NCBI GenBank assembly: GCA_947494335.1
Contig: CANLUT010000003.1
Location: forward strand, 199,381-263,380
DNA: 64,000 nucleotides
Reading direction: 5' to 3'
DNA from: Oligoflexales bacterium
Lineage (GTDB): Bacteria > Bdellovibrionota_B > Oligoflexia > Oligoflexales > RGVZ01
In this document: positions 1 through 64,000 of the stretch, in pieces
Layout: each line of letters opens with the position of its first letter
Numbering within the stretch: the stretch's first letter is position 1
Notes under the pieces: generated by a model
Database searches by the model: none
What the model was told of the DNA's origin: nothing
Seen by the model: the letters and a program-made list of their open reading frames with translations, nothing else
Program-made: the position numbers and the translations under genes

Positions 1-1
1 T

Positions 2-424
2 ATCACGCAACGATCAAAAATGGCTCTGATAAAGGGTACTCTCCCAACGCAGTCCCGAAGTCTATTGGATGATTTGCGGGCATGGCTTTGGCAGCAAGGT
101 GAGTCATCTCAGATCCAAAGTCTGGCAGTTTCAAAAACTGGCATAGAGTTTTTCCTGTCGGTTCCGCAAGCCATGGCCCAAATTGTGGCGCAACGTCTTG
201 TGGTCTCCTCGTCAAGTCAAGCGGCTCCTCAGGTTGAGGAGTGTGCAATCATCTCTATTATCGGTAGTGGTTTTTGGCAGAGTCCAGAAACGATGATCGA
301 TATCGGTAAAGTTGTTCGAGAGCCGCAATTTATTGACGTTAAAAATAATGCGATCACGATCGCAGTCAACAATGACGTTGCAGATACGATCGTGAAGGAG
401 CTGCATCGAACGCTTATCGCGTGA
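2..424 (+). CDS. lysC: Aspartate kinase, C-terminal regulatory part (5' end outside window)
   Basis: The reading frame is open from the left edge, so only the C-terminal end is seen. It carries two consecutive ACT-like units. The first begins near MALIKGTLP. The second begins near CAIISIIGSG and ends with the pattern NNAITIAVNNDVADTIVKELH, which resembles the last ACT domain of aspartokinases (hydrophobic strand, short turn, then a helix close to the C-terminus). Aspartate kinase phosphorylates aspartate at the head of lysine, threonine and methionine synthesis, and its ACT pair senses end-product amino acids. The kinase domain itself is not visible, so another tandem-ACT enzyme is possible. 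Internal ATG at 20 is not a likely start because it would leave a bare ACT pair. Confidence 0.6.
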   Translation: MTQRSKMALIKGTLPTQSRSLLDDLRAWLWQQGESSQIQSLAVSKTGIEFFLSVPQAMAQIVAQRLVVSSSSQAAPQVEECAIISIIGSGFWQSPETMIDIGKVVREPQFIDVKNNAITIAVNNDVADTIVKELHRTLIA

Positions 425-435
425 GAGTGCTGCGC

Positions 436-1278
436 TTACTTTATGTTGATCAGGAGTCCAGCACCAATCGATGTGAACGATTTACCGGCTAAAATTCCAG
501 GTGCAAATCCACCTTCGATCTGCCAACCGTCAAATCTGTAGCCTGCCATTAGCGCACCCCGAACGTGCGGTGCAAAGCCTGTGTTGACCTCGTAACCCCA
601 CTCTTCAGATTTCGCTGCTGACACTTTGTTGTCAATCTTTGCAAGGGTGTATGACAGTCCAAGGCCAGCTTCAGTTCGAATTAAAAAATCATTTTGAGAG
701 AATAAAGTGTAAGCAACACCTCCAAGTGCTGCCAATGAGGTTGCGCCAAATGCTGCTTGCTCGGAATCTGCATAGACGTTTGTTGCCGTGCCTGAGAATG
801 AATAGAGACTGCCTCTTGCAAATCCATCTACACGACCAAGAAATTTGCGTCGAATCATTTCTCCGGTGGCCTCATAGCCTTTGGCGGTGGCTCCGGCACC
901 AAGTGTGGCGATGCCTATCTGCCCCCCCACCGCTATCGGTGACGGTTGTTTATAAATTCGATATTGCTCCTGACTTATGGCTGATGGACCGTCTAGCATT
1001 GCGTAGGATTCAGCTTGGGCGCTTACAGGGCCCATGACTTGCTCAAGTTGAACTGCTCGAGCGTTCCCATGCATTTTAGTCACTTGACCGGTAGCAATGA
1101 GTTCACCACGATCAGTAAAAAATCCAACTTTGTCGCCGGTTACAGCGCCTCGGTCATAGATCACGCAGGTGTTGTTTCGGGAGCCACACTTAAAATCGCG
1201 CTCCGCGATTGCGGTGCTCGGCGCAAGATACAGAACCGTAAAAGCTACGACGTTGAAGATGTAGTTTTTTGATTTCAT
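436..1278 (-). CDS. Secreted, probably outer-membrane beta-barrel-like protein of unknown function
   Basis: I chose the ATG at 1278 (280 residues). It has an AGGGAG ribosome binding site just upstream and starts a clear signal peptide ending in STAIA|ERD; a longer frame to 1332 would bury that signal. The mature protein begins with a small cysteine-containing segment (CGSRNNTC, perhaps a disulfide). After about residue 110 it becomes rich in Gly, Ala, Tyr and alternating hydrophobic residues, as in small outer-membrane barrels. The end (GAGLLINIK) lacks the classical terminal aromatic residue, which weakens the barrel call. It converges with the aspartate kinase gene and diverges from the ATP-grasp-like gene. 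No family recognised. Confidence 0.6.
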   Translation of the reverse strand: MKSKNYIFNVVAFTVLYLAPSTAIAERDFKCGSRNNTCVIYDRGAVTGDKVGFFTDRGELIATGQVTKMHGNARAVQLEQVMGPVSAQAESYAMLDGPSAISQEQYRIYKQPSPIAVGGQIGIATLGAGATAKGYEATGEMIRRKFLGRVDGFARGSLYSFSGTATNVYADSEQAAFGATSLAALGGVAYTLFSQNDFLIRTEAGLGLSYTLAKIDNKVSAAKSEEWGYEVNTGFAPHVRGALMAGYRFDGWQIEGGFAPGILAGKSFTSIGAGLLINIK

Positions 1279-1307
1279 GGTCCTTAGACTCCCTTTCAAT
1301 AAAATAC

Positions 1308-1375
1308 ATGCCGCTAACTGAGCAATACTCATGCCACTGCTAAAATCATGAATTATGCAGTAAAGTTAGTGGCAT
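1308..1375. promoter_or_regulatory. Three copies of an ATGCC(A/G)CT motif in a divergent promoter region
   Basis: ATGCCGCTAAC lies at 1308-1318 and ATGCCACTGCT at 1331-1341. The inverted copy GTTAGTGGCAT lies at 1365-1375 and reads ATGCCACTAAC on the other strand. Outer and inner copies form an interrupted inverted repeat, and a nested ACTGC (1336-1340) pairs with GCAGT (1357-1361). The position between two divergent genes suggests operator sites for a regulator. The regulator is not identified. Confidence 0.4.
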
Positions 1376-1401
1376 AAGCTGTCACGGGGGTGTTGGAGTT
1401 T

Positions 1402-1428
1402 TTGACACTATTGGCATATCCTTATAGG
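1402..1428 (+). promoter_or_regulatory. Possible sigma70-type promoter for the ATP-grasp-like gene
   Basis: TTGACA at 1402-1407 is a perfect -35 hexamer. The best -10 candidate is TATAGG at 1423-1428, with a short 15-base spacer. It sits about 30 bases before the GTG start at 1458. The spacing is not ideal, so this is a tentative call. Confidence 0.3.
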
Positions 1429-1457
1429 GGTCCGATGGTACTTAATGGGGGGCTTTT

Positions 1458-2795
1458 GTGGACTTGAAAAGCTTGCGCAGTGAGCTGGATCGCCGCCGCG
1501 TCGCGGTGTGGAGTGCAGGTGAAAAAATCTGGAAGCCCATACCCGTAGCCCTGACACCAACCATTGTCAAGACATCCGAGTGGCAGGATGTCGTCAGCGA
1601 TGCGCGTCGAATTTTTAATACTTTTCCAAAAGTCTTAAGTTGGCTTCAAAGACCGGAGCAGGCCCAATTGAAAGAGGGTATTTTCGCAGGTCTGTCTTCG
1701 ATCGAGCGGGCGGTGATTGATCTTGATCCTCTGGCTCAATGGGGACACGTCACCGCTAGATTTGACTTATTTTGGGATTGCGATCAGATCAAAATTATTG
1801 AGGTCAATTGTACGATTCCAGCTATGCAGTCATACAGTGATGGGGTTCTCAATGCTTGGCTGAAAGCAAGCGGCCAGGATGTTTTGACTCGTGGAAACAT
1901 GGGACAGCTTTTGGAAAGCTTGCTCTCAGCCTACCGAGGAAATGGAGGACGGACTGAGTCGCCTAAGGTGGCCATCTTGCACCGTCCAGGAGACAGCCAG
2001 ATGGGTGAACTCATGTCTTTGCAGGAGGAATGGGGAAAGTGCGGTGTTCAGGCGGTATTAGCAACACCTTCGATGGTTGCTCGATCTGCCAATCAATGGT
2101 TTATCGGCCAAATGCCTGTCGATCTCATTTATCGACACATCTTTGCGTGGCGTTTGGAGGATAGTCCGTTTGCAAGTTGCCTCATCAACAATCGTCAAAC
2201 GCATATTTACAATCCTGTTTCGGCCCATTATGAGTCCAAAGCATTTTTGGCTCTAGTGAGTCACATGTCTTCCGACACGCAGCGCGCGCAAGAGGTTGGA
2301 TTCAGTCGCGATGAGATGGCAGCAGTAAATCTACGTGTGCCTTGGAGTCGTATTCTTGGCCAGAGCCCCTTATCGGTGCCATTTGAAGAGGTAAAAGAAC
2401 GGCTTCCATATTTGGTATTCAAGCGAAGCGTTGGTTACGGTGGACATCAAGTTGTCATGGGACAAGATTGGGAGACCCATGAGACCCAAACTAGACTAAA
2501 ACAATTGACAGGTTGTTTAGGTCATGTTGATTTTAATCATTTTGCTTCATGGATTTTGAAGCAAGACACAAGTCTTTGGATTGCGCAAAATCGCATGTCA
2601 GGGGCTCAGCGCAGGACGCAAGTGCTCTGCGGTGATCAATTAGAAGAATGGGATGGTTGGTTTGACGCGTCTGTTTTTATTGACAGCGGAAAAAGCCCTG
2701 TTTGTTCTGGTGGCGTAAGCCGCATTTCCAAGTCTCCTATCGTCAATATTGGTACCGGAGGCGGACTTGCGCCGTTTCAAATCATTGACAACTAA
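1458..2795 (+). CDS. ATP-grasp-like protein (circularly permuted type), substrate unknown
   Basis: This protein of 445 residues starts at a GTG preceded by a run of G at 1447-1452. Motifs typical of ATP-grasp ligases are visible: KRSVGYGGHQVVMG (lysine and glycine-rich loop, about residues 316-329), WILKQDTSLWI, and a late GGVSRISKSPIVNIGTGGG. An earlier EVNCTIPAMQSYSDG segment (about 115-129) resembles the acidic/asparagine metal-binding element that precedes the other motifs in permuted ATP-grasp proteins such as glutathionylspermidine-synthase-like enzymes. Such enzymes join a carboxylate to an amine using ATP. No partner gene indicates the substrate. It converges with nrdB and ends at a strong hairpin. 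Confidence 0.5.
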   Translation: MDLKSLRSELDRRRVAVWSAGEKIWKPIPVALTPTIVKTSEWQDVVSDARRIFNTFPKVLSWLQRPEQAQLKEGIFAGLSSIERAVIDLDPLAQWGHVTARFDLFWDCDQIKIIEVNCTIPAMQSYSDGVLNAWLKASGQDVLTRGNMGQLLESLLSAYRGNGGRTESPKVAILHRPGDSQMGELMSLQEEWGKCGVQAVLATPSMVARSANQWFIGQMPVDLIYRHIFAWRLEDSPFASCLINNRQTHIYNPVSAHYESKAFLALVSHMSSDTQRAQEVGFSRDEMAAVNLRVPWSRILGQSPLSVPFEEVKERLPYLVFKRSVGYGGHQVVMGQDWETHETQTRLKQLTGCLGHVDFNHFASWILKQDTSLWIAQNRMSGAQRRTQVLCGDQLEEWDGWFDASVFIDSGKSPVCSGGVSRISKSPIVNIGTGGGLAPFQIIDN

Positions 2796-2800
2796 CTTGT

Positions 2801-2827
2801 CGCCCGTGAATTGACGATTCACGGGCG
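2801..2827. terminator. Hairpin between convergent genes, terminator-like
   Basis: A perfect 11-base stem, CGCCCGTGAAT (2801-2811) pairing with ATTCACGGGCG (2817-2827), with a five-base loop. It lies between the ends of the ATP-grasp-like gene and nrdB. There is no long T run after it on the plus strand, so its termination strength is uncertain. Confidence 0.55.
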
Positions 2828-2865
2828 GAAGATATTGAGCGAGATCTCAATCTAGGAAAGGCTTC

Positions 2866-3897
2866 TCAGAAGTTCATGTCGAATGCAACTTCACCAGTAA
2901 CACCCACTTGATAGCTACTTACACGGCGCTCAAAAAAGTTGGTTAGCTCCTGTACGTCCTGAAGCTCCATAAATGGGAATGGATTTTTGCTTCCAAATAT
3001 TTGTCCAAGACCCAGGGTTCGTAGTCTTTGGTCAGCAATGAACTCCAAATACTGCCTCATTTTTTCGACGCTCATGCCGGCTACATTTTTCCCCAAGACG
3101 TCCTGAGCGAACTGCGTCTCGCAATCTACAGCTTCAATAAGCATTTCTTTAACGCGCTCAGCTAAAGTTGCATCAAATAGATCGGGCTCTTCCTCTCGAA
3201 TATTTCTGATAACTTCGAACGCAAATGCCATGTGCCCGCTTTCATCTCTGAAGACCCAGTTTGTTCCAGCTGCGAGGCCGTGCAACAGACCACGATTTCT
3301 GAGGAAGTAGACATAGGCGAAGGCTGCGAAAAAGAATAGGCCTTCAATACACGCAGCAAAGCAGATCAGATTTAATAAAAACCGCTGACGGTCTTCGCGT
3401 GTATGCAATTCATTAAGGTCGTTAATAGAGTCGATCCAGCGGTGACAGAAATCACCTTTCTTTTTTATCGATGGAATATTTTCGATAGCAGCAAATGCTT
3501 TTGCACGCTCCTCGTGATCCGGAACATATGTGTCCAGAAGAGTAAGGTAAAATTGTACGTGCAGTGCCTCCTCATAAAGTTGTCGCGACAGATACATGCG
3601 TGCTTCAGGGGCGTTAATATGCTTGTAGAGATTTAGAACAAGATTATTTGAGACGATGGAATCGCCGGTAGCAAAAAATGCGACCAAGCGATTTATCAAG
3701 TGCCGATCACCCTCGCTCATCTTGAGGCTTAGGTCCGCAAGATCCGTTGAAAAGTCAATTTCATCAACCGTCCAAGTGTTTTTAATTGCATTCTTGTACA
3801 TTTCAAAGAACACCGGATACTTCATCGGGCGAAGTGTTAAATTGAATCCTGGGTTCAGCAGATTTTTGCCATTTGGCGTAGTTTGTGTGTTCATCAT
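2866..3897 (-). CDS. nrdB: Ribonucleoside-diphosphate reductase class Ia, beta subunit (radical generator)
   Basis: NrdB holds the diiron-tyrosyl radical that starts reduction of ribonucleotides to deoxyribonucleotides in NrdA. From the start I prefer (ATG at 3897, 343 residues) the expected metal ligands are present: D79, E110, H113 (in EEALH), E185 (CIEG), E219 and H222 (DESGH). The radical tyrosine is Y117, four residues after H113, as in standard class Ia proteins. That ATG overlaps the nrdA stop as ATGA and has GAGG about seven bases upstream; in-frame ATGs at 3903 and 3912 are less well placed. Translation is probably coupled to nrdA. Confidence 0.95.
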   Translation of the reverse strand: MMNTQTTPNGKNLLNPGFNLTLRPMKYPVFFEMYKNAIKNTWTVDEIDFSTDLADLSLKMSEGDRHLINRLVAFFATGDSIVSNNLVLNLYKHINAPEARMYLSRQLYEEALHVQFYLTLLDTYVPDHEERAKAFAAIENIPSIKKKGDFCHRWIDSINDLNELHTREDRQRFLLNLICFAACIEGLFFFAAFAYVYFLRNRGLLHGLAAGTNWVFRDESGHMAFAFEVIRNIREEEPDLFDATLAERVKEMLIEAVDCETQFAQDVLGKNVAGMSVEKMRQYLEFIADQRLRTLGLGQIFGSKNPFPFMELQDVQELTNFFERRVSSYQVGVTGEVAFDMNF

Positions 3898-6203
3898 TGA
3901 CATGCCTCGCATGCTTCAGGGTTTTCGAGTGAACAAGCCAAAGCTTGCTCTGGAGTGAAAGATTTTTTTGGACTTTCGCTTGGATTACCTACAGTCGTAT
4001 CAACGTTCACTTTGGCAATGCGGGTAGCCGGGCGAGAGCGGAGATAGTACGTGGTTTTTAGGCCCTTTTTCCAGGCATACATGTACATCGATGAAAGAAC
4101 CCCGATGTTCGGACTCTCTACAAAAAGATTCAGTGATTGACTTTGGTCGAGAAACGCCCCGCGATCGGCGGCCATGTCGATCAGGCTGCGCATGGGGATT
4201 TCCCAAGCCGTGCGATAAATCGCCTTGAGATCAGTTGGAACTTCCTCAATCGTTTGGACTGAGCCTTCAGCCATTTTGATTTTGCTTCGGACGTCATCGT
4301 TCCAGAGTCCGCGCGCCTTCAATTCCGCGACCAGGTAGCGATTTACCTGCAGGAACTCACCGGAAAGAGTCTCTCTTTTAAAGAGATTGCTGACTTGTGG
4401 TTCGATGCATTCGTAACTACCGACGATGGAGCCAATAGTGGCTGTTGGTGCAATTGCCAATAGTAGGCTATTGCGCAGTCCGCTTTTCATAATTCTCGAA
4501 CGTAGCGTATTCCATAGTTCCGCTTTGTCCAAGGATGGCGACACACCCCAACTGTCAAACTGCAGTTCGCCACGAGCGGCTCTCGTTTCGGCGAAGGCGT
4601 CATGCGCTCCGAGTTGTTCAGCTAGCTCGACACTCGCCGTCAAAGCGGCAAGGTAAATTTCCTCCTGAACCTTTTTGTTAAATGCGCGCGCTGCTTCACA
4701 GTCAAAAGGCCAACCCATGAGAAAGTACACGTCCTGTAATCCCATGACTCCGAGTCCTACCGGACGCCATCGCATGTTTGAAGATTTGGCTGTCGGAATC
4801 GGGTAAAAATTTAGGTCAATGACTCGATCAAGGTGCCGGATTGCAATTTTGACGTTGCGGGTCAGCTTGCTCCAGTTGAATGTCTTGTCTTTTTCTACGT
4901 ATGCAGAAAGGTTGATGGATCCAAGGTTACAGACCGCGGTTTCGTCTTTATTTGTGACTTCAATGATTTCGGTACAAAGGTTCGACAAATGTACCGTCCG
5001 ACCCTTCAGCGCGGTTTGGTTACATTTCTGATTGCTAGCGTCCTTGAATGTCATCCATCCATTTCCGGTTTGAGCAAGTGTTCTCATCATACGTGAATAG
5101 AGGTCGCGTGCCTTAACTTGCCGTGTGAATTTCCCAGATCTTTCTAAGGCGACATAGGCGTCCTCGAATTCTTTCCCGTAAAGGTCTACAAGCTCGGGAG
5201 CGATGGCCGGATCAAACAGACTCCAGGTTTGGTCGTCGGCAACACGCTTCATGAAGAGGTCGGGTATCCAGTTGGCAAGATTTAAATTGTGAGCTCTGCG
5301 CGCCTCGTCACCAGTATTTTCGCGCAGCTCCAGGAATTCCTCGATGTCAGCATGCCAGGTTTCAAGGTAAACACAGCAGGCTCCTTTGCGTTTACCTCCC
5401 TGGTTCACAGCGTTGACGCTTGAATCCAGGGTCTTTAGCCAAGGAATCACGCCATTGCTAAATCCATTTGTACTTTTGATTAGCGAGCCGCGACTTCTGA
5501 CGCGACTGTATGACAGGCCGATACCTCCGGAAAACTTACTGAGTAATGCAGCGTCCTTGTATTTGTCGTAAATACTGAGGAGACTGTCTTCCGGGGAGTC
5601 CAATAGAAAACAGGATGATAGCTGTTCATGCGTTGTTCCTGCATTGAACAAAGTGGGTGAACTCGACATGAACTCAAAGCTTGAATAGATGCCGTAGAGC
5701 TCTATGGCTTCCTCAAGAGTTTGTGACAGAGCACAGGCTACGCGCATGAAAAAATATTGCGGGGTTTCAATCACCTCACGTGTGTGTGGGTGTTTTAGAA
5801 GATATCTGTCGTAGATGGTTCTTATGCCAAAATATTCGAAGCGGTTGTCCTGCTCCGGAATAATGGCAGCATTTAGAACATCGCAGTACCGATCTGCAAA
5901 GTTCATGAGGCGTTCATTCACGAGTCCGTGGGATCTGCCCGCCATCAAACTGTCTTTAAATGACATAATGCCCTGAAGGCTTACTTCTTCAGAAATCCAT
6001 GCAGAAAGCTTTTGAGCGGCGATCTTGCTGTGGGAGGGGTCTTCGAAAATCAGACCTGCATGATGCTGAATGTCCACCATCACGGTGTCTTTTCGCTGCT
6101 TGCGTTCGGAGAGAAATGAGGATGGTTGGGCCTCATCCCCCTTTGGAGGAGTTGGGCGGCTTGTGGCTCTTGTGTGAACGGAAGAAACGTCGAAATTTTG
6201 CAT
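3894..6203 (-). CDS. nrdA: Ribonucleoside-diphosphate reductase class Ia, alpha subunit (catalytic)
   Basis: NrdA reduces ribonucleoside diphosphates. Visible features are the SSCFLLDS region with the first redox cysteine, VCNLGSINLS with its partner cysteine, the TTYYLRSR tyrosine pair of the radical pathway, and a C-terminal CEAC pair for thioredoxin or glutaredoxin exchange. I chose the ATG at 6203 (769 residues) because GGGAGG lies eight bases before it, and because the frame further upstream to 6401 runs through the promoter and NrdR box. No N-terminal ATP-cone is recognisable: the roughly 40 residues before the conserved region are Ser/Thr/Pro-rich. The enzyme may therefore lack the usual dATP activity switch. 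First gene of an nrdAB operon. Confidence 0.95.
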   Translation of the reverse strand: MQNFDVSSVHTRATSRPTPPKGDEAQPSSFLSERKQRKDTVMVDIQHHAGLIFEDPSHSKIAAQKLSAWISEEVSLQGIMSFKDSLMAGRSHGLVNERLMNFADRYCDVLNAAIIPEQDNRFEYFGIRTIYDRYLLKHPHTREVIETPQYFFMRVACALSQTLEEAIELYGIYSSFEFMSSSPTLFNAGTTHEQLSSCFLLDSPEDSLLSIYDKYKDAALLSKFSGGIGLSYSRVRSRGSLIKSTNGFSNGVIPWLKTLDSSVNAVNQGGKRKGACCVYLETWHADIEEFLELRENTGDEARRAHNLNLANWIPDLFMKRVADDQTWSLFDPAIAPELVDLYGKEFEDAYVALERSGKFTRQVKARDLYSRMMRTLAQTGNGWMTFKDASNQKCNQTALKGRTVHLSNLCTEIIEVTNKDETAVCNLGSINLSAYVEKDKTFNWSKLTRNVKIAIRHLDRVIDLNFYPIPTAKSSNMRWRPVGLGVMGLQDVYFLMGWPFDCEAARAFNKKVQEEIYLAALTASVELAEQLGAHDAFAETRAARGELQFDSWGVSPSLDKAELWNTLRSRIMKSGLRNSLLLAIAPTATIGSIVGSYECIEPQVSNLFKRETLSGEFLQVNRYLVAELKARGLWNDDVRSKIKMAEGSVQTIEEVPTDLKAIYRTAWEIPMRSLIDMAADRGAFLDQSQSLNLFVESPNIGVLSSMYMYAWKKGLKTTYYLRSRPATRIAKVNVDTTVGNPSESPKKSFTPEQALACSLENPEACEACQ

Positions 6204-6298
6204 AAAGGAACCCTCCCCTGGGTAAGCCCAAAGATTGAACAGAATGACTTGCGATGATGGGCTGTTACACCCAAATTTGAGATCGTGCTCTAAGGAAA

Positions 6299-6328
6299 AG
6301 GATAAGGCAGATAGTGTTTCAATGTCAA
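6299..6328 (-). promoter_or_regulatory. Probable sigma70 promoter of nrdAB
   Basis: On the minus strand a perfect TTGACA (-35, 6323-6328) is followed after 18 bases by TATCCT (-10, 6299-6304). It lies about 95 bases upstream of the nrdA start and abuts the NrdR-box palindrome at 6335-6350, as expected for a repressible promoter. Confidence 0.6.
6302..6317. promoter_or_regulatory. Possible second, degenerate NrdR box
   Basis: The right half TAGTGT (6312-6317) matches the NrdR half-site; the left half is poorly conserved. Its centre lies 33 bases from the centre of the clear box at 6335-6350, about three helical turns. NrdR sites usually occur as phased pairs with one weaker copy. It overlaps the promoter's -10 and spacer. 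Confidence 0.4.
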
Positions 6329-6334
6329 CGCCAG

Positions 6335-6350
6335 ACACTACCGGTAGTGT
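6335..6350. promoter_or_regulatory. NrdR box (operator of nrdAB)
   Basis: ACACTACCGGTAGTGT is a perfect 16-base palindrome. Its outer ACACTA/TAGTGT arms match the known NrdR consensus (ACACTATATATAGTGT-like); only the four central bases differ. It sits immediately upstream of the -35 hexamer of the inferred nrdAB promoter. NrdR would repress the operon when (d)ATP is high. The nrdR gene is not in this window. Confidence 0.75.
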
Positions 6351-6564
6351 TGTGGAATTGGGCAGCAATGTATGAAGTGCCCGGTATTTATGGCTTTGCA
6401 CAACTCAAAAAAATTTTTGTCCACAGGTTACCCCAAGGTCCCTTCACCATGGAGGATGTGGGGGATTTTTGAGCCTCTCGAAAAAGCTTTCCGTTTTTTT
6501 GGCTTCAAGGTGTGCTCGGTATTGCCGATACCGACAAAGGATTCCAAGGAGTTAGGAATAGTTG

Positions 6565-8211
6565 ATGAGTCTTCCGGCAGCCAATTTGTATTTTGCCAGT
6601 CCACATCCATGGTCTTCGGCTATCCGCTCGTTCGCGGAACTGTCGTTTTTGGCTTTGGTCGTTCAAATTGAAGACGCGGAGCACGCGTTTGCCCAATTAC
6701 GATATGCCAATCACAAAAGGACGGATGAGTCCGAGCATATGGCTGTGGCGCAGCGTCTCAAAAGTGTTTTCTCCCGATGCGTTGTTATCGACGCCACTCC
6801 AACGTTTTTACAATCGATAGATAGAAAAACTCTGCACGCAGCAACGATTCACATACGCAAGCAGTTCATGGATCTGAGTGTGCCAAAAGGAGTGGATTTA
6901 CTAAGAGGCCTGATCACTGGAACGCCTACGCCCAACTGTATATTGCCGAATACATTACGCTCTTCAAAGATGCGATTGACCATTCATGCCCGCAATGGAC
7001 AGTCCGGGCACCTGCAGATTCTTATGACGTCCTCGCTAGATGTTGATACCAATCCTCCGCTGATCGGAAGCAGCTTGCTACTTTCATTGCTCGATTCATC
7101 AGCGCCTCTGCTCGTCTGCATCGGTCTTGATGGACAGATCTCGTACCTAAACAACGGCATGGCAGAGATAACCGGGGCGCAAATTTTTGGTAGAAAAACT
7201 CAGATATCAGACATCCTCACTCACGAGAGCGCAGTGAGGTTTACCCAGGTTTCAACTATGATTTCCATGTCCGGCCGGCCTTGGCATGGTTTCCTCGAGG
7301 TCATGCGTCCTGACACCGGTGCGACAACGTTTGTTCAATGTCGTGTCGACTTAGTCAGGGATCATGCAGAACAAAGGACTTTGGGCTATGTGATCTCCGG
7401 ACAGAAGGCTTCGCATAACGTGCGCAGTTCGATCATGGAGTCACAAAATGTAGAAGCGATTAGCCAAGCTGCGCGTTTTGAAATTGTTGGTAAAATAGCC
7501 GCTGACATGATTTATGACGCAACTGGATCACTTGGAGTCATAAAAAATGCATCCGAAGAACTGAAATTACTATCCAAACAGATGACGTCACAGGGTCTTA
7601 ATTTTATGAAAGATCCGATGCTTCATCAGGCTCGCCGTATTTCTATGATGAGTCATCGGGTTCAAAGTATTGTCGATGTCATTGATGGATTAGCCCGAGA
7701 TGGAGCGCAAGAAAAGAACGATCACGTAAATTTGAACGATCTCCTCGCTGAGGTGTCAGACATTGTCGAGCACTTTGCAAAAAATATCGGCGTTTCCGTG
7801 GAAGTCGAACGTCCTCAGCAGGTGTTGACGGTTCCAATGCAACGTTTACGTATCGGGCAAGTGCTTACAAATTTGCTCATAAACGCGTGTGAGGCTGTAA
7901 AAGGTGGCGCTGACTGCTTGGTCAAGCTGGCCATCATCTGTGATGAGGAGTGGATTTATATTGCGGTCACCAATGCCGGACGACCGATTCCAGCTGAGAC
8001 GAGGATCAGGCTGTTTGAGCCTCATTTTTCGACAAAAAAAGGTGGCCTTAGAACTGGGGTTGGCCTTTTTGTCTCCCGTCAAATTGCTCGTGAGCACGGG
8101 GGGGATCTGTACTTCGATGATACGAGTGAGCTAACTCGTTTTGTTCTTGAGTTGCCATTGCTTAAACCGACCACAGCAAATCAAGATGATGATAGCTGGG
8201 AGGAAATTTGA
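6565..8211 (+). CDS. PAS-containing sensor histidine kinase-like protein lacking the phospho-acceptor histidine
   Basis: 548 residues from ATG 6565 (a TTG one codon earlier is also possible). The first 165 residues are not recognised. A PAS-like domain follows (about 170-280, with LLVCIGLDGQISYLNNGMAEITG). Then come a dimerisation helix pair (about 300-375) and a GHKL ATPase domain (about 425-530) with N-box LTNLLINACEAV and G2 motif RTGVGLFVSRQIAREHGG. In the H-box the segment that should read like AxxxAHEINNP is KIAADMIYDATGS: tyrosine 317 occupies the histidine position. The G1 motif reads VTNAGRPIP, with N470 where Asp is usual, a change tolerated in some kinases. No membrane helices or receiver domain. 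It may be a pseudokinase or a regulator of another kinase. Confidence 0.7.
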   Translation: MSLPAANLYFASPHPWSSAIRSFAELSFLALVVQIEDAEHAFAQLRYANHKRTDESEHMAVAQRLKSVFSRCVVIDATPTFLQSIDRKTLHAATIHIRKQFMDLSVPKGVDLLRGLITGTPTPNCILPNTLRSSKMRLTIHARNGQSGHLQILMTSSLDVDTNPPLIGSSLLLSLLDSSAPLLVCIGLDGQISYLNNGMAEITGAQIFGRKTQISDILTHESAVRFTQVSTMISMSGRPWHGFLEVMRPDTGATTFVQCRVDLVRDHAEQRTLGYVISGQKASHNVRSSIMESQNVEAISQAARFEIVGKIAADMIYDATGSLGVIKNASEELKLLSKQMTSQGLNFMKDPMLHQARRISMMSHRVQSIVDVIDGLARDGAQEKNDHVNLNDLLAEVSDIVEHFAKNIGVSVEVERPQQVLTVPMQRLRIGQVLTNLLINACEAVKGGADCLVKLAIICDEEWIYIAVTNAGRPIPAETRIRLFEPHFSTKKGGLRTGVGLFVSRQIAREHGGDLYFDDTSELTRFVLELPLLKPTTANQDDDSWEEI

Positions 8212-8220
8212 TTGTGTCAA

Positions 8221-8241
8221 AAAACGTCACATGGACGTTTT
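8221..8241 (+). terminator. Weak terminator-like hairpin after the sensor-kinase gene
   Basis: AAAACGTC (8221-8228) pairs with GACGTTTT (8234-8241) around the loop ACATG. It lies just after the kinase stop and before clpP. The stem is short and ends in four T, so its strength is doubtful. Confidence 0.35.
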
Positions 8242-8303
8242 GAGGCTTGTTTGGTAGTATTTACACCGGCTTTTGATGCTGGGAGTCTTGAGGAGGACTA
8301 GAC

Positions 8304-8915
8304 ATGGAAAACAAAACGATGGCGGTAGATGTAGTGAACCAAGTGGGCCTAGATCAGATGACCCAGCATCTGACCGAGCAGCGATTGCTTGATAAGCGGA
8401 CGATCTTCGTCAGTGAAGGCATAAATTCAGCGGTCGCTAAGCGCGTCATCAATCAGCTACTAGCGCTTGAGTTGGAGAAGCCAAATACTCCGATAAATTT
8501 ATTTTTGAATAGTCCAGGCGGAGAGGTAAACAGTGGTTTTGCCATATACGATACAATTCGTTTCCTCTCATCGGACGTTCGTATTATTAACACCGGACTT
8601 TGCGCATCTATTGCAACGATCATTAATATCGCGGCAAAAAAGCAGCATAGATTTTCGATGCCTAACTGTAAATTTTTGATCCATCAGCCATTGATACCTG
8701 GACAGATTTACGGACAGGCATCGGACATCGAAATTCACGCTCGAGAAATCCTTAAAACTCGTCAGAAAATCAATGAGTTACTATCGAAAGAGTGTGGGCA
8801 GCCTCTTAACAAAGTGGAGAAGGATACCACCCGCGATTATTGGATGAATGCCGGTGAGGCCCTTGAATATGGTCTCGTGACAAAAATTATAGAAAACATC
8901 TCCGACGTACGCTAA
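8304..8915 (+). CDS. clpP: ClpP-like serine protease subunit, divergent
   Basis: ClpP forms the proteolytic barrel used by Clp ATPases. This 203-residue protein has the right length and the triad in place: S102 (in GLCASIATI), H127 (FLIHQP) and D178 (TTRDYW), plus NSPGGEVNSGFAIYD for the oxyanion strand. It departs from typical ClpP around the nucleophile, where GQAASMGA is usual, and the GGS is GGE. This suggests a secondary paralogue rather than the housekeeping copy. The start has a perfect AGGAGG at 8291-8296. No clpX or tig is adjacent, unlike the standard locus; tRNA-Leu follows directly. Confidence 0.85.
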   Translation: MENKTMAVDVVNQVGLDQMTQHLTEQRLLDKRTIFVSEGINSAVAKRVINQLLALELEKPNTPINLFLNSPGGEVNSGFAIYDTIRFLSSDVRIINTGLCASIATIINIAAKKQHRFSMPNCKFLIHQPLIPGQIYGQASDIEIHAREILKTRQKINELLSKECGQPLNKVEKDTTRDYWMNAGEALEYGLVTKIIENISDVR

Positions 8916-8935
8916 TGTTGCCGATCTCCAGGTTC

Positions 8936-9020
8936 GCGAAGATGGTGGAATTGGTAGACACGCTGGTCTCAGAAGCCAGTGCTGAGAGGCTTGGGGGTTC
9001 AAGTCCCCCTCTTCGCACCA
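8936..9020 (+). tRNA. tRNA-Leu (anticodon CAG)
   Basis: An 85-base class II tRNA with the CCA end encoded. The acceptor stem GCGAAGA (8936-8942) pairs with TCTTCGC (9010-9016), followed by discriminator A and CCA (9018-9020). The anticodon stem CTGGT/GCCAG encloses the loop CTCAGAA, giving anticodon CAG for CUG codons. A long variable arm (TGCTGAGAGGCTT region) and GGTTCAAGTCC T-arm are present, as expected for tRNA-Leu. Confidence 0.93.
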
Positions 9021-9061
9021 CATTGATTCACGCCGCAGTCACTTGAAAGTGCGGTGACTCA

Positions 9062-10894
9062 TTGCAGATTAAATCCATTGATTCTGAAAACTCTAGACTT
9101 TCCGCTCGGCAGCAGATCGCTAGGGCTTTGCGACCTTGGCGCCTTCGCGTTTATGCGGCAAATATTTCGGCTCTGACTCTCGGTCTTTTGGCAGCGACCC
9201 TGGGTGTTTTAATTGGACCGGCGTTGAAGCTGCTGTTGTCCCCTGAGCTTCAATACTTGACGTGGATTGATCTGTTTGGACCCGCATGGGGTTCGTCTAT
9301 TACGGCTTACTCAGCAAGACCCGGGGTATCTGCCTCCTCTGTTTACTTTTGGTTGCCGTTTGCACTTTTAATTATTGCAACTGTGAAATCGTTTTTGACG
9401 TTTTGGCAATGGTACACCTGGGAAAAACTGGGAGAGCTTCTAGCTTATGGCTGGCGTCAAAACTTGGTGGAATCTTTTGTCAATGTGAGTTCTGGGCACC
9501 GCGATGACGGCCATATAAAAAATTGTGAGATGCAGCTCGGAGGTCTTATGTCACAAGACATCCGCACTTGCCGCGACTATGTAGTCCATTTTTTCGGCGG
9601 ATTGCCCCGCGAAGGGTTTCAAGTTGTTTTCCTAGCGATATCTCTGTGTGTCTTATCTCCGAAATTATTTTTTATCTTTTTTTTCTGTTTGGCACCGGTT
9701 GTGATTCTTTTGAGTCGATTAGGAAAAAAGTTACGTAAACGCGCGACAGCTGCCTTGGCTGATAACTCTCTACTGGGAGAATGGATCCAGCAGCGCCTCC
9801 TTGGAATCGAGACGATCAAACAGTTTCAGACTGAAAAATCTGAGGTGAGTGCGATGCGCTTACTTAGTCAGGATTTATTTGAAAGATTTCTCAGAGCAGC
9901 ACGATTAAAGGCAAGGACATCACCGCTCATTGAGTTTTTAGGTGTCGCAGGAATGGCTGTTGTACTTGCAATTGCATTCTCAGATATTGCTCAAAATCAG
10001 CTCTCTGGATCTGTGGCCATGTCTTTTTTCTCTAGTTTGGCTTTACTGGGGCAATCTGCGGCCAAGATGGGGCGATACTTTAATAGCAATCGCGAGGGGA
10101 TGGCTGCAGCAGAGAGAATATTCAATGCGGAGCACGCATTTCGAGTCGCAGCTCAGACCAACTCTTCGCATATCGTTTTTAAGGAAGCGTCTGATAAATC
10201 ATTTTTAACACTTAAAAACGTATCTCTAACCTATGGCAAGACGACGGCCTTGCATCAATTCAGCTATAAATTTGAATCAGGGCGAGTCTATTGTCTCGTT
10301 GGCCGGTCTGGTGCCGGCAAGAGTAGCGTGTTTAATGCAATTTTAGGATTAAGGCCGCCAGTAGAGGGGGCTATTGAAGGAGCGATCTCGGCACACTTTA
10401 AGGATCGCACGTTGGACGTGGCTTATTTACCTCAAGCGTTACCAGTGATTTCTGCGACATTGGGTGAGATAGTCTCCTATCCCTTACTCGGGCACGATGT
10501 CAAACGCGTTCAAAGAGCCCTTAATGTGGCCCATTTCGCTTTGGATCAGGACAGGATGTCGCAGGGCCTTCAGACGGTCGTCGGCCCTGGTGGGGTCCAG
10601 CTTTCGGGCGGTCAACTGCAGCGACTGCAGCTCTCTCGCCTTGTGTATCATCATGCTCCCTTTGTACTAGTCGATGAGGGAACGAGTGCGCTAGATCCAG
10701 AGTTGGAAAGTGTCGTGCTCGATTTTGTTCGAGGTCTGGCAAAAAATGGGGCTGTGGTGCTGATGATTGCTCATCGGCAGTCAGCGGTTGATGCTTGTGA
10801 TGAAATTCTTCTACTTGAGGATGGTCAACTTGTTGCTGCTGGAGATCTAGCTGAATTGTCAAAAATCCAGTCATTTAAAGATGTCTTCAGATAA
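9062..10894 (+). CDS. MsbA-like ABC exporter (membrane and ATPase domains fused)
   Basis: 610 residues. An N-terminal transmembrane domain (about 30-340, several hydrophobic helices) is followed by an ATPase with Walker A GRSGAGKSS, Q-loop AYLPQAL, signature LSGGQLQRLQLSRL, Walker B FVLVDEGTSALD and H-loop IAHRQ. The arrangement is that of homodimeric lipid or multidrug exporters. Flipping of lipid A or another lipid is plausible given the envelope context but not shown. The likely start is a TTG at 9062 just after the tRNA with only a weak binding site, so the start is uncertain. Its 3' end overlaps the phosphatase gene by 14 bases. Confidence 0.85.
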   Translation: MQIKSIDSENSRLSARQQIARALRPWRLRVYAANISALTLGLLAATLGVLIGPALKLLLSPELQYLTWIDLFGPAWGSSITAYSARPGVSASSVYFWLPFALLIIATVKSFLTFWQWYTWEKLGELLAYGWRQNLVESFVNVSSGHRDDGHIKNCEMQLGGLMSQDIRTCRDYVVHFFGGLPREGFQVVFLAISLCVLSPKLFFIFFFCLAPVVILLSRLGKKLRKRATAALADNSLLGEWIQQRLLGIETIKQFQTEKSEVSAMRLLSQDLFERFLRAARLKARTSPLIEFLGVAGMAVVLAIAFSDIAQNQLSGSVAMSFFSSLALLGQSAAKMGRYFNSNREGMAAAERIFNAEHAFRVAAQTNSSHIVFKEASDKSFLTLKNVSLTYGKTTALHQFSYKFESGRVYCLVGRSGAGKSSVFNAILGLRPPVEGAIEGAISAHFKDRTLDVAYLPQALPVISATLGEIVSYPLLGHDVKRVQRALNVAHFALDQDRMSQGLQTVVGPGGVQLSGGQLQRLQLSRLVYHHAPFVLVDEGTSALDPELESVVLDFVRGLAKNGAVVLMIAHRQSAVDACDEILLLEDGQLVAAGDLAELSKIQSFKDVFR

Positions 10895-11783
10895 ACGTCA
10901 TTTGGAATGGAATATGAGGCAATCTGTTGTTGATATTAGAATGAAGCCGGGGACTCGCACCTACGTGATCGGGGACATTCACGGTTGCTATCAGGAGCTT
11001 CTGGCTCTCGAAAAGCGGATTAGAATGCTGGCTGCCCGCTCTAAAATCGAGACAGTCAGGTTTCTGTCCCTTGGCGATTTGTGTGATCGCGGTCCCGACA
11101 CCAAAGAGGTCATCGAGCACTTTGTAAATGGTAAAGCTGCGGGTACTCATGACGTGATCTTAGGTAATCATGAAACGTTTTTTCTTTTGGCATTTGCAGG
11201 TCTCAGACGTGATCTTTTAAAAGCGGCATCCGTTGAACTGGCTTGGTATCATGAGTGTCTATTCAAGCTTTTTCGAGCGCAGATGACCAATATCGCTGCT
11301 TGGCGCCAAAACGGTGGCCGGTCAGTGTTTGAAAGCTACGGTGCAAATATAGATGATCTGGATACTTGGGATAGAGTGTCCACGTCTCATCTCAAGCTTC
11401 TTTTTGAAGCGCCGCTGGTTTTTCGCGGGCCCAAGCTTTTGATCAGTCACGCTTTGATGGGCGTCGGTGACCTGGCTTTGCTTGAAGCGAAGGATCAGGG
11501 TCAGCAGGTTGATGAGCGTGAGCTGCATGCCGCTGTCGTCCGCTGTCTTTGGGAGCGTGACTATCCGACGTCAATGGTGGTGGACGGTGGGCGACACATT
11601 TCAGGTCATACGCCTCTTGTCAGAATTATTCGGGAAAAACAGGCTGGCACGATCCAAATTGACACTGGTGCAGTTTACGGAGGTCAATTGTCAGCCATTG
11701 ATCTGAAGTCATTACGGGTCACGGCCGTAAAATCGCAATTTTCGTGCCGCGATAAAACTGAAAAAAAACATCAGACAGGATGA
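10881..11783 (+). CDS. PPP-family metallophosphatase (serine/threonine phosphatase or ApaH-like)
   Basis: 300 residues with the full set of metal-binding motifs: GDIHG (about 32-36), GDLCDRG (about 66-72), GNHE, a later SH, and SGHTP. This is the calcineurin-like PPP pattern shared by bacterial protein phosphatases (PrpA/PrpE) and diadenosine tetraphosphatase ApaH. It lacks features that would decide between them. It overlaps the preceding ABC exporter by 14 bases and is probably translated with it. The last 20 residues are polar and basic. Cytoplasmic by sequence. Confidence 0.8.
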   Translation: MSSDKRHLEWNMRQSVVDIRMKPGTRTYVIGDIHGCYQELLALEKRIRMLAARSKIETVRFLSLGDLCDRGPDTKEVIEHFVNGKAAGTHDVILGNHETFFLLAFAGLRRDLLKAASVELAWYHECLFKLFRAQMTNIAAWRQNGGRSVFESYGANIDDLDTWDRVSTSHLKLLFEAPLVFRGPKLLISHALMGVGDLALLEAKDQGQQVDERELHAAVVRCLWERDYPTSMVVDGGRHISGHTPLVRIIREKQAGTIQIDTGAVYGGQLSAIDLKSLRVTAVKSQFSCRDKTEKKHQTG

Positions 11784-11897
11784 AACCCTAAGATATTTAG
11801 CTTACTAATCACTGGAACAGAAACACCAGCCGACAATTTTAAAGATGATCAGCTAGTGCTTGTTTTAAATTTTTCGACGAGAAAAGAAACAGAAGAA

Positions 11898-12914
11898 TCA
11901 ATGAGACTTAGTGATCAGCTCCATCTTTATGGGGCTTTGAGCGCTGTCATCGCGTCCACAGGCAATGCCAACGACCTTCTCTCTGGACTGTGCAAGTCTT
12001 GATGCGAGTTCCGTTGCTGCAGTGCGACACTCTGCGAGCGATGCATGAGACCCGGGAAGTAACGTTGATCTGAGGATTAAGTCTGCGCCCAACGCGCGAT
12101 CCCAGAAAATCATATTGAGCTGAAAGCCCACTGTAGGGTGCGCAACTGAACATGCGGTAACTCCAACCCATTCTGTTAGTTTCGTCTGTTCAAAAGAAGT
12201 CCTAGCTGCTTCGCAGTCTTGAAGTGTTGAATAGTAGCGCATGCTCTTACTTAGAAGTCTGAATGGGGACTCATTTGCCACGGAATAATAAGCAACGCTT
12301 AATCCTCTCGAGGACCTGCCTGGACCCTGATACCAAGCGATCGGCCTTAGATTAAGGTCTGTGGCTTGTTGATGAAGAGTCGTGACTGCTGCATTTGCAT
12401 CCTGAAGGGGATAGTAGGTGACAGCAGAGCTTTCATAACGACGAATATCTGTAGATCCAATCGCATCGATACGAGTTCTGTAGCGTGGCGGGCCAATTTC
12501 AGATGTTTTGTGACAAAAGCTAATGAATGGAGTCAAATTCGTGAGTTTATTAAAAAAATCTATTTCACTGACCAGCGCTTCTTCGCACTGTTGCTTTGAA
12601 GCATAGAAGTCGATTTCTTCCCCGTAGGTGGTGTTCGTTGTGGACCAAGGCATGACGCGCTCTGTCGCTGAATAAGCAATAGTTCCATTGAGACTACTCA
12701 GGACTCCGTCTTTTTCACATCCTGAGCTTATCAGACTGACTCCGGCACCCGCTTGAAACTTATCTGCCGCGTCCGCAATCATTGCGCGGCATGACTCTTC
12801 TCCGATGTCAGTGTCAATGGATCGCACCTCGTACGTGTAAACGCCAGCAAGGGAGGGCGTGCCTAGAATAATTCCAGCTGAAATGGCAAACTGAGCAACA
12901 TAAATTTTTTTCAT
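11898..12914 (-). CDS. Secreted protein with five tandem cysteine-pair repeats, unknown family
   Basis: The start is taken at ATG 12914 (338 residues), 11 bases after AAGGA; it begins a signal peptide (MKKIYVAQF...PSLAG). The mature protein consists of about five units of 61-68 residues. Each unit has a strand-rich part with Tyr/Ser, then a helix of the type xxCEEA or DCEAAR, and about 24 residues later a second Cys. The Cys pairs are 42/66, 110/134, 234/255 and 296/319. The third unit (about 165-200) has the same pattern (LQDANAAVTTL...PIAWY) but both Cys are replaced, as if a disulfide had been lost as a pair. Not a family I recognise. It diverges from the small secreted protein at 13250. 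Confidence 0.65.
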   Translation of the reverse strand: MKKIYVAQFAISAGIILGTPSLAGVYTYEVRSIDTDIGEESCRAMIADAADKFQAGAGVSLISSGCEKDGVLSSLNGTIAYSATERVMPWSTTNTTYGEEIDFYASKQQCEEALVSEIDFFNKLTNLTPFISFCHKTSEIGPPRYRTRIDAIGSTDIRRYESSAVTYYPLQDANAAVTTLHQQATDLNLRPIAWYQGPGRSSRGLSVAYYSVANESPFRLLSKSMRYYSTLQDCEAARTSFEQTKLTEWVGVTACSVAHPTVGFQLNMIFWDRALGADLILRSTLLPGSHASLAECRTAATELASRLAQSREKVVGIACGRDDSAQSPIKMELITKSH

Positions 12915-13249
12915 AGGGTTAATCATCCTTTTAATTCGATCTGTGGCTAGGAGTCTATTGTCTTTGATTGAAATGAAAAATAGATTTTTTAAATTCAGAA
13001 CATCCAAAAATACTATGGAGTGACCAGGCTGAGAGACAGCGTTGATGGGAAGGAATAAGTTGGCCGGTGACGAGCACTCCGTAGGAACAGTTGAAAAAGT
13101 ATTTTATTTTCCGGTAATTATAAATTTATTTAAACGAATGATTACCGACTTTTTATCGAATTTTGCAAAGTTCTGGATATTGCTACTCGAGCAATTGAAG
13201 AGCAGGTGCCCTTCTTTAGAATTTAACCTCAAGTTTGTGGAGATTGTTT
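12915..13249. other. Divergent intergenic region, AT-rich
   Basis: 335 bases between two signal-peptide genes facing away from each other. It is AT-rich with several TAAATTTAT-like tracts (about 13115-13135), compatible with two promoters, but I find no well-spaced hexamer pair. A 71-codon frame at 13042-13257 has no binding site or recognisable protein pattern. Confidence 0.4.
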
Positions 13250-13732
13250 ATGTATAAGCTGTTTATCAGTCGGTGTGCTTTTTTAGCGATTTTTTTACAA
13301 TCAGGGCAGGCATTCGCCTCAATTCCTTGTACTGCTGAAGATAAATCAATGCTTCCGAGGCAGATTCAGGCGACAACATCCGTCAACGATCAGTCGATTA
13401 ACATCAAAGTTACAATACCGAGCGAGGACTACATCAGTCGATGCGCTGTGTCTGCTCTCGAATACGGTGATTTAATCTCTTATTCGTTTGCTCCAGGTTA
13501 TGAGGCCGTGGTGGATCTTACTATTGAAAATCCTATGTCTTTCTCTCAACCAACAAAGCGTTCGTTCAAACTTAAATTTCTGTCGCTTGATCCCACTTTT
13601 TTGGCAGATGAGAGAGAGAGGTTTCCACACAATATTCGCATCAAAGACACTCAAGCCAAAATGGTTCACGATATCTATTTAAACCGTGATGGTAGACCCG
13701 CAATGACTCGTTCTTACTTGATGAATAATTAA
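13250..13732 (+). CDS. Small secreted protein, unknown
   Basis: 160 residues from ATG 13250, preceded by GGAG at 13239-13242. A signal peptide runs to about residue 24 (LQSGQAFA|SIP). The mature part has two Cys (IPC near the start and SRC about 45 residues later), probably one disulfide, and alternating hydrophobic strands suggesting a beta-sandwich. No family recognised. It ends at a strong terminator and stands opposite the five-repeat gene. Confidence 0.6.
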   Translation: MYKLFISRCAFLAIFLQSGQAFASIPCTAEDKSMLPRQIQATTSVNDQSINIKVTIPSEDYISRCAVSALEYGDLISYSFAPGYEAVVDLTIENPMSFSQPTKRSFKLKFLSLDPTFLADERERFPHNIRIKDTQAKMVHDIYLNRDGRPAMTRSYLMNN

Positions 13733-13747
13733 CTGATCATAAAACAA

Positions 13748-13780
13748 AAAGCCCCCGGAGAGGAAATCTCCGGGGGCTTT
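13748..13780. terminator. Strong bidirectional rho-independent terminator
   Basis: A 14-base perfect stem AAAGCCCCCGGAGA / TCTCCGGGGGCTTT with a GGAAA loop and A/T-rich flanks on both sides. It separates the plus-strand secreted protein from etfA on the minus strand and can serve both. Confidence 0.9.
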
Positions 13781-13789
13781 CTCGTCTCG

Positions 13790-14758
13790 TTACTTTAACA
13801 GATTTTTAAACTGCTCGGTCATCAGTGGCACAACTTTGAAAAGGTCACCTACAATGCCGTAGGAAGCCACGCCGAAAATCGGAGCGTCTTTGTCAGTGTT
13901 GACAGCGACAATGACTTTCGAGGTTCTCATACCAGCCATATGCTGGATCGATCCTGAAATTCCGCATGCAATGTACAAGTTTGGGTTAACAGTCTTTCCT
14001 GTTTGACCTACCTGCATATCGTGTGAGGCGTATCCTGAGTCCACAGCGGCGCGCGACGCACCAACAGTTGCTCCAATGACATCTGCACAGTCAGCGAGAA
14101 TTTTGAAGTTGTCAGAGTTCGCCATGGCACGTCCGCCAGAAATGATCAGAGATGCCTCTGTTAAATCTGGTTTTGCGCTTTTGCCTTTACGGATTTCGAC
14201 AGTCTTAATTTTACCGTCACCAGCTGCAGCGGATACAGGTGTTGCTCCTGCGTTGCCGCTTCCTGGCTTTGCTACCGGGAAAACATTCTGGCGGATCGTG
14301 ACAAAGGAAATCTTTGCGCCCTCTGTAGCCACATCTGCGATACATTTACCGGAATACATTGGTTTTGTACCCTGAACTCCCGAACCTGATGACTCAACAT
14401 AGGTCAAGTCTGTCAAGATCGCTCCGTCCATACGGGCAGCGAGTCTAGGGAAAACATCCCGGCCCATCGGTGATGCGACGCCAAGTACAACGTCCGGAGA
14501 AAACGCTTTGATCGCCGATTCAACTCCATTTGCGTAGCTTTGGACGTTGTAAAGTGCGCAGTCCGCGCTATCCGCAGTGTAAACTGTATCTGGTCCCCAA
14601 CCGGCAAGCTGGCTTGCATGTCCGGCAACACCTTGGCCAACTAAAACAGCCGCCAAATTTGCCGAGCTTCCAGCAAGTTTGAAGCCTACAGTCAGTGCCT
14701 CGTGAGCCGATGATTTGATCTTGCCGTCCCGCTGTTCAATAAAAACTAAAACTTTCAT
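13790..14758 (-). CDS. etfA: Electron transfer flavoprotein alpha subunit
   Basis: EtfA with EtfB carries electrons from acyl-CoA and other dehydrogenases to the quinone pool. The 322-residue length is typical. The C-terminal FAD domain is clear: SGGRAMANSDNF, GASRAAVDSG, QVGQTGKTVNP, YIACGISGSIQHMAGM and AVNTDKDAPIF. The start ATG at 14758 follows GGAGG. It lies 14 bases after etfB in the order etfB-etfA, one operon. No dehydrogenase gene is adjacent in this window. Confidence 0.95.
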   Translation of the reverse strand: MKVLVFIEQRDGKIKSSAHEALTVGFKLAGSSANLAAVLVGQGVAGHASQLAGWGPDTVYTADSADCALYNVQSYANGVESAIKAFSPDVVLGVASPMGRDVFPRLAARMDGAILTDLTYVESSGSGVQGTKPMYSGKCIADVATEGAKISFVTIRQNVFPVAKPGSGNAGATPVSAAAGDGKIKTVEIRKGKSAKPDLTEASLIISGGRAMANSDNFKILADCADVIGATVGASRAAVDSGYASHDMQVGQTGKTVNPNLYIACGISGSIQHMAGMRTSKVIVAVNTDKDAPIFGVASYGIVGDLFKVVPLMTEQFKNLLK

Positions 14759-14772
14759 AGGTCAGCCTCCGG

Positions 14773-15558
14773 TTAGATCACTTTGGCTTCTTCGCGAAGC
14801 AGTTTAACAACTTTTTCTACCATCGCCTCAACAGGCTCGCCTGCAAAGACTTTTCCTTTTGGTTTCTCAGGAGGATATTTGTATCCCTTGATCACCGCTT
14901 TTGGCTTTAGGGATCCAGCGTCGACGCCGACGTCACCAGGGGTTTTCATATCAAATGGTTTCTTTTTTGCTTTCATGATCCCTGGCAGTGACGCGTATCG
15001 TGGGGTGTTCAATGATTTGTGAGTACCGAAAATTGCAGGTAGGGACACATCATAAACCTCGACCTGACCGCCTTCGACCTCGCGCTCGACGCGAGCAGTA
15101 GTTCCGTTCAGATCAAACTTTGTGACTACGTTGACGTGCGGCCAGCCAAGCATCTCGGCAGCCATGGTGCCAACATGCATATTGTCATCATCGATCGCCT
15201 GCTTACCGCAGAAGACAACATCTGCTTTTTCAGCCTTGATTGCGCCGGTTAGAACCTTAGCAATTGCAAGCGAGTCTGCGCTTTCCAGGCCAGTGTTACT
15301 TATCAGAAGTCCGCGGTCACCGCCCATCGCCAAGCCTTTTACGATTAATTCCTTGGCTGTATCTCCACCAAAACTTGCAATGACGACTTCGCCTGTGCCG
15401 AGTTTTTCCTTCAGTTTAAGAGCTTCCTCAATTGCAAATTCGTCATAAGGGTTGATGATGTATTTAACATCTCCTTGCTCGATGGTCTTACCATCTCCAG
15501 ACAAGCGGATTTTTGTTTCCGTGTCCGGTGTCTGCTTAATCAAAACAAGAATTTTCAT
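14773..15558 (-). CDS. etfB: Electron transfer flavoprotein beta subunit
   Basis: 261 residues from ATG 15558, with GGGAGAG upstream; the frame continues to 15669 but MKILVLIKQTPDTETKI is the classic EtfB N-terminus. Further signature elements are NPYDEFAIEEAL, the AMP-binding CGKQAIDDDNMHVG segment and LPAIFGTHKSLNTPRYASLPGIMKAKKKP near the end. EtfB binds AMP and pairs with EtfA. It is the first gene of etfBA. Confidence 0.95.
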   Translation of the reverse strand: MKILVLIKQTPDTETKIRLSGDGKTIEQGDVKYIINPYDEFAIEEALKLKEKLGTGEVVIASFGGDTAKELIVKGLAMGGDRGLLISNTGLESADSLAIAKVLTGAIKAEKADVVFCGKQAIDDDNMHVGTMAAEMLGWPHVNVVTKFDLNGTTARVEREVEGGQVEVYDVSLPAIFGTHKSLNTPRYASLPGIMKAKKKPFDMKTPGDVGVDAGSLKPKAVIKGYKYPPEKPKGKVFAGEPVEAMVEKVVKLLREEAKVI

Positions 15559-15691
15559 GGGACTCTCCCGTTTATGTAGCGATACCTTAAGCTTAAAAAA
15601 ACTTGGTGGGAACATTAACAAGAGGTTCCTGCAGGTGCAAGACCGAAAGCAGATCAGCTTTAGACACAAGGGCCAAGAAATATGAGAAAAT

Positions 15692-17176
15692 TTAACCCTG
15701 CGTCGGCGCTCCTCGGCCTGCTTGTTTTTTGGACGAAGCGCCGCGTGGCATGATGGTGGTCACCGGAACGGCGACTTCTTTGCCGATTCGAAGTCGGGTT
15801 GGATGGAGCCCTGGGTTCAGGGAGATTATGCTACGCTTGTCGACTCTGTATCTGCTCGCGATTGCGCCGAGTGTCTCTCCAGGCCTTATGCGGTGATAAA
15901 GGACATCTTTGACATCGACGAATTCAAGTTTGGTTTCAACCATGGCCCATTTGTCGGCCAGGATTGGGCTTAAGCGAAGAGGGTAAGGACCGCTGGCTTG
16001 ACTCACGGGAGGTGTTATGGCGTTCACGATCTCCGGGTTCCAGTGTCTGATGAGGCGCTCAGGAACGCCCATGCGCCCAGCAAGCGAGGCTAGCTCGACT
16101 GCTCCCTTGATCGGCACAGTCGTAACGGGCATGGCATCCAGTGGGTCAGCGGTAACATCAAATCCATGACGCGATGGATTTGAGGCAAGTTGCAGGGCTG
16201 CAAGGACTTTGGGTACATAGTTCTTGGTTTCAACAGGTAAATACGCGGAGTCCGCCAAAACCCAGAAATCGTCTGAACCTGTTCTGCGCATGGCAGACCT
16301 GACGCGGCCCGGGCCCGCATTGTAGGCAGCCATAGCGAGGTACCAGTCACCGAATTCCTCGTAAAGATCGCGAAGGTGGCGAGCTGCCGCTAACGTTGAC
16401 TTGGCGGGGTCGCGACGCTCATCGATGAACATATTCATTTTCAGACCATAGAGCCGCGCTGTTCCTGGCATGAACTGCCATGGGCCAGTCGCTTTGGCGT
16501 GACTGTAAGCGCTATTGGAGAATCCACTTTCAACCATGCTCAAAAAGATAAACTCTGATGGGAGTCCTTGCTGTTTTAAGATTGGTAGAACTAATTCTCG
16601 AACTGACTCGCCACGGACAAGCCACTTAAGAAATGATGAGCGACCCGAGTTTTTGAAGTAGCGAATCCAGTGCTCGACCCGAGGATTGGTCACCACGGGT
16701 ATTGATCCGAAGTAGGGAACAGTTTCACCGACCATGCGGGTGCGAGCAAAGTATAAAGCCTCAACCTCTCGCTGATCATAAGGTGATTTAGTTGGTGAAC
16801 GACGACGTTTGGCTTTTCGTGAAAGTTTAAATGCCTTTTCCGGGTTTTGAGCCTTGGGATTGTCTTTTAAATATCGGTCCTTAAGCCACTGCGCATAGAT
16901 GGTGTCCTTGCAAAACTCAGCGTCATCCAATTCCGACATCAGTTCAAGATCTCGGTCGTCCTCGGTCGCCTCATTCATGGCAAAGCCATTTTCAGTCTCA
17001 TTGATAGTATTATCGGGGATCTCGCCGACTGCTTGGCCTTTCTTTGCAATCGGTTGAACCGATTCACCTACTTTGAGAGCCGTCAGCGTTCGCGACCGGG
17101 ACGTGGCGCAGCCAAAGGCCATCAGAAGGGCCAAAAAAGAGGTCAACAAACTTCTATGTGAAAAACCCAGAATCAC
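15692..17176 (-). CDS. mltD: MltD-like membrane-bound lytic transglycosylase with LysM domain
   Basis: The enzyme cleaves peptidoglycan glycan strands. Features are an N-terminal signal with a borderline lipobox (AFGC, Cys23) and a basic linker around 118-130. The SLT catalytic domain contains E216 in SMVESGFSNSAYS, ATGPWQFMPGTARLYGL and AAYNAGPGRV. A C-terminal LysM domain (YHRIRPGETLGAIASRYRV) binds the wall. 494 residues with a GTG start at 17176 and GGAG 11 bases upstream. It lies between etfB and a TonB-like gene, all on the minus strand. Confidence 0.85.
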   Translation of the reverse strand: MILGFSHRSLLTSFLALLMAFGCATSRSRTLTALKVGESVQPIAKKGQAVGEIPDNTINETENGFAMNEATEDDRDLELMSELDDAEFCKDTIYAQWLKDRYLKDNPKAQNPEKAFKLSRKAKRRRSPTKSPYDQREVEALYFARTRMVGETVPYFGSIPVVTNPRVEHWIRYFKNSGRSSFLKWLVRGESVRELVLPILKQQGLPSEFIFLSMVESGFSNSAYSHAKATGPWQFMPGTARLYGLKMNMFIDERRDPAKSTLAAARHLRDLYEEFGDWYLAMAAYNAGPGRVRSAMRRTGSDDFWVLADSAYLPVETKNYVPKVLAALQLASNPSRHGFDVTADPLDAMPVTTVPIKGAVELASLAGRMGVPERLIRHWNPEIVNAITPPVSQASGPYPLRLSPILADKWAMVETKLEFVDVKDVLYHRIRPGETLGAIASRYRVDKRSIISLNPGLHPTRLRIGKEVAVPVTTIMPRGASSKKQAGRGAPTQG

Positions 17177-17300
17177 AGGTCATCACGCTCCATGATCGAT
17201 CACAATATTTGAGAAGCAAATGCTCTATGTGAAAATGATAGCGGCTTGGGATGTAATTTCCTAGGTCAATTCGGTACTTCGCCGATATTACAGGGTGAAT

Positions 17301-18260
17301 TTAGTGGCCGGTAAAGGACAGGATGTAATGAAACGACCCGGTGACCACCAGCCTATCCTTCCCCCAGGCCTTTGGCAGTGGCGCAAAAGGAGACGCCATC
17401 TTTATTGTTCTTAACATATTATCGTCCAAAGTCTGGTAGCCCGAGGACTGGACGACTCGGACCTTGCTCACGCGGCCATCTTTTTCGATAGTCATTTCGA
17501 GCTGCACAGCACCTTGTAGGCCTCGTTGTATTGCATCTGACGGATAAATCCAAACCAGCTCAATCTGCTTTCTTAAACCGCTGAAGTAAGACAGAAACTT
17601 GAAGCTAGTCGTGTTCATGTCGACTCTATCGCCTTCAGCGATGGGCGCATCAATGTGCTCAGTGTAGCCAGTCGAGGTTTGTGAGAACACGTCAGTTGTC
17701 TTGTCTGGCAATAGTCTTTCATAAGGAGTTTTGATTTTAGATTTTTCAGAACCAACGATCATGGTTCCTGAGGTGCTCTCAGTCATTGGCATCGAATAGG
17801 TCTTTGGTTTGGGAGCCGAGAGCATAGGTTTTGGTTGATCGTTTTGGGTGCCAACCTTAGGTTGGTTGCTCGCATCCTGGCCTCTCGAATTGTTGATCAG
17901 ACTCTGTTTTATTTTTGTCTCACGCTCCGTTGCGTGATCCTGAGCGCCCAAGCTGGCCGGAACTTTTGGTGCGACTGTCGGCGTCTGGGGTGTTTCGATG
18001 ATGCGGCGTGAGGCGAATGAGTCTTTCTTAAACTGATCAAGAATCTTCTTTTCTTCGTTACTGACGTTACGAATTTTTACTGAACGCTCAGCCTCATATC
18101 CGGACCTGTGTTCCATCCATCCGGTTCCTAGCCAACTTATAAGATGAATCAGAAATGAAATGGCAATAGCAGCCCAAATGATGCGCTTATCTACCGATGG
18201 TAGATGACGCCATCGGTGTTGAACAGAATGCCATTCGATTTTGACTCTAATTGCAGCCAA
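17301..18260 (-). CDS. TonB-family energy-transducer-like protein
   Basis: 319 residues. One membrane helix near the N-terminus (about 27-46, IIWAAIAISFLIHLISWLG) is preceded by basic residues. A long polar Pro/Lys/Thr linker (about 70-210) spans the periplasm. A TonB C-terminal-type domain follows (about 225-310: IYPSDAIQRGLQGAVQLEM, ...IEKDGRVSKVRVVQSSGY..LDDNM..). TonB proteins couple inner-membrane proton motive force to outer-membrane proteins. No exbB/exbD lies beside it; the nearest such pair is tolQR in this window. Confidence 0.7.
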   Translation of the reverse strand: MAAIRVKIEWHSVQHRWRHLPSVDKRIIWAAIAISFLIHLISWLGTGWMEHRSGYEAERSVKIRNVSNEEKKILDQFKKDSFASRRIIETPQTPTVAPKVPASLGAQDHATERETKIKQSLINNSRGQDASNQPKVGTQNDQPKPMLSAPKPKTYSMPMTESTSGTMIVGSEKSKIKTPYERLLPDKTTDVFSQTSTGYTEHIDAPIAEGDRVDMNTTSFKFLSYFSGLRKQIELVWIYPSDAIQRGLQGAVQLEMTIEKDGRVSKVRVVQSSGYQTLDDNMLRTIKMASPFAPLPKAWGKDRLVVTGSFHYILSFTGH

Positions 18261-18635
18261 CGGTCACTCTCGGTTTAGAGATTTCTTCAAAGTTATCGGA
18301 CGATTTGACTTTTATCCAAGCCGGTGCTCTTAAGGCGTCGGGTTTTAACTCAGTTTTTTTATTCTTTTTTGTTTTTACCAAATCCTGCGCGTCTGATTTG
18401 TCCTATCTCTTCTGGTATATTTTTGTTTTTCAGAACCTGGTTACAAAAATTTACTCCATCCGTCAGTTTGGCCAAGGTCTGTGACCATTTTCATTAAATC
18501 TACCAGATTTTTAGCCGAAATCGCGCAATTTTTGCGCGGATTATTGTTTGGTATGCTTACTGCATTTTCCCCATGAGTAAACCACTGACGCATAAAATGT
18601 GCGTCAACATGACAGCCTTGCGGCAAGGGGGAATT
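18261..18635. other. Divergent intergenic region with an inverted repeat
   Basis: 375 bases between the TonB-like gene and a DUF4360-like gene. The first half is T-rich on the plus strand and holds a 77-codon frame (18251-18484) without a binding site. CGCGCAA (18522-18528) and TTGCGCG (18532-18538) form a perfect inverted repeat with a TTT loop, about 100 bases before the downstream start; it could be an operator. No other feature is visible. Confidence 0.45.
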
Positions 18636-19286
18636 ATGAAACAAGTTTGCAGGTTTGTGATTTGTTCGGGATTAGCCATGGTAAGTGCCGCGTCCTATGC
18701 GCAGCAGTCTGTTGTTTGGGATATTCACTCGCCATCAACAATCATCGCTGGATCAGGCTGTCAAAAAGATGTTGATGCTTTTGCATCGACAAACGGCAAC
18801 GACTTGGCAATTGTTTTCACGCGACTGGGTGTGGATCTTCCAGGTGGTGGTTCTCCAACCCTTGCGGATCGTAAAAACTGTACAGTTCGTGTACCGGCTA
18901 CAATCGCACCAGGTGTCTATATTGGTCAGCTAACCCAAAGAATAAGCTACGGTATCACCAAAACAGCTGGTGCAACAGGATCAGTGGCAACGAGAAGTAC
19001 TTTCTTTGGATTCAATGTGAGTCCCCACAATGTGAATATTCCATATGGCTACTCGGTTAACGAACCATTGCTGACTAACGCTCGTGTCGATAACTTTTCG
19101 GTGCGTACGACGCCAAGCTGGTATAGCGGATGGTGTTCACCAAACCGCGCACCTCGCGGGTTATACCAGGCCAATTTCGCCGTATCGGGGCAAAAGCGTA
19201 ACTCCAGGGAGGACTTGATTATGTTTGTTGATGGATTGGACTTGAAATATGAAGTTGTCGCTTCTTTGATTCGTTGTCAGCTTTGA
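18636..19286 (+). CDS. Secreted DUF4360-like protein
   Basis: 216 residues from ATG 18636, with AAGGGGGAA upstream; in-frame ATGs further up would bury the signal peptide (ending in SYA|QQS). The mature protein shows GSGC, a spaced R-K-N-C and strand-rich stretches. This is the general plan of DUF4360 proteins (extracellular, function unknown) as I remember them. Cys pairs (GSGC/KNC and a late WC/RC) suggest disulfides. It is followed 46 bases later by a second protein of the same general plan. Confidence 0.5.
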   Translation: MKQVCRFVICSGLAMVSAASYAQQSVVWDIHSPSTIIAGSGCQKDVDAFASTNGNDLAIVFTRLGVDLPGGGSPTLADRKNCTVRVPATIAPGVYIGQLTQRISYGITKTAGATGSVATRSTFFGFNVSPHNVNIPYGYSVNEPLLTNARVDNFSVRTTPSWYSGWCSPNRAPRGLYQANFAVSGQKRNSREDLIMFVDGLDLKYEVVASLIRCQL

Positions 19287-19332
19287 GCAAAATTCAAATC
19301 ATTAAACTAAAATTAAAGCGGAGGATGATGTC

Positions 19333-19998
19333 ATGAGATGGTCGAGGATGGATCTAATAAAGCTGCCAATCGCGGTTCTATTTTTATCAACACCTCTCAT
19401 GGCATCGTCTAAGCCTGTAATGAATGATTGGTTTGCACTTGGTTCGGGTTGCCGGGCGCGATCGGACTTGCCTGGGAACGTCAAGATGGAGCTTATTACC
19501 CCTTATGTCAGTAGTGCTGATACATACCAAGCAAAGTTCGTTTTCAAGGACTTTGCATTGACATCGGATGTCGAGGTCAAGAACCCTAAACGGTTTGGTC
19601 GTGAGTGCGCGATAAGGCTGAACATTAATCCACCGGCAGGGAAAAAAATTGTCAGTTTAAAGGCTGTAACGAAGGTGATTGCTACCAAGGAGCCAGGCCC
19701 AGAGCTTGATCTCTTGGCTGAATTAAAGCTTGGATCCGTATCACTTGGGAACGCACAAACTAAACTTGGCGATGCGTCCCGGGTTCGACAGCGAGAGGAG
19801 ATTATTGAGCTTCAAGCGGATGCGGGCTCAAAGGAGGCGTTTCCACAGTTAGGTTGTGGAGAGCCAAAAATCATCGGATTTGATTATTCATGGATTGTCA
19901 CGCGCAAATCGACTCAAAGCTCCGCGATGCGTGTGGAGCTTGGCAAGGAGAAGGCATTAACGATTGAGGCTAAACTGGCTGATTGTCAGCCAGGATAA
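19333..19998 (+). CDS. Secreted DUF4360-like protein, second copy
   Basis: 221 residues with GGAGG upstream of ATG 19333. An N-terminal signal ends near LMAS|SKP. The mature part carries LGSGCRA, later GREC with IRLNINPP, and two further Cys near the end, the same order as in the gene just before it. The two are probably distant paralogues in one transcription unit. Identity is low by eye, so the relationship is an inference. Confidence 0.45.
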   Translation: MRWSRMDLIKLPIAVLFLSTPLMASSKPVMNDWFALGSGCRARSDLPGNVKMELITPYVSSADTYQAKFVFKDFALTSDVEVKNPKRFGRECAIRLNINPPAGKKIVSLKAVTKVIATKEPGPELDLLAELKLGSVSLGNAQTKLGDASRVRQREEIIELQADAGSKEAFPQLGCGEPKIIGFDYSWIVTRKSTQSSAMRVELGKEKALTIEAKLADCQPG

Positions 19999-20021
19999 AA
20001 CACCGTCCGTCTATTTCCCGT

Positions 20022-20765
20022 TCAAGGTAGACTGACCATGGTCAGTAGTCTGAATAAGATCGCATACTCCCACTCGGCGGGATAGGTCTCCTCCGCAGCC
20101 GGTGTATAACCTGGGCGGTCACTGTGAGACACCGGAGATACTGTTCTGCCAATCGCATACTTCATATTCTTGATGTCTGGATATTTCCACTGATCATTCA
20201 TTTTCACCGGGGTGAGCTCGATCATGATCGCAGCCACAGTCTCTGACCAGGCCTCCTCTTGAGCAAGTTGCGGGTCTGATGGATGAGCTTTTCTATAATG
20301 AGCCATTCTTTCCTGGGTTTGAACCTGAGCGCGCGTGGCGGCATACAGGTCTTGCTTTTTGAACACTAATCCATACCAGGCGTGGAAGAGTTCGTTGTAG
20401 AAAGATGCCCACTCCAAACGGCTCCATGCATCGGGAGTTGAAGACGATGGCATGTAAATAGTGCCGCCGTAAAAGTAACCCGGGCGATAGCTTGGCCAGC
20501 TTCCTTCAACGACGGACACAGCTGACTTAGCTTGAATCAACTCTCTAAAAAAGCGTAACGGCAGTTCACGGGATGCAGCCGCTCTCATATAGGGCATTAA
20601 CGTGTGAGAGGAGTCCAATTGTGTGTCGGACGGGTAAGATACCTGCCAAAATCTCTCGCTTGGATTGTTGTCAAGAGAGGATGGTGTGGGGCTGAGTCCA
20701 CATGAATTTAAAAAAACAAACAAAATAAGCGACTTGGCGAAAGTATTTATCAAACGTGAGGGCAT
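20022..20765 (-). CDS. Lipoprotein of unknown function
   Basis: 247 residues with lipobox LNSC (Cys22) and an excellent GGAGG four bases before ATG 20765. The mature part includes FYNELFHAWYG, about 45 residues later EEAWSETVA, and many aromatic residues. The NELFHAW segment resembles part of a metallopeptidase helix, but a complete HExxH is absent, so no function is assigned. It diverges from bamD. Confidence 0.6.
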   Translation of the reverse strand: MPSRLINTFAKSLILFVFLNSCGLSPTPSSLDNNPSERFWQVSYPSDTQLDSSHTLMPYMRAAASRELPLRFFRELIQAKSAVSVVEGSWPSYRPGYFYGGTIYMPSSSTPDAWSRLEWASFYNELFHAWYGLVFKKQDLYAATRAQVQTQERMAHYRKAHPSDPQLAQEEAWSETVAAIMIELTPVKMNDQWKYPDIKNMKYAIGRTVSPVSHSDRPGYTPAAEETYPAEWEYAILFRLLTMVSLP

Positions 20766-21108
20766 GGGTCCTCCTGGTGGTCAAAAATCAGTTCATGCCA
20801 AAGATGGGCGGGGTTTTACCCATGCCAACCGAGGTTCGCAAGGGAAAAGGTAAATGCTTGGGCAAACTCGAGTTGGGCTGTTCATGAGATACGTCTCGCT
20901 CTTGTCTTAATATCAATAATTATAGATGTTTATACAAAAAATAGAGAGACAATTTGCAGTAGGCACACAGGCGATTAATGGCCTCTTTGAATGGACTGAC
21001 CTGCAAGGGTTTGCTGGATTTTTCACAAGTGCTGCTCCTTGTTGACATATCGCGAATGCATGTGTGACTCTGACACTCAGGAATTCATCAATTATTTGGA
21101 GGGCTTTA
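20766..21108. other. Divergent intergenic region lipoprotein / bamD
   Basis: 343 bases. A TATAAT for the minus strand (20919-20924) lies in a very AT-rich stretch but lacks a convincing -35. TTGACA at 21042-21047 faces bamD without a clear -10. No gene is supported here. Confidence 0.4.
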
Positions 21109-21873
21109 ATGCTGCGCCTCAAGTTGTCCTTTAAAGTCATGTTTTTGGCGGCAGTCCTTGTTGGATGCTCTGAGAAAGAGTTCGATCCGAATGATCCTAA
21201 AAAGTCGTTTGGTATTGCTAAAGAGCCTTATGATGATGAGCACTACGAGGAAGCCATAAAAAAGCTTGGTGAGTTTCGAGCTAGATTTCCATACAGCCAG
21301 TTTTCTACCGAAGCCGAACTGCTTATCGCGGACAGTCAATTTAAACTGGAACGTTATCAGGAGGCTGCTGCTGCTTATGACACATTTGTGAAACTGCATC
21401 CGAAGCATCCGCGTGCTGACTATGCTTTGTATCGAATCGCGGAGAGCTACTGGGAAGATTCGCCGGAAGCGCCGAGTCGGGAACAGGAGTACACAGAGAA
21501 AGCCGTGGCGCAATGGCAAGAGGTGATTCAGAAGTACCCGAATACCGAGCTGGCCAATAAATCGAAAGACATGGTGGCGAAAGGTCGTCGGCGTCTTGCT
21601 GAGAGTATCCAGTTTGTGGCTCGCTTCTATTGTAAGCTGGAAATTTGGCATTCGTGCGCATATCGCTACACCCTTCTTTTAGATAAATATGCGGATCAGA
21701 AAGACATGTCTAAAGAGGCTTTGGATCGCGCAGCTTTTGCCTTAGATCAGGTCGCAGCCTCAAAGGAGAAAGATCCTTCGAGTGACAAAAATCTTTATCA
21801 TCGATCCATGACCGCAGATCAGATAAGGCAGAAAGCTTCTAAATTCAGGCAGTTGCTAAAGGGTCAAGCCTAA
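21109..21873 (+). CDS. bamD: Outer-membrane assembly lipoprotein BamD
   Basis: BamD is an essential partner of BamA in folding outer-membrane proteins. The start is ATG 21109 with TTGGAGGG upstream (254 residues, the usual size). The lipobox is LVGC (Cys20). TPR-like helical pairs follow: Y-EEAIKKLGEFRARFPYSQFSTEAELLIADSQFKLERYQEAAAAYDTFVKLHPKHPRADYALY spread over residues about 45-110, and ARFYCKLEIWHSCAYRY later, which is characteristic of BamD. It is followed by the PBP gene after 19 bases. Confidence 0.88.
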   Translation: MLRLKLSFKVMFLAAVLVGCSEKEFDPNDPKKSFGIAKEPYDDEHYEEAIKKLGEFRARFPYSQFSTEAELLIADSQFKLERYQEAAAAYDTFVKLHPKHPRADYALYRIAESYWEDSPEAPSREQEYTEKAVAQWQEVIQKYPNTELANKSKDMVAKGRRRLAESIQFVARFYCKLEIWHSCAYRYTLLLDKYADQKDMSKEALDRAAFALDQVAASKEKDPSSDKNLYHRSMTADQIRQKASKFRQLLKGQA

Positions 21874-21892
21874 AAATTATGTTTGGTGAATA

Positions 21893-23722
21893 ATGCCCTC
21901 TCAGCGAAGTGAGAATCAAATCCGTCAAAGACCATGGCTGACATATCTCGTAATGGTGGGACTGTTCATCACCATCCTATGCTCAATCGGATCGTATTTT
22001 GTTTTGAAACAAGTTTCATTTGATGTGGCAGCAGCTGTCCGTGCTAAGTCGGAAGAGATGCAAATCACGACCGAGGTTCGCGACGTTCGCGGCAGAGACC
22101 TCGGTGTTTTTAGCGATCAAACAAGATTTATTGTGCCTTATAATGAAATTCCAAAGCGTGTTAGGCTTGCTTTCATTGCGGCCGAGGACTCTAAGTTTTT
22201 CAACCATATTGGGGTTAGTCCAAAAGCGCTGATCCGGGCTTTCGCAGCCAACATCAAGAAAGATCGCTATGCCGAGGGTGGAAGCACCATCACGCAGCAG
22301 CTTGTTCGGCAGCTTTTGTTGTCTCGTGACAAGACATTGCTTCGCAAGTTTCAGGAAGTGGTCATGGCTTTGACGCTGGAACGTCAGATGGCAAAGCAAG
22401 AGATTCTGGAGCTTTGGCTTAACAGTGTTTATCTTGGAAATAACGCGTGGGGCGTCGAAGCTGCTGCGCGGCACTATTTTAACAAATCTATCAGCAAAGT
22501 TTCTATGGCGGAGGCAGCAATGCTTGCCGGTCTTCCTCAAGCACCGTCCCGCTATGCTCCGCATGTTCGATTTTCTGCTGCCCAGGACCGTCAGCGGTAT
22601 GTTTTAAATCGATTAAAGAAACTCAAACGGATTACAGCCGAAAGTTTTGAAAAAGCTGTTGCCGAGAAAATTCAGATCGCACCTAATCGTATAGAAGTTG
22701 CTGCGCGAGCGCCTTGGGTGACAGAGTCGGTGCGACTAGAGTTGTGGCGACGCCTCGAGCAGAAAAATCTTCCGAAAACTGGATTAGTCGTCAATACAAC
22801 GATTGATCGTGATTGGCAGCAATCGCTTCAGTCCCTGATAAAACGTGACTTGAAGAATATCAGGAGCGACGGATTGGATGCGGCAGTCGTTATTCTGGAT
22901 GCTAAAACGGGCGACATTCGATCGATGGTTGGCGGAACCAACTTTTATGAAAACCAGTTTAACCGGGCCTTTGATCTCTATCGTCCCTACGGTGCGGCGG
23001 TATATCCGATTGTATTTGCATGGGGCGTTGAAAAAGGATTGGTTAAAGTCGATGGATACGCTTCCATTGCGGAAGCGGCAGTGCGTAGTCGCTTCGCAGA
23101 GGCCGAACAGATTGCTCCTGAAATTGGTTATGGCCTCGTCCGTGACAAGCTGATGGGTTTGGGGTTTGTAGTGAAAGATGCTATGGCTATCGATGAAATT
23201 CATGGTAGCCCATTGAATATCGCTCGCGCCTTCCTCGGTATTAGCGGTGCTCGACAGTTTGTACCGCGAGGTATGGTGACCAGTGTTCTGGATTCGGGCC
23301 AATCAATCTATTCATCAGATGAAGTTACAATGAGTTATTCGGCTCGCATTGATCCGGTGATTGCATGGGTGGTGAGGAAATGGATGGCGATTGGATCGAC
23401 CCAAGACAAGTCACCTCTCGCAGGAGAACCTGCCATGAAGTCAGTCAAAGGATGGAACGCTTGGTGGATTATTCCAAGGCGCGATGTGGTGGTCGCCGCA
23501 TGGGTCGGTGCCGATAGTCGAGAGCCTGACAGCCCGAATAAGTTCAAGCAAGCTGATGCTAAGATGGACAAGATTTTGTCATTTTGGATCCAAAAGAATC
23601 TCTTTGGTCATGATGGAGTTGGAGCAGCCCCTGAGGGAATCAGTTACATGGTCTACTCTGAAGAAAGAGGTCAACCTGCGGTGAGAGTGCCTTTCGTCTC
23701 TGCCGGACAGGGAGTGTTTTGA
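21893..23722 (+). CDS. Class A penicillin-binding protein with intact glycosyltransferase but degenerate transpeptidase
   Basis: 609 residues. A membrane anchor lies at about 16-38. The GT51 domain (about 70-240) is complete: E98 in AAEDSKFFNHIG, EGGSTITQQLVRQ, and the ILELWLNSVYLG helix. This enzyme polymerises lipid II into glycan strands. The second domain follows the PBP fold (AVVILDAKTGDIRSMVGG, then FNRAF) but the nucleophile motif, normally GSSFKP, reads GAAVYP: A368 replaces the serine and Y371 the lysine. The KTG motif is also absent where GKTGTT would be expected (MKSVKGWNAWWI). It is therefore probably a glycosyltransferase only. It sits between bamD and a MORN protein; its TGA overlaps the next ATG. 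Confidence 0.85.
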   Translation: MPSQRSENQIRQRPWLTYLVMVGLFITILCSIGSYFVLKQVSFDVAAAVRAKSEEMQITTEVRDVRGRDLGVFSDQTRFIVPYNEIPKRVRLAFIAAEDSKFFNHIGVSPKALIRAFAANIKKDRYAEGGSTITQQLVRQLLLSRDKTLLRKFQEVVMALTLERQMAKQEILELWLNSVYLGNNAWGVEAAARHYFNKSISKVSMAEAAMLAGLPQAPSRYAPHVRFSAAQDRQRYVLNRLKKLKRITAESFEKAVAEKIQIAPNRIEVAARAPWVTESVRLELWRRLEQKNLPKTGLVVNTTIDRDWQQSLQSLIKRDLKNIRSDGLDAAVVILDAKTGDIRSMVGGTNFYENQFNRAFDLYRPYGAAVYPIVFAWGVEKGLVKVDGYASIAEAAVRSRFAEAEQIAPEIGYGLVRDKLMGLGFVVKDAMAIDEIHGSPLNIARAFLGISGARQFVPRGMVTSVLDSGQSIYSSDEVTMSYSARIDPVIAWVVRKWMAIGSTQDKSPLAGEPAMKSVKGWNAWWIIPRRDVVVAAWVGADSREPDSPNKFKQADAKMDKILSFWIQKNLFGHDGVGAAPEGISYMVYSEERGQPAVRVPFVSAGQGVF

Positions 23723-26064
23723 TGTTCATCGCTCGGATGTCTGGTTTCCTGATAGGTATTTCGCTACCTTTCACCCTCCAAGCGAAAGAAGACTCATCAT
23801 GGACCAAGCTTGCTGCAATCAAATCAACGTTGGTGCGACCAGCGATAGAAAAATTCCCGGCGATCGGTGACCGACGCGAACTCTCAACTGCTGAGCAAGA
23901 ACTTTTAACGCGTCGATACCCGCGAGAAATTCGTAAGTCAGTGGAATCGGTGCTTCAGCATTTTTGGTCGATGGATCTTTTAAAGGCTCTTTCTGCAGCA
24001 GGAACGACATCATTTGTGACGACATTGCAGCGGCAGGATGACTGGTTTCGCCGTGTGGATGAAAGTATGGTCTTTTCCGGATGTGGCATTAAGGCTCCTG
24101 TTCCCAAGGAACGGCTACAATTGACCTATCTTAGCTGGCAAGGCTACAAGCAGTTTGAGGAGTCACAGGAGCTTAAGGCCGCTTCTGGTCGTGACTTGAT
24201 TGCGGGGATTCCGGCGGCAGATTTTTGTGAAAGAGAACCTGGTACGCACATTCCGGTGGATTATGCGCTTAGATTTTCCCCCTGGGAGGTCGCTTCGCAT
24301 TTGGCGAGCTCATCGCGACTCGAGGCGACTTTGGTGAATTTGATCATGAAGCCGGATGGGCTTTCTGTTGACACTGATATCAGCGATATTGAAGTCGTTT
24401 CCCATGCGACGTCAGATCATCATTCGCACGGATGGATGGATGCACTTGACCGATTGAATGGTCGAATCAATCTGGGAGCCGTGAGTTTATCAGACCTAGC
24501 CAATTTGATCCGTCGAGATACTTCGATTGAACAGTCCGTCAGAAGTTTAGTTTTGGCTGCAGCAGTCAGTGCGCCGCCTCTAAAAAAAGATTGTGAGACA
24601 CGAGGGGGCTTGTGGTCTGAAGTCCGGTGGAACGAGCGAGGATGGCTCGAGCTTTTTGCATGCCGCAGCGTTGAAAAGAATCAAATTGGTTTTGTACTTG
24701 CAGCTGAGGAAGGTGATTTGGCAGAGGGGACGATCATCTTATCAACGGTCGTCCAATCGCTTCGCATCGAGGGCAAACTTGATGCTGACTCGGATGAGTT
24801 TTCAGTAAGCTATATTGACTCGAGTAAGTCTATTAATTCTGAGATTTGGTTTACCCGAAGTGGCGACGTAAAGGCAGCACGCGATGGTGACTCAGCTGAG
24901 TCGCGTCATGTTTTTTTTGGCGACCGTGGCGATGTTCAGTGGATAAATCAACTGCGTGGTGTCAAGACGCTGAGGAATATCTCTTGGTACAAGAACGGAC
25001 AACCGCGTTCATTTGATGTGATTGATGAGGGTGGTCGAATTACCTTACGCGGTGGATTTCACGCAGACGGTAGGCCTCATTATTGGCAGCCTTATCAGAA
25101 TGGAAAAAAAGATGGGACACTCATTTGGTGGTTCCCAAGCGGTGCGCGCGCAGGTGAGCTCGAATTCTCTGGTGGTCGGCGTTTTGGGGTTGGAAGCGTT
25201 TTTTATGAAAACGGCGTGGAAGGTTTCCACGGAGAATATTCCGACGATCAACTCCATGGCCGCATGATTTGGCGCGATCCTCATGGCCGAACGTTATTCT
25301 CACTAAATTATACGGGTGGAAAAGCTCATGGTTTGATGGAAATCCGACATGGCGGGCGCACCATAGCCGAGGCAAGATTTGAGGGAGGATCGGTCGAGGG
25401 CCAAGTCTTGGTCAGGAATCGCAAGGGGCTTGTGGTGGGAGATATTCCTTATCGAGCAGGACTACTGAATGGCGACGTAATCCTTAGAGATTCGGCGGGT
25501 AGCGTGCGTGTCAGGTCCTCCTGGCATGAGGGACAACTGCATGGCGAAACAGAGATCTGGTACGCTAGCAAAGTGAAGGCGGCCTACTGTCAGTTTGATA
25601 ATGGTCAATTGCAGGAATGGGGATCGTTCAGACCAGATTCTACGTTTCGTTATGTAGGTAAGGTTTCTTCAGAGGGAAGCGGACGAGCTTCAATCGATTA
25701 CTATGCTGGAAATCCGTCACCCGTGGTTCGTTGTAGAGCTGAAGATTGGATGATCGATGAATGTGAGTCAGTTCACTCCGGTGTCCGACGCCCAGCTCCC
25801 CGACTAAAAGATATTTTAAAAATCTGGTCAAAAAATGATGGTTTTCGATTCAGTCCTGATAAGTGCGGTGGATACTTTCAAAAGTTCGACGTTTCGCCGT
25901 TTGCTGATGTGGTCGACGGTGAAGTAAAGATAAATTTTCGAGTTAAGGATGCTTGTAAGGAAATAGGTCTAGCAACAAGTATCGACTGCAAAGCGCGGTT
26001 GAAAACTGGCGCGTGGTCTGTAGAAACCTGTAAGTCATCAACGATGAGTGTTGATGAATTCTAG
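23722..26064 (+). CDS. Secreted protein with MORN-type repeats
   Basis: 780 residues; ATG 23722 overlaps the PBP stop as TGATG, so translation is likely coupled. A signal peptide (ending LQA|KED) is followed by about 270 residues without recognised domain. Around 400-640 come repeated units of the type Y-ENG..GFHGEYSDDQLHGRMIWRDPHG, with the (G)-x-x-HG and Y/W-NG patterns of the bacterial MORN_2 family. The C-terminus holds four Cys. Coupling to a glycosyltransferase-type PBP suggests a periplasmic or surface wall-related role, which is inference. Confidence 0.65.
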   Translation: MFIARMSGFLIGISLPFTLQAKEDSSWTKLAAIKSTLVRPAIEKFPAIGDRRELSTAEQELLTRRYPREIRKSVESVLQHFWSMDLLKALSAAGTTSFVTTLQRQDDWFRRVDESMVFSGCGIKAPVPKERLQLTYLSWQGYKQFEESQELKAASGRDLIAGIPAADFCEREPGTHIPVDYALRFSPWEVASHLASSSRLEATLVNLIMKPDGLSVDTDISDIEVVSHATSDHHSHGWMDALDRLNGRINLGAVSLSDLANLIRRDTSIEQSVRSLVLAAAVSAPPLKKDCETRGGLWSEVRWNERGWLELFACRSVEKNQIGFVLAAEEGDLAEGTIILSTVVQSLRIEGKLDADSDEFSVSYIDSSKSINSEIWFTRSGDVKAARDGDSAESRHVFFGDRGDVQWINQLRGVKTLRNISWYKNGQPRSFDVIDEGGRITLRGGFHADGRPHYWQPYQNGKKDGTLIWWFPSGARAGELEFSGGRRFGVGSVFYENGVEGFHGEYSDDQLHGRMIWRDPHGRTLFSLNYTGGKAHGLMEIRHGGRTIAEARFEGGSVEGQVLVRNRKGLVVGDIPYRAGLLNGDVILRDSAGSVRVRSSWHEGQLHGETEIWYASKVKAAYCQFDNGQLQEWGSFRPDSTFRYVGKVSSEGSGRASIDYYAGNPSPVVRCRAEDWMIDECESVHSGVRRPAPRLKDILKIWSKNDGFRFSPDKCGGYFQKFDVSPFADVVDGEVKINFRVKDACKEIGLATSIDCKARLKTGAWSVETCKSSTMSVDEF

Positions 26065-26068
26065 ACTC

Positions 26069-27856
26069 CTAGTGCTGTGTATTCATTTTCGCAAAGCAGG
26101 TAGAATACCCATCATGAACTTCGCATTGTCGATCTAATCCAGATGTAGGCATGTTGTCAGTGTATGCGGCCCTGACAATGTACAGACTGTCTGGCTGCAG
26201 TGGGCCAGTCAAAAACTCGTAAACCTCTGCGCCGCAATAGAGTGTCGATAATTTTCTATCATAACGCGCCAGGTAGCCGCTGTTTATACTCATTTTATTT
26301 TTAGCCGCAAAATCAGCGAACTCGACCCATTCATAAAAGAGGCGATTTTCTTCTTTTCTATCTTGGCAATATCCTACGTCTTGCAATGGCGGGATCATTT
26401 TTACTTTTTTAAATTTAGATGCAGCGTTATCCCAAAATGGATCTTGTAGACGTTCGCCGCGCTGAACGTAAAATCTATTCTTTCGGTTCGTCATCCATGG
26501 TCCGAGGTCAATCGTCTGAAGTATGAGAGCAACGGTAAAAAGGATTCGCATAGATTTTCTTGAAAAATGATTCGCAACAATGGCTGCGGCACCAAAAAAC
26601 AATATATAGTACAACGGCCATATGAATCGCCCTGATGTACGCAGAGATGATGTGATGAAACGAAACGGCTTCCAAAACCATTCCATGTCAATAAGCCAGA
26701 ATCCGGCGAAATGAATGTTCTCAGATAGCGCAAAAAACCACATAATCAATGAGGTTGTGATCAGAGCTTTGACGTACGGATCCTTGACCCAGACGCGGAT
26801 TTGGGTGCGAATCCGCGGCACCATGGCAGCTATTACTAACGTCCAGCCCCCTAATCCCAGCCACGCATAGCCCTCGTATAATCCCTTACGGTCACGAAAC
26901 TTTGGCACGAAAGAGCTAGTTCCGTAATTGTTAAAAATTGAGAAGACATCGGTACCAAAATAGTGAAAACCGTCGGTTCCTGATGGTCCGTTCAGAAACC
27001 CAAACGCATAAAGCAGAAGGCCCATCGGAATGATGTACAAAAAGGTTATCAATCCGAGACTCGTTATAATCCTGATCTTGGAGTTGGAAGGATCTTTCCA
27101 GGCAGCAAAAGCTCGACCAAGAGGCATAGCCCAACAAATGCCCGCAACCATAGCTGCCAGGTAAGGTTGTATCAAAGTAGCCATGCCAATAATCGTCATG
27201 GGAGTTCGCAGTGGCGTTGATACTTGGTCCTGGCGTTTTTTCGCTAAAATATACTCCTGAACAACGGACAAACTCCAAAGCAGAAGCCAGTGCGACATCA
27301 ATGCGACATGTAATGATCTAAAAATCAGAATTGGACTTAAAGTCACCAAAAGTACAGCACTCGTGAAGCACCATTTGTCCTTGATCCACGGTCTGAGGAG
27401 GCGCACTGCAAACAAAGCCTGCAGAACAAAGCACATCAGAGTCCAAAGACCGAGGTACTGGAAGTCTTCAGGCAGAGTGTCCGAGATTAGCTTCAGAGGA
27501 AACGCCGCCAAGGGAATGGAATCCGTGTAAGCCATGAATGTTGGAAGCGGCGCAACATAATTGGGAATGCTTCCAAGGGGAAACGACCAAGGGCTATGCC
27601 TTAAAAATAACCAGCCCAGGTAGTGGGTATGATAATCGGGCGCGTAGTAAATCGGATCGCGATGAGGATAAACCCAGGTTAAGTTTGTCGGGTCTAATAT
27701 GTAGGCAGGGCACGTCAGAAAAAAAGCAGCAACACCGAGAATGGTTGCTACGGAGTAAGACCAAACCGAAGAGACGTGAACCGGTTTTTTTGTGCTACTT
27801 TCCAATGGCCCACCTAGCATTGAGCAGTTATCTTGACGAAGCGCGGAGGCTAGCAT
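26069..27856 (-). CDS. Polytopic membrane protein, DUF6311-like (GT-C-type glycosyltransferase candidate)
   Basis: 595 residues with about ten hydrophobic segments. The first extramembrane loop carries paired acidic/aromatic residues (HRDPIYYAPDYHTHYLGW) and a later FMAYTDSIPLAAFPLK element, which I associate with DUF6311 membrane proteins of the GT-C type. A soluble C-terminal domain (about 470-595) has several Cys. A role in transferring sugars from lipid carriers would fit the polyprenyl-phosphate-type glycosyltransferase encoded divergently at 27995. No clear ribosome binding site marks the start; ATG 27820 is an alternative. Confidence 0.6.
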   Translation of the reverse strand: MLASALRQDNCSMLGGPLESSTKKPVHVSSVWSYSVATILGVAAFFLTCPAYILDPTNLTWVYPHRDPIYYAPDYHTHYLGWLFLRHSPWSFPLGSIPNYVAPLPTFMAYTDSIPLAAFPLKLISDTLPEDFQYLGLWTLMCFVLQALFAVRLLRPWIKDKWCFTSAVLLVTLSPILIFRSLHVALMSHWLLLWSLSVVQEYILAKKRQDQVSTPLRTPMTIIGMATLIQPYLAAMVAGICWAMPLGRAFAAWKDPSNSKIRIITSLGLITFLYIIPMGLLLYAFGFLNGPSGTDGFHYFGTDVFSIFNNYGTSSFVPKFRDRKGLYEGYAWLGLGGWTLVIAAMVPRIRTQIRVWVKDPYVKALITTSLIMWFFALSENIHFAGFWLIDMEWFWKPFRFITSSLRTSGRFIWPLYYILFFGAAAIVANHFSRKSMRILFTVALILQTIDLGPWMTNRKNRFYVQRGERLQDPFWDNAASKFKKVKMIPPLQDVGYCQDRKEENRLFYEWVEFADFAAKNKMSINSGYLARYDRKLSTLYCGAEVYEFLTGPLQPDSLYIVRAAYTDNMPTSGLDRQCEVHDGYSTCFAKMNTQH

Positions 27857-27994
27857 AGTGGAACTTTTGAAGCAATTTTATAGGACGTTTCTCCAGTGAG
27901 TTCTGCTCATGAAATCCCATCAAAATTAGCCAAAAATCGTGACATCCATACCAATTTTTGTTAAAAATCACGGTTCGTCACGTCCGGAGTAAAG

Positions 27995-29650
27995 ATGAAG
28001 AGTCTTATTTTTACCGCCACTTATAACGAGGCTGACAACATTGCCTCTTTGGTGAGCGATTGTCTGTCTGCATTGCCACATGCTCACATGCTTGTTGTCG
28101 ATGATAATTCTCCGGATGGGACAGGCAAAATTCTGGATCAGCTTGCTTTGGGCTACGCGGGGCGACTGAAAGTGATTCATCGGCCGCGTAAACTTGGTCT
28201 TGGCTCGGCCCATAAACTGGCAATGAAGTTTGCGTTGCAGAACGATTATGATTCGCTTGTGACCATGGATGCGGACTACAGTCACCACCCCAAATATCTT
28301 CCGACGATGCACAAGTTCCTAGAGTCCGCCGATTTCGTAACTGGAAGTCGATATGTTGAAGGTGGACGGTGTGACTACGGGCTAGGGCGTCAAGTTATTA
28401 GCCGAGGTGCCAATTTTCTTGCGCGTACTCTGCTTGGGATTCGCCTTCATGAAACGACAACGAGCTACCGAGGATTTAGACGAAGTCTTCTGGAGAAGTT
28501 GCCAATCGATAAGATCAAAGCCGAAGGATATGCATTTTTCTTTGAGTCGATATTCCACTCTTGTCGAATAGCCAGTAAAGCTGCGGAGTTTCCGATCCAC
28601 TTCGAAGATCGGCGAGCAGGTACCAGCAAAATTTCAAAAAAAGAAGTAGCCAAAAGCGTTGTGCGCCTAGCACGTATGTGGCTGCGACGTGTGCTCGGCA
28701 TGTTCGAGAACTACGCCCCGGCGCAGATCCCCCATAATGTTGAACCCTGTGATGTCTGTGGTAAAACACTGCATGTGGAAATTTATCCGGCCACAGTCCA
28801 AAATCACAAGTCAGACATGTATAATTGTACCAGTGCGCATCATGACTCTCACGGTAGAATTGTTCGATGCTTGGTTTGTGGTCTTGTTGCGACGAATCCC
28901 AAAATTTCTCCCGAAGAGTTGTCAAAGCTTTATTCCGATGTTGTGGATCAGACCTATGTGGCAAATATCCCGGCACGAGTAAGAACCTTTGACTACAATT
29001 TTAAGCGGGTCATGGGCTATTTGCCTCGCACGACGAGCCTGCTTGATGTGGGGTCTTACTACGGTGTTTTCTTGGATGTGGCCCGTGGCTACGGCTATCA
29101 AGTTAAAGGCGTTGAACCGTCGAAGGCGGCTTCAGAATTTGCCCGTAAAACATTTAATGTCAGTGTGCATTCAGGCACGTTGGCCGATATGTCTGACGAT
29201 AGCAAGCAGTACGATGTGGTCACAAGCTGGGACGTAATGGAACACTTCTTTTCGCCCATGGCAGAGATAAAAAGAATTAACGAACGCATGTCAACCGGTG
29301 GAGTCTTCACGTTTTGTACGCTTAATTGGGATAATTGGTATGCCCGTCTGCTCGGGGAAAAATGGCCTTGGTTGATGGATATGCATCTTTATTATTTTGA
29401 CGACAAAGTTATCGAAGACATGCTGCGCAGAAATGGCTTTAAGATGACTATGGCCGACACCTACTGCCACATCATCACCTTTGACTATTTCCTCCTAAAA
29501 TTGGATTCTCTTGGTATACCCTTCGCAAAACTTACGCGTAAGCTTCTTGGATGGACGCCCATGGGGTCGTGGTATATTCCATTTCGTTTTGGTGATATTC
29601 GGCTTTATGTAGCAGAGAAAACGTCAAACGTTAATGCGGCAACCATCTAA
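27995..29650 (+). CDS. Fusion of a DPM1-like glycosyltransferase (GT2) and a zinc-ribbon SAM methyltransferase
   Basis: 551 residues. Residues 1-240 form a GT2 domain of the dolichyl/polyprenyl-phosphate mannosyltransferase type: TATYNEADNI, VVDDNSPDGTG, MDADYSHHP (DxD at 92-94), TGSRYVEGG and HETTTSYRGFRR. From about 250 there is a four-cysteine ribbon (CDVCG 252-256, RCLVCGLV 292-298). A class I methyltransferase follows, with motif I DVGSYYGVFL (351-360) and a TSWDVMEHF acidic loop. Zn-ribbon plus methyltransferase is known from C-methylating sugar enzymes. The chain is continuous with no frameshift. Start ATG with GGAG upstream. It lies directly before a LEA14-like lipoprotein. Confidence 0.85.
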   Translation: MKSLIFTATYNEADNIASLVSDCLSALPHAHMLVVDDNSPDGTGKILDQLALGYAGRLKVIHRPRKLGLGSAHKLAMKFALQNDYDSLVTMDADYSHHPKYLPTMHKFLESADFVTGSRYVEGGRCDYGLGRQVISRGANFLARTLLGIRLHETTTSYRGFRRSLLEKLPIDKIKAEGYAFFFESIFHSCRIASKAAEFPIHFEDRRAGTSKISKKEVAKSVVRLARMWLRRVLGMFENYAPAQIPHNVEPCDVCGKTLHVEIYPATVQNHKSDMYNCTSAHHDSHGRIVRCLVCGLVATNPKISPEELSKLYSDVVDQTYVANIPARVRTFDYNFKRVMGYLPRTTSLLDVGSYYGVFLDVARGYGYQVKGVEPSKAASEFARKTFNVSVHSGTLADMSDDSKQYDVVTSWDVMEHFFSPMAEIKRINERMSTGGVFTFCTLNWDNWYARLLGEKWPWLMDMHLYYFDDKVIEDMLRRNGFKMTMADTYCHIITFDYFLLKLDSLGIPFAKLTRKLLGWTPMGSWYIPFRFGDIRLYVAEKTSNVNAATI

Positions 29651-29663
29651 GGAACTTTGATTT

Positions 29664-30143
29664 ATGCATTCAGCTAAAGGTCATGGATTTCAATTGGCGT
29701 TGGCTTTTAGTATTTTGATTTTAGCTCTTTCGAGCTGCGTTCATCTTGCTGAAAGTTTCGGGATTGTTCCTAAAAAGCCCGATATCAGTCTGGTGGATTT
29801 TCAGGTCAAATCTTTGTCAGTGTCGACAATTGATGTTGAAGTGGTTATCAGCGTTCTAAATAACGACCATCGTGAATTGGCAGTGGATCGCTTGAGCTTT
29901 GACTTATTTCTGACAGACACAAAACTTGGCGTCGGCTCAATAGCTGAAAAAATCGCCGTACTGCCGAATGCCGAGCAGAGAGTGCGCATACCAATCGCGT
30001 TGCAGACAAAAGAATTGATGGGTGCAGCGATGAATCTTATGAGCGGAAAAGCCAAAGAAAATGCTCGCATCCGCGGTTCAGCGGACATCACAACATGGCT
30101 GGGCTCGCTGACGATTCCGTTTGATCGTGAGTTCTCAAAATGA
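29664..30143 (+). CDS. LEA14/WHy-type lipoprotein
   Basis: 159 residues with lipobox LSSC (Cys25). The mature domain (about 40-155) has the arrangement of LEA type 2 proteins: an alternating strand VDFQVKSLSVSTIDVEVVISVLNND, then RLSFDLFLTDTKLGVGS, and a late DITTWLGSLTIPF. These beta-sandwich proteins are linked to desiccation or stress tolerance in plants and occur as envelope lipoproteins in bacteria. It follows the fusion gene by 13 bases and is probably cotranscribed. Confidence 0.7.
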   Translation: MHSAKGHGFQLALAFSILILALSSCVHLAESFGIVPKKPDISLVDFQVKSLSVSTIDVEVVISVLNNDHRELAVDRLSFDLFLTDTKLGVGSIAEKIAVLPNAEQRVRIPIALQTKELMGAAMNLMSGKAKENARIRGSADITTWLGSLTIPFDREFSK

Positions 30144-30166
30144 TTACGACATCGGCTATTGAATGA

Positions 30167-30898
30167 TTACTGGAGGCGGGTAAATAATCCGCTTTCCGGA
30201 GCATGGTGACATCCTAAGCATATGCCAGGTACGGGTTTTTCACCTGCGGGAAAATGAGACGTTGTCGCAAGCCTACCGTTTACGTCGTAAGAGTAAAAGT
30301 CAGTATTTCCTGAATTGTCCGCGCGATCGATTGCAACTTCGGTTTCAAGAACCTTGGCCGTCAAATCATCCGACACAGTGTCAAGTGTTTGAGCCACTGA
30401 GATCCCGCGCGAAAAACTCTCAGGCGAGCGGTAAATAACGCGGGTTTTGCCTTTAACATGGCTGGTCAAAACCACATCTCTGGGCCATTCCGCAAATGAT
30501 GTCATTTTTTGAAATGTGTGAAGGTCAGTCGCAATGACCTGATTGTTTAGAGTTTGTTCGCGGAGGGCATATGACCACACGCCCCACCATTCCCGTAGAG
30601 CAGACAAAATAGCTGTTTGGTTTTTTGGGTCGATGAAATTGTTCATCTTTTCAATCGCAAGCTCGGGAATAAATCTCGTATCAAATGATACGTTATCTGC
30701 ATGCACGCACTGTTGATCGTGAGCTCCAGCTAGGGCATCGCTGACGTAACATGCCAGAGATCGATTAAATTTAGCTGATGCAGAGTCACCAGTGGTATGA
30801 TTTACGGTGACGCTCGTTTTAGGCGTTGCAGCGGTTAAAATGCTGCTCGAAACCATAGGTAATAGAAATAGATTTACTCTGGAAATAACGTTTGCCAT
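30167..30898 (-). CDS. Secreted protein with a C-terminal heme-binding-like CXXCH motif
   Basis: 243 residues; ATG 30898 has AGGAGA upstream. An N-terminal signal ends near ILTAA|TPK. The body is not recognised. The C-terminus ends with GICLGCHHAPESGLFTRLQ, where CLGCH is a c-type heme attachment motif, preceded by FYSYDVNGR. Its position at the C-terminus recalls cytochrome P460-like proteins, but a second diagnostic feature is lacking. Probably a periplasmic electron-transfer or redox protein. It converges with the LEA14-like gene. Confidence 0.55.
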   Translation of the reverse strand: MANVISRVNLFLLPMVSSSILTAATPKTSVTVNHTTGDSASAKFNRSLACYVSDALAGAHDQQCVHADNVSFDTRFIPELAIEKMNNFIDPKNQTAILSALREWWGVWSYALREQTLNNQVIATDLHTFQKMTSFAEWPRDVVLTSHVKGKTRVIYRSPESFSRGISVAQTLDTVSDDLTAKVLETEVAIDRADNSGNTDFYSYDVNGRLATTSHFPAGEKPVPGICLGCHHAPESGLFTRLQ

Positions 30899-31027
30899 GG
30901 GCGGGTCTCCTGCTGCGGCAGAGGCCTCATATCATGTGGGTTAATTGTGCACAATACCGTCTTGACAGAGGTCTCCAACGGGCTGTAGTTTGCGATTTTA
31001 AGTCGCCCCTCAACCCTTGGTTCGATA

Positions 31028-31753
31028 ATGCAATCACCTGAAATTATTTATGAAGATCGTCACCTGGTGGCAGTGTCGAAGCCTGCTAGAATCCCCGTTG
31101 CAAGTGAATCCAGTGGGGATGAAACCCTATTGGAAATGGTTCGCAGCTGGAATGCAGCCCGTCAAACGGAGGGGCGTAAGGGCTACTGTGTCCCTATCCA
31201 TTTTCTCGATCGTCCGGTCAGTGGCGTGATCCTCTTTGGTCTAAGCAGTAAAGCGGCAGCTCGGTTAAACGAGCTTTTTAGGGGACGTCAGCTCAGGAAA
31301 ATATATGTGGCGATTGTTGAAGGAAGGCCAAGAGAGGATGAGGCGACTTTAGAGCACTGGTTGGCTAAAGATCACGATGAGAATAAGGCCTTGGTGGTCA
31401 ATGCAAAGCACCCTGATGCTAAAAAATGTGTTTTGAGTTACAGAGTTATCGGTACGTCTGAAAATCGGACGTTGCTCCAGGTTGAGCCCGTCACCGGGCG
31501 TAGTCATCAAATTCGGGCACAACTTGCGGCCATCGGCTCTCCGATCTATGGGGACTCCAAATATGGATCCTCTGGATCATGGGATGGAAAGGTCGCGTTA
31601 CATGCCGCGTGTCTTGAGTTTAAACACCCCGTTGGATCTGCGCCTATGAGGCTGATTGCTGCCCTGCCGACTTATTGGAAAGATGTTTGGAAAATCTCAT
31701 TCAGTCAGGCGCCAAATAACTTTATTTACCGAGAGGTGACTTCAAATGAATGA
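31028..31753 (+). CDS. RluA-family pseudouridine synthase
   Basis: 241 residues. The family isomerises uridines in rRNA or tRNA. The catalytic aspartate is D61 in HFLDRPVSGVILFG, where most members have HRLDR. The N-terminal IIYEDRHLVAVSKPARIPV and the later VEPVTGRSHQIRAQLAAIGSPIYGDSKYG are standard. There is no S4 domain. Which site it modifies cannot be read from the sequence. It overlaps the methyltransferase start by eight bases. Confidence 0.85.
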   Translation: MQSPEIIYEDRHLVAVSKPARIPVASESSGDETLLEMVRSWNAARQTEGRKGYCVPIHFLDRPVSGVILFGLSSKAAARLNELFRGRQLRKIYVAIVEGRPREDEATLEHWLAKDHDENKALVVNAKHPDAKKCVLSYRVIGTSENRTLLQVEPVTGRSHQIRAQLAAIGSPIYGDSKYGSSGSWDGKVALHAACLEFKHPVGSAPMRLIAALPTYWKDVWKISFSQAPNNFIYREVTSNE

Positions 31754-32810
31754 CAGAGGTTTTCGACCTGGCTCTGTGCGGGACAAAAAGCGAGGTGATC
31801 ATGCTAAACGTGTCAGGAACGAGTTTGGATCTACTTCCTCGCCTAAATTCAAGCAGCCGAAGCCGCTCATCCAGACGACAACATTATGGGATTTTCCAAG
31901 CCAACATTACGGTGAGAGCGAGCAGGGCGACGGCGAATACGCCGGGGTCACTCCCAGTTATGTGATATGGAATTTGCTACAGCGCTACACAAAGCCTGGA
32001 GCAAGCGTCTTGGACCCAATGTGCGGAAGTGGCACGAGCTTGGACGTATGCAAGGACTTGGGTCGAGTCGGGCTTGGGTTTGACATTGCGCCAACCAGGC
32101 AAGAGATAAAAAAGGCTGACGCTCGTAAGTTACCTGTTAAAGATGCCTCGATAGACTTCACTTTTATAGACCCACCATACAGTACCCATATTAAATACAG
32201 CGGCGATCCCAAGTGTATCGGCGAGCTTGATGCACGAGGAGGTGGTTATTATGAATCCATGGAGCAGGTGCTTTCGGAGTTGTATCGAGTTACCAAGGAC
32301 GGCGGTTACGTCGCTCTTTACATCCAGGATTCCTTTGCCAAGGGTAAGCCATTTGCCCCACTTGGATTTGAAATATTTTTACGGATGTGTGCGTTGTTTG
32401 AGCCAGTCGACATTGTTTGCGTAACCCGTCACAACAAAAAACTTAAACGCAATCACTGGCACACCTCTGCCATTGAGGGGAATTATTTTCTAAGAGGATT
32501 TAACTATCTTTTTGTGATGCGCAAAGACACTCGGGATCAAAGTCGCGTGCTGGACCATGGTGACTCCGGAGCCCTGTCGTTTTATTTTAGGCAGGCTTCC
32601 CGTAACAATCCCGGTGACGTGGTAACTCCTGAGTTCCTGGCGAAAGCAATCGAGGCGGACCGAGATGTCATGGATAAAAGAATGTCGCGTAAAGATGGGA
32701 AAAAGTCTTTTAAAGAAGCCCGACGTCAAGAGGAGTCCAGATCAGCCAAACGAGATGGACGTGTCAAATTGAACCCGCAGCAAAGCCAAGGCTGGAAGGG
32801 TAAAAAATAA
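31746..32810 (+). CDS. DNA methyltransferase (N6-adenine/N4-cytosine type) without a restriction partner
   Basis: 354 residues. Motif I (SAM binding) is VLDPMCGSGTS (88-98) and the catalytic motif IV is DPPY (142-145), so motif I precedes motif IV. A conserved-looking LWDFPSQHYG (47-56) lies in front. The C-terminal 60 residues are highly basic, suited to nucleic-acid contact. No endonuclease gene is adjacent, so it looks like an orphan modification enzyme; an RNA substrate is also conceivable given the RluA neighbour. It overlaps the genes on both sides (ATGA and TAATG types). Confidence 0.7.
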   Translation: MNDRGFRPGSVRDKKRGDHAKRVRNEFGSTSSPKFKQPKPLIQTTTLWDFPSQHYGESEQGDGEYAGVTPSYVIWNLLQRYTKPGASVLDPMCGSGTSLDVCKDLGRVGLGFDIAPTRQEIKKADARKLPVKDASIDFTFIDPPYSTHIKYSGDPKCIGELDARGGGYYESMEQVLSELYRVTKDGGYVALYIQDSFAKGKPFAPLGFEIFLRMCALFEPVDIVCVTRHNKKLKRNHWHTSAIEGNYFLRGFNYLFVMRKDTRDQSRVLDHGDSGALSFYFRQASRNNPGDVVTPEFLAKAIEADRDVMDKRMSRKDGKKSFKEARRQEESRSAKRDGRVKLNPQQSQGWKGKK

Positions 32811-33166
32811 TGAATACTGAGATATCCATGGAATCTCTTAAGGAGATGGTTCTCAAGTTTGCTGAGGAGCGTGACTGGGTTCAGTTTCACTCGCCTAAGA
32901 ATTTGGCGATGTCTGTTGCTGTGGAGGCGTCGGAGTTGCTTGAATGTTTTATGTGGCTTACGCCTGAGCAAAGCGCGAACCTTTCGAAAGATCAACTTGC
33001 TCACGTGTCCGACGAGATTGGTGATGTTTTGATTTGTCTGGTTAATCTCGCTGCGCGTCTTGGAATTGATCCATTAGCATCAGCTGGAGAAAAATTTAGA
33101 AAAAATGCTGAGAAGTATCCCGTCGAAAAGTCGAAGGGATCGGCAAAAAAATACGACGAATTATAA
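32810..33166 (+). CDS. MazG-like nucleotide pyrophosphohydrolase (dCTPP1/RS21-C6 type)
   Basis: 118 residues, the single-domain MazG length. Conserved acidic residues that bind magnesium are visible in AVEASELLECF and DEIGDVLICLVNL. The N-terminal HSPKNLAMSVAVEASEL is like the dCTPP1 group, which hydrolyses (modified) dCTP. The role is sanitising the nucleotide pool. It starts at the last base of the methyltransferase stop (TAATG), so the two are translationally coupled. Confidence 0.8.
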   Translation: MNTEISMESLKEMVLKFAEERDWVQFHSPKNLAMSVAVEASELLECFMWLTPEQSANLSKDQLAHVSDEIGDVLICLVNLAARLGIDPLASAGEKFRKNAEKYPVEKSKGSAKKYDEL

Positions 33167-33180
33167 CCTTACAACAATTT

Positions 33181-34329
33181 TTAATACTCGGGCGGAAGGA
33201 TGAAATTGCCTAAAGCGCTGTACCAATTTCCGTTCCGCAAATCCGAGTCACCGTGATTCAGATCAAACGGCAAAGGCTGATTCAGATATTTCATTTCGAA
33301 TCTGGTGTAGCCGTCGGTTATCCCGCGATCTGCTCGATCCGTGCCCCAACTGTTCTTCACCACTAAGTATTCAACATTGCCGTTTAGTGCTTTTTCCTTC
33401 AAATCACTTGAGACGTCGCCCTCGCCGATGTTTCCAACGCCAGGTACATCGTTCACGACATAATCTTCCAAAACGATAAGATGGCCGCCCTGACCCTCAG
33501 AATATCCTTTTTTCAAATAGAGGTCGTATTGAAATGTGGAGTTTTTCTCGGTGTTGAGTGCGGCAAACTCAACCATGCTACTCATAATGACCGGCTTGCG
33601 ATCGTTAACAGCTCTCAAAACGCGAAGTAAGAGATTGGCTCTTCTGCGTTTGATCAAGCGCGGTTCCCGTGCATTCTCTCCAAAAAGCTGAGGGTAATAT
33701 TCGTTTGACCACGCATGAACTCCACCGACGATTTCATCCTGCAGTGTCAGGATTTCGCCATTGTTCAGCATTCCGGTCTTGAGTTCTCTAGCTGATTTAA
33801 CTTTGCTGCTAAGACCTTTGATATCGACACCAAAGGCTTTGTTGAGTGCCGCCGTTACTTTTTCTGGCGTTCTTTCCCCTGGGTCTTTTAGATCGCCGTT
33901 CTTAAGTGACTCATTGATTTCAAGCTCGGCATCGCGCTGCACTGCAGACATTTGAGCCTCAGCCTCTGCTGGAAGAAAATCACCTTCCAGCATAAAGCCA
34001 TGTTTTCTAATGATGGTGCTGGCTAGACCCCATGATCCACCAGTTTCAATCGTTTTGCGCGTGCTTCCAACAAGCTTGTAATACCAATCCCAATAGGTCC
34101 AGTAGGACTCTGAAAGGTTCACGGAAGCGCCTGTTGCGGACAGATGTAGTGATTCGGCCCAAGTCGACGTTGCGTATAGCCAACAGTTACCAATGGATTG
34201 TCGCTTAACCGCGGTATGCTGAACGTCGGAGACGCGGATGGAGGAGTGAGGACCCTGTCTACCACAACCACCCGAAATCAAACTAAAAGAAGCTACAAAT
34301 AGCGTTAAAGTGGCCGATCGAATCATCAT
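33181..34329 (-). CDS. Papain-like (C1) cysteine peptidase lipoprotein
   Basis: 382 residues. A lipoprotein signal with SGGC (Cys22) is followed by a papain-type domain with all catalytic residues: Q44 of the oxyanion hole and C49 (QSIGNCWLYATS), H283 (GGHLIVLEDY) and N326 (VVKNSWG). The spacing is larger than in papain, with a roughly 150-residue insert, closer to the bleomycin-hydrolase/PepC branch; the known members of that branch are cytoplasmic, whereas this one is exported and lipid-anchored. Substrate unknown. It diverges from the tol operon. Confidence 0.75.
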   Translation of the reverse strand: MMIRSATLTLFVASFSLISGGCGRQGPHSSIRVSDVQHTAVKRQSIGNCWLYATSTWAESLHLSATGASVNLSESYWTYWDWYYKLVGSTRKTIETGGSWGLASTIIRKHGFMLEGDFLPAEAEAQMSAVQRDAELEINESLKNGDLKDPGERTPEKVTAALNKAFGVDIKGLSSKVKSARELKTGMLNNGEILTLQDEIVGGVHAWSNEYYPQLFGENAREPRLIKRRRANLLLRVLRAVNDRKPVIMSSMVEFAALNTEKNSTFQYDLYLKKGYSEGQGGHLIVLEDYVVNDVPGVGNIGEGDVSSDLKEKALNGNVEYLVVKNSWGTDRADRGITDGYTRFEMKYLNQPLPFDLNHGDSDLRNGNWYSALGNFILPPEY

Positions 34330-34405
34330 GGGAGGGGCTCCGCATTCTTATTGGGAATGGTCGATTAATTTATAGGCAAAAACAGACGTGGCAGAACGGG
34401 CGTTT

Positions 34406-34417
34406 GGTAACGTTACC
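34406..34417. promoter_or_regulatory. Palindromic operator candidate between the peptidase and tol genes
   Basis: GGTAACGTTACC is a perfect 12-base palindrome, 77 bases upstream of the peptidase start and about 55 bases upstream of the tol promoter -35. Its position in a divergent control region suggests a dimeric repressor or activator site. The regulator is unknown. Confidence 0.45.
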
Positions 34418-34471
34418 CACCCCAATTGTCAATGTTTTAATAAAATAATCCGGGACGGATATGGTTGGGTT

Positions 34472-34500
34472 TTGACGGACATCATCGATGGGGGTATATT
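34472..34500 (+). promoter_or_regulatory. Sigma70-type promoter of the tol operon
   Basis: TTGACG at 34472-34477 and TATATT at 34495-34500 are separated by 17 bases. Both hexamers match the consensus at five of six positions. It lies 66 bases before tolQ and no other strong promoter is seen until the end of tolB. Confidence 0.7.
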
Positions 34501-34566
34501 ATGGGAAGATAAAGACTTTATTGGTTTTTTTAGCTCTGGTTGACCCAGGGTTGTGAGGTGTGACGG

Positions 34567-35475
34567 ATGACTCTTAAGGTGGAGAGATTTCTGTTTGGCT
34601 TGGCCTTCGTTTTTTTGCTCGGGGTGACAAGTCAAGTCAGCGCAATTGAATCAAAATCTAACGTTCCAACCGCAGTGACGACTAGCCCAGAAGCGGCGAA
34701 GCAAGAGATGTCCAAGCCTGCCGTGATTGATACACAAACGGTTGTCCAGGCAGAGGATCTAAATAGCAGCCCTGGTGTGATTGCGCGGGCATGGCAGTCA
34801 GGTTTCGTTGTGTTTTCAACGTTGCTTCTGTTGATCGCGTCTTCAATAGCTTGTTGGGTCATTATTGTTACCAAGTGGAAAGATCTCCAAAAGATTTCTC
34901 TTTGTAATGATGCGTTCGTGAAATCTTTCTGGGAGTCACGGTCTCTCAACGATCTAAACAGCCGTCTTCAAGAGTATCAGTATAGCCCGGCCCGGGAAGT
35001 GTTCCGCAGTGGCTATGCAGAACTGGCGCGTAGCAATCAGATGCGCGAGCAGACTGCATCGACAGAGATAGCCATCGGCGCTGCAATGGATAATCTCAAT
35101 CGGACGCTACAAAAATCAAAAATACTTGAGCGTAAGCGATTGGAAAAAAATTTGAATTGGTTGGCGATCATCGCCTCCGTCGCTCCCTTTGTTGGATTGT
35201 TCGGAACGGTTTGGGGAATCATGAACTCCTTTGAGGGAATTGCCCGGTCCGGAAGTGCGAGTTTGGCAGCAGTAGCACCAGGAATTGCAGAGGCTCTCAC
35301 ATCAACTGCGTTTGGTCTAGCAGCAGCTATTCCGGCAGTTATTGGCTACAATCTTTTCAACGGGAAATTACGATTTCAAATGATGTCAATTGACGGATTC
35401 TGTACGGACTTTTTGAACATCGTTGAACGTTATCTGGTGACAGAAAGAAATAAAACCTCAGAGAAGCAATCTTAA
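34567..35475 (+). CDS. tolQ: TolQ-like proton-channel subunit with N-terminal signal-peptide extension
   Basis: 302 residues, about 70 longer than typical TolQ. The MotA/TolQ/ExbB core lies at about 75-285, with one helix at 78-100 and two later ones (about 197-217 and 235-260, with VAPFVGLFGTVWGIMNSF and the conserved GIAEALTSTAFGLAAAIPAVIGYN). The first 25 residues form an apparent signal peptide (LLGVTSQVSA|IES), followed by about 50 polar residues. The extension would put a small domain in the periplasm. TolQ with TolR uses proton flow to energise TolA. First gene of tolQRAB. Confidence 0.85.
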   Translation: MTLKVERFLFGLAFVFLLGVTSQVSAIESKSNVPTAVTTSPEAAKQEMSKPAVIDTQTVVQAEDLNSSPGVIARAWQSGFVVFSTLLLLIASSIACWVIIVTKWKDLQKISLCNDAFVKSFWESRSLNDLNSRLQEYQYSPAREVFRSGYAELARSNQMREQTASTEIAIGAAMDNLNRTLQKSKILERKRLEKNLNWLAIIASVAPFVGLFGTVWGIMNSFEGIARSGSASLAAVAPGIAEALTSTAFGLAAAIPAVIGYNLFNGKLRFQMMSIDGFCTDFLNIVERYLVTERNKTSEKQS

Positions 35476-35495
35476 ATCTGTGCAGGGAGCGATTT

Positions 35496-35933
35496 ATGGC
35501 CCTCGGACACATTAACTTCAATAATAACGGCGATGATGGATCCGGAGACATTGCAGATATTAACGTCATACCACTGGTAGACGTTTTGCTCGTGTTACTC
35601 ATCATATTCATGGTTGCTGCACCTATCAGCATTGGTGGGATTAATATCGAGCTGCCAGTCAGTAAAGCTCGAGGGACGATCTCGGATGAAGATCGCGTAG
35701 TTTTGACAGTAAATCGCGACGGTGAATTTTGGATGGACAAGACGAGAATTCCAGCTCCTGCTCTCAATGAGAAACTCAAGGCAATATACCAGTTCCGCGA
35801 AAAGAAAGAGATATTCATTCGTGCTGATCGAGGGGTCATTTACAGTGCCGTGATCGATGCTATGAGCGCTGCCAAGGTTGCTGGTGTGACCAAGATTTCC
35901 ATGCTGACACAACCGCCGGGTAAATCTGGATGA
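35496..35933 (+). CDS. tolR: TolR-like (ExbD family) proton-channel subunit
   Basis: 145 residues, the normal size. An N-terminal cytoplasmic segment leads into a single helix beginning ADINVIPLVDVLLVLLIIFM. The conserved aspartate of the proton path lies in PLVDVLLVLL. The periplasmic domain holds LTVNRDGEFWMD and the final IRADRGVIYSAVIDAMSAAKVAGVTKISMLT. GGGAG precedes the ATG. It lies between tolQ and tolA with gaps of 20 and 4 bases. Confidence 0.9.
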   Translation: MALGHINFNNNGDDGSGDIADINVIPLVDVLLVLLIIFMVAAPISIGGINIELPVSKARGTISDEDRVVLTVNRDGEFWMDKTRIPAPALNEKLKAIYQFREKKEIFIRADRGVIYSAVIDAMSAAKVAGVTKISMLTQPPGKSG

Positions 35934-35937
35934 CGAG

Positions 35938-36852
35938 ATGATTGCTGCGACTTTAAAACCGGCATTTAAATATGAGTACGGCCCCGCATCTCTGACAAGA
36001 GAAGAGCCAGTGGGTATGAAGCCTAGCAGGCGCTTTCGTCGCTACTCTCTAGGCATAGTCCTTATTGCTCATGCGTTAGTTTTGTTTCTGAATCCAACAT
36101 GGTTTTTCTCGCCACCGGAATTCAACATGGAAGAAAGTTCTGTCGATGTCGATTTTGTCGGCGATTTTACTCTTAAAGCCCCGCAAGAGACTGCACTACC
36201 AAACTCGAAGCCGGCAGATGAGGCGAAGGTTCCGGCAAATCTATTGCCGCAGTTACCAAAAAAATTTGAAGTGGAAGAGGCCAAGCCCGTTGAAAAATCT
36301 ATTGCCGAGGAAAAAGATCCCAAGGCAGAAGAGGCGCTGGCGAAAAAAGAGGTGGCGCCACCAGAAAAACTGGAGACTCCGAAAACTCAGGACGATCCGA
36401 ATAAGGTTAGTCGCGAAGATCTGATGAAGCGTTTGGCTGTTGAGAAATTGAAGCGCGAGAATAAAATTGATCAGCAAATGAAGGCTCAAAAGAATGCTCT
36501 GGCAAAGCTCAAGGAAGATCTTATGGCGGCGCAAGCTAATGAGAACTCTGGAGGAGCTGGCAGTGCGACTGGTTCTCTGCGAGCGAAGACCTATGCCGAT
36601 CTTCTTAGAGCTGCAGTGAAACGCAATTTATTTTTACCGAAGACATTTGAGTATGATCAGGCGCAGCTTATCACTCAACTAAGTGTTGTCATAAATCAAA
36701 AAGGCGAGCTCGTTGAAGTGAAGTTGGCACGATCCAGCGGAAACGGGGCCTATGACCAGGCTGCGATATCGGCGATTCAAAATTCTGTACCGTTGCCGCA
36801 ACCCCCAGCTGAAATTGCTGGGCAGGTCATCACTTTTAATCTTTCAAAGTAG
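35938..36852 (+). CDS. tolA: TolA/TonB-like transducer protein
   Basis: 304 residues. A basic N-terminus and a single helix (about 40-58, YSLGIVLIAHALVLFL) are followed by a Lys/Glu/Ala/Pro-rich domain (about 85-215) that should be an extended helix or coiled coil across the periplasm. A TonB-like C-terminal domain follows (about 225-304: LITQLSVVINQKGELVEVKLARSSGNGAYDQAAISAIQ). TolA links TolQR in the inner membrane to TolB/Pal. Starts four bases after the tolR stop. Confidence 0.85.
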   Translation: MIAATLKPAFKYEYGPASLTREEPVGMKPSRRFRRYSLGIVLIAHALVLFLNPTWFFSPPEFNMEESSVDVDFVGDFTLKAPQETALPNSKPADEAKVPANLLPQLPKKFEVEEAKPVEKSIAEEKDPKAEEALAKKEVAPPEKLETPKTQDDPNKVSREDLMKRLAVEKLKRENKIDQQMKAQKNALAKLKEDLMAAQANENSGGAGSATGSLRAKTYADLLRAAVKRNLFLPKTFEYDQAQLITQLSVVINQKGELVEVKLARSSGNGAYDQAAISAIQNSVPLPQPPAEIAGQVITFNLSK

Positions 36853-36875
36853 ACGAACGTCGTGGGGAATCTGTT

Positions 36876-38270
36876 ATGAAATCTAGGATGATAAATTTAA
36901 GTTGCATGCTTTTTTTGTTTTTTTTCGCGAATGCGTCAAGGGCTGCAAGCATTGTTGTTAACATTGACAGCCCCCAATTTCGGGAGGTTGTGGCGGCTAT
37001 CCCTGAGTTTGGACTTGCGAAAACTGCATCTGACTCAGAGTCGCGGCTTGTGGCTGGCGAGGCTCAAAAGGAACTACAGAGAATTCTGGCATTCACTGGA
37101 ATTTTTAAAATTATGAGTACTGCGGCATACAAGGAGCTGATGGATAAACCTGACGCCCGTTGGTTTTCTGATGAGGGTGTTGGTTCAGTCAGTGTACCTG
37201 ACTGGAAGACATTGGGCGTAGAGTCCTTGACCCTCGCTGAATTATCTAAAGACGGCTCGTCAACCTGGTCACTGAAGATTCGGACTATTGATATTGGGCG
37301 TCGAGAGGTTCTAGTTGGTAAAAAATACTCTCAAATTGCTCGTAACCAAGTTGTTTCAGTCGTTCGAAGATACGGTGATCAAATTCTTAGGGCATACACC
37401 GGAAAGTCAGGAATTTTTAATTCGAAGTTGGTATTTGTTGGTCGGGTATCGGCAAACACAGCCAAACAGATTTTTATTGCTGATTTTGATGGTAGTAGGC
37501 CTGTACAGATTTCTCGCGGAAATTACCCACACCTTTCTCCAAGTTTTAGTTCGGATGGCAAGTTTGTCACTTATACGTCGTATGAGGCTGGAAATCCCGA
37601 TTTGTACCTTTATGATATCGCCTCTGGATCTACGCGAAAACTTTCGGGACACAAAGGAATTAATAGTGGGGGTAACTTTGCTCCGTCTGGAAAAGTTTTA
37701 GCATTTACGGGCTCTGTGAATGGTGATGCCGATATTTATACGATCATGCCAGGTGGTGGCACGAGAAAATTATTTATCAGTGGTTCAGGTTTGGATGTTG
37801 ACCCTGCATTTTCTCCTGATGGAAGTAAGATCGCTTTTGTTAGTGGGCGCTATGGAAATCCACATATTTTCGTTGCCAGTTTGAACTGGTCTTCCCCTAC
37901 CGATCCGCGAGTTGAGGGTGATAAACGTTTGACCTATGCCGGTTGGTACAATGCAACGCCCGCTTGGACTCCCGAGGGCGATAGGATTGCATTTGCAGGG
38001 TACGATAAAGAAATTGATCGTTTTGACCTTTTTATGATGAACCCTGACGGTACAAAGCTTGAGAGATTAACGCTACGGACGGGCGATAATGAGCGCCCAT
38101 GGTTTTCCCCAAATGGGCAAAACATCGTCTTTATGTCTAATCGTACCGACGGTAAAAACGTCAAAAGCGTCCATCAGCTTTACATAATGAATCGAGACGG
38201 TGGTAACCAGCGTAAGCTTGACACTGGGCTCTACGAGGCGCAAACCCCGTGCTGGGGGCCCAATCTTTAA
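36876..38270 (+). CDS. tolB: Periplasmic TolB
   Basis: 464 residues. A signal peptide (ending SRA|ASI) is followed by the two-domain TolB plan: an N-terminal domain (about 25-165) and a six-bladed propeller made of PD40/WD40-like repeats such as LSPSFSSDGKFVTYTSYEAGNPDLYLYDIASG, DPAFSPDGSKIAFVSGRYGNPHIF and ERPWFSPNGQNIVFMSNRTDG. TolB normally binds Pal and helps outer-membrane constriction at division. Here no pal gene follows. The gene overlaps by four bases with the convergent Mpo1-like gene. Confidence 0.93.
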   Translation: MKSRMINLSCMLFLFFFANASRAASIVVNIDSPQFREVVAAIPEFGLAKTASDSESRLVAGEAQKELQRILAFTGIFKIMSTAAYKELMDKPDARWFSDEGVGSVSVPDWKTLGVESLTLAELSKDGSSTWSLKIRTIDIGRREVLVGKKYSQIARNQVVSVVRRYGDQILRAYTGKSGIFNSKLVFVGRVSANTAKQIFIADFDGSRPVQISRGNYPHLSPSFSSDGKFVTYTSYEAGNPDLYLYDIASGSTRKLSGHKGINSGGNFAPSGKVLAFTGSVNGDADIYTIMPGGGTRKLFISGSGLDVDPAFSPDGSKIAFVSGRYGNPHIFVASLNWSSPTDPRVEGDKRLTYAGWYNATPAWTPEGDRIAFAGYDKEIDRFDLFMMNPDGTKLERLTLRTGDNERPWFSPNGQNIVFMSNRTDGKNVKSVHQLYIMNRDGGNQRKLDTGLYEAQTPCWGPNL

Positions 38271-38728
38271 GTTCGCTTGGACTTTACTAGGTCAATAAGT
38301 TCAGCGGTCACGAAGGGCGCAGCGTTGAAAATGTGTGTAAGATTGTCGAATAGGGCTGGCTTTTTTCCTTCAATACCGTGACCTGCGAAGAGGATGGCCC
38401 AGCCCCCAACTTGCATTCCAATGATGACAATCCAGCGAATACTGTCCGAGAGTTCCCATAGCCAAGGAACCATAGCGGCAAGACCAAGAATCCAAAGCGC
38501 AGCCAGTCCGCCGTACAATAAATTAAAGTAGACATACCAAAGTGAAAGTCCTCCAGCGATGATCCAGTGCGCACCAAGGACGCTACCGGCTAGGTTCAGT
38601 GTCAAGTGTGATGAAGCACCTAAAATGCTGAAGAAAATAAAAGGCGTGCCAAGAATGTGCAGGAGCTTGTTAGTTGGATGTGAATGATAGCTTCCATAAG
38701 ACTCCATTTGTTTTTCAAAAAGTCCCAT
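38267..38728 (-). CDS. Mpo1-like (DUF962) membrane protein
   Basis: 153 residues with about four hydrophobic segments. The family signatures are SYHSHPTNKLLHILGTP near the N-terminus and GHGIEGKKPALFDNL near the C-terminus, whose histidines are thought to bind iron. Yeast Mpo1 is a dioxygenase acting on 2-hydroxy fatty acids; the bacterial members are mostly untested. AGGAGG precedes the ATG. It converges with tolB. Confidence 0.85.
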   Translation of the reverse strand: MGLFEKQMESYGSYHSHPTNKLLHILGTPFIFFSILGASSHLTLNLAGSVLGAHWIIAGGLSLWYVYFNLLYGGLAALWILGLAAMVPWLWELSDSIRWIVIIGMQVGGWAILFAGHGIEGKKPALFDNLTHIFNAAPFVTAELIDLVKSKRT

Positions 38729-38869
38729 GTATCCTCCTGCTCTTCTTATTATGACTTTGTTAGCAGTTTACTGAAAACTTGAGTATACTACGCTCCATAG
38801 AGACTGAAGACCATCTGTTTGATGGACAGTCTACTGTTCGAGCTATTAATTTTTTAAACGAGGTTGACC

Positions 38870-39115
38870 ATGGGCTTGATTTTTCGTCGCGCGCTTTTAA
38901 ATGGAGTTATCATCAGTCTTTTTTTGTTAAATGCTTGCTCTGAGAAGAAAGCCGAGGAGCCCGTAGCAGCGCCTACGCCAGCTGAAGACGTTCCCGCTGC
39001 GCCAGCTGCACCAGTGGCGCCTGAGGCACCTGTCGCCCCGGAAGCCAGCGAAGCACCTGCCAAGAAGAAGGCAAAGACGACTAAGAAAAAAGCAAAAAAA
39101 CCAGTCAAAAAATGA
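38870..39115 (+). CDS. Small Ala/Pro-rich, Lys-tailed lipoprotein
   Basis: 81 residues from ATG 38870, with GAGG at 38860-38863. The lipobox is LNAC (Cys23). The mature peptide has Pro/Ala/Glu repeats (VAAPTPAEDVPAAPAAP...) and ends with a run of lysines (KKKAKTTKKKAKKPVKK). The design resembles small wall-contacting lipoproteins, where a basic tail can bind peptidoglycan, but it has no OmpA-type domain and is not a Pal. It ends at a strong terminator. Confidence 0.7.
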   Translation: MGLIFRRALLNGVIISLFLLNACSEKKAEEPVAAPTPAEDVPAAPAAPVAPEAPVAPEASEAPAKKKAKTTKKKAKKPVKK

Positions 39116-39120
39116 ATTAA

Positions 39121-39150
39121 AAAAAGCCGACCGTCAGGGTCGGCTTTTTT
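39121..39150. terminator. Bidirectional rho-independent terminator
   Basis: The stem GCCGACC (39126-39132) pairs with GGTCGGC (39138-39144), flanked by five A and six T, giving a classic hairpin plus T-run in both directions. It separates the lipoprotein gene from the convergent KAS III-like gene. Confidence 0.9.
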
Positions 39151-40148
39151 CATTGTTTCTGTAGAAGCAGTGATCCCCAGGTGAGGCCGGCTCCCACGAC
39201 AGCGATTACGATATAGTCACCTGGCTTGTAGCGGTCCCAATTTTGAGATAGCACCGATGGTGCGCCGCATGCCCCCTGATTACCTCGGTCAACGACGTTA
39301 TATAGGTGTTTCTCTGGGGGAACTCCCATCTTTTCCATCGCAGATGTCAGCATTCTGTAATTTGCCTGATGTCCAATGAACCACTGGGCGTCAGCCGGCG
39401 TTAATTTGTTTCGGGCTAGGATATCTTGAGCAGCTGCGATGGTCTTGGTGATGGCAAACTTCTGAACTGCGGCTCCGTTTTGATGAAAAAACTTTCCATC
39501 GGGTAAATGAATATGTTCCCACCCACTTGGAGCCGACTCTACAAGACTATCGACAACCTTAAGCGAGTCGGGACGGTGTTTTGAGCTTACTGCTGCGGTA
39601 ATCGAAGAATCGCCAAAAAGAATCGAATTCCTGCGATCGCTGTAGTCAACACGAGTCGTGTACCTTTCTGCGCAGAAGATAGCGCCCTCATTGGTCAGTC
39701 CCGCTAGCATGAGGCCCCGCATGACGTGGCATTGAACTACAAAAGTACTACAAGCAGAATTGACATCAAAGCCACGAACGCGTTCCATACCTAAATGGGC
39801 TGAAATAGCACAACCGCTAGCTGGAATATCATCGTCAGGAACGGAGGTGCCACCAATGACTGTGTCGATATCCTCTGACACAATATGCGTACGATTCATG
39901 GCCATCTTCCAGGATTTTTCGCTCATACTGGCAATAGATTCTATTGCTCCTTGATCTTTCAATTGAGCACGGTTAATTCTTCCGTATCGTAACTCGGAAA
40001 TCTGCTGCGGCGTCAGAACAGAGCGTCTTTCAACAATACCAACCCGCTCTTCGATCCAATCAGCTGCAGAGCCAATATCCAGTTTGTCGAAAAATTTGTT
40101 GTCGAGTACGTTTTCGGGGAAGTAATGCCCCATGCTGTAAATAAACAT
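39150..40148 (-). CDS. 3-oxoacyl-ACP synthase III-like enzyme (FabH family)
   Basis: 332 residues from ATG 40148, 16 bases after the SDR gene with AAGG upstream; a longer frame to 40274 would overlap that gene. The thiolase-fold triad is complete: C133 (NSACSTFVV), H260 (GHQANYRML) and N290 (VDRGNQGA). The family condenses acyl-CoA with malonyl-ACP or related units, starting fatty-acid or polyketide chains. The YSMGHYFPENVLDN N-terminus and EERVGIVERR are typical. It is not in a fab cluster, so a side role in a special lipid is possible. Confidence 0.85.
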   Translation of the reverse strand: MFIYSMGHYFPENVLDNKFFDKLDIGSAADWIEERVGIVERRSVLTPQQISELRYGRINRAQLKDQGAIESIASMSEKSWKMAMNRTHIVSEDIDTVIGGTSVPDDDIPASGCAISAHLGMERVRGFDVNSACSTFVVQCHVMRGLMLAGLTNEGAIFCAERYTTRVDYSDRRNSILFGDSSITAAVSSKHRPDSLKVVDSLVESAPSGWEHIHLPDGKFFHQNGAAVQKFAITKTIAAAQDILARNKLTPADAQWFIGHQANYRMLTSAMEKMGVPPEKHLYNVVDRGNQGACGAPSVLSQNWDRYKPGDYIVIAVVGAGLTWGSLLLQKQ

Positions 40149-40164
40149 TGGCTTACCTTGTGAA

Positions 40165-40911
40165 TCAGTTTGTAAACATGCCGCCGTTGACGTGAATGGT
40201 GCTTCCGGTGATGTACTTTGCACTATCCCCAGCCAAGAAAGCGACAGCGGCGGCAATGTCTTCCGGTGTGCCAAGACGCTTTAGAGGAATCTTGGCTAAA
40301 ATGGACTCTTTCGCCTGATCCGGGAGAGCATCAGTCATGTCCGTTTGAATAAAGCCTGGCGCCACACAGTTACACAGAATTCCAAATTGAGCTAAATCCT
40401 GAGCTATGCTTTTGGTGAATGCTGTGATGGCTCCCTTTGTTGCGGAATACATCGACTGTCCAGCATTACCCGTGTAGCCAACCACCGAGGCAATATTAAT
40501 GATCCGGCCAGTCTTTGCGCGGATCATTCCCTTTGTAGCAAACTTACTGAGGAGAAAGACAGGCTTTAGATTGGTGCTTAGTAGAGTCTCGAAGTCTTCT
40601 GGTTTGGCGAATGGAAGAAGCTGGTCGATCGAAACACCTGCGTTGTTGACAAGAACCTGGATGGGGCCCATTTCTGCAGTAACGACCTTGATAAGCTCCT
40701 GACATGCTGCGGGATCGGACAAGTCTGCTTTGAATGGCACTGCACCGGTGATTTTCTCACAGATGGCTCGCGCCTTATCTTCTGCGCCACGATAGTGCAC
40801 AGCGACTTTGTATCCGGCCTGACCTAGCGCAATGGCGCAGGCTGCTCCGATTCCTCTGCTCGCCCCCGTCACCAGTGCGACTTTAGCTACGGAGCCACTC
40901 GGCGAACTCAT
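40165..40911 (-). CDS. 3-oxoacyl-ACP reductase-like short-chain dehydrogenase (FabG family)
   Basis: 248 residues from ATG 40911 with GGAGGG upstream. SDR landmarks are TGASRGIGAACAIAL for NADP binding, NNAGVS, the active-site S and YSATK (MYSATKGAITAF), and a late CVAPGFIQTDMTDALPD. FabG reduces the 3-oxo group formed by a condensing enzyme, and here the condensing enzyme follows 16 bases later. The pair may act together on an unknown acyl substrate. Confidence 0.9.
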   Translation of the reverse strand: MSSPSGSVAKVALVTGASRGIGAACAIALGQAGYKVAVHYRGAEDKARAICEKITGAVPFKADLSDPAACQELIKVVTAEMGPIQVLVNNAGVSIDQLLPFAKPEDFETLLSTNLKPVFLLSKFATKGMIRAKTGRIINIASVVGYTGNAGQSMYSATKGAITAFTKSIAQDLAQFGILCNCVAPGFIQTDMTDALPDQAKESILAKIPLKRLGTPEDIAAAVAFLAGDSAKYITGSTIHVNGGMFTN

Positions 40912-41007
40912 AGACCCTCCGATCTTTTGGATTAGACATGGGAGGATATCACTTGGGTAAACAGCCGACAATCAAGTTTAATGGATCGTTGTCGCTGGGA
41001 TGGAGTC

Positions 41008-43422
41008 TCAAGAAGCCGTTTTCACCGAAGTGGAATTGGCGGTTTTTTGTGCATCCTTGACCTTAAACGCCCATTGGACGAGCAAGGCGGTCGTGCGCCA
41101 GATGCCAAGGATGTCATTACTAGCATCTGGATGAAATCCTTCGTGAGCTGCGCGGTTTCGGAAGTCCTGGAATATGTGTAGTTCACGGCAATACTCAGCC
41201 AATTCGATATCGTCTTTTGCCCCTGTGACTACAAGGCTAGCCAAGCCGTGCTTACATTGTTGCCGACCAAAAACGAAAAAGAAAAGTCCAAACGCCTTTA
41301 GGCCATCCAGAGTGAAACGTTTTCCAGGTTCAAATTGACAAAGTGCCCTTAGCATTTTTCTTAGTTTGAATTTTGAGAAAAAGGGGATCTCTTTGACGAC
41401 AGGAAGAGCCGCAATAAAGGATTCGAAGTCATCCATATTGCGAAGGATTGGTCGAGCATAACCGATGACGTCCAGCTTACGTTGGATAGTTCCTCTTTGC
41501 AGAATCTGACTAACGTGATCTTCAAAAAATTCACGGTACAGTAGCTCCATGGCCTTATATTGCATATCGATAAGCGGAGATAAGTCTATTTCGTCGGCGT
41601 GTTTGCTGGAGGTGACAGTCTTGTTAAAGAACAGGGCTGTACGAAGAGCGCGTTTGACTTCGCTAGAGAGATGATTGTAATGCGGAATCATGCCTGCCAA
41701 TTCGAAATCAAGGTTTTCTCCGTTAGTGCCGTTTGTATCTTCGTTTCTGAGAGTCACAATAGTTGGCCTATTGCCTGGCAACAATAGCGCAGATAGTTCG
41801 TCTTTTAATTGAAACAATGGGTGATCGGTGTTTTGAGGTAATTCGAAATCATGGACCACACTGCGAAGCTCTTTTTGGAGTGCCCTGAGATCTTTGCTGC
41901 TGAGTATATTGACGATCTCTTGTTTGACGACGTTTGACGCGTTCGGCCTGGTAAGCATGTTTATCAATTCGAGGAGGCTGCGAGGTGTATTAATTGCGCC
42001 TAATGCGCGAGCAACTGAGCGGATCTCCGTCTCGTCGTTGCTACGAATATGATCTAGCAATTTAAGCACTGCGTCGTCTCGTCCTTTCAGCTTCGACATC
42101 GACATAATATGGGCAAGGGTCATCAGGCCGCGGCCTTTTCTCGTGGCTGCTGTGAGGCTATTAATGTCCATCGTCTCGGGAGAAAGCCAGGATTTGGCGA
42201 GCAGTGACCACGAACCATTGCCGGAAATGGTTCCATCATTGGTTTTTGAAAGCACTGAAACAAAATCCATAAAGGCATGCTCGATAATTGCCTTTGACTC
42301 GGGCTCATCTGAGAAATCTTTGGTGTTAGAAATTTTGTCAGATGACATGTTGGACTTGCCAGCGACTGCATTTTCGCGAGCAGAATGGAGTTTTGCGAAC
42401 ACATTGTTATCGTAAGATTTTGAAAAGATGCTACCGCTTTCGTTGGCTGGTCCCGGAAATTTTCCAAAAGGCTGGTGGCTAATCAAGCAGTCCAACCAAG
42501 AGTCGCTCGAAGAGATTATGGGACCTTCGCCGGAAATAGCTGCGATGGGCAGACCATCAAGGAGTCCTGGATTACTCGGCGCCAGTCTTAGTAACTTATT
42601 CAGAATGGTTAGTTTCATTTCGCCACGAGACCAGATGGCTGGTAGCTTCAGTGGCTGGTCGAGTTTATCCACATCCTTGGTTAATAGTTTTTCTAACTTT
42701 GAGATTTCGTTGTTACGCCGATCGTGGTGCTCGATAATTGCCGACGTGGCTTCAATCCAAATTGCGCGAGGACCAGATGCGATCCATTTTTTTAACTCAT
42801 CTTCCGCGTGTCGGCATAGCCAGCAGACGGCTGGTATCAGGCTTTTATCCTCTGGAAATGAAGCGGACCTGTTGATGTCCAGTATTTTCCAGGCGAGTTT
42901 GTTTAAACGTGAATCAAATAAATCAAACTGTAAGCATCTTTCAAATAAAAGAGCATGGAATGCGGAGGAGAGTTCTTCCCAGTCTTTGGCGTTCAAAGTT
43001 GCCCTTACCAGTTCAAATCCATGAGATAGTGTCGCGATATCGAGAATCGTAAATCTTATACGTTGTGGAAGACCCGGACTGGCGGCAATGGGGATCAGAC
43101 GATGCCAAAGAATTCTGTCTGTCGCTGTCGCCCAAGTCCGAATAGCGGTCGCAGCGATATTCTGCTCCCACCCTAAAAGATGATCCATGACCCATAACTC
43201 AAAACCAGCGCGGTAGGTTGGATAACAAATTTCAAATGCGGAGATGATTTCATCCTGACTCAAAGGGAAATGGATCAGACCTTTAAGAAGGTCGTAATCA
43301 ATCGTCAGCGAATTCTGCCGCCATTTATGGATAATCTCGATGCGCTCTTTCGAAGATGCTGCAGAGATGAATTCCTCCAGTTCAGAGCTATTGATGATCC
43401 TTGGGCTGCTTTTGGAAACCAT
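41008..43422 (-). CDS. Large helical protein with HEAT-like segments and a HEPN-like C-terminus, unknown
   Basis: 804 residues with no signal peptide and no membrane helices. The middle (about 430-540) has repeated helical pairs resembling HEAT units (RSVARALGAINTPRSLLELINML, then VVKQEIVNILSS). The last 240 residues are helical and end with FQDFRNRAAHEGF, where R755 and H760 make an Rx4H motif of the sort found in HEPN nucleases. HEPN domains often cut RNA in defence and toxin systems, but this motif alone is not proof, and Rx4H also occurs in non-nuclease helical domains. It is a single gene without an antitoxin-like partner. ATG 43422 with AAGG upstream. Confidence 0.5.
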   Translation of the reverse strand: MVSKSSPRIINSSELEEFISAASSKERIEIIHKWRQNSLTIDYDLLKGLIHFPLSQDEIISAFEICYPTYRAGFELWVMDHLLGWEQNIAATAIRTWATATDRILWHRLIPIAASPGLPQRIRFTILDIATLSHGFELVRATLNAKDWEELSSAFHALLFERCLQFDLFDSRLNKLAWKILDINRSASFPEDKSLIPAVCWLCRHAEDELKKWIASGPRAIWIEATSAIIEHHDRRNNEISKLEKLLTKDVDKLDQPLKLPAIWSRGEMKLTILNKLLRLAPSNPGLLDGLPIAAISGEGPIISSSDSWLDCLISHQPFGKFPGPANESGSIFSKSYDNNVFAKLHSARENAVAGKSNMSSDKISNTKDFSDEPESKAIIEHAFMDFVSVLSKTNDGTISGNGSWSLLAKSWLSPETMDINSLTAATRKGRGLMTLAHIMSMSKLKGRDDAVLKLLDHIRSNDETEIRSVARALGAINTPRSLLELINMLTRPNASNVVKQEIVNILSSKDLRALQKELRSVVHDFELPQNTDHPLFQLKDELSALLLPGNRPTIVTLRNEDTNGTNGENLDFELAGMIPHYNHLSSEVKRALRTALFFNKTVTSSKHADEIDLSPLIDMQYKAMELLYREFFEDHVSQILQRGTIQRKLDVIGYARPILRNMDDFESFIAALPVVKEIPFFSKFKLRKMLRALCQFEPGKRFTLDGLKAFGLFFFVFGRQQCKHGLASLVVTGAKDDIELAEYCRELHIFQDFRNRAAHEGFHPDASNDILGIWRTTALLVQWAFKVKDAQKTANSTSVKTAS

Positions 43423-43501
43423 TTAAAAAAACCTTATGTTGGGGGATTCCGCTCGAGAGGGAACCCTATGCTAAAATGAAGTGACATAGGGTTATCGGCT
43501 G

Positions 43502-44491
43502 GTGGAAAGGTCATCAAAGGTGAGTTTCTTGATAAAGTTAAAAAAAAATAGAATTTTATTGATGGTCTTAGGTGGATACGCCTTCGTTGTTTCTAGCGTA
43601 AACGCGCGAGAACTTCCTTTTCCGGCGCCAAGTCACGCGGGGATGCCAGTTCAGCTTAAAGTTTCTGGCCTGGTCGTTGATAAAGGGGACGTGTTCGTGT
43701 TTCCTGATTCACCATCAGTGATGATTAAGATCCCTTTTGATACGAGAAATAAGTCGACAACATCGCCTTTTGGGGGGTTAGCACTTCAAAGTCGTGTCCA
43801 GATAAGTGGAAGCGCTAATCCGGGACGATGGCGAGGATTTTATTCTATGGGTGAACAGGTTGTTGTCTGGGATTCGACCATCCTTCAGCTGCTGGTTTTA
43901 CAAAAGAAAGACTTCTCTGTCGTGCGGAGTGTGACTGTTCCTCTTGATGTCGTAAAGCCCGCACTGGATCGAGGTGGAGAGGCAAGTCATCTAGAGGTTA
44001 AACGTCTAAGGAATAAGCTTCGCGGTTCATTTAAGAGTTTAAAGGGAGATCGTTTTTCTGGACTGGCTGAGATTCCCTCGGATTGGGAAGGTTCTAAAGG
44101 TCGACGGTTTCTTATTTCAACCCGGCTGAGCGGCTTTCCTTTATTACTGATGGCCTGTGATCCTGATGATGCGGCCAATTGTTATATCGAACGACAATGT
44201 CAGCTTCACGGTGCCTCCCCGCAATTGAATGCTCATTCAGCCGGTATCGGCATCAACGCGGAAAAACGGGCGATTTTGATCGCAAATTCTTTTAGTAATA
44301 CGATTGAAGTTTTCAAATACGATCGTTGTGGGAGTGTGCAGAAGACAAGCTTTTTAAAGATTCCGAACAAGTTGCCCAAAGTTGAGACCATTTATCTGGA
44401 TGCATTATCAAGATTATGGATCGGAACTGGTGTTATCGACACCCAGGTGGAGTCTAATATCTTCTTTTGGGAAAAAGGGACCTGGATGTAG
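43502..44491 (+). CDS. Secreted protein, possibly beta-propeller, unknown
   Basis: Up to 329 residues from a GTG at 43502; a TTG at 43529 after AAAGGTGAG is an equally good start and fits a cleaner signal peptide (ending SVNA|REL). The mature protein contains strand-rich segments, with a later HSAGIGINAEKRAILIANSFSNTIEVFKYDRCG and ETIYLDALSRLWIGTG that look like propeller blades. It has four Cys. It converges with tamA. Confidence 0.55.
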   Translation: MERSSKVSFLIKLKKNRILLMVLGGYAFVVSSVNARELPFPAPSHAGMPVQLKVSGLVVDKGDVFVFPDSPSVMIKIPFDTRNKSTTSPFGGLALQSRVQISGSANPGRWRGFYSMGEQVVVWDSTILQLLVLQKKDFSVVRSVTVPLDVVKPALDRGGEASHLEVKRLRNKLRGSFKSLKGDRFSGLAEIPSDWEGSKGRRFLISTRLSGFPLLLMACDPDDAANCYIERQCQLHGASPQLNAHSAGIGINAEKRAILIANSFSNTIEVFKYDRCGSVQKTSFLKIPNKLPKVETIYLDALSRLWIGTGVIDTQVESNIFFWEKGTWM

Positions 44492-44516
44492 CAATGTGTG
44501 TTGACCGCATTTGTCG

Positions 44517-47516
44517 TTAGAATTTCGCACCCACGTTGATGTGAAATTCTCCTCGTCGCCAAAGTGGAATCGATAAATCTGATCTAGGGTAACAAAATTC
44601 CTTGTTGCTTTTACATTTGGCAGTTTTTGGTTCATGCCATGGGACCCCGTACGCCAGATTTATTGCACCAATGGGGGTTAGAAAGTTTAATGCCGTACCA
44701 GCGGAAGTATAGTTTTTTTGCCAGACGACTTCTGGGTCTGAAATAACATCGCTAACATCATAACCGATATTATCCTCGATGCTGCTAATGGCTTCCCCGC
44801 CACAGCCCTTTTTGACGTCTCGTTCGAACGCGCGCTTAAATTTTTGCTCTTCGATCTTATTAAAGCTCGCAGTACCAGAATCCAAAAACAAGGTCGTTGC
44901 GAATGCCGATGTGAACCGATATCTGCTCTCCAGTTTTAGGACGAGTCTTCTTGATCCACCAGTCGGTGATGACGTGTACCCGCAGGCCCAGTTTCCCTCT
45001 GGATCAAGTGTGGGGCGACGAACTGTGGGACCGAGAACTTTTTCATCGAAGCCGCGAACTCGCTCGACCCCACTAGCCAAAAGTCTTTCACTTTGCGGCA
45101 AAATATCTGCATCCGCGGTCCCTTCACGTTCGACATCTTCGAAGCTTGTAATGCTAATTCCAAATGCAAATACAAGATTCTCCACAGGTGATATGTAGTG
45201 ATTGTTGGTTAATTCCCATCGGAAATAACGCAAATCTCCACCGAGATCATAACGAGCCCACGATAATTCTGAGTTTAACGTATAGCCGGCACTTGCCCAA
45301 AGCAAGTCATTACGCTTATCGATAAACAGGCGAACACCGGCACGTCCCACAGCAAAAGTGTCAGCCAGGAAAGCGTCTACGTCCTCTTTGACGCCCTCCT
45401 CCTCATTCAGTTTTCTGCCATAAAAAGTTGAAATTTTGGACCCTGGTAAAACAGACCTTAAGCTATGGGATAGTTCCAGTTCCCCGGCCCGAGTTAAAGA
45501 CCATGCATACTCAGTCGCTCTTGCACCTTGTGCTACGGATACTGTTCCATCGATGTTAGAATCCGCCAGATGAGGCTCTAAATACCCAGCAGAAATTGAT
45601 CGCCCGACCAATGTCTTTGATCCGATGGCCTTTTGGTGTGATTCTTGTTTGAATTCGGCCCGACCATAGAGTTGTCGACCTGTTCCTAAAATATTCGTCA
45701 AGGCAGCCTCTACGTTATATCGCATACCGTAGTAAGAGCTCCATCCCGGTCCAAAGGTCAACGTGCGCGAGGGGCTCTCTGTGACCTGGATGACCAAGTC
45801 AACGGTATCGGACCTTTTAAATGCAAGGTCGGGGTCGAGAGGTTTTATGATGACTGTGGAGAATGTGCCGATGCGCAATAACGCATCTCGAGATGCAGAA
45901 ACCTGTTCCGGTGTATACCAATCACCGGTTTTGAAATGAAGTTCACGGAGGACGACCTTGGGTTGAGTTTTAACTAAGCCGGTGACAAACACATCCCCAA
46001 ATTTCACGCGGGGGCCTTCGTCAATTTTTACAATGACTATTGTCTCCATTCGTCCATTGCTCAGACTTTTAGAAGATGTTTCGGCTGATGTTGATGTGTA
46101 AAAATAGCCATTATTTGCATAGATCGAGCGAATTTTCTGCTGGAATTCAACAATTTTTGTCCGATCCAATGGTGCTGATTTTTCAAAATCACTGAGCTCA
46201 ATTATTTCTTCATTTGGAATGGCAGAGTTCCCGCTGACTGCAATTCGATCGAATATGAATTGATCGCCTTCATCAATTGAGACAACTATGACGATAGTGT
46301 TACTGAGAACTGAGCCTGCCTGGCTCTGAATCTGACGATCTATAACTTTTACGTTCCAAAAGCCTCTGTTGATGTAGCTATTTCTGATGCGTTCAATTCC
46401 GGCTGATATTGCATCTGGGTTGAATATCACACCCGATCGTTGACCTTCGCTTTGCGGTGGACGTTCGATCCCTAAGAGAGAAAATATTTCGGTCTCACTG
46501 AAATAGCTGGCTCCCTCGACCTGAAGGCGACTGATGGTGGTAACCTCTCCAGGGATCACGTTGAATTTGTGTATTAACTCCCCACTTCCTGTCTCAGTTA
46601 ACACCGGCCCTGATACTTGAGCATTGCTATAGCCTTTGATTTTCAGCTGGCGCAGGAGTTCAAAGTTCACAGAGTCAGGGCTTAACATCGCAGGATCAAA
46701 ATTCTGCATGTCTGAATTTGAGAATATTGATGACAGGCTTCGTCCAGTGTTTTGATCAACAAATTCATAGACGATTTTCTTTCCAAAAATACCTTTGACT
46801 TTGATCCAGGCTGACGCTGTCCCGGCGTCAAATTGAAATCCTTCGAAGGTTAGATTTGTGTTAGCATATCCTAACGAGCGTGCCTTACTCTCGGTCTCCG
46901 CGATAGCTTTACCAGCTTCCTCAGCGCTACAGATTTCGCCTGCTCTTATGGACTGATCAACTGAAATTGGTGGTGATTGCTCCCATTTAAAGCCGCGAAC
47001 GATACAAGGATCTCCAATGTCGAGCTTAAATCTATATTGGACATCTCCCTCAGATTCTTTCACGTTAGTTGTGATGTTTGATGACATGTATCCGTGTTTT
47101 GATAATACTGATTTTAGTTCGGTCTCCAATTTCTCTCTGAGTTCTTGCGAATGAACCTGTCCCAAGTATGGGGTGGCTGCGGCGCGTAGATAGATTAAGA
47201 GAGATAGAGGCGCCATTTCGAAGTCTACTTTCGATAGCGCGACTCCTCGAGTTCCCTTCACAATCAGTCCATCGGGCATTCTTTCGATCCAAAGGCTTGA
47301 GAAGGGGTGGCGCAGGGCCATGGAAACAAGAATCTGCTGAAGATCCCCAGTATTGTTAATTTCTGGCGTTCTTGTGTGAAGTCTCTCGTTCTCATCAGCA
47401 CTTATCATTAAGTCAGGATCAATGGTCCAGGAGTTGCTGGACATAGCGACGCCAGGCCATAGCGAAGCAATAGCCACCAACAATCCAAGCAAGCATCCAT
47501 ATTTAGGGAAATGCAA
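44517..47516 (-). CDS. tamA: Omp85-family outer-membrane translocon, TamA/BamA-like
   Basis: 999 residues. I place the start at TTG 47516: it begins a signal peptide (MHFPKYGCLLGLLVAIASLWPG) and overlaps the tamB end by 14 bases, whereas the frame to 47669 would overlap by 167. Several POTRA-like units follow (for example the segments around FNVIPGEVTTISRLQVEGA, SIDEGDQFIFDRIAVSGNSA and KIDEGPRVKFGDVFVTG). A 16-strand barrel ends in GAKF with terminal Phe. The Omp85 loop motif VRGF occurs in RVRGFDEK. The extracellular side holds several Cys (ACGY, KGCGG, KCKSNKEFCYP). Its position next to tamB supports TamA, but the protein is longer than usual. Confidence 0.85.
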   Translation of the reverse strand: MHFPKYGCLLGLLVAIASLWPGVAMSSNSWTIDPDLMISADENERLHTRTPEINNTGDLQQILVSMALRHPFSSLWIERMPDGLIVKGTRGVALSKVDFEMAPLSLLIYLRAAATPYLGQVHSQELREKLETELKSVLSKHGYMSSNITTNVKESEGDVQYRFKLDIGDPCIVRGFKWEQSPPISVDQSIRAGEICSAEEAGKAIAETESKARSLGYANTNLTFEGFQFDAGTASAWIKVKGIFGKKIVYEFVDQNTGRSLSSIFSNSDMQNFDPAMLSPDSVNFELLRQLKIKGYSNAQVSGPVLTETGSGELIHKFNVIPGEVTTISRLQVEGASYFSETEIFSLLGIERPPQSEGQRSGVIFNPDAISAGIERIRNSYINRGFWNVKVIDRQIQSQAGSVLSNTIVIVVSIDEGDQFIFDRIAVSGNSAIPNEEIIELSDFEKSAPLDRTKIVEFQQKIRSIYANNGYFYTSTSAETSSKSLSNGRMETIVIVKIDEGPRVKFGDVFVTGLVKTQPKVVLRELHFKTGDWYTPEQVSASRDALLRIGTFSTVIIKPLDPDLAFKRSDTVDLVIQVTESPSRTLTFGPGWSSYYGMRYNVEAALTNILGTGRQLYGRAEFKQESHQKAIGSKTLVGRSISAGYLEPHLADSNIDGTVSVAQGARATEYAWSLTRAGELELSHSLRSVLPGSKISTFYGRKLNEEEGVKEDVDAFLADTFAVGRAGVRLFIDKRNDLLWASAGYTLNSELSWARYDLGGDLRYFRWELTNNHYISPVENLVFAFGISITSFEDVEREGTADADILPQSERLLASGVERVRGFDEKVLGPTVRRPTLDPEGNWACGYTSSPTGGSRRLVLKLESRYRFTSAFATTLFLDSGTASFNKIEEQKFKRAFERDVKKGCGGEAISSIEDNIGYDVSDVISDPEVVWQKNYTSAGTALNFLTPIGAINLAYGVPWHEPKTAKCKSNKEFCYPRSDLSIPLWRRGEFHINVGAKF

Positions 47517-50500
47517 ACTTGAACTTAAGGTCGACCCCGGTGTCGGCCGGTGCCCCCGATCCTTTGCTGCTGACTCCTGACTGATCATTGCTACTCTCAA
47601 TACCACCTGTGAGGGAAATGCTATCATGAAGGCTATACTCTGACGACACCTTAAGCGTGGTTTGATCAACCTTTAGAATGACGTCAAAGTCGTCCGTAAT
47701 GTTGAGTGGAAGATTGAAACGAGCAACAGGTGTTCCACCCTCCGGAGCATAAGTGTCGATATAAACCTGCCGTATGACATTTTGTCCTGACAGATCGAAT
47801 ATTTTCTGGACAGTGTCTTCAACCTGTCCAGCTAGGAGGTTTAAGGCTTCAGCCGCAGCTGCAGATTCGGAGGTGTTTCTCCCCGACTGTGCATCTGGAA
47901 GTGATCCGCGGCTTAATAATCCAATAATTTCCATTTTTGAAAGAGCCTGTCCGTCGGGTCTGGTTGCCGGATCGACGGTGAAATCTATCATGGGTGAGCT
48001 TGCGCGTCCCGAGATATTAATAGCAACCCGATATGATGCGACATCACTGGTCGCAGAAATATCCAGAGATGGGTCTACCTGAATTGGATCATCAAAGTTG
48101 ATAAGACCTCGCTTTATCTCGAAATCGCGTTTGTAAAAAAATCGTCCTTTTGGAATGTCAACCAGGCCGATAATACTCGGTGTTAGGTTATTGCCTGAGA
48201 TTCGAAGGTCGGTCGAGAGCTCTGCTTGAACTGAACGACTGGAAAAAGAAATTGAGCGTTCAGCTCCAATGTTTATATCGAGATTGACTGTTGGAGTAAT
48301 AGATTCTGTGCTATCTCCTGTCGATTGAGATCGTAAGCCTTCGATGATGGCTTCACGAAGATCAAAGTCTCGATTGGACCTGGCGCGACGAATGACCACT
48401 CTACCGGCTGCCGTCCAAGGCCGTGCGGTACCGGAAATCTTAATCTGACCATCAATAGACGAGTCAAAGTATTTTACGATCGGAAATGGATATAGAAATG
48501 CAGCGTTCTCAAGATTGATCGACAGATCGGTATCTTCGCCTGAACCTGGTCTGGCGATGAATCCATTGGCTGCGATGACTCCATTGCCCTTATTCGCTCG
48601 GAATCGTCGGATGTAGACACCATCGTATTTGATATTTGCATTAAGTTCGATATTTTGAAATGTAGGTCGAAATCCAAGAAGTCCAAGGTCCATTGATCGG
48701 GACTCTGTATCTACATTTCCGACATTGATATCGACATTAGGCTTTTCAGTTGACCCTGTGATGGCTCCGTTTATTGCGAGGGACCCAGATGCCGTCTCGA
48801 CATCAGAGATAAATAGCTTCAGAGCTTCAATGTCCATTTTTCCATTGATCAAGACGCCTAAGTGATGTGGCGGACGATGGTCGCGAAGTCCAAATCTTAG
48901 CTCTCCGAAGGAACTGCTTATTGTTAGTGGAAGATTGTCCGCTGCGACCCAGGAATTCCCACTGAAATAGATGCGTGATGCATGAGCCGAGCGGAAGTCA
49001 AATCTTTGCCCGTTTCCTGATCCTGAAGAGTAGTACCTGATCCGTAAATCCTTTAAATCAAGCTCGCCTTTGCTTTCCCACCACCGATCCATTCTCCCCT
49101 GTAGTGTCCAGGTAGCTGTAAGATAGGCATAGTTTCTGGCGTCTTGAGACATGACAGATGGAAGCCATGGTCGAAAATCCGCGTTACGCGCGGAGATATA
49201 CCAGCTAAAGGGAATCTCGTCCTTGCTGAAATCGAGATTGATACGAGCTTTCAGTGCGCTACCACCTTGCTCAGCCATGATGTCAAGCTTACCGCCGTCA
49301 ACTACGATTGAGGATACAATGTCACTAACCGGGTTATTTGTGATTTTTGTTTTCGACGTCCTTAGACGGGCGATTCCAGTTTGTTTGCTGAGATTTCCAG
49401 CAAATTTAAAGTCGCCCGCTGTTTGGGCAGATATCCCATATTCTGCAGCATATCGTCCGACAATGGGAATGAGTCTAATCTCGTCGCCTGCTCCGGATAT
49501 CGGTGTCAGTTTGCCCTCGATCTCGAAACGATCTTTCTTTCCTAAGCCCAATTCGGTAAGAATATCTCCGGGATTTTTGCTTTCCGAGCGAACGTGATTG
49601 AACTTAATGTCGGCTTTGGTACCTGCGGTAAGAATTTCAAGATTATCGGTAGCAAGTCCAGTGTCTGTTCCCTTTATGGTTCCTTTCAGAGATTTACCAT
49701 AGAAATAATTCCTGTCTCTGGCATTTTCAATGTCCAGGTCAAGAGTCCCTTGCCAGGTTAACGGCTCCAATGCCGGTCCTTTCATTTTGATATCCGCTGA
49801 GCGCACGACAAACTCTAAAGACTGCTTGTCATCGGTGATGTCTCGTATCATAGATCCGATCACTCCGTGGTCGACCATCCTTGCGTTAGCTGAGAAGTCG
49901 ATAGTCAAGTCGTCATCGAAAGTGAGTTTGCCAGACGGACTAATTAGATTTCCGCCACCATCAAATCTGATTTTGAAATCCTTCCATTCAAGGAATTCAT
50001 CGTGCACTGTAAGCTTTGCGTTCATGTCTCCCACTGCTGTGCTACCAATAACAGTGTCACTGATCTTTGTCTCGACGTCGACTTTCACGTTATCGTAAGC
50101 TCCGTGTATCCTCGTCTGCATGGCTCCACGTCCAGCCAGCGACGCTTGGGCAAAGTATGCCAATGGTGATGGATTGAACTCGTCAGATCGCAGCAAAATA
50201 TCTAGACCAGATTTTGGGTCAAATGATGTGACGCCCGACATATTGAGAGAAAATCTTCCAGTTTTTGCAGGTCCGTAACAGTGACCCGCGCCCCTGTTGA
50301 TCTGCAGTTCATTGGAATCCACTTTTAGTAATAGATCCAGATCACAAGTTGGTGAGTTCGGGTGTCGAGCGTGAGCATAGTCAAGGCTTGGGGTTTTAAA
50401 GTCTTTTAGCTGAGTGGCGGCCTGCACAGTCATTAAAAATGGATCACCCGTTCCGGTTATCGCGAGTAGAGGACTCGTCATGTGGAAATTGAGCACATCA

Positions 50501-51711
50501 AAATCGACATTAAAAATTCCAAGTAGATCCTTAAACGGAAGATCTGTTGGTGTCAGCTTGAAGTCGAAGGGAACCACCTTATCAAAGCCGATAGACCCAG
50601 AACCCGTCGCGACGGTCTTTTCACCAATCTTTAGATCAATGTTAGATAACGTGAATTTGTTCAAGTCTACTGAGAAATCAGATTCTGTTTCGTACAGACG
50701 AAAGTCATAAAACCTTGCATCATGACTCTGTAGTTTTCCGTTTGTGGTGAACCCCATCGGTTTCTTTGACGTGATCGGTATGAAGACTGTTGTTTTGGCC
50801 GAACCGGTTAATTTACCTCGGTTACCAGGTATGTCTAGAAAGCTTCCGATTGTGCTTGAGTCTGCTTGGAATTGATTTGAGTTGAGATAGACATTGATGG
50901 CATCGATTACGCGACTTTTGGGTTTGTTTACGATTTCCAGATCTGAGGTACCATCAATTTCGAGTCGTGGGGATCTGACTTCCAGTTTTCTGGATCGGAA
51001 TTTATTCCCCTGCATCTCACCGCGAAGTTTAATGCTGGCAGATTCAATGTATGAGGTTGTTTGATCAGTTAATGTTGTCTTGGGAGAATTGAGATTGAGT
51101 TTAAATGATTTCCAATCGTGGATTTCTACGTCGAGATTTAATCCATCGGCTGCTATGCGTGTAACCTCGGATGGGTCCTGGTTGGCGTTGACCGAAAGAC
51201 CATCAAAGGTTGCCTTCAATGATGCATTTGAGATTTTCAACGAAGAAACAGGAGGCGGCTGAAGTGGGGGCCACAAGGGATCTCCTGGTTTGTTTTTATC
51301 CGATGTTGTCCCCAAATTTTTCACCGCATCCATAAAGTCCGCAGGTGGAGGCCAGCTCATGACTAGATCTGTGACTTCAATGTCCCCAATTTGTGGATGC
51401 GCCATAAAAACAGACCAAAGTGATACTTGAAACACAAGTGAGGACGCCGCGACAAGCTCCTCGCCTCGCAGGCTATCCTTGCTGGAGCTGCTGACTTTCA
51501 GTCCGTAGATATTGAAAGACGGCGGCAGAAGTGAGACCTTCATGCTTTGGTATTCGGCTCTGATGGGTAGTTTTTTTAAAATTTTCTCGTTGAGATAGAA
51601 ATTTACCAAGCTATGAGTGTACGGATTGTCAATGATTAGATTTCCCACATATAACAAACCAGCTATCACGAGAATAGCGATGACGGTTCTGTTTTTCTGT
51701 GGTTTTATCAC
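47503..51711 (-). CDS. tamB: TamB-like (AsmA/DUF490 family) inner-membrane-anchored lipid/protein transport protein
   Basis: 1402 residues, of usual TamB size. One N-terminal helix (VIAILVIAGLLYVGNLII) anchors it. A very long stretch of alternating strands forms the expected beta-taco. The C-terminal TamB domain is clear: IDFTVDPATRPDGQALSKMEIIGLLSRG, GQVEDTVQKIFDLSGQNVIRQVYIDTYAPEGG, and a final GVDLKFKFAFP. TamB and related proteins bridge the periplasm for phospholipid transport and outer-membrane assembly. GTG start at 51711, with GAGGA overlapping the stop of the ATPase gene just before it. Confidence 0.85.
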   Translation of the reverse strand: MIKPQKNRTVIAILVIAGLLYVGNLIIDNPYTHSLVNFYLNEKILKKLPIRAEYQSMKVSLLPPSFNIYGLKVSSSSKDSLRGEELVAASSLVFQVSLWSVFMAHPQIGDIEVTDLVMSWPPPADFMDAVKNLGTTSDKNKPGDPLWPPLQPPPVSSLKISNASLKATFDGLSVNANQDPSEVTRIAADGLNLDVEIHDWKSFKLNLNSPKTTLTDQTTSYIESASIKLRGEMQGNKFRSRKLEVRSPRLEIDGTSDLEIVNKPKSRVIDAINVYLNSNQFQADSSTIGSFLDIPGNRGKLTGSAKTTVFIPITSKKPMGFTTNGKLQSHDARFYDFRLYETESDFSVDLNKFTLSNIDLKIGEKTVATGSGSIGFDKVVPFDFKLTPTDLPFKDLLGIFNVDFDVLNFHMTSPLLAITGTGDPFLMTVQAATQLKDFKTPSLDYAHARHPNSPTCDLDLLLKVDSNELQINRGAGHCYGPAKTGRFSLNMSGVTSFDPKSGLDILLRSDEFNPSPLAYFAQASLAGRGAMQTRIHGAYDNVKVDVETKISDTVIGSTAVGDMNAKLTVHDEFLEWKDFKIRFDGGGNLISPSGKLTFDDDLTIDFSANARMVDHGVIGSMIRDITDDKQSLEFVVRSADIKMKGPALEPLTWQGTLDLDIENARDRNYFYGKSLKGTIKGTDTGLATDNLEILTAGTKADIKFNHVRSESKNPGDILTELGLGKKDRFEIEGKLTPISGAGDEIRLIPIVGRYAAEYGISAQTAGDFKFAGNLSKQTGIARLRTSKTKITNNPVSDIVSSIVVDGGKLDIMAEQGGSALKARINLDFSKDEIPFSWYISARNADFRPWLPSVMSQDARNYAYLTATWTLQGRMDRWWESKGELDLKDLRIRYYSSGSGNGQRFDFRSAHASRIYFSGNSWVAADNLPLTISSSFGELRFGLRDHRPPHHLGVLINGKMDIEALKLFISDVETASGSLAINGAITGSTEKPNVDINVGNVDTESRSMDLGLLGFRPTFQNIELNANIKYDGVYIRRFRANKGNGVIAANGFIARPGSGEDTDLSINLENAAFLYPFPIVKYFDSSIDGQIKISGTARPWTAAGRVVIRRARSNRDFDLREAIIEGLRSQSTGDSTESITPTVNLDINIGAERSISFSSRSVQAELSTDLRISGNNLTPSIIGLVDIPKGRFFYKRDFEIKRGLINFDDPIQVDPSLDISATSDVASYRVAINISGRASSPMIDFTVDPATRPDGQALSKMEIIGLLSRGSLPDAQSGRNTSESAAAAEALNLLAGQVEDTVQKIFDLSGQNVIRQVYIDTYAPEGGTPVARFNLPLNITDDFDVILKVDQTTLKVSSEYSLHDSISLTGGIESSNDQSGVSSKGSGAPADTGVDLKFKFAFP

Positions 51712-51726
51712 GAGCTTGTTTTTCCT

Positions 51727-52587
51727 CTAGCTTTTCGCGGGCGCCAAGAGATCTTCTATTTTCTGCTGTTTTTTGTTTTCATCAGCACTAGATTTTTTAA
51801 CTGCGACCAGTGACGGATTTTTTGGAGGGATTTTTTGTGCCGGCTTTTTGTCCAGTATGTGATTCTCCTCTTGCCCGAGTACAGAGGCTACTAACTGAAT
51901 GGCGTGACCTGGTATTCCGTGTGCATCTTGACAGATTTTTAGCGCAGATTCCGATGAAATAAGCTCCGGACCTATACTGGCACTAAGAATTTTATTACTT
52001 ATGAATTTTTGCATTGTCATGTCGTCAAATTCTGGCAGTTTTTTGTTGAGCGTGACTCTTCGGAGAATTTGTGATTCATTAAAAAAACTGCCTCTTGTAG
52101 GGGACGGCAGCACAATAATCGAGCTGAGATTCAAATTACTGGCGTCCGCAAGATTGAGTAGTGCCATAATTTGCGAAGCGGCGTTTTCGGCGATTTCTGA
52201 AGAGGTGCAGTCTATGCACAGTAATATGGGACGAGGATTTTCAGAAAGCGATCGCAATTTTTCGCTGATCGACTGATTCGGTTGTCTCGAACTGGTAAGC
52301 CAAGGTGTTATTGCGTCTAAGATCCAGTCTGTTTTCGGAACAGCCGAAGCGTTTGTTACAGAGATTATATCAAGGTTTACAGGTTTACGTTCCTGCAGGA
52401 GTTTGATGAATGTTGTTTTTCCACTACCCGGCGACCCTGAGATCAGCATGAGACCGTTACATGACGTTGAAAATGTATAGATATCAGCCATGAGATTCAG
52501 CCATGCTTCTGGAACCAATTCTCGTCCCGAGGTGGTGCGTGCATAAACTTTGCCAAGCTTGTGAGTATCCCGAATTTCATCGGTCAT
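51727..52587 (-). CDS. AAA-type ATPase, ExeA-like, with altered Walker B
   Basis: 286 residues. Walker A is GSPGSGKTT (about 51-59). The Walker B position reads PILLCIDCTSSE, so the aspartate is present but the usual second acidic residue is cysteine. A later ILRRVTLNKKLPEFDDMTMQKFI resembles the sensor region of ExeA-type ATPases. The C-terminal 45 residues are Lys/Pro/Ala-rich. It overlaps the pseudo-receiver gene by four bases (ATGA) and precedes tamB by 15. The position suggests an accessory to Tam-linked envelope work; this is inference. Confidence 0.6.
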   Translation of the reverse strand: MTDEIRDTHKLGKVYARTTSGRELVPEAWLNLMADIYTFSTSCNGLMLISGSPGSGKTTFIKLLQERKPVNLDIISVTNASAVPKTDWILDAITPWLTSSRQPNQSISEKLRSLSENPRPILLCIDCTSSEIAENAASQIMALLNLADASNLNLSSIIVLPSPTRGSFFNESQILRRVTLNKKLPEFDDMTMQKFISNKILSASIGPELISSESALKICQDAHGIPGHAIQLVASVLGQEENHILDKKPAQKIPPKNPSLVAVKKSSADENKKQQKIEDLLAPAKS

Positions 52588-53579
52588 GATGCTTTGATCT
52601 CCCGAGTTTTTGCAGTTTCGGAGCTCACCTGCTGCGGTTCAAATACCTGCCATTTTTCCTGGGCGCGTTTTATCGAGGATTGAGGAATGCCGAACGAGAC
52701 TTCTTTCTCGGCAAGGCCTTCGGCGATGATAAGTCGTGCTAGAAAGCTTTCAACAACAGGATTTCCTGGAAAGTAGTCGTTCCATTCTTTGAGAAACACT
52801 AAAGCTTGATCAAGGCGCCCACTCGCTAAATGACCGATTGCAAGATCAAAATTGAAGATTACTGACTTTGGCGCCATTTGTTTGAGCTTCGTTAGAAATT
52901 TAAGCGCGTAGTATGGTGCGTGGGAATCAAGATAGAACCAAGCGCATTGAGCAAGAATTGCTGGATTTTGTGGGTTTGACCGGAAGTGATCGAGTAGTTT
53001 TTTTTCGGCTTCTCGGAAGAGATTTTGTTGCATCATTAAGGTAATAATAGCTTGAATGGCAAATGGCGACGCTTGTGTATCAAAAGCCAGTTTTTCGAGG
53101 ATTCCTATCTTGGTGGTCTCTCCGGCTTTAATTTCTTGTAGATGAGCGATATGTCGAAGAGCGTAAAGAGCGGGGTTTTCCCAAAATGTGATCATCTCTT
53201 TGAATGCTGAGATTATTTTGATCGGTACGAGAGGCTTAGAAATTACGGTGACGCTAAAAATTGTTTTAAAAATTTGAATGTCCAGTGGCTCTGTAAAATT
53301 CGTTAGTACTAAGGTGGGTGTTAACCGGCCTCTATCACTTTGAAATAACACCCGCAGAACTTCTGTCGCCGGGATCTTCTTACTCTCAATTACAATGTGT
53401 GCGGCAAAGGTCTTTGCTAACAGTCTTTCACGCGCCGACTGCGCGTCCGATGCAGGTAGGTGTACCATCCACTTCATCGGTCGAAGTATCTCGCGAATCA
53501 TGTTGTAGTAATTCGTATCTTCGCAGACAAGGAGCACATCGTTGTTGTGCCATTGACTGATTGTCTTTTTATTTTCCAT
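52584..53579 (-). CDS. Pseudo-receiver domain fused to TPR repeats
   Basis: 331 residues. Residues 10-130 follow the CheY-like plan: hydrophobic strand with acidic CED (E20/D21), VLTNF (T93) and VISKP (K115). At the phosphorylated aspartate position the sequence is HIVIES, so E65 replaces Asp. Such a Glu can mimic the phosphorylated state, and the protein may be always active. From about 150 to 310 there are TPR-like helices (LFREAEKKLLDHFRSNPQNP, DQALVFLKEWNDYFPGNP). It is the first gene of the unit ending in tamA, with a good TATAAT upstream. Confidence 0.65.
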   Translation of the reverse strand: MENKKTISQWHNNDVLLVCEDTNYYNMIREILRPMKWMVHLPASDAQSARERLLAKTFAAHIVIESKKIPATEVLRVLFQSDRGRLTPTLVLTNFTEPLDIQIFKTIFSVTVISKPLVPIKIISAFKEMITFWENPALYALRHIAHLQEIKAGETTKIGILEKLAFDTQASPFAIQAIITLMMQQNLFREAEKKLLDHFRSNPQNPAILAQCAWFYLDSHAPYYALKFLTKLKQMAPKSVIFNFDLAIGHLASGRLDQALVFLKEWNDYFPGNPVVESFLARLIIAEGLAEKEVSFGIPQSSIKRAQEKWQVFEPQQVSSETAKTREIKAS

Positions 53580-53629
53580 ACAGTCTCTCTGGTTGATTCC
53601 CTTAGGCGGCCGACTGGCTCTGTGTTAAT

Positions 53630-53658
53630 ATTATAAGGCCTGAATCTTCCTGATAAAA
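53630..53658 (-). promoter_or_regulatory. Promoter candidate for the pseudo-receiver/ATPase/tamB/tamA unit
   Basis: A perfect TATAAT lies on the minus strand at 53630-53635, about 50 bases before the ATG at 53579. The -35 with a 17-base spacer reads TTTTAT (53653-53658), a weak match. The region is shared with the divergent EamA gene. Confidence 0.5.
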
Positions 53659-53679
53659 GAGGCATAAAGGATCAACTTC

Positions 53680-54612
53680 GTGGAGCTTCAAAGCGTCAAT
53701 TTCTTGGCAGGTGATTCCCTGGGATGGGTTGCGAGCCTGCTTGCTTCATTCACATGGTCTTTTTCGGTTCTAATCTACCGCTACTATGGTGTCGGGTACT
53801 CGGCCACATGGCTGAATTTGTTTAAGGGGTTTATCGCGTTGATTTTTTTTGGCGTCGCCACTGCTTTGTGGGGGGTGTCACCCAGTGTTTCTTCAACGAC
53901 GTTTTGGACGCTTGCCGTAAGCGGTGTGGTTGGTGTTGTCATAGGCGACTCGGCTTTTTTTGCAGCCCTGATTCGTATTGGCGGAACGATGACGGCGGCA
54001 ATCCAAAGTCTTGCGCCCAGCTTGACGGCGATTTTTGCATGGTTTTTCTTGGCTGAGGAGTTAACTCTGGCCCAGGTTTCTGGTTTGGTTATCACATCGA
54101 TTTGTTTGGTCATTTTAGTCATAAAGCAGGCCCCTCGATCGGAGAGGTTGAGGGGGGACTTACGAGAAAATTCCAGTAATGGTTACCGAACCGGGGTCGG
54201 TTTCGCAATTATCGCAGCTATTGGTCAGGCCGTTGGTGCGGTGATTGCTAAGCCCGTTATCCAGGATCTTTCGGCAATGACAGCATCATCTCTGCGGTTG
54301 TGGGCACCTGTCTTGCTTCTATTTATTTGGCAGATTCGCAAAACTGATAGCATCTGGAACACAATTCACGGGCTTGTTACAGGACGTCACGTACTTCCGC
54401 TGGCAATCGGTAGTTTTGCTGGCACATTTATCGGCTTAATTTTGATGACTTATGGAATGGCTCGCGCCCCACTAGGGGTTGTTCTCGCTTTGACGTCCAC
54501 CTATCCCGTCTGGATTATGCTGATTGAGCAAGTCACCGGACGTTCAGAAATCGGTAAATCCGGCCTTGCCCTTGTGCTTGGCAGCGTCGCGGGTATCTGG
54601 CTGATGGTCTGA
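53680..54612 (+). CDS. EamA/DMT-family transporter
   Basis: 310 residues with about ten hydrophobic helices in two EamA repeats (about 12-150 and 165-310). Typical elements include LAPSLTAIFAWFFLAEELTLAQVSGLVIT in the first half and TSTYPVWIMLIEQVTGRSEIGKSGLALVLGSVAGI in the second. Members export metabolites, amino acids or drugs across the inner membrane; the substrate is not predictable. GTG start at 53680, with AAAGGA seven bases upstream. Confidence 0.85.
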   Translation: MELQSVNFLAGDSLGWVASLLASFTWSFSVLIYRYYGVGYSATWLNLFKGFIALIFFGVATALWGVSPSVSSTTFWTLAVSGVVGVVIGDSAFFAALIRIGGTMTAAIQSLAPSLTAIFAWFFLAEELTLAQVSGLVITSICLVILVIKQAPRSERLRGDLRENSSNGYRTGVGFAIIAAIGQAVGAVIAKPVIQDLSAMTASSLRLWAPVLLLFIWQIRKTDSIWNTIHGLVTGRHVLPLAIGSFAGTFIGLILMTYGMARAPLGVVLALTSTYPVWIMLIEQVTGRSEIGKSGLALVLGSVAGIWLMV

Positions 54613-54683
54613 ATCGGTAGTACAATAAACGAGGAACGTCCTAAATTGCTCTATGTCTGGCATCCGAGCCGTGGGGAGTCTAC

Positions 54684-56258
54684 ATGAAATGCATGCATTA
54701 TTTGATGTCATTGTCAGCTTTTGTTTTTTTAGGGAGCTGTGGCGACCGCCAGACTCGCGACCGTGAATCCGCCGTATTAACTCCCGTCGAGCAGGCTTTT
54801 GTTGATGCATCGAAGCTAAGCGGTGTTCCTGCAAGATTGTTGATGGCAACTGTCTACGTGGAAAGTGGCCTTCGAGCTGAGCAAAGTTCTGCTGTTTACC
54901 TCATCGGTGATCAGTTGGGACCCAAGATTCCAACAAAAGGCGAAAGCGCAGTTGGTTTTAGCTTTTCGGAGTTAGGGATAGGTCCTGAGGCATCATTGAC
55001 CGAGCAAATTGCGGCATACGCGGTGCTTCTAAAATCCAAGGTGGGTAACGTAGGCTGGAAATCTTCATCAGTCACTAGCGAAGAGAAAATGCGTTGGATT
55101 TGGGCATTAGCTCGAGCGCATCGAGGCAGTGATGCGCAGCAAAATTTACTTTCGGTTTTTTCAAAAGAGCTGATAGGCGTTTTGAACAGAGGTTTTTCAG
55201 TTCAAGATGGACAGGGTGTTATTGCTCGTCTTGAGAAAGAGGCGACACCGCTTCGCGAAGAAGATCTTCCCGAGAACTATCGCCAGGACCTACAGCTCGA
55301 CATGTATCGTTCTGATATCCGTTCGGCTTATCTTTTCTCACTGGCCCGCAGCAATCCTGCAGAAGGTGTGAATAATCCGTTGACGATCGAAGTTGTTCAT
55401 TGTCCATTCTCCCTATCCACCTGTATCGAGTTACAGAACAGTCAATCCACAGATACTGTGCCGATGGGTGCTCACTACATTATTCCATCATCTGACCAGG
55501 AAGTTCCTGGAATTCTTCAGTTTGCGCATCACGATGAAATTGTTTCCTTGATGACAATGGAAGGACTTGCTGAGCGAGTCAACAATCGGATTGTGGTCAT
55601 GTTAGCAGGGCTTAGTGGTCGCTATAAGGAGGGGCGTCGTGCTTACGCCGATCCGCTCTGGGTGACCGACTTCCAATTGAGAAATCTTGGCGTTGCTATC
55701 AATGAAATCTGTGTCTCCTTATCGCGTTCACACGGAGTCAATCAAGATGAGTGCAGAAGCGTGAACGGAGTCAAAGGAGTGTCGTTTCGCGTGCAGAAAA
55801 ATGAACGTTTTCATTGGGCCGATATTGCAGACTTTGATGAGACAATTTTTGGCCCTTACATTGTTTCAAGCGACCATATTGCAGCTAATACAAGTTTGAC
55901 TCTTTCTCCTGAGGGGCAACAGCAGTCTGGCACTCCATTTAGGCTGATTGCAGGATTTCAGGTTGGTGCTCGACGCATCGAATTGGAGAGACTCGTGCGA
56001 TGCTCGTCATCGGATCAGCGCGTCGTTTGGGAACCGGTAGATCAGAGACAAGTCCGCCAAATTTCAAATCATGCTTTTGAGAATGTTTGGTATGATTCTG
56101 GTCCAAACGGGACTGGAGAACAGTTTTTCCGTGTCAAAGCCGCAGGAGAGGGCGGACGATTCATGGGCTGGTCTACAAAGCGGGTCCAGTTTAGAACATT
56201 TGAAAAAGATAGTGTCCCAGAGGCACCATCAAAGTATTGTTTGAGAAATGGTAGCTGA
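54684..56258 (+). CDS. Lipoprotein with an N-terminal transglycosylase-like segment, unknown
   Basis: 524 residues with lipobox LGSC (Cys19). Residues about 40-70 (LSGVPARLLMATVYVESGL) resemble the start of lytic-transglycosylase domains, where the Glu in VESG is catalytic. However, the following GxxQxxP motif is not found, so activity is doubtful. The rest (about 200-524) is not recognised; it contains eight Cys, probably forming disulfides. It stands alone between the EamA gene and small minus-strand genes. Confidence 0.55.
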   Translation: MKCMHYLMSLSAFVFLGSCGDRQTRDRESAVLTPVEQAFVDASKLSGVPARLLMATVYVESGLRAEQSSAVYLIGDQLGPKIPTKGESAVGFSFSELGIGPEASLTEQIAAYAVLLKSKVGNVGWKSSSVTSEEKMRWIWALARAHRGSDAQQNLLSVFSKELIGVLNRGFSVQDGQGVIARLEKEATPLREEDLPENYRQDLQLDMYRSDIRSAYLFSLARSNPAEGVNNPLTIEVVHCPFSLSTCIELQNSQSTDTVPMGAHYIIPSSDQEVPGILQFAHHDEIVSLMTMEGLAERVNNRIVVMLAGLSGRYKEGRRAYADPLWVTDFQLRNLGVAINEICVSLSRSHGVNQDECRSVNGVKGVSFRVQKNERFHWADIADFDETIFGPYIVSSDHIAANTSLTLSPEGQQQSGTPFRLIAGFQVGARRIELERLVRCSSSDQRVVWEPVDQRQVRQISNHAFENVWYDSGPNGTGEQFFRVKAAGEGGRFMGWSTKRVQFRTFEKDSVPEAPSKYCLRNGS

Positions 56259-56263
56259 AAGAG

Positions 56264-56626
56264 TCAGGGCCACAGAAGGTAGTCGTTTTGGATAGGAATG
56301 TCTTCCCCAGTGGCAGCCGCCTCACTCTCAAGTCGCGGAGCAATCTTGTCCTTCACTTTCATGTCATAGTGGCTGATGAACGTCGTTTGCCCTTGCCCGT
56401 TTTCGACCTTCAGAATATTTGCATGGCGAGGGTTGATGGACTTAACAGTTAGTTCATCACCCGCATCAAAGTTGTCACTGAGTTTTTTAGTCAGCTCGAC
56501 CTTGTCAGTAGGCATGGCGGTGTGAAGTTTGGGTGGCGGCACTCTCCTGATGGATTGCTGCTTACCCTCTTGGTCCACGTAATGGACAATATACGGCTTT
56601 CGATCAAATTTAATCGAATCGGTCAT
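56264..56626 (-). CDS. Small cytoplasmic protein, unknown, preceded by a terminator-like hairpin
   Basis: 120 residues from ATG 56626. The frame also runs to 56692, but that start has no binding site. The protein begins MTDSIKFDRKPYIVHYVDQE and has a strand-rich centre (DELTVKSINPRHANILKV, TTFISHYDMKV). It has no Cys, no signal and no known family. The hairpin at 56632-56670 ends five bases before this ATG and covers the only G-rich binding site, so expression may be controlled by attenuation. Whether the gene is real depends on this. Confidence 0.5.
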   Translation of the reverse strand: MTDSIKFDRKPYIVHYVDQEGKQQSIRRVPPPKLHTAMPTDKVELTKKLSDNFDAGDELTVKSINPRHANILKVENGQGQTTFISHYDMKVKDKIAPRLESEAAATGEDIPIQNDYLLWP

Positions 56627-56631
56627 AACCG

Positions 56632-56670
56632 AAAAACCCCCGGTTGGCGCTAGGCTGACCGGGGGTTTTT
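56632..56670. terminator. Strong hairpin, terminator or attenuator upstream of the 56626 start
   Basis: A perfect 13-base stem, AAAAACCCCCGGT (56632-56644) with ACCGGGGGTTTTT (56658-56670), and a 13-base loop. T-runs follow on both strands. On the minus strand it would end transcripts from the zinc-ribbon gene at 56771-57007, and its 3' arm contains the GGGGG that could bind ribosomes for the next ATG. Confidence 0.75.
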
Positions 56671-56770
56671 CGGATGAAGTACCTGAAGGCATTAGGCAAA
56701 AAATGCCGATAGAAATTTAATCAAATAACAAAAATTGAGCAAAACAATCTCAGTCTTTGAAGGTTAGACC

Positions 56771-57007
56771 TTAGATGATTTCGCGACCAGCAATGAATCC
56801 TGTGCTACGAGTGTTGCAACCGCAGGTTCTGTTTCCGGCGGATTCAAACAAAGTTCCGCATGCAATGCAGGCGCGAACTTTGATGCGGATTGGGGATAGG
56901 TTTGCAAGGCGGCGAGCGTGATTTTTCAATTCAATATCTTTAACAACAGAGGGAGGGAGTTTCTTAACTTTGTTACCGCTGGCGTCGGTCGTTGTTTCAA
57001 ATTCCAA
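56771..57007 (-). CDS. Small zinc-ribbon protein
   Basis: 78 residues. TTG start at 57007 with AAAGGAGG six bases before it, which supports translation. The C-terminal part holds CIACG and, after about ten residues, CGCN: four cysteines arranged as a small zinc-binding ribbon. The N-terminal half is polar and basic (LELKNHARRLANLSPIRIKV). It may bind nucleic acid or a protein; no family recognised. A promoter with TTGACA lies upstream on the minus strand. Confidence 0.65.
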   Translation of the reverse strand: MEFETTTDASGNKVKKLPPSVVKDIELKNHARRLANLSPIRIKVRACIACGTLFESAGNRTCGCNTRSTGFIAGREII

Positions 57008-57095
57008 GGTGAACCTCCTTTAAAAAATGGGCGAAAAAACCAATGATTTGACTCGTTGGAGGAAAAAACTGTTTCCTAGCCCAAAATAGGGGCGT

Positions 57096-57124
57096 AAAAT
57101 ACATTCCTCTGTCTATTTTGTCAA
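57096..57124 (-). promoter_or_regulatory. Promoter candidate for the small zinc-ribbon gene
   Basis: On the minus strand TTGACA (57119-57124) and TATTTT (57096-57101) are separated by 17 bases. It lies about 85 bases upstream of the TTG start at 57007. The 5' untranslated stretch contains a small AGGAAA/TTTCCT hairpin (57060-57077). Confidence 0.55.
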
Positions 57125-57181
57125 CATTTTTAATGATGTTCTTATTGATTTTAAGAACTTATCATGCAAACAGGAGGCCTG

Positions 57182-58486
57182 ATGGCCACGCTGCCCCAAG
57201 AAATCATTCGGAAAAAACGCTTGGGACTGGACCTCTCCGCGGAGGATATATCGGGTTTTTTTGGGGGATTTTTGCGGGGTGAAATCGCTGACTACCAGGT
57301 AGCAGCAATGCTGATGGCAATTGTCTTGAAGGGTATGACTCGAGATGAGGCTGCTGCTCTGACCTTGACGATGCGCGATTCAGGCAAAATTTTAATGTGG
57401 CCAGGCAATAAAAACGAGATTGCTGATAAGCACAGTACGGGTGGCGTTGGAGACAAGACGAGTCCTGTTATCATGCCCCTTTGTATTTTGGAGGGGTTGA
57501 AAGTTCCAATGATTGCAGGTCGTGGTTTAGGACACACCGGAGGAACACTAGACAAGCTAGAAGCGATTACTGGAATGAACGTTTATCCCTCTACGGATGC
57601 GGCCGTAAGTTTTTTGGAAAGAAATGGTGGCGTTTTTATGGGGCAGACAGAAGAGATTGCTCCGCTAGATAAGCGTCTATACGCCATGCGTGATGTCACT
57701 GACACCGTCGAAAGTGTTCCGTTAATCACAGCGTCAATTCTCAGTAAAAAGCTAGCTGAGGGAATCGGCTGTTTGGTGATGGATGTGAAGTTTGGGTCTG
57801 GAGCTTTCATGCAGTCCAAAGAGTCGGCTTTGACGTTGGCCGAGTCCATTGTTAGCGTTGGAGCGGCCAGCGGATTAAAGATTCGGTGTCTTTTGACAGA
57901 CATGGGCAGCCCCCTGGGTGACCGCGCTGGCAATAGCCTTGAAATCGCGGAGTGTGTCGAAGTTTTGAAGGGGGAGGGTCCGCAGAGTACGCGTGAGCTT
58001 TCTCTCGAACTTGCCGCGGAGACGGTGCTCCTGGCCCGTCCATCTGAGAACAAGGCAGCAGTTAAATCCCGGATGGAAGGTTATCTAAAATCTGGAAAGG
58101 CTTTCGAGGTTTTTTCCCAAGTTATTGCGGCGCAGGGCGGTGACGTAAAGCAAATTGAGGATACGCGAAAGCTTCCTCAGGCCCAAACTATACTTGAAAT
58201 TAAGGCACCTCGTGCGGGCGTTATTGCGAGTTGTGATGTTCGAGAGCTTGGAATGGCTATTGTGGAACTCGGTGGTGGTCGTAAAAAGTCCTCAGATAAG
58301 ATTAATCCCTCTGTAGGCCTCTCAAGGTTGAAGCGGGTTGGAGATAAGATTGAGTCCGGTGAACCTCTGGCGCTGATTCATGCTGAATCCACTTCGGCCG
58401 CTGAGATTGTGGCGAACAGAATTGCAGGAGCATACAAAATAAGTGATCAGGCTGTTCCTGAATCACTGGTTTGGCGTATTATTTAG
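57182..58486 (+). CDS. deoA: Thymidine/pyrimidine-nucleoside phosphorylase
   Basis: 434 residues from ATG 57182, with AGGAGG at 57172-57177; an ATG at 57164 is less well placed. The family splits thymidine or uridine with phosphate into base and (deoxy)ribose-1-phosphate. The signature is KHSTGGVGDKTS for phosphate and GRGLGHTGGTLDKLEAI for the substrate, with SKKLAEGI and MDVKFGSGAFM. The C-terminal PYNP domain is present. Thymidine versus pyrimidine specificity cannot be decided here. It precedes hpt in a nucleoside-salvage pair. Confidence 0.9.
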   Translation: MATLPQEIIRKKRLGLDLSAEDISGFFGGFLRGEIADYQVAAMLMAIVLKGMTRDEAAALTLTMRDSGKILMWPGNKNEIADKHSTGGVGDKTSPVIMPLCILEGLKVPMIAGRGLGHTGGTLDKLEAITGMNVYPSTDAAVSFLERNGGVFMGQTEEIAPLDKRLYAMRDVTDTVESVPLITASILSKKLAEGIGCLVMDVKFGSGAFMQSKESALTLAESIVSVGAASGLKIRCLLTDMGSPLGDRAGNSLEIAECVEVLKGEGPQSTRELSLELAAETVLLARPSENKAAVKSRMEGYLKSGKAFEVFSQVIAAQGGDVKQIEDTRKLPQAQTILEIKAPRAGVIASCDVRELGMAIVELGGGRKKSSDKINPSVGLSRLKRVGDKIESGEPLALIHAESTSAAEIVANRIAGAYKISDQAVPESLVWRII

Positions 58487-58519
58487 TTCTAATTCGAATC
58501 TAAGCAAAAGGATCAAAAT

Positions 58520-59056
58520 ATGACTCCCGTAAATCCAGATTCTATTCGCTTTAAGCCTCTTCATGATGAGGCAGAAATCCAATCGCGAGTGCGTCAACTG
58601 GGGGAGCAGATTACAAAAGACCTTCGTGGTGAGCCTGTCGTGGTTGTAGGGGTGCTGAAAGGTGCCTTCATGTTTACGGCAGATCTTGTGCGTGCAATCA
58701 AATCACCGGTCGTTATTGACTTCATCGGTTGTGCTAGTTACTCAGGAACTCGCAGCACGGGCACAGTAAGAATCACTCACGATCTATCAACAGACATTAC
58801 TGGAAAGAACGTGATCCTCGTGGAAGATATAATCGATACGGGACGCACTCTGGATTATTTAATCCGTATTCTCAAAGAGAGAGGCCCAAAATCTCTTCGT
58901 TTATGTACATTACTCGACAAGCCAGAAGCTCGCGAGGTCCCGGTGAAAGTGGACTATTTTGGATTTTCAATTTCAAATGAATTCGTAATTGGATACGGAC
59001 TGGATCTGGATCAAAGGTACCGCGAGTTGCCATATATTGCTCAGGTTCAAGTCTGA
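58520..59056 (+). CDS. hpt: Hypoxanthine phosphoribosyltransferase
   Basis: 178 residues, typical for Hpt. The PRPP-binding motif is VILVEDIIDTGRTL; GVLKGAFMFTADLVR and the final YFGFSISNEFVIGYGLDLDQRYRELPYIA match the family. It converts hypoxanthine or guanine to the nucleotide with PRPP. AAGGA precedes the ATG. It lies 33 bases after deoA and completes a small salvage operon. Confidence 0.93.
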   Translation: MTPVNPDSIRFKPLHDEAEIQSRVRQLGEQITKDLRGEPVVVVGVLKGAFMFTADLVRAIKSPVVIDFIGCASYSGTRSTGTVRITHDLSTDITGKNVILVEDIIDTGRTLDYLIRILKERGPKSLRLCTLLDKPEAREVPVKVDYFGFSISNEFVIGYGLDLDQRYRELPYIAQVQV

Positions 59057-59084
59057 CAATTCGACGAGGATTTTTCTCTCAATA

Positions 59085-59375
59085 TTAGTTCAACTGATCC
59101 TTATTGCGAGTCGTTGAAAGCTTCTTAAGATCAGTCATCAAAGAATTAATGCGCTCAAGGCTAGAGCGGATCTTTTGCAGGCGATCACCGAAATCTTCGC
59201 CTTTGTCAGCAGCCGATTTAGCGCCGTCCATTGATCCCGAAATACGGCCCTCTTGATTATTCACATAGAGAGGCTTACGAGAGCGTGAGAATTCATTGTT
59301 GATTTCTTGCTTTTGCTTAAAGGACTTGAAGTCGATAACTTTAGATTCGGTGGGGAGATTGGTGTTGGATGACAT
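59085..59375 (-). CDS. Small polar protein, unknown (paralogue candidate A)
   Basis: 96 residues with GAGG seven bases before ATG 59375. The N-terminus SSNTNLPTESKVIDFKSFKQKQE has a short hydrophobic VIDF patch followed by basic residues. The rest is highly charged, with a helical C-terminal half (DRLQKIRSSLERINSLMTDLKKL). It shares the N-terminal layout with the next gene upstream (59495-59713). No function recognised. Confidence 0.5.
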   Translation of the reverse strand: MSSNTNLPTESKVIDFKSFKQKQEINNEFSRSRKPLYVNNQEGRISGSMDGAKSAADKGEDFGDRLQKIRSSLERINSLMTDLKKLSTTRNKDQLN

Positions 59376-59494
59376 GATGGGTCCTCAAAAGCGACAATGG
59401 GAAGTTCAACAACAGAGAAAACAGCAACAGTAGGGAACTTGGAACAAGAGGATCTCGGGGCCGAAGTGCCAGCCCCAATTTTTAGGTGATTAGA

Positions 59495-59713
59495 TCAATT
59501 CTTGATGCGGTAAGACTTGAGAACAGATTGGTTGGCCTTTAGACGCTCTTTGCGAAGACGTTCTTCATTTTCCGAGTTCTTACGCATTGCATCAAAAAAG
59601 CTTGTGGAGGCATCTTCAGCTGTAGCAGCTTCTTTGTTCTCAACCTTTTCAGCGTCTTTGCGGGCAAAAAGAGAGACGATATTCGATGTTTTGTTTTCGG
59701 TTTGGCTTTGCAT
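59495..59713 (-). CDS. Small polar protein, unknown (paralogue candidate B)
   Basis: 72 residues from ATG 59713, with GGAGG five bases upstream; the frame further up to 59785 lacks a site. The N-terminus SQTENKTSNIVSLFARKDAE parallels that of the neighbouring small protein: Ser/Thr/Asn-rich, then a hydrophobic IVSLF and basic residues. The C-terminal half is charged and helical. A long leader of about 170 bases separates it from its likely promoter. Confidence 0.5.
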   Translation of the reverse strand: MQSQTENKTSNIVSLFARKDAEKVENKEAATAEDASTSFFDAMRKNSENEERLRKERLKANQSVLKSYRIKN

Positions 59714-59890
59714 CGTTTCCTCCAGATCAGCAGTCGGTCCAGCTTCAGAATTCCAGGGCGTCAGCCCTTGTTGTTTACGAAGCAAGCCTTATGCCATGGG
59801 TCGCTTAGGGTCTAACCGTTTAAGTTCAAAAAACAAAATACATAAATTTCATTAACTTACACTGAAACAAGCCTTAAATTTCTCGCCGCT

Positions 59891-59918
59891 AGTGTATGTC
59901 TTGCCGACAAACTGTCAA
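59891..59918 (-). promoter_or_regulatory. Promoter candidate with duplicated TTGACA for the small-protein genes
   Basis: On the minus strand TTGACA (59913-59918) and TACACT (59891-59896) have a 16-base spacer. A second TTGACA lies at 59931-59936, in an 18-base direct repeat of ACTGTCAAG on the plus strand (59911-59919 and 59929-59937). Confidence 0.5.
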
Positions 59919-60004
59919 GAGGGCTGACACTGTCAAGTGGTTAATTTTTAGTCTGGCTGGGATTGGTCAATACTGCTGTAAACATGAGATAATATAGGAG
60001 AAAT

Positions 60005-60541
60005 ATGAAGACGATGCTTTTTGAGGTCTCGATGTCACGCTACTCTAAACTGAAGTCCATGTTCTACGAGTCTTTTGACGAATCCAGAGTGACGACACTC
60101 TTATCGCGGCTTGCTCCAATGAGCGAGCAGTCGCGCCGCGGTCTAGACCAATTCATAGGGGAAGGCAGCCATTTCCAAAGTTTTTCAGCCTCGGGTTTGC
60201 CCCTTGATCTAGTGGTTAACGTGGCCAAGGCCTCGTTTATGAAAGGTGGCGATGTCCACATTAAACGATGGTGTGAAGCAATGACTAAGGCGCGTTCCAT
60301 TGAGTCTGATACGCTTATTCCGCCGATGGTCGTCGTAAAACATGCCGGCCTAGTCGCTGTTGTGATGCCCAAGGGGCAAGACGTTGACCGAGATGCAGCC
60401 AAGTCGGTGGGTCCCCAACTGCTTGCTACTGCAAAAGCACTGGGTGGCGCCGGCCTGGTTATGGACGACTATCCACAGGTGAGGCAGGCTTTGGGTGTTC
60501 CATTTATTATTGATTGGTCCGATCTGGCTTTGGCGGATTAA
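60005..60541 (+). CDS. Conserved-looking cytoplasmic protein, unknown
   Basis: 178 residues; AGGAG lies just before the ATG at 60005. No signal or membrane helix. Visible segments include MSEQSRRGLDQFIGEG, TLIPPMVVVKHAGLVAVVMPKGQD and a Gly-rich TAKALGGAGLVMDDY. It has one Cys. No domain recognised. It converges with the Coq10-like gene 11 bases away. Confidence 0.55.
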   Translation: MKTMLFEVSMSRYSKLKSMFYESFDESRVTTLLSRLAPMSEQSRRGLDQFIGEGSHFQSFSASGLPLDLVVNVAKASFMKGGDVHIKRWCEAMTKARSIESDTLIPPMVVVKHAGLVAVVMPKGQDVDRDAAKSVGPQLLATAKALGGAGLVMDDYPQVRQALGVPFIIDWSDLALAD

Positions 60542-60552
60542 CAGTCTCCGAA

Positions 60553-60990
60553 CTATCCTTCCAGAGAATCTATCAGGCGTTGAAATCCAGCAAACATTCC
60601 GGGCAGGTTTGCTTTCGCAATCTGATCTGTCACCATAGATGGTGCGAAGCCTTTGAGGGTTACGTCTAATTTATAGACAGCATGGGTCTTATCTCCCTGA
60701 GCGGTTAAACTCCAACTGCCCTCATTTTTCTTCATTAAATTACTGTCGACCATGGTCCACCATATCTTGCTGGGTTCCTCGGCAAACATCTCATTTGTGT
60801 AATAAAAGGTCTTAACAATGTTCAGTTCCGTGCGGAGCAGGCATTTGGCCTTACTTCCCTTAGGGGCTGGATCCACCTTAACTCCTGTAACACCCGGTAT
60901 GAACTCTGGATATTTCTCAAATTGTCCAAGAGCCCTAAAAACCTTTTTGATGTCACCATTGAAAACATGACTAGTTTCAAGCTCAGCCAT
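60553..60990 (-). CDS. Coq10/START-like (SRPBCC) polyketide-cyclase-type protein
   Basis: 145 residues with GGAGG upstream of ATG 60990. The N-terminus FRALGQFEKYPEFIPGVTGVKV and the end FAGFQRLIDSLEG are typical of the Coq10/RatA group of the START fold, which holds lipids or quinone-like ligands in a hydrophobic pocket. Quinone handling is the usual role of Coq10; RatA acts on ribosomes. The two cannot be separated from sequence alone. Confidence 0.7.
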   Translation of the reverse strand: MAELETSHVFNGDIKKVFRALGQFEKYPEFIPGVTGVKVDPAPKGSKAKCLLRTELNIVKTFYYTNEMFAEEPSKIWWTMVDSNLMKKNEGSWSLTAQGDKTHAVYKLDVTLKGFAPSMVTDQIAKANLPGMFAGFQRLIDSLEG

Positions 60991-61085
60991 GGATGGTCCT
61001 CCTTTGCATTAAAACAATAATTGTATAAACTATATAAAGCGAAGTATAGCTGAAGCTCTTAATGAATCGGCAAGGTGGATCGGAA

Positions 61086-61337
61086 ATGGCAAATGACACG
61101 CATATGAAGGATTTGGTTGAGTTCGTAGCCAAGGCCTTGGTGGATCAGGTCGAGAAAATCGAAATCAATGAAATCGCAGGTAATCAAACAAATATCATCG
61201 AGCTCAAAGTCCACAAGGACGATATCGGGAAGGTGATTGGACGCCAGGGTAGAACAGCCGATGCAATTCGGACCATTCTAAATTGTGCCGCTGCCAAGTT
61301 AAACAAACGTTATATTCTTCAAATCATAGACGAGTAG
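61086..61337 (+). CDS. khpA: KhpA-like single KH-domain RNA-binding protein
   Basis: 83 residues from ATG 61086, with AAGGTGGA five bases upstream; ATG 61062 would be an unusual extension. The GXXG loop is in VIGRQGRTADAIRTIL, and KH strand and helix order match KhpA, an RNA-binding protein that pairs with KhpB in several bacteria. The usual partners rpsP and rimM are not next to it; nagZ follows four bases later, so they are translationally linked. Confidence 0.85.
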   Translation: MANDTHMKDLVEFVAKALVDQVEKIEINEIAGNQTNIIELKVHKDDIGKVIGRQGRTADAIRTILNCAAAKLNKRYILQIIDE

Positions 61338-61341
61338 ATTC

Positions 61342-62340
61342 ATGCGTGATGCTGCCAGTGCCGTACTTATTGCGGCGGTGGAAGGCCTGGATCTAACCCC
61401 GGACGAGGAGCGCTTCTATCGAGAAGAGTCACCTGCCGGGGTTACGCTTTTTCGGCGCAATATTCCACAAGATGATTTCAGTGCCGTCTCCAAGCTCAAT
61501 CAAGCCTTACAAAGCTTGCGACCAGCTGGCGATCCTCCTTTAGTTATAGCCATCGATCAAGAGGGCGGTAGGGTCTCACGAATTGGCGCACCGTTTCCCA
61601 ACCTTGGTCCAGCCATGCATGTTGCAGATGGTCGTTTTGATAGCGAAGCTCTGGGGATTTTAAGCGAATATGGTCAAGCTGTTGGTCGTTCTCTCCGCGA
61701 GATTGGTATCAATGTAGATTTTGCCCCCGTTCTGGATATTCTGACGGAACCGTCCAATCATGCTATTGGCGATCGGTGTTTTGGTGTCTCTGCTGAACAG
61801 GTTACGCCACGGGCGCGGGCGTTTCTCCATGGATTACAAGCAGAGAGAGTTCTCGGATGTCTCAAACATTTTCCAGGACAAGGGCACGCCGGTGTTGATA
61901 CTCATTTTGGTACAGCGGTCATTGACGTGAGTCTTCAAACCTTGATTTCTCGGGAGCTTGTGCCATTTCGCGAGCTAGTCTCTGAGTGCCCGATGGTCAT
62001 GATTTCCCATTCAATTTTTCCCGTCCTTTGCGAGCATGAGGCCAGTAGATCTGAAAGAATCATCCAGGATTGGTTGAGAATTCGTTTGGGCTTTAAAGGC
62101 GTCGTTGTTAGTGACGATATGAATATGGGGGCACTCCCGCAGGAAATTGCGGATTGGAAAGATGCTCTCATTGAGGCGGTTGCAGCTGGGTGTGATGCTC
62201 TGCTTATATGCCGACATCTGGATCGCTGCTATGCGGCGTTAGATGCGTTGAGAACAGAGGCTAGAAGAAGTGCTGCATTCAACGTACGCCTTGAGGACGC
62301 GGCGTGGCGCGTTACCAAAATGCGAAAAACAATTGGCTAA
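61342..62340 (+). CDS. nagZ: Beta-N-acetylhexosaminidase of GH3 type (NagZ)
   Basis: 332 residues, matching NagZ length. The catalytic nucleophile is in VVSDDMNMGA, and the family motif normally KHFPGHGDTxxDSH reads KHFPGQGHAGVDTH: the loop that carries the general acid histidine is altered, with the first His replaced by Gln and Asp by His. IGDRCFG, IDQEGGRVSR and GINVDFAPVLDI are typical. NagZ removes N-acetylglucosamine from muropeptides during wall recycling. No signal peptide: cytoplasmic. Confidence 0.85.
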   Translation: MRDAASAVLIAAVEGLDLTPDEERFYREESPAGVTLFRRNIPQDDFSAVSKLNQALQSLRPAGDPPLVIAIDQEGGRVSRIGAPFPNLGPAMHVADGRFDSEALGILSEYGQAVGRSLREIGINVDFAPVLDILTEPSNHAIGDRCFGVSAEQVTPRARAFLHGLQAERVLGCLKHFPGQGHAGVDTHFGTAVIDVSLQTLISRELVPFRELVSECPMVMISHSIFPVLCEHEASRSERIIQDWLRIRLGFKGVVVSDDMNMGALPQEIADWKDALIEAVAAGCDALLICRHLDRCYAALDALRTEARRSAAFNVRLEDAAWRVTKMRKTIG

Positions 62341-62344
62341 AAAA

Positions 62345-62396
62345 ATTCACCCTCAACCTGTTGATCAGTTTTAAATGATCATGATTGAGGGTGAAT
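62345..62396. terminator. Terminator-like inverted repeat between nagZ and the FKBP gene
   Basis: ATTCACCCTCAA (62345-62356) and TTGAGGGTGAAT (62385-62396) form a perfect 12-base stem. The 28-base loop contains a nested TGATCA pair. There is no strong T-run on the plus strand; on the minus strand it is preceded by A and T tracts. It lies between convergent genes. Confidence 0.55.
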
Positions 62397-62407
62397 CTTG
62401 GTTCAAA

Positions 62408-63124
62408 TTACTTCTTAGCAGTAGGCTTCTTTGCTGCGGCGACTTCGATGAGTTCTACGTCAAAAAGCAGAACTGAATTTGCCGGAATGCTAGGTCGCCC
62501 TTGCGGACCATAAGCAAGCTCAGAAGGAATGGCGAGTTTGAACTTTGCGCCTGGCTTCATAAGCTGAAGAGCCTCAGTCCACCCAGGAATTACACCGCCA
62601 ACTGGAAATTCAGCAGGTTCACCGCGGTCTACAGAGCTGTCAAACTTAGTGCCATCAATGAGTGTACCGGTGTAGTGAACCTTAACTGTATCCTCAGGCT
62701 TCGGAGAGTCGCCTTTACCTTCCGCGACAACTTCATACTGAAGGCCGGATTTCGTTACTTTGACATTAGGCTTCTTCTTGTTTTCTTCGAGAAACTTGGA
62801 GCCCTTTTCGAGATTTTCTTTGCCCTCTGATTCTTGCTTGGAAGCCATGTTCTCACGCATTTTCATCATGGCAGCCTGCATTTGCTCTTGAGTTAGGCGA
62901 GCCGGCTTGTTCTGCAACACATCGTCGATGCTTGCAGCAAGAATAGCTGTATCGATTTTGAGCCCTTGGGACTTCATACCATTACCAATTTGTTGACCGA
63001 TCGCGTATGCGACCTTTTGATCATCCGTGTCTAATTTGACATTGGCGCTTGCTGCTTTTTTAAATTGCTCACATCCTATCAGACCCGCTGCTGCAACCAC
63101 AGCCACAGCCACTACATGCTTCAT
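62408..63124 (-). CDS. FKBP-type peptidyl-prolyl isomerase lipoprotein (Mip/FkpA-like)
   Basis: 238 residues. Lipobox LIGC (Cys18) and AGGGAG upstream of ATG 63124. The N-terminal helical dimerisation domain (about 35-120: VAYAIGQQIGNGMKSQG, EQMQAAMMKMRENMA) is followed by an FKBP domain (about 135-225): VKVHYTGTLIDGTKFDSSVDRGEPAEFPVG, GWTEALQLMKPGAK, IPSELAYGPQG..IPANSVLLFDVELI. It helps fold periplasmic and outer-membrane proteins. The last ten residues are Lys/Ala-rich. Confidence 0.9.
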   Translation of the reverse strand: MKHVVAVAVVAAAGLIGCEQFKKAASANVKLDTDDQKVAYAIGQQIGNGMKSQGLKIDTAILAASIDDVLQNKPARLTQEQMQAAMMKMRENMASKQESEGKENLEKGSKFLEENKKKPNVKVTKSGLQYEVVAEGKGDSPKPEDTVKVHYTGTLIDGTKFDSSVDRGEPAEFPVGGVIPGWTEALQLMKPGAKFKLAIPSELAYGPQGRPSIPANSVLLFDVELIEVAAAKKPTAKK

Positions 63125-63238
63125 ATTCAGCTCCCTTGAGGAAATTGTTTCTGACGTAACCTTAGACCAGATGGGCTGATTTGGATAGCGGAACTTTAAA
63201 GATCTAGACCCTAGACCGCGAGCGTTTTAGCGCCAGGC

Positions 63239-64000
63239 TTACCCTTCGGTGGCAAGCTCTTCTTGCTCTTGGGTTTGGCGAACGCGAACACGTTCAATTC
63301 GATGGCGGGCCACCTGCGATACCTCACAAGAGTATGGTCCAATTTGAACCGTCTGACCGACTTTCGGCAGATCGCCCAGCGACTGAATCATATAACCTGC
63401 CACAGTTTCAGCGTCTTGTTCACTCTCTTCGTGAACGTGTTTTGGATCAATTTCAAAATAATCCAGAAACTCGTCCAGGTTCATGAGTCCAAGTACATCG
63501 TAGATGCCGGGTGTTACTTCGATCACCTTAGCTTGTTCTTCATCGTGCTCATCTTGAATTTCACCCACGATTTCTTCCAGCATATCTTCAAGGGTGATCA
63601 AGCCAGCTGTTCCGCCGTACTCGTCGATCACGATGGCCATATGAGTCTTGGTTCTTTTAAGCTCTTTGAAGACGTCCATGATAAGTTTGGATTCGGGGAC
63701 TTGATGCGCTTTACGCATCAGGTGCTGAATTTTTACTGTCTGCAATTTTTCCGGCGTGGCAGCAAACTGCAGGAGGTCTTTAGCCAGCAAAATCCCAACG
63801 ACATTATCAATTTTTTCATCATAGACGGGAATTCGAGCGTGACCGCTCTCGTAAGCAAGTTTGACAGCATCACGCAAAGGAGTGCGCAGCTCCATCGCAA
63901 CGATGTCTGTACGTGGTGTCATGATTTCACGAACTTTGATCTCGTCGAATTCAAAAACGCCAGAAATCATATCTTGCTTAGTTTCCTCAAACACCCCAGC
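63239..64000 (-). CDS. CorC/HlyC-type CBS-domain transporter protein (5' end outside window)
   Basis: The frame is open to the right edge, so an N-terminal membrane part (DUF21 is usual) is not seen. Visible are KVREIMTPRTDIVAME and a CBS pair (RIPVYDEKIDNVVGILLAKDLL, then HMAIVIDEYGGTAGLITLEDMLEEIVGEIQDE). A CorC_HlyC transporter-associated domain follows (DAETVAGYMIQSLGDLPKVGQTV). Such proteins are linked to magnesium/cobalt efflux. The end is polar (RQTQEQEELATEG). Confidence 0.88.
   Translation of the reverse strand, partial: AGVFEETKQDMISGVFEFDEIKVREIMTPRTDIVAMELRTPLRDAVKLAYESGHARIPVYDEKIDNVVGILLAKDLLQFAATPEKLQTVKIQHLMRKAHQVPESKLIMDVFKELKRTKTHMAIVIDEYGGTAGLITLEDMLEEIVGEIQDEHDEEQAKVIEVTPGIYDVLGLMNLDEFLDYFEIDPKHVHEESEQDAETVAGYMIQSLGDLPKVGQTVQIGPYSCEVSQVARHRIERVRVRQTQEQEELATEG

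Follow-up and report, generated by a model that had tools for sequence, protein, structure and literature searches.

A receiver-TPR gene and an AAA protein gene that apparently form a conserved accessory module beside tamB in Oligoflexales

TamB-like proteins are proposed phospholipid conduits to the outer membrane. In the window, a stretch of 64,000 nucleotides from the genome of an Oligoflexales bacterium, a tamB gene is directly preceded by two genes, one for a protein with a receiver-like domain and TPRs (RecTPR) and one for an AAA protein. Both proteins are probably cytosolic. What could they be doing in front of tamB? A conserved cytosolic pair that is tied to tamB would be a genetic handle on how TamB is placed, switched, and powered. 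No account of such a gene pair was found in the open-access literature, a result that leaves its absence from the literature unproved. RecTPR and the AAA protein are a conserved and apparently undescribed accessory module of the Oligoflexales TamB locus.

The four-gene unit that contains the pair is real. A preliminary description placed four genes here on the minus strand, and the open reading frames bear this out. They encode RecTPR (52584-53579, 331 aa), the AAA protein (51727-52587, 286 aa), TamB (47503-51711, 1402 aa, with a GTG start), and an Omp85 protein (44517-47669, 1050 aa). The RecTPR and AAA genes overlap by four bases, the ATGA at 52584-52587. The TAG stop of the AAA gene (51727-51729) runs into AGAGG, the putative tamB binding site, though the 12 nt from AGAGG to the GTG is a long spacing. 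The opening of the full Omp85 reading frame lies within tamB for 167 bp. Read from the sequence, the likely start of the Omp85 gene is a TTG at 47516, just 5' of the signal peptide MHFPKYGCLLGLLVAIASLWPGVA, and this leaves an overlap with tamB of 14 bp. A scan for promoters and terminators gave no more matches than were found in shuffled sequences.

The identity of TamB (47503..51711, minus strand) can be taken from Pfam. The C-terminal TamB domain (PF04357) was matched at 2.6e-33 and 116 bits, against a cut-off of 22.4, while the NF047952 equivalog gave 34 against a cut-off of 825. The protein has a single predicted N-terminal inner-membrane helix with about 8 cytosolic residues, and an Omp85 gene adjoins its own. 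In most genomes the cytosolic tail of TamB is basic and about 4-16 residues long. These short basic tails were inspected for a specific motif and none was seen. So short a tail would leave cytosolic proteins little of TamB to hold directly.

The Omp85 protein (likely gene 44517..47516, minus strand) carries POTRA repeats, with Pfam matches to POTRA and Omp85 at 1.2e-33 and 2.7e-18. It had been named TamA, and that name holds by position and not by sequence model, since it scores 77 bits against the TamA model NF047950 (cut-off 625) and 236 bits against the BamA model TIGR03303 (cut-off 297). A canonical BamA is encoded elsewhere in the genome (L157, 775 aa, 531 bits). Judged by these scores, the linked Omp85 is distinct from BamA, and it is TamA by position alone. 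The locus resembles the tamA-tamB-ytfP operon of Escherichia coli in that a TamB with a single N-terminal helix and a C-terminal TamB domain is encoded beside an Omp85 gene. It differs in that the order is reversed, with tamB first, and in that the Omp85 protein is longer and scores nearer to BamA than to TamA. The two extra cytosolic genes are absent at this place in E. coli.

The neighborhood of tamB was surveyed in 58 genomes of the class, many of which are draft MAGs. A search of the phylum returned the same set but for one genome below the completeness limit, so the survey represents one class. To annotate the RecTPR and tamB loci, profiles were made from the sequences of this analysis, and TamB was positioned with PF04357. 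The order Oligoflexales contributed 43 genomes, and the stretch upstream of tamB was readable in 36. In the other seven, contig ends cut the locus or tamB was not matched.

The order RecTPR-AAA-tamB was found in 26 of the 36 assessable genomes. RecTPR stands before tamB without the AAA gene in five (G004, G006, G008, G021, and G022), the AAA gene stands there without RecTPR in two (G023 and G024), and neither precedes tamB in three (G001, G025, and G026). At least one of the two is therefore directly upstream of tamB in 33/36 genomes, and in 31/36 the gene that comes straight after RecTPR is the AAA gene or tamB. The preliminary description had tied the first two genes to tam, and this association is strongly supported. 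The result that would have spoken against it, with neither gene beside tam in any relative, was not obtained. Since either gene can be absent beside a retained tamB, neither is obligatory. The gaps between the genes are small, with the 4-bp overlap in most genomes of family f1 and up to about 112 bp elsewhere. Mean identity of RecTPR and of TamB falls to 25-30%, and the gene order is nonetheless retained. The flank beyond RecTPR varies, with EamA in f1 and PurD/GARS in the tested loci of f3, f9, and f11. The Omp85 gene of family f7 does not adjoin tamB, and the RecTPR/AAA pair remains before tamB, which indicates that the pair goes with tamB and not with Omp85. Pairwise distances of the pair correlate with those of TamB (r = 0.86 and 0.90), although high correlations would be expected from vertical descent alone. 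The pair is thus linked to tamB across the order, co-directional and tightly packed, and has been inherited with it vertically. A functional tie between the pair and tamB is held here with high confidence.

Outside the order, the genomes of families f12 and f13 among the 58 have tamB without the pair adjoining it. The open reading frames upstream of tamB in f13 were considered as a diverged pair, and five comparisons gave no profile similarity. A further candidate pair in f13 (L072 and L068), at a distance from tam, was a false match, as its "AAA" member is an ABC-F protein. RecTPR relatives that lie away from tamB do occur in f11. None were found in a plasmid collection.

RecTPR (52584..53579, minus strand) is predicted to consist of a pseudo-receiver (residues 14-132) and a TPR superhelix (residues ~149-325). 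Pfam gave a TPR match. The AlphaFold2 model (pLDDT 88.8, pTM 0.85) has a five-stranded receiver followed by the superhelix. With Foldseek, the receiver matched DivK (TMt 0.84, rmsd 1.9) and CheY (TMt 0.80), and the C-terminal part matched a consensus TPR and MamA. No hydrophobic or membrane segment was predicted in the protein. The Glu in place of the phosphoacceptor Asp that was pointed out earlier is present as Glu65 (53385..53387, minus strand), at the position equivalent to Asp57. It is not a trait of the family. Among 32 relatives this column holds Asp in 29, and the 3 with Glu are the window genome and two others.

The family differs from phosphorylatable receivers elsewhere in the site. 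At the first position of the acid pair that binds Mg2+, residues are S, A, G, T, or C, with an acid in 0/32, and the second position is acidic in only 12 of the 32. The pair is Cys-Glu in the window protein. Most members have a hydrophobic residue at the Thr/Ser position, and the Lys is kept in 24/32. RecTPR therefore has the receiver fold and lacks the full set of acid pair, Asp, Thr/Ser, and Lys. As the Mg2+ pocket is broken throughout the family, its members appear to be pseudo-receivers. The earlier label of pseudo-receiver holds for all of them, by reason of this pocket rather than of the change from Asp to Glu.

The AAA protein (51727..52587, minus strand) gave only weak AAA matches in Pfam. 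Among its relatives, 17/22 matched AAA_22 and 14/22 matched TIGR03015 (best E-value 1.8e-22), a model for XrtA-associated ATPases. Against TIGR03015 the window protein reached only 20 bits, far from the curated cut-off of 324.5. This profile family is related to ExeA/GspA. Together with folds in the predicted structure (pLDDT 81.9) like those of ORC/Cdc6, TnsC, and RuvB, the matches suggest that the AAA protein belongs to an ExeA/GspA-like clade. No transmembrane or hydrophobic segment and no peptidoglycan-binding Pfam domain were found in the window protein.

The Walker A motif, GSPGSGKT (residues 51-58, 52414..52437, minus strand), is intact in the window. Walker B reads ILLCIDC (residues 121-127, 52207..52227, minus strand), and the Cys noted before in this motif is Cys127, which follows Asp126 and takes the place of the catalytic Glu. 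The window protein thus lacks the ExeA-type combination of Walker A and a Walker B with catalytic Glu. Among 29 members, the Walker-A Lys is kept in 23 and lost in six (G010, G034, and G039-G042), and the Walker-B Asp is kept in 28. The catalytic Glu is kept in just three (G023, G027, and G033), and elsewhere the residue is A, N, S, I, C, or another. The loss of this Glu, the losses of the P-loop Lys, and the absence of the gene beside tamB in five genomes make a nucleotide-binding switch likelier than an essential motor. The residue pattern is more likely that of such a switch, decaying in places, than that of a conserved motor.

The C-terminal region of the AAA protein is divergent, and the linker at residues 247-266 has a pLDDT below 50 and is predicted to be disordered. 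On this disordered tail lies IEDLL (51745..51759, minus strand), which looks like a docking motif. The pattern L-x-S/D-L-F/L was found in the last 34 residues of 25/29 members, from families f1, f4, f5, f7, f9, and f11, whereas within-sequence shuffles averaged 0.8 and never exceeded 5, a contrast that is inflated because the pattern was written after the sequences were viewed and because the sequences are related. RecTPR was considered as the partner that this tail binds. That idea is weakened by G024, which retains the motif and in whose genome RecTPR was not detected, so the partner may be another protein.

The reading that is favoured here, at somewhat less than an even chance, is that the two proteins serve in the cytosol as a scaffold and a switch, by which the TamB bridge would be placed or licensed. 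RecTPR would be a non-phosphorylated scaffold, with the surfaces of its receiver and TPRs binding partners. The AAA protein would be a nucleotide-dependent switch that binds ATP, with slow hydrolysis or none, and docks to a common partner through its tail motif. The two would set where or when TamB bridges assemble or work at the inner membrane. A further membrane partner may be needed to connect them with TamB.

Three precedents make this model reasonable. In E. coli, TamB is enriched at the poles, and the mechanism that targets it there is unknown (PMC12977461). SgmX, a TPR protein of Myxococcus, is bound by the pseudo-receiver of FrzS, and FrzS promotes the recruitment of SgmX to the pole (PMC11580455). 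ExeA has a cytosolic ATPase domain and is required for assembly of a trans-envelope secretin (PMC4098917). The likeness to FrzS and SgmX, pseudo-receiver and TPR modules that serve as cytosolic position markers (PMC11580455), is of functional type only, and homology is not claimed. In M. xanthus the modules sit in separate proteins, FrzS with a coiled coil and SgmX with 14 TPRs, and what they target is the type IV pilus. A link of the RecTPR/AAA pair to polarity would be drawn by analogy only. ExeA is likewise an accessory of a trans-envelope machine (PMC4098917). The AAA protein differs from it in having no transmembrane helix or peptidoglycan-binding domain, in having mostly lost the catalytic Glu, and in the conserved C-terminal L-x-S/D-L-F/L tail of its family. 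Loci of the XrtA/PEP-CTERM type, where a TIGR03015 ATPase and a PrsT-type TPR protein occur, are envelope loci that also combine a TPR protein and an ATPase like ExeA, and weak profile matches connect them to the pair. The scores are far under the cut-offs, however, no exosortase gene was seen beside the pair, and these loci have no receiver domain, unlike RecTPR.

The preliminary description proposed that the pair may regulate or energise transport to the outer membrane. Regulation is plausible. The second part fares poorly. An AAA motor whose ATP hydrolysis drives lipids or proteins through TamB, with RecTPR as adaptor, is quite improbable. The P-loop Lys and Walker-B Asp of most members would suit it, as would the three genomes that retain the catalytic Glu, and two papers searched for an energy source of the TAM mention none. 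However, this Glu is lost in 26/29 members, several lineages carry a P-loop that has decayed, five genomes keep tamB with no AAA gene beside it, and the short cytosolic tail of TamB offers a motor no domain to pull. Powering of TamB by the pair was therefore dropped as the main reading. It is also possible, but unlikely, that the pair is an ExeA-like assembly factor, aiding TamB in its passage through or anchoring in peptidoglycan and in meeting Omp85, much as ExeA serves the ExeD secretin, with no control over position or timing. Its place in the clade near TIGR03015 speaks for this. Against it, the window AAA protein lacks a transmembrane segment and a peptidoglycan-binding domain, an ExeB-like gene was not recognized beside it, and in f7 the Omp85 gene is apart from tamB although the pair is still beside tamB.

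The lack of a cytosolic domain in TamB also bears on a third possibility, as it leaves the pair little to contact. The two proteins could have a separate cytosolic function, in stress signaling or gene regulation, and share an operon with tamB through need under the same conditions. The RecTPR relatives away from tamB in f11 are consistent with this, and genes for a HEAT protein, FabG, and FabH are also conserved nearby, so the locus may be a general envelope and lipid cluster. Such a separate function is nevertheless rather unlikely, for in most families of the order the genes have held their position immediately before tamB at about 25% identity, though other neighbors change.

If the scaffold and switch reading is followed further, it can be proposed, tentatively and with a good deal of doubt, that the order evolved a dedicated cytosolic module to control the placement, assembly, or flux of the TamB trans-envelope lipid bridge. 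If this is true, a cytosolic, nucleotide-dependent control point of a bridge-like lipid transporter would be open to direct study.

The wider tam locus holds other conserved genes. A HEAT-repeat protein of 804 aa is encoded at 41008..43422 (minus strand), and HMM hits to it lie near tam in f1, f3, f4, and f11. Together with a FabG-like reductase and a FabH-like synthase, it is conserved near tam in several families. These neighbors fit a lipid or envelope cluster, but nothing firm can be drawn from this, as three more matches of the KAS III type occur in the window genome. Downstream of tam, on the opposite strand, is a gene for a secreted propeller-like protein, which is also conserved nearby in several families.

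There are two large Omp85 proteins encoded in the window genome. One is a canonical BamA of 775 aa (locus L157:539-2863). The other, the tamB-linked Omp85 (window 44517-47516), is longer and falls below the cut-off of both the TamA model and the BamA model.

Outside the order Oligoflexales, in class members belonging to family f13, other co-directional ORFs precede tamB (loci L140:8798-10466, L145:9217-10401, and L146:8895-10811). These ORFs had no matches in Pfam and, in the comparisons made, no similarity to the pair of RecTPR (pseudo-receiver and TPR) and AAA genes. Receiver-TPR proteins related to RecTPR are also encoded away from tamB in two genomes of the Oligoflexales family f11, G027 and G033 (loci L058:3425-4567, L071:8323-9510 and 13702-14865, and L077:3347-4579).

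Downstream of the tam unit, four further ORFs are present (window 39150-44491). These encode a secreted propeller-like protein, ORF329 (43502-44491, plus strand), and, on the minus strand, a HEAT-repeat protein of 804 aa (41008-43422), a FabG-like protein (40165-40971), and a FabH-like KAS III (39150-40274). All four were found again beside tam in several Oligoflexales families. The C-terminal stretch of the HEAT-repeat protein contains an RNxxAH-like motif, FRNRAAHEGF, that appears reminiscent of HEPN-type sequences.
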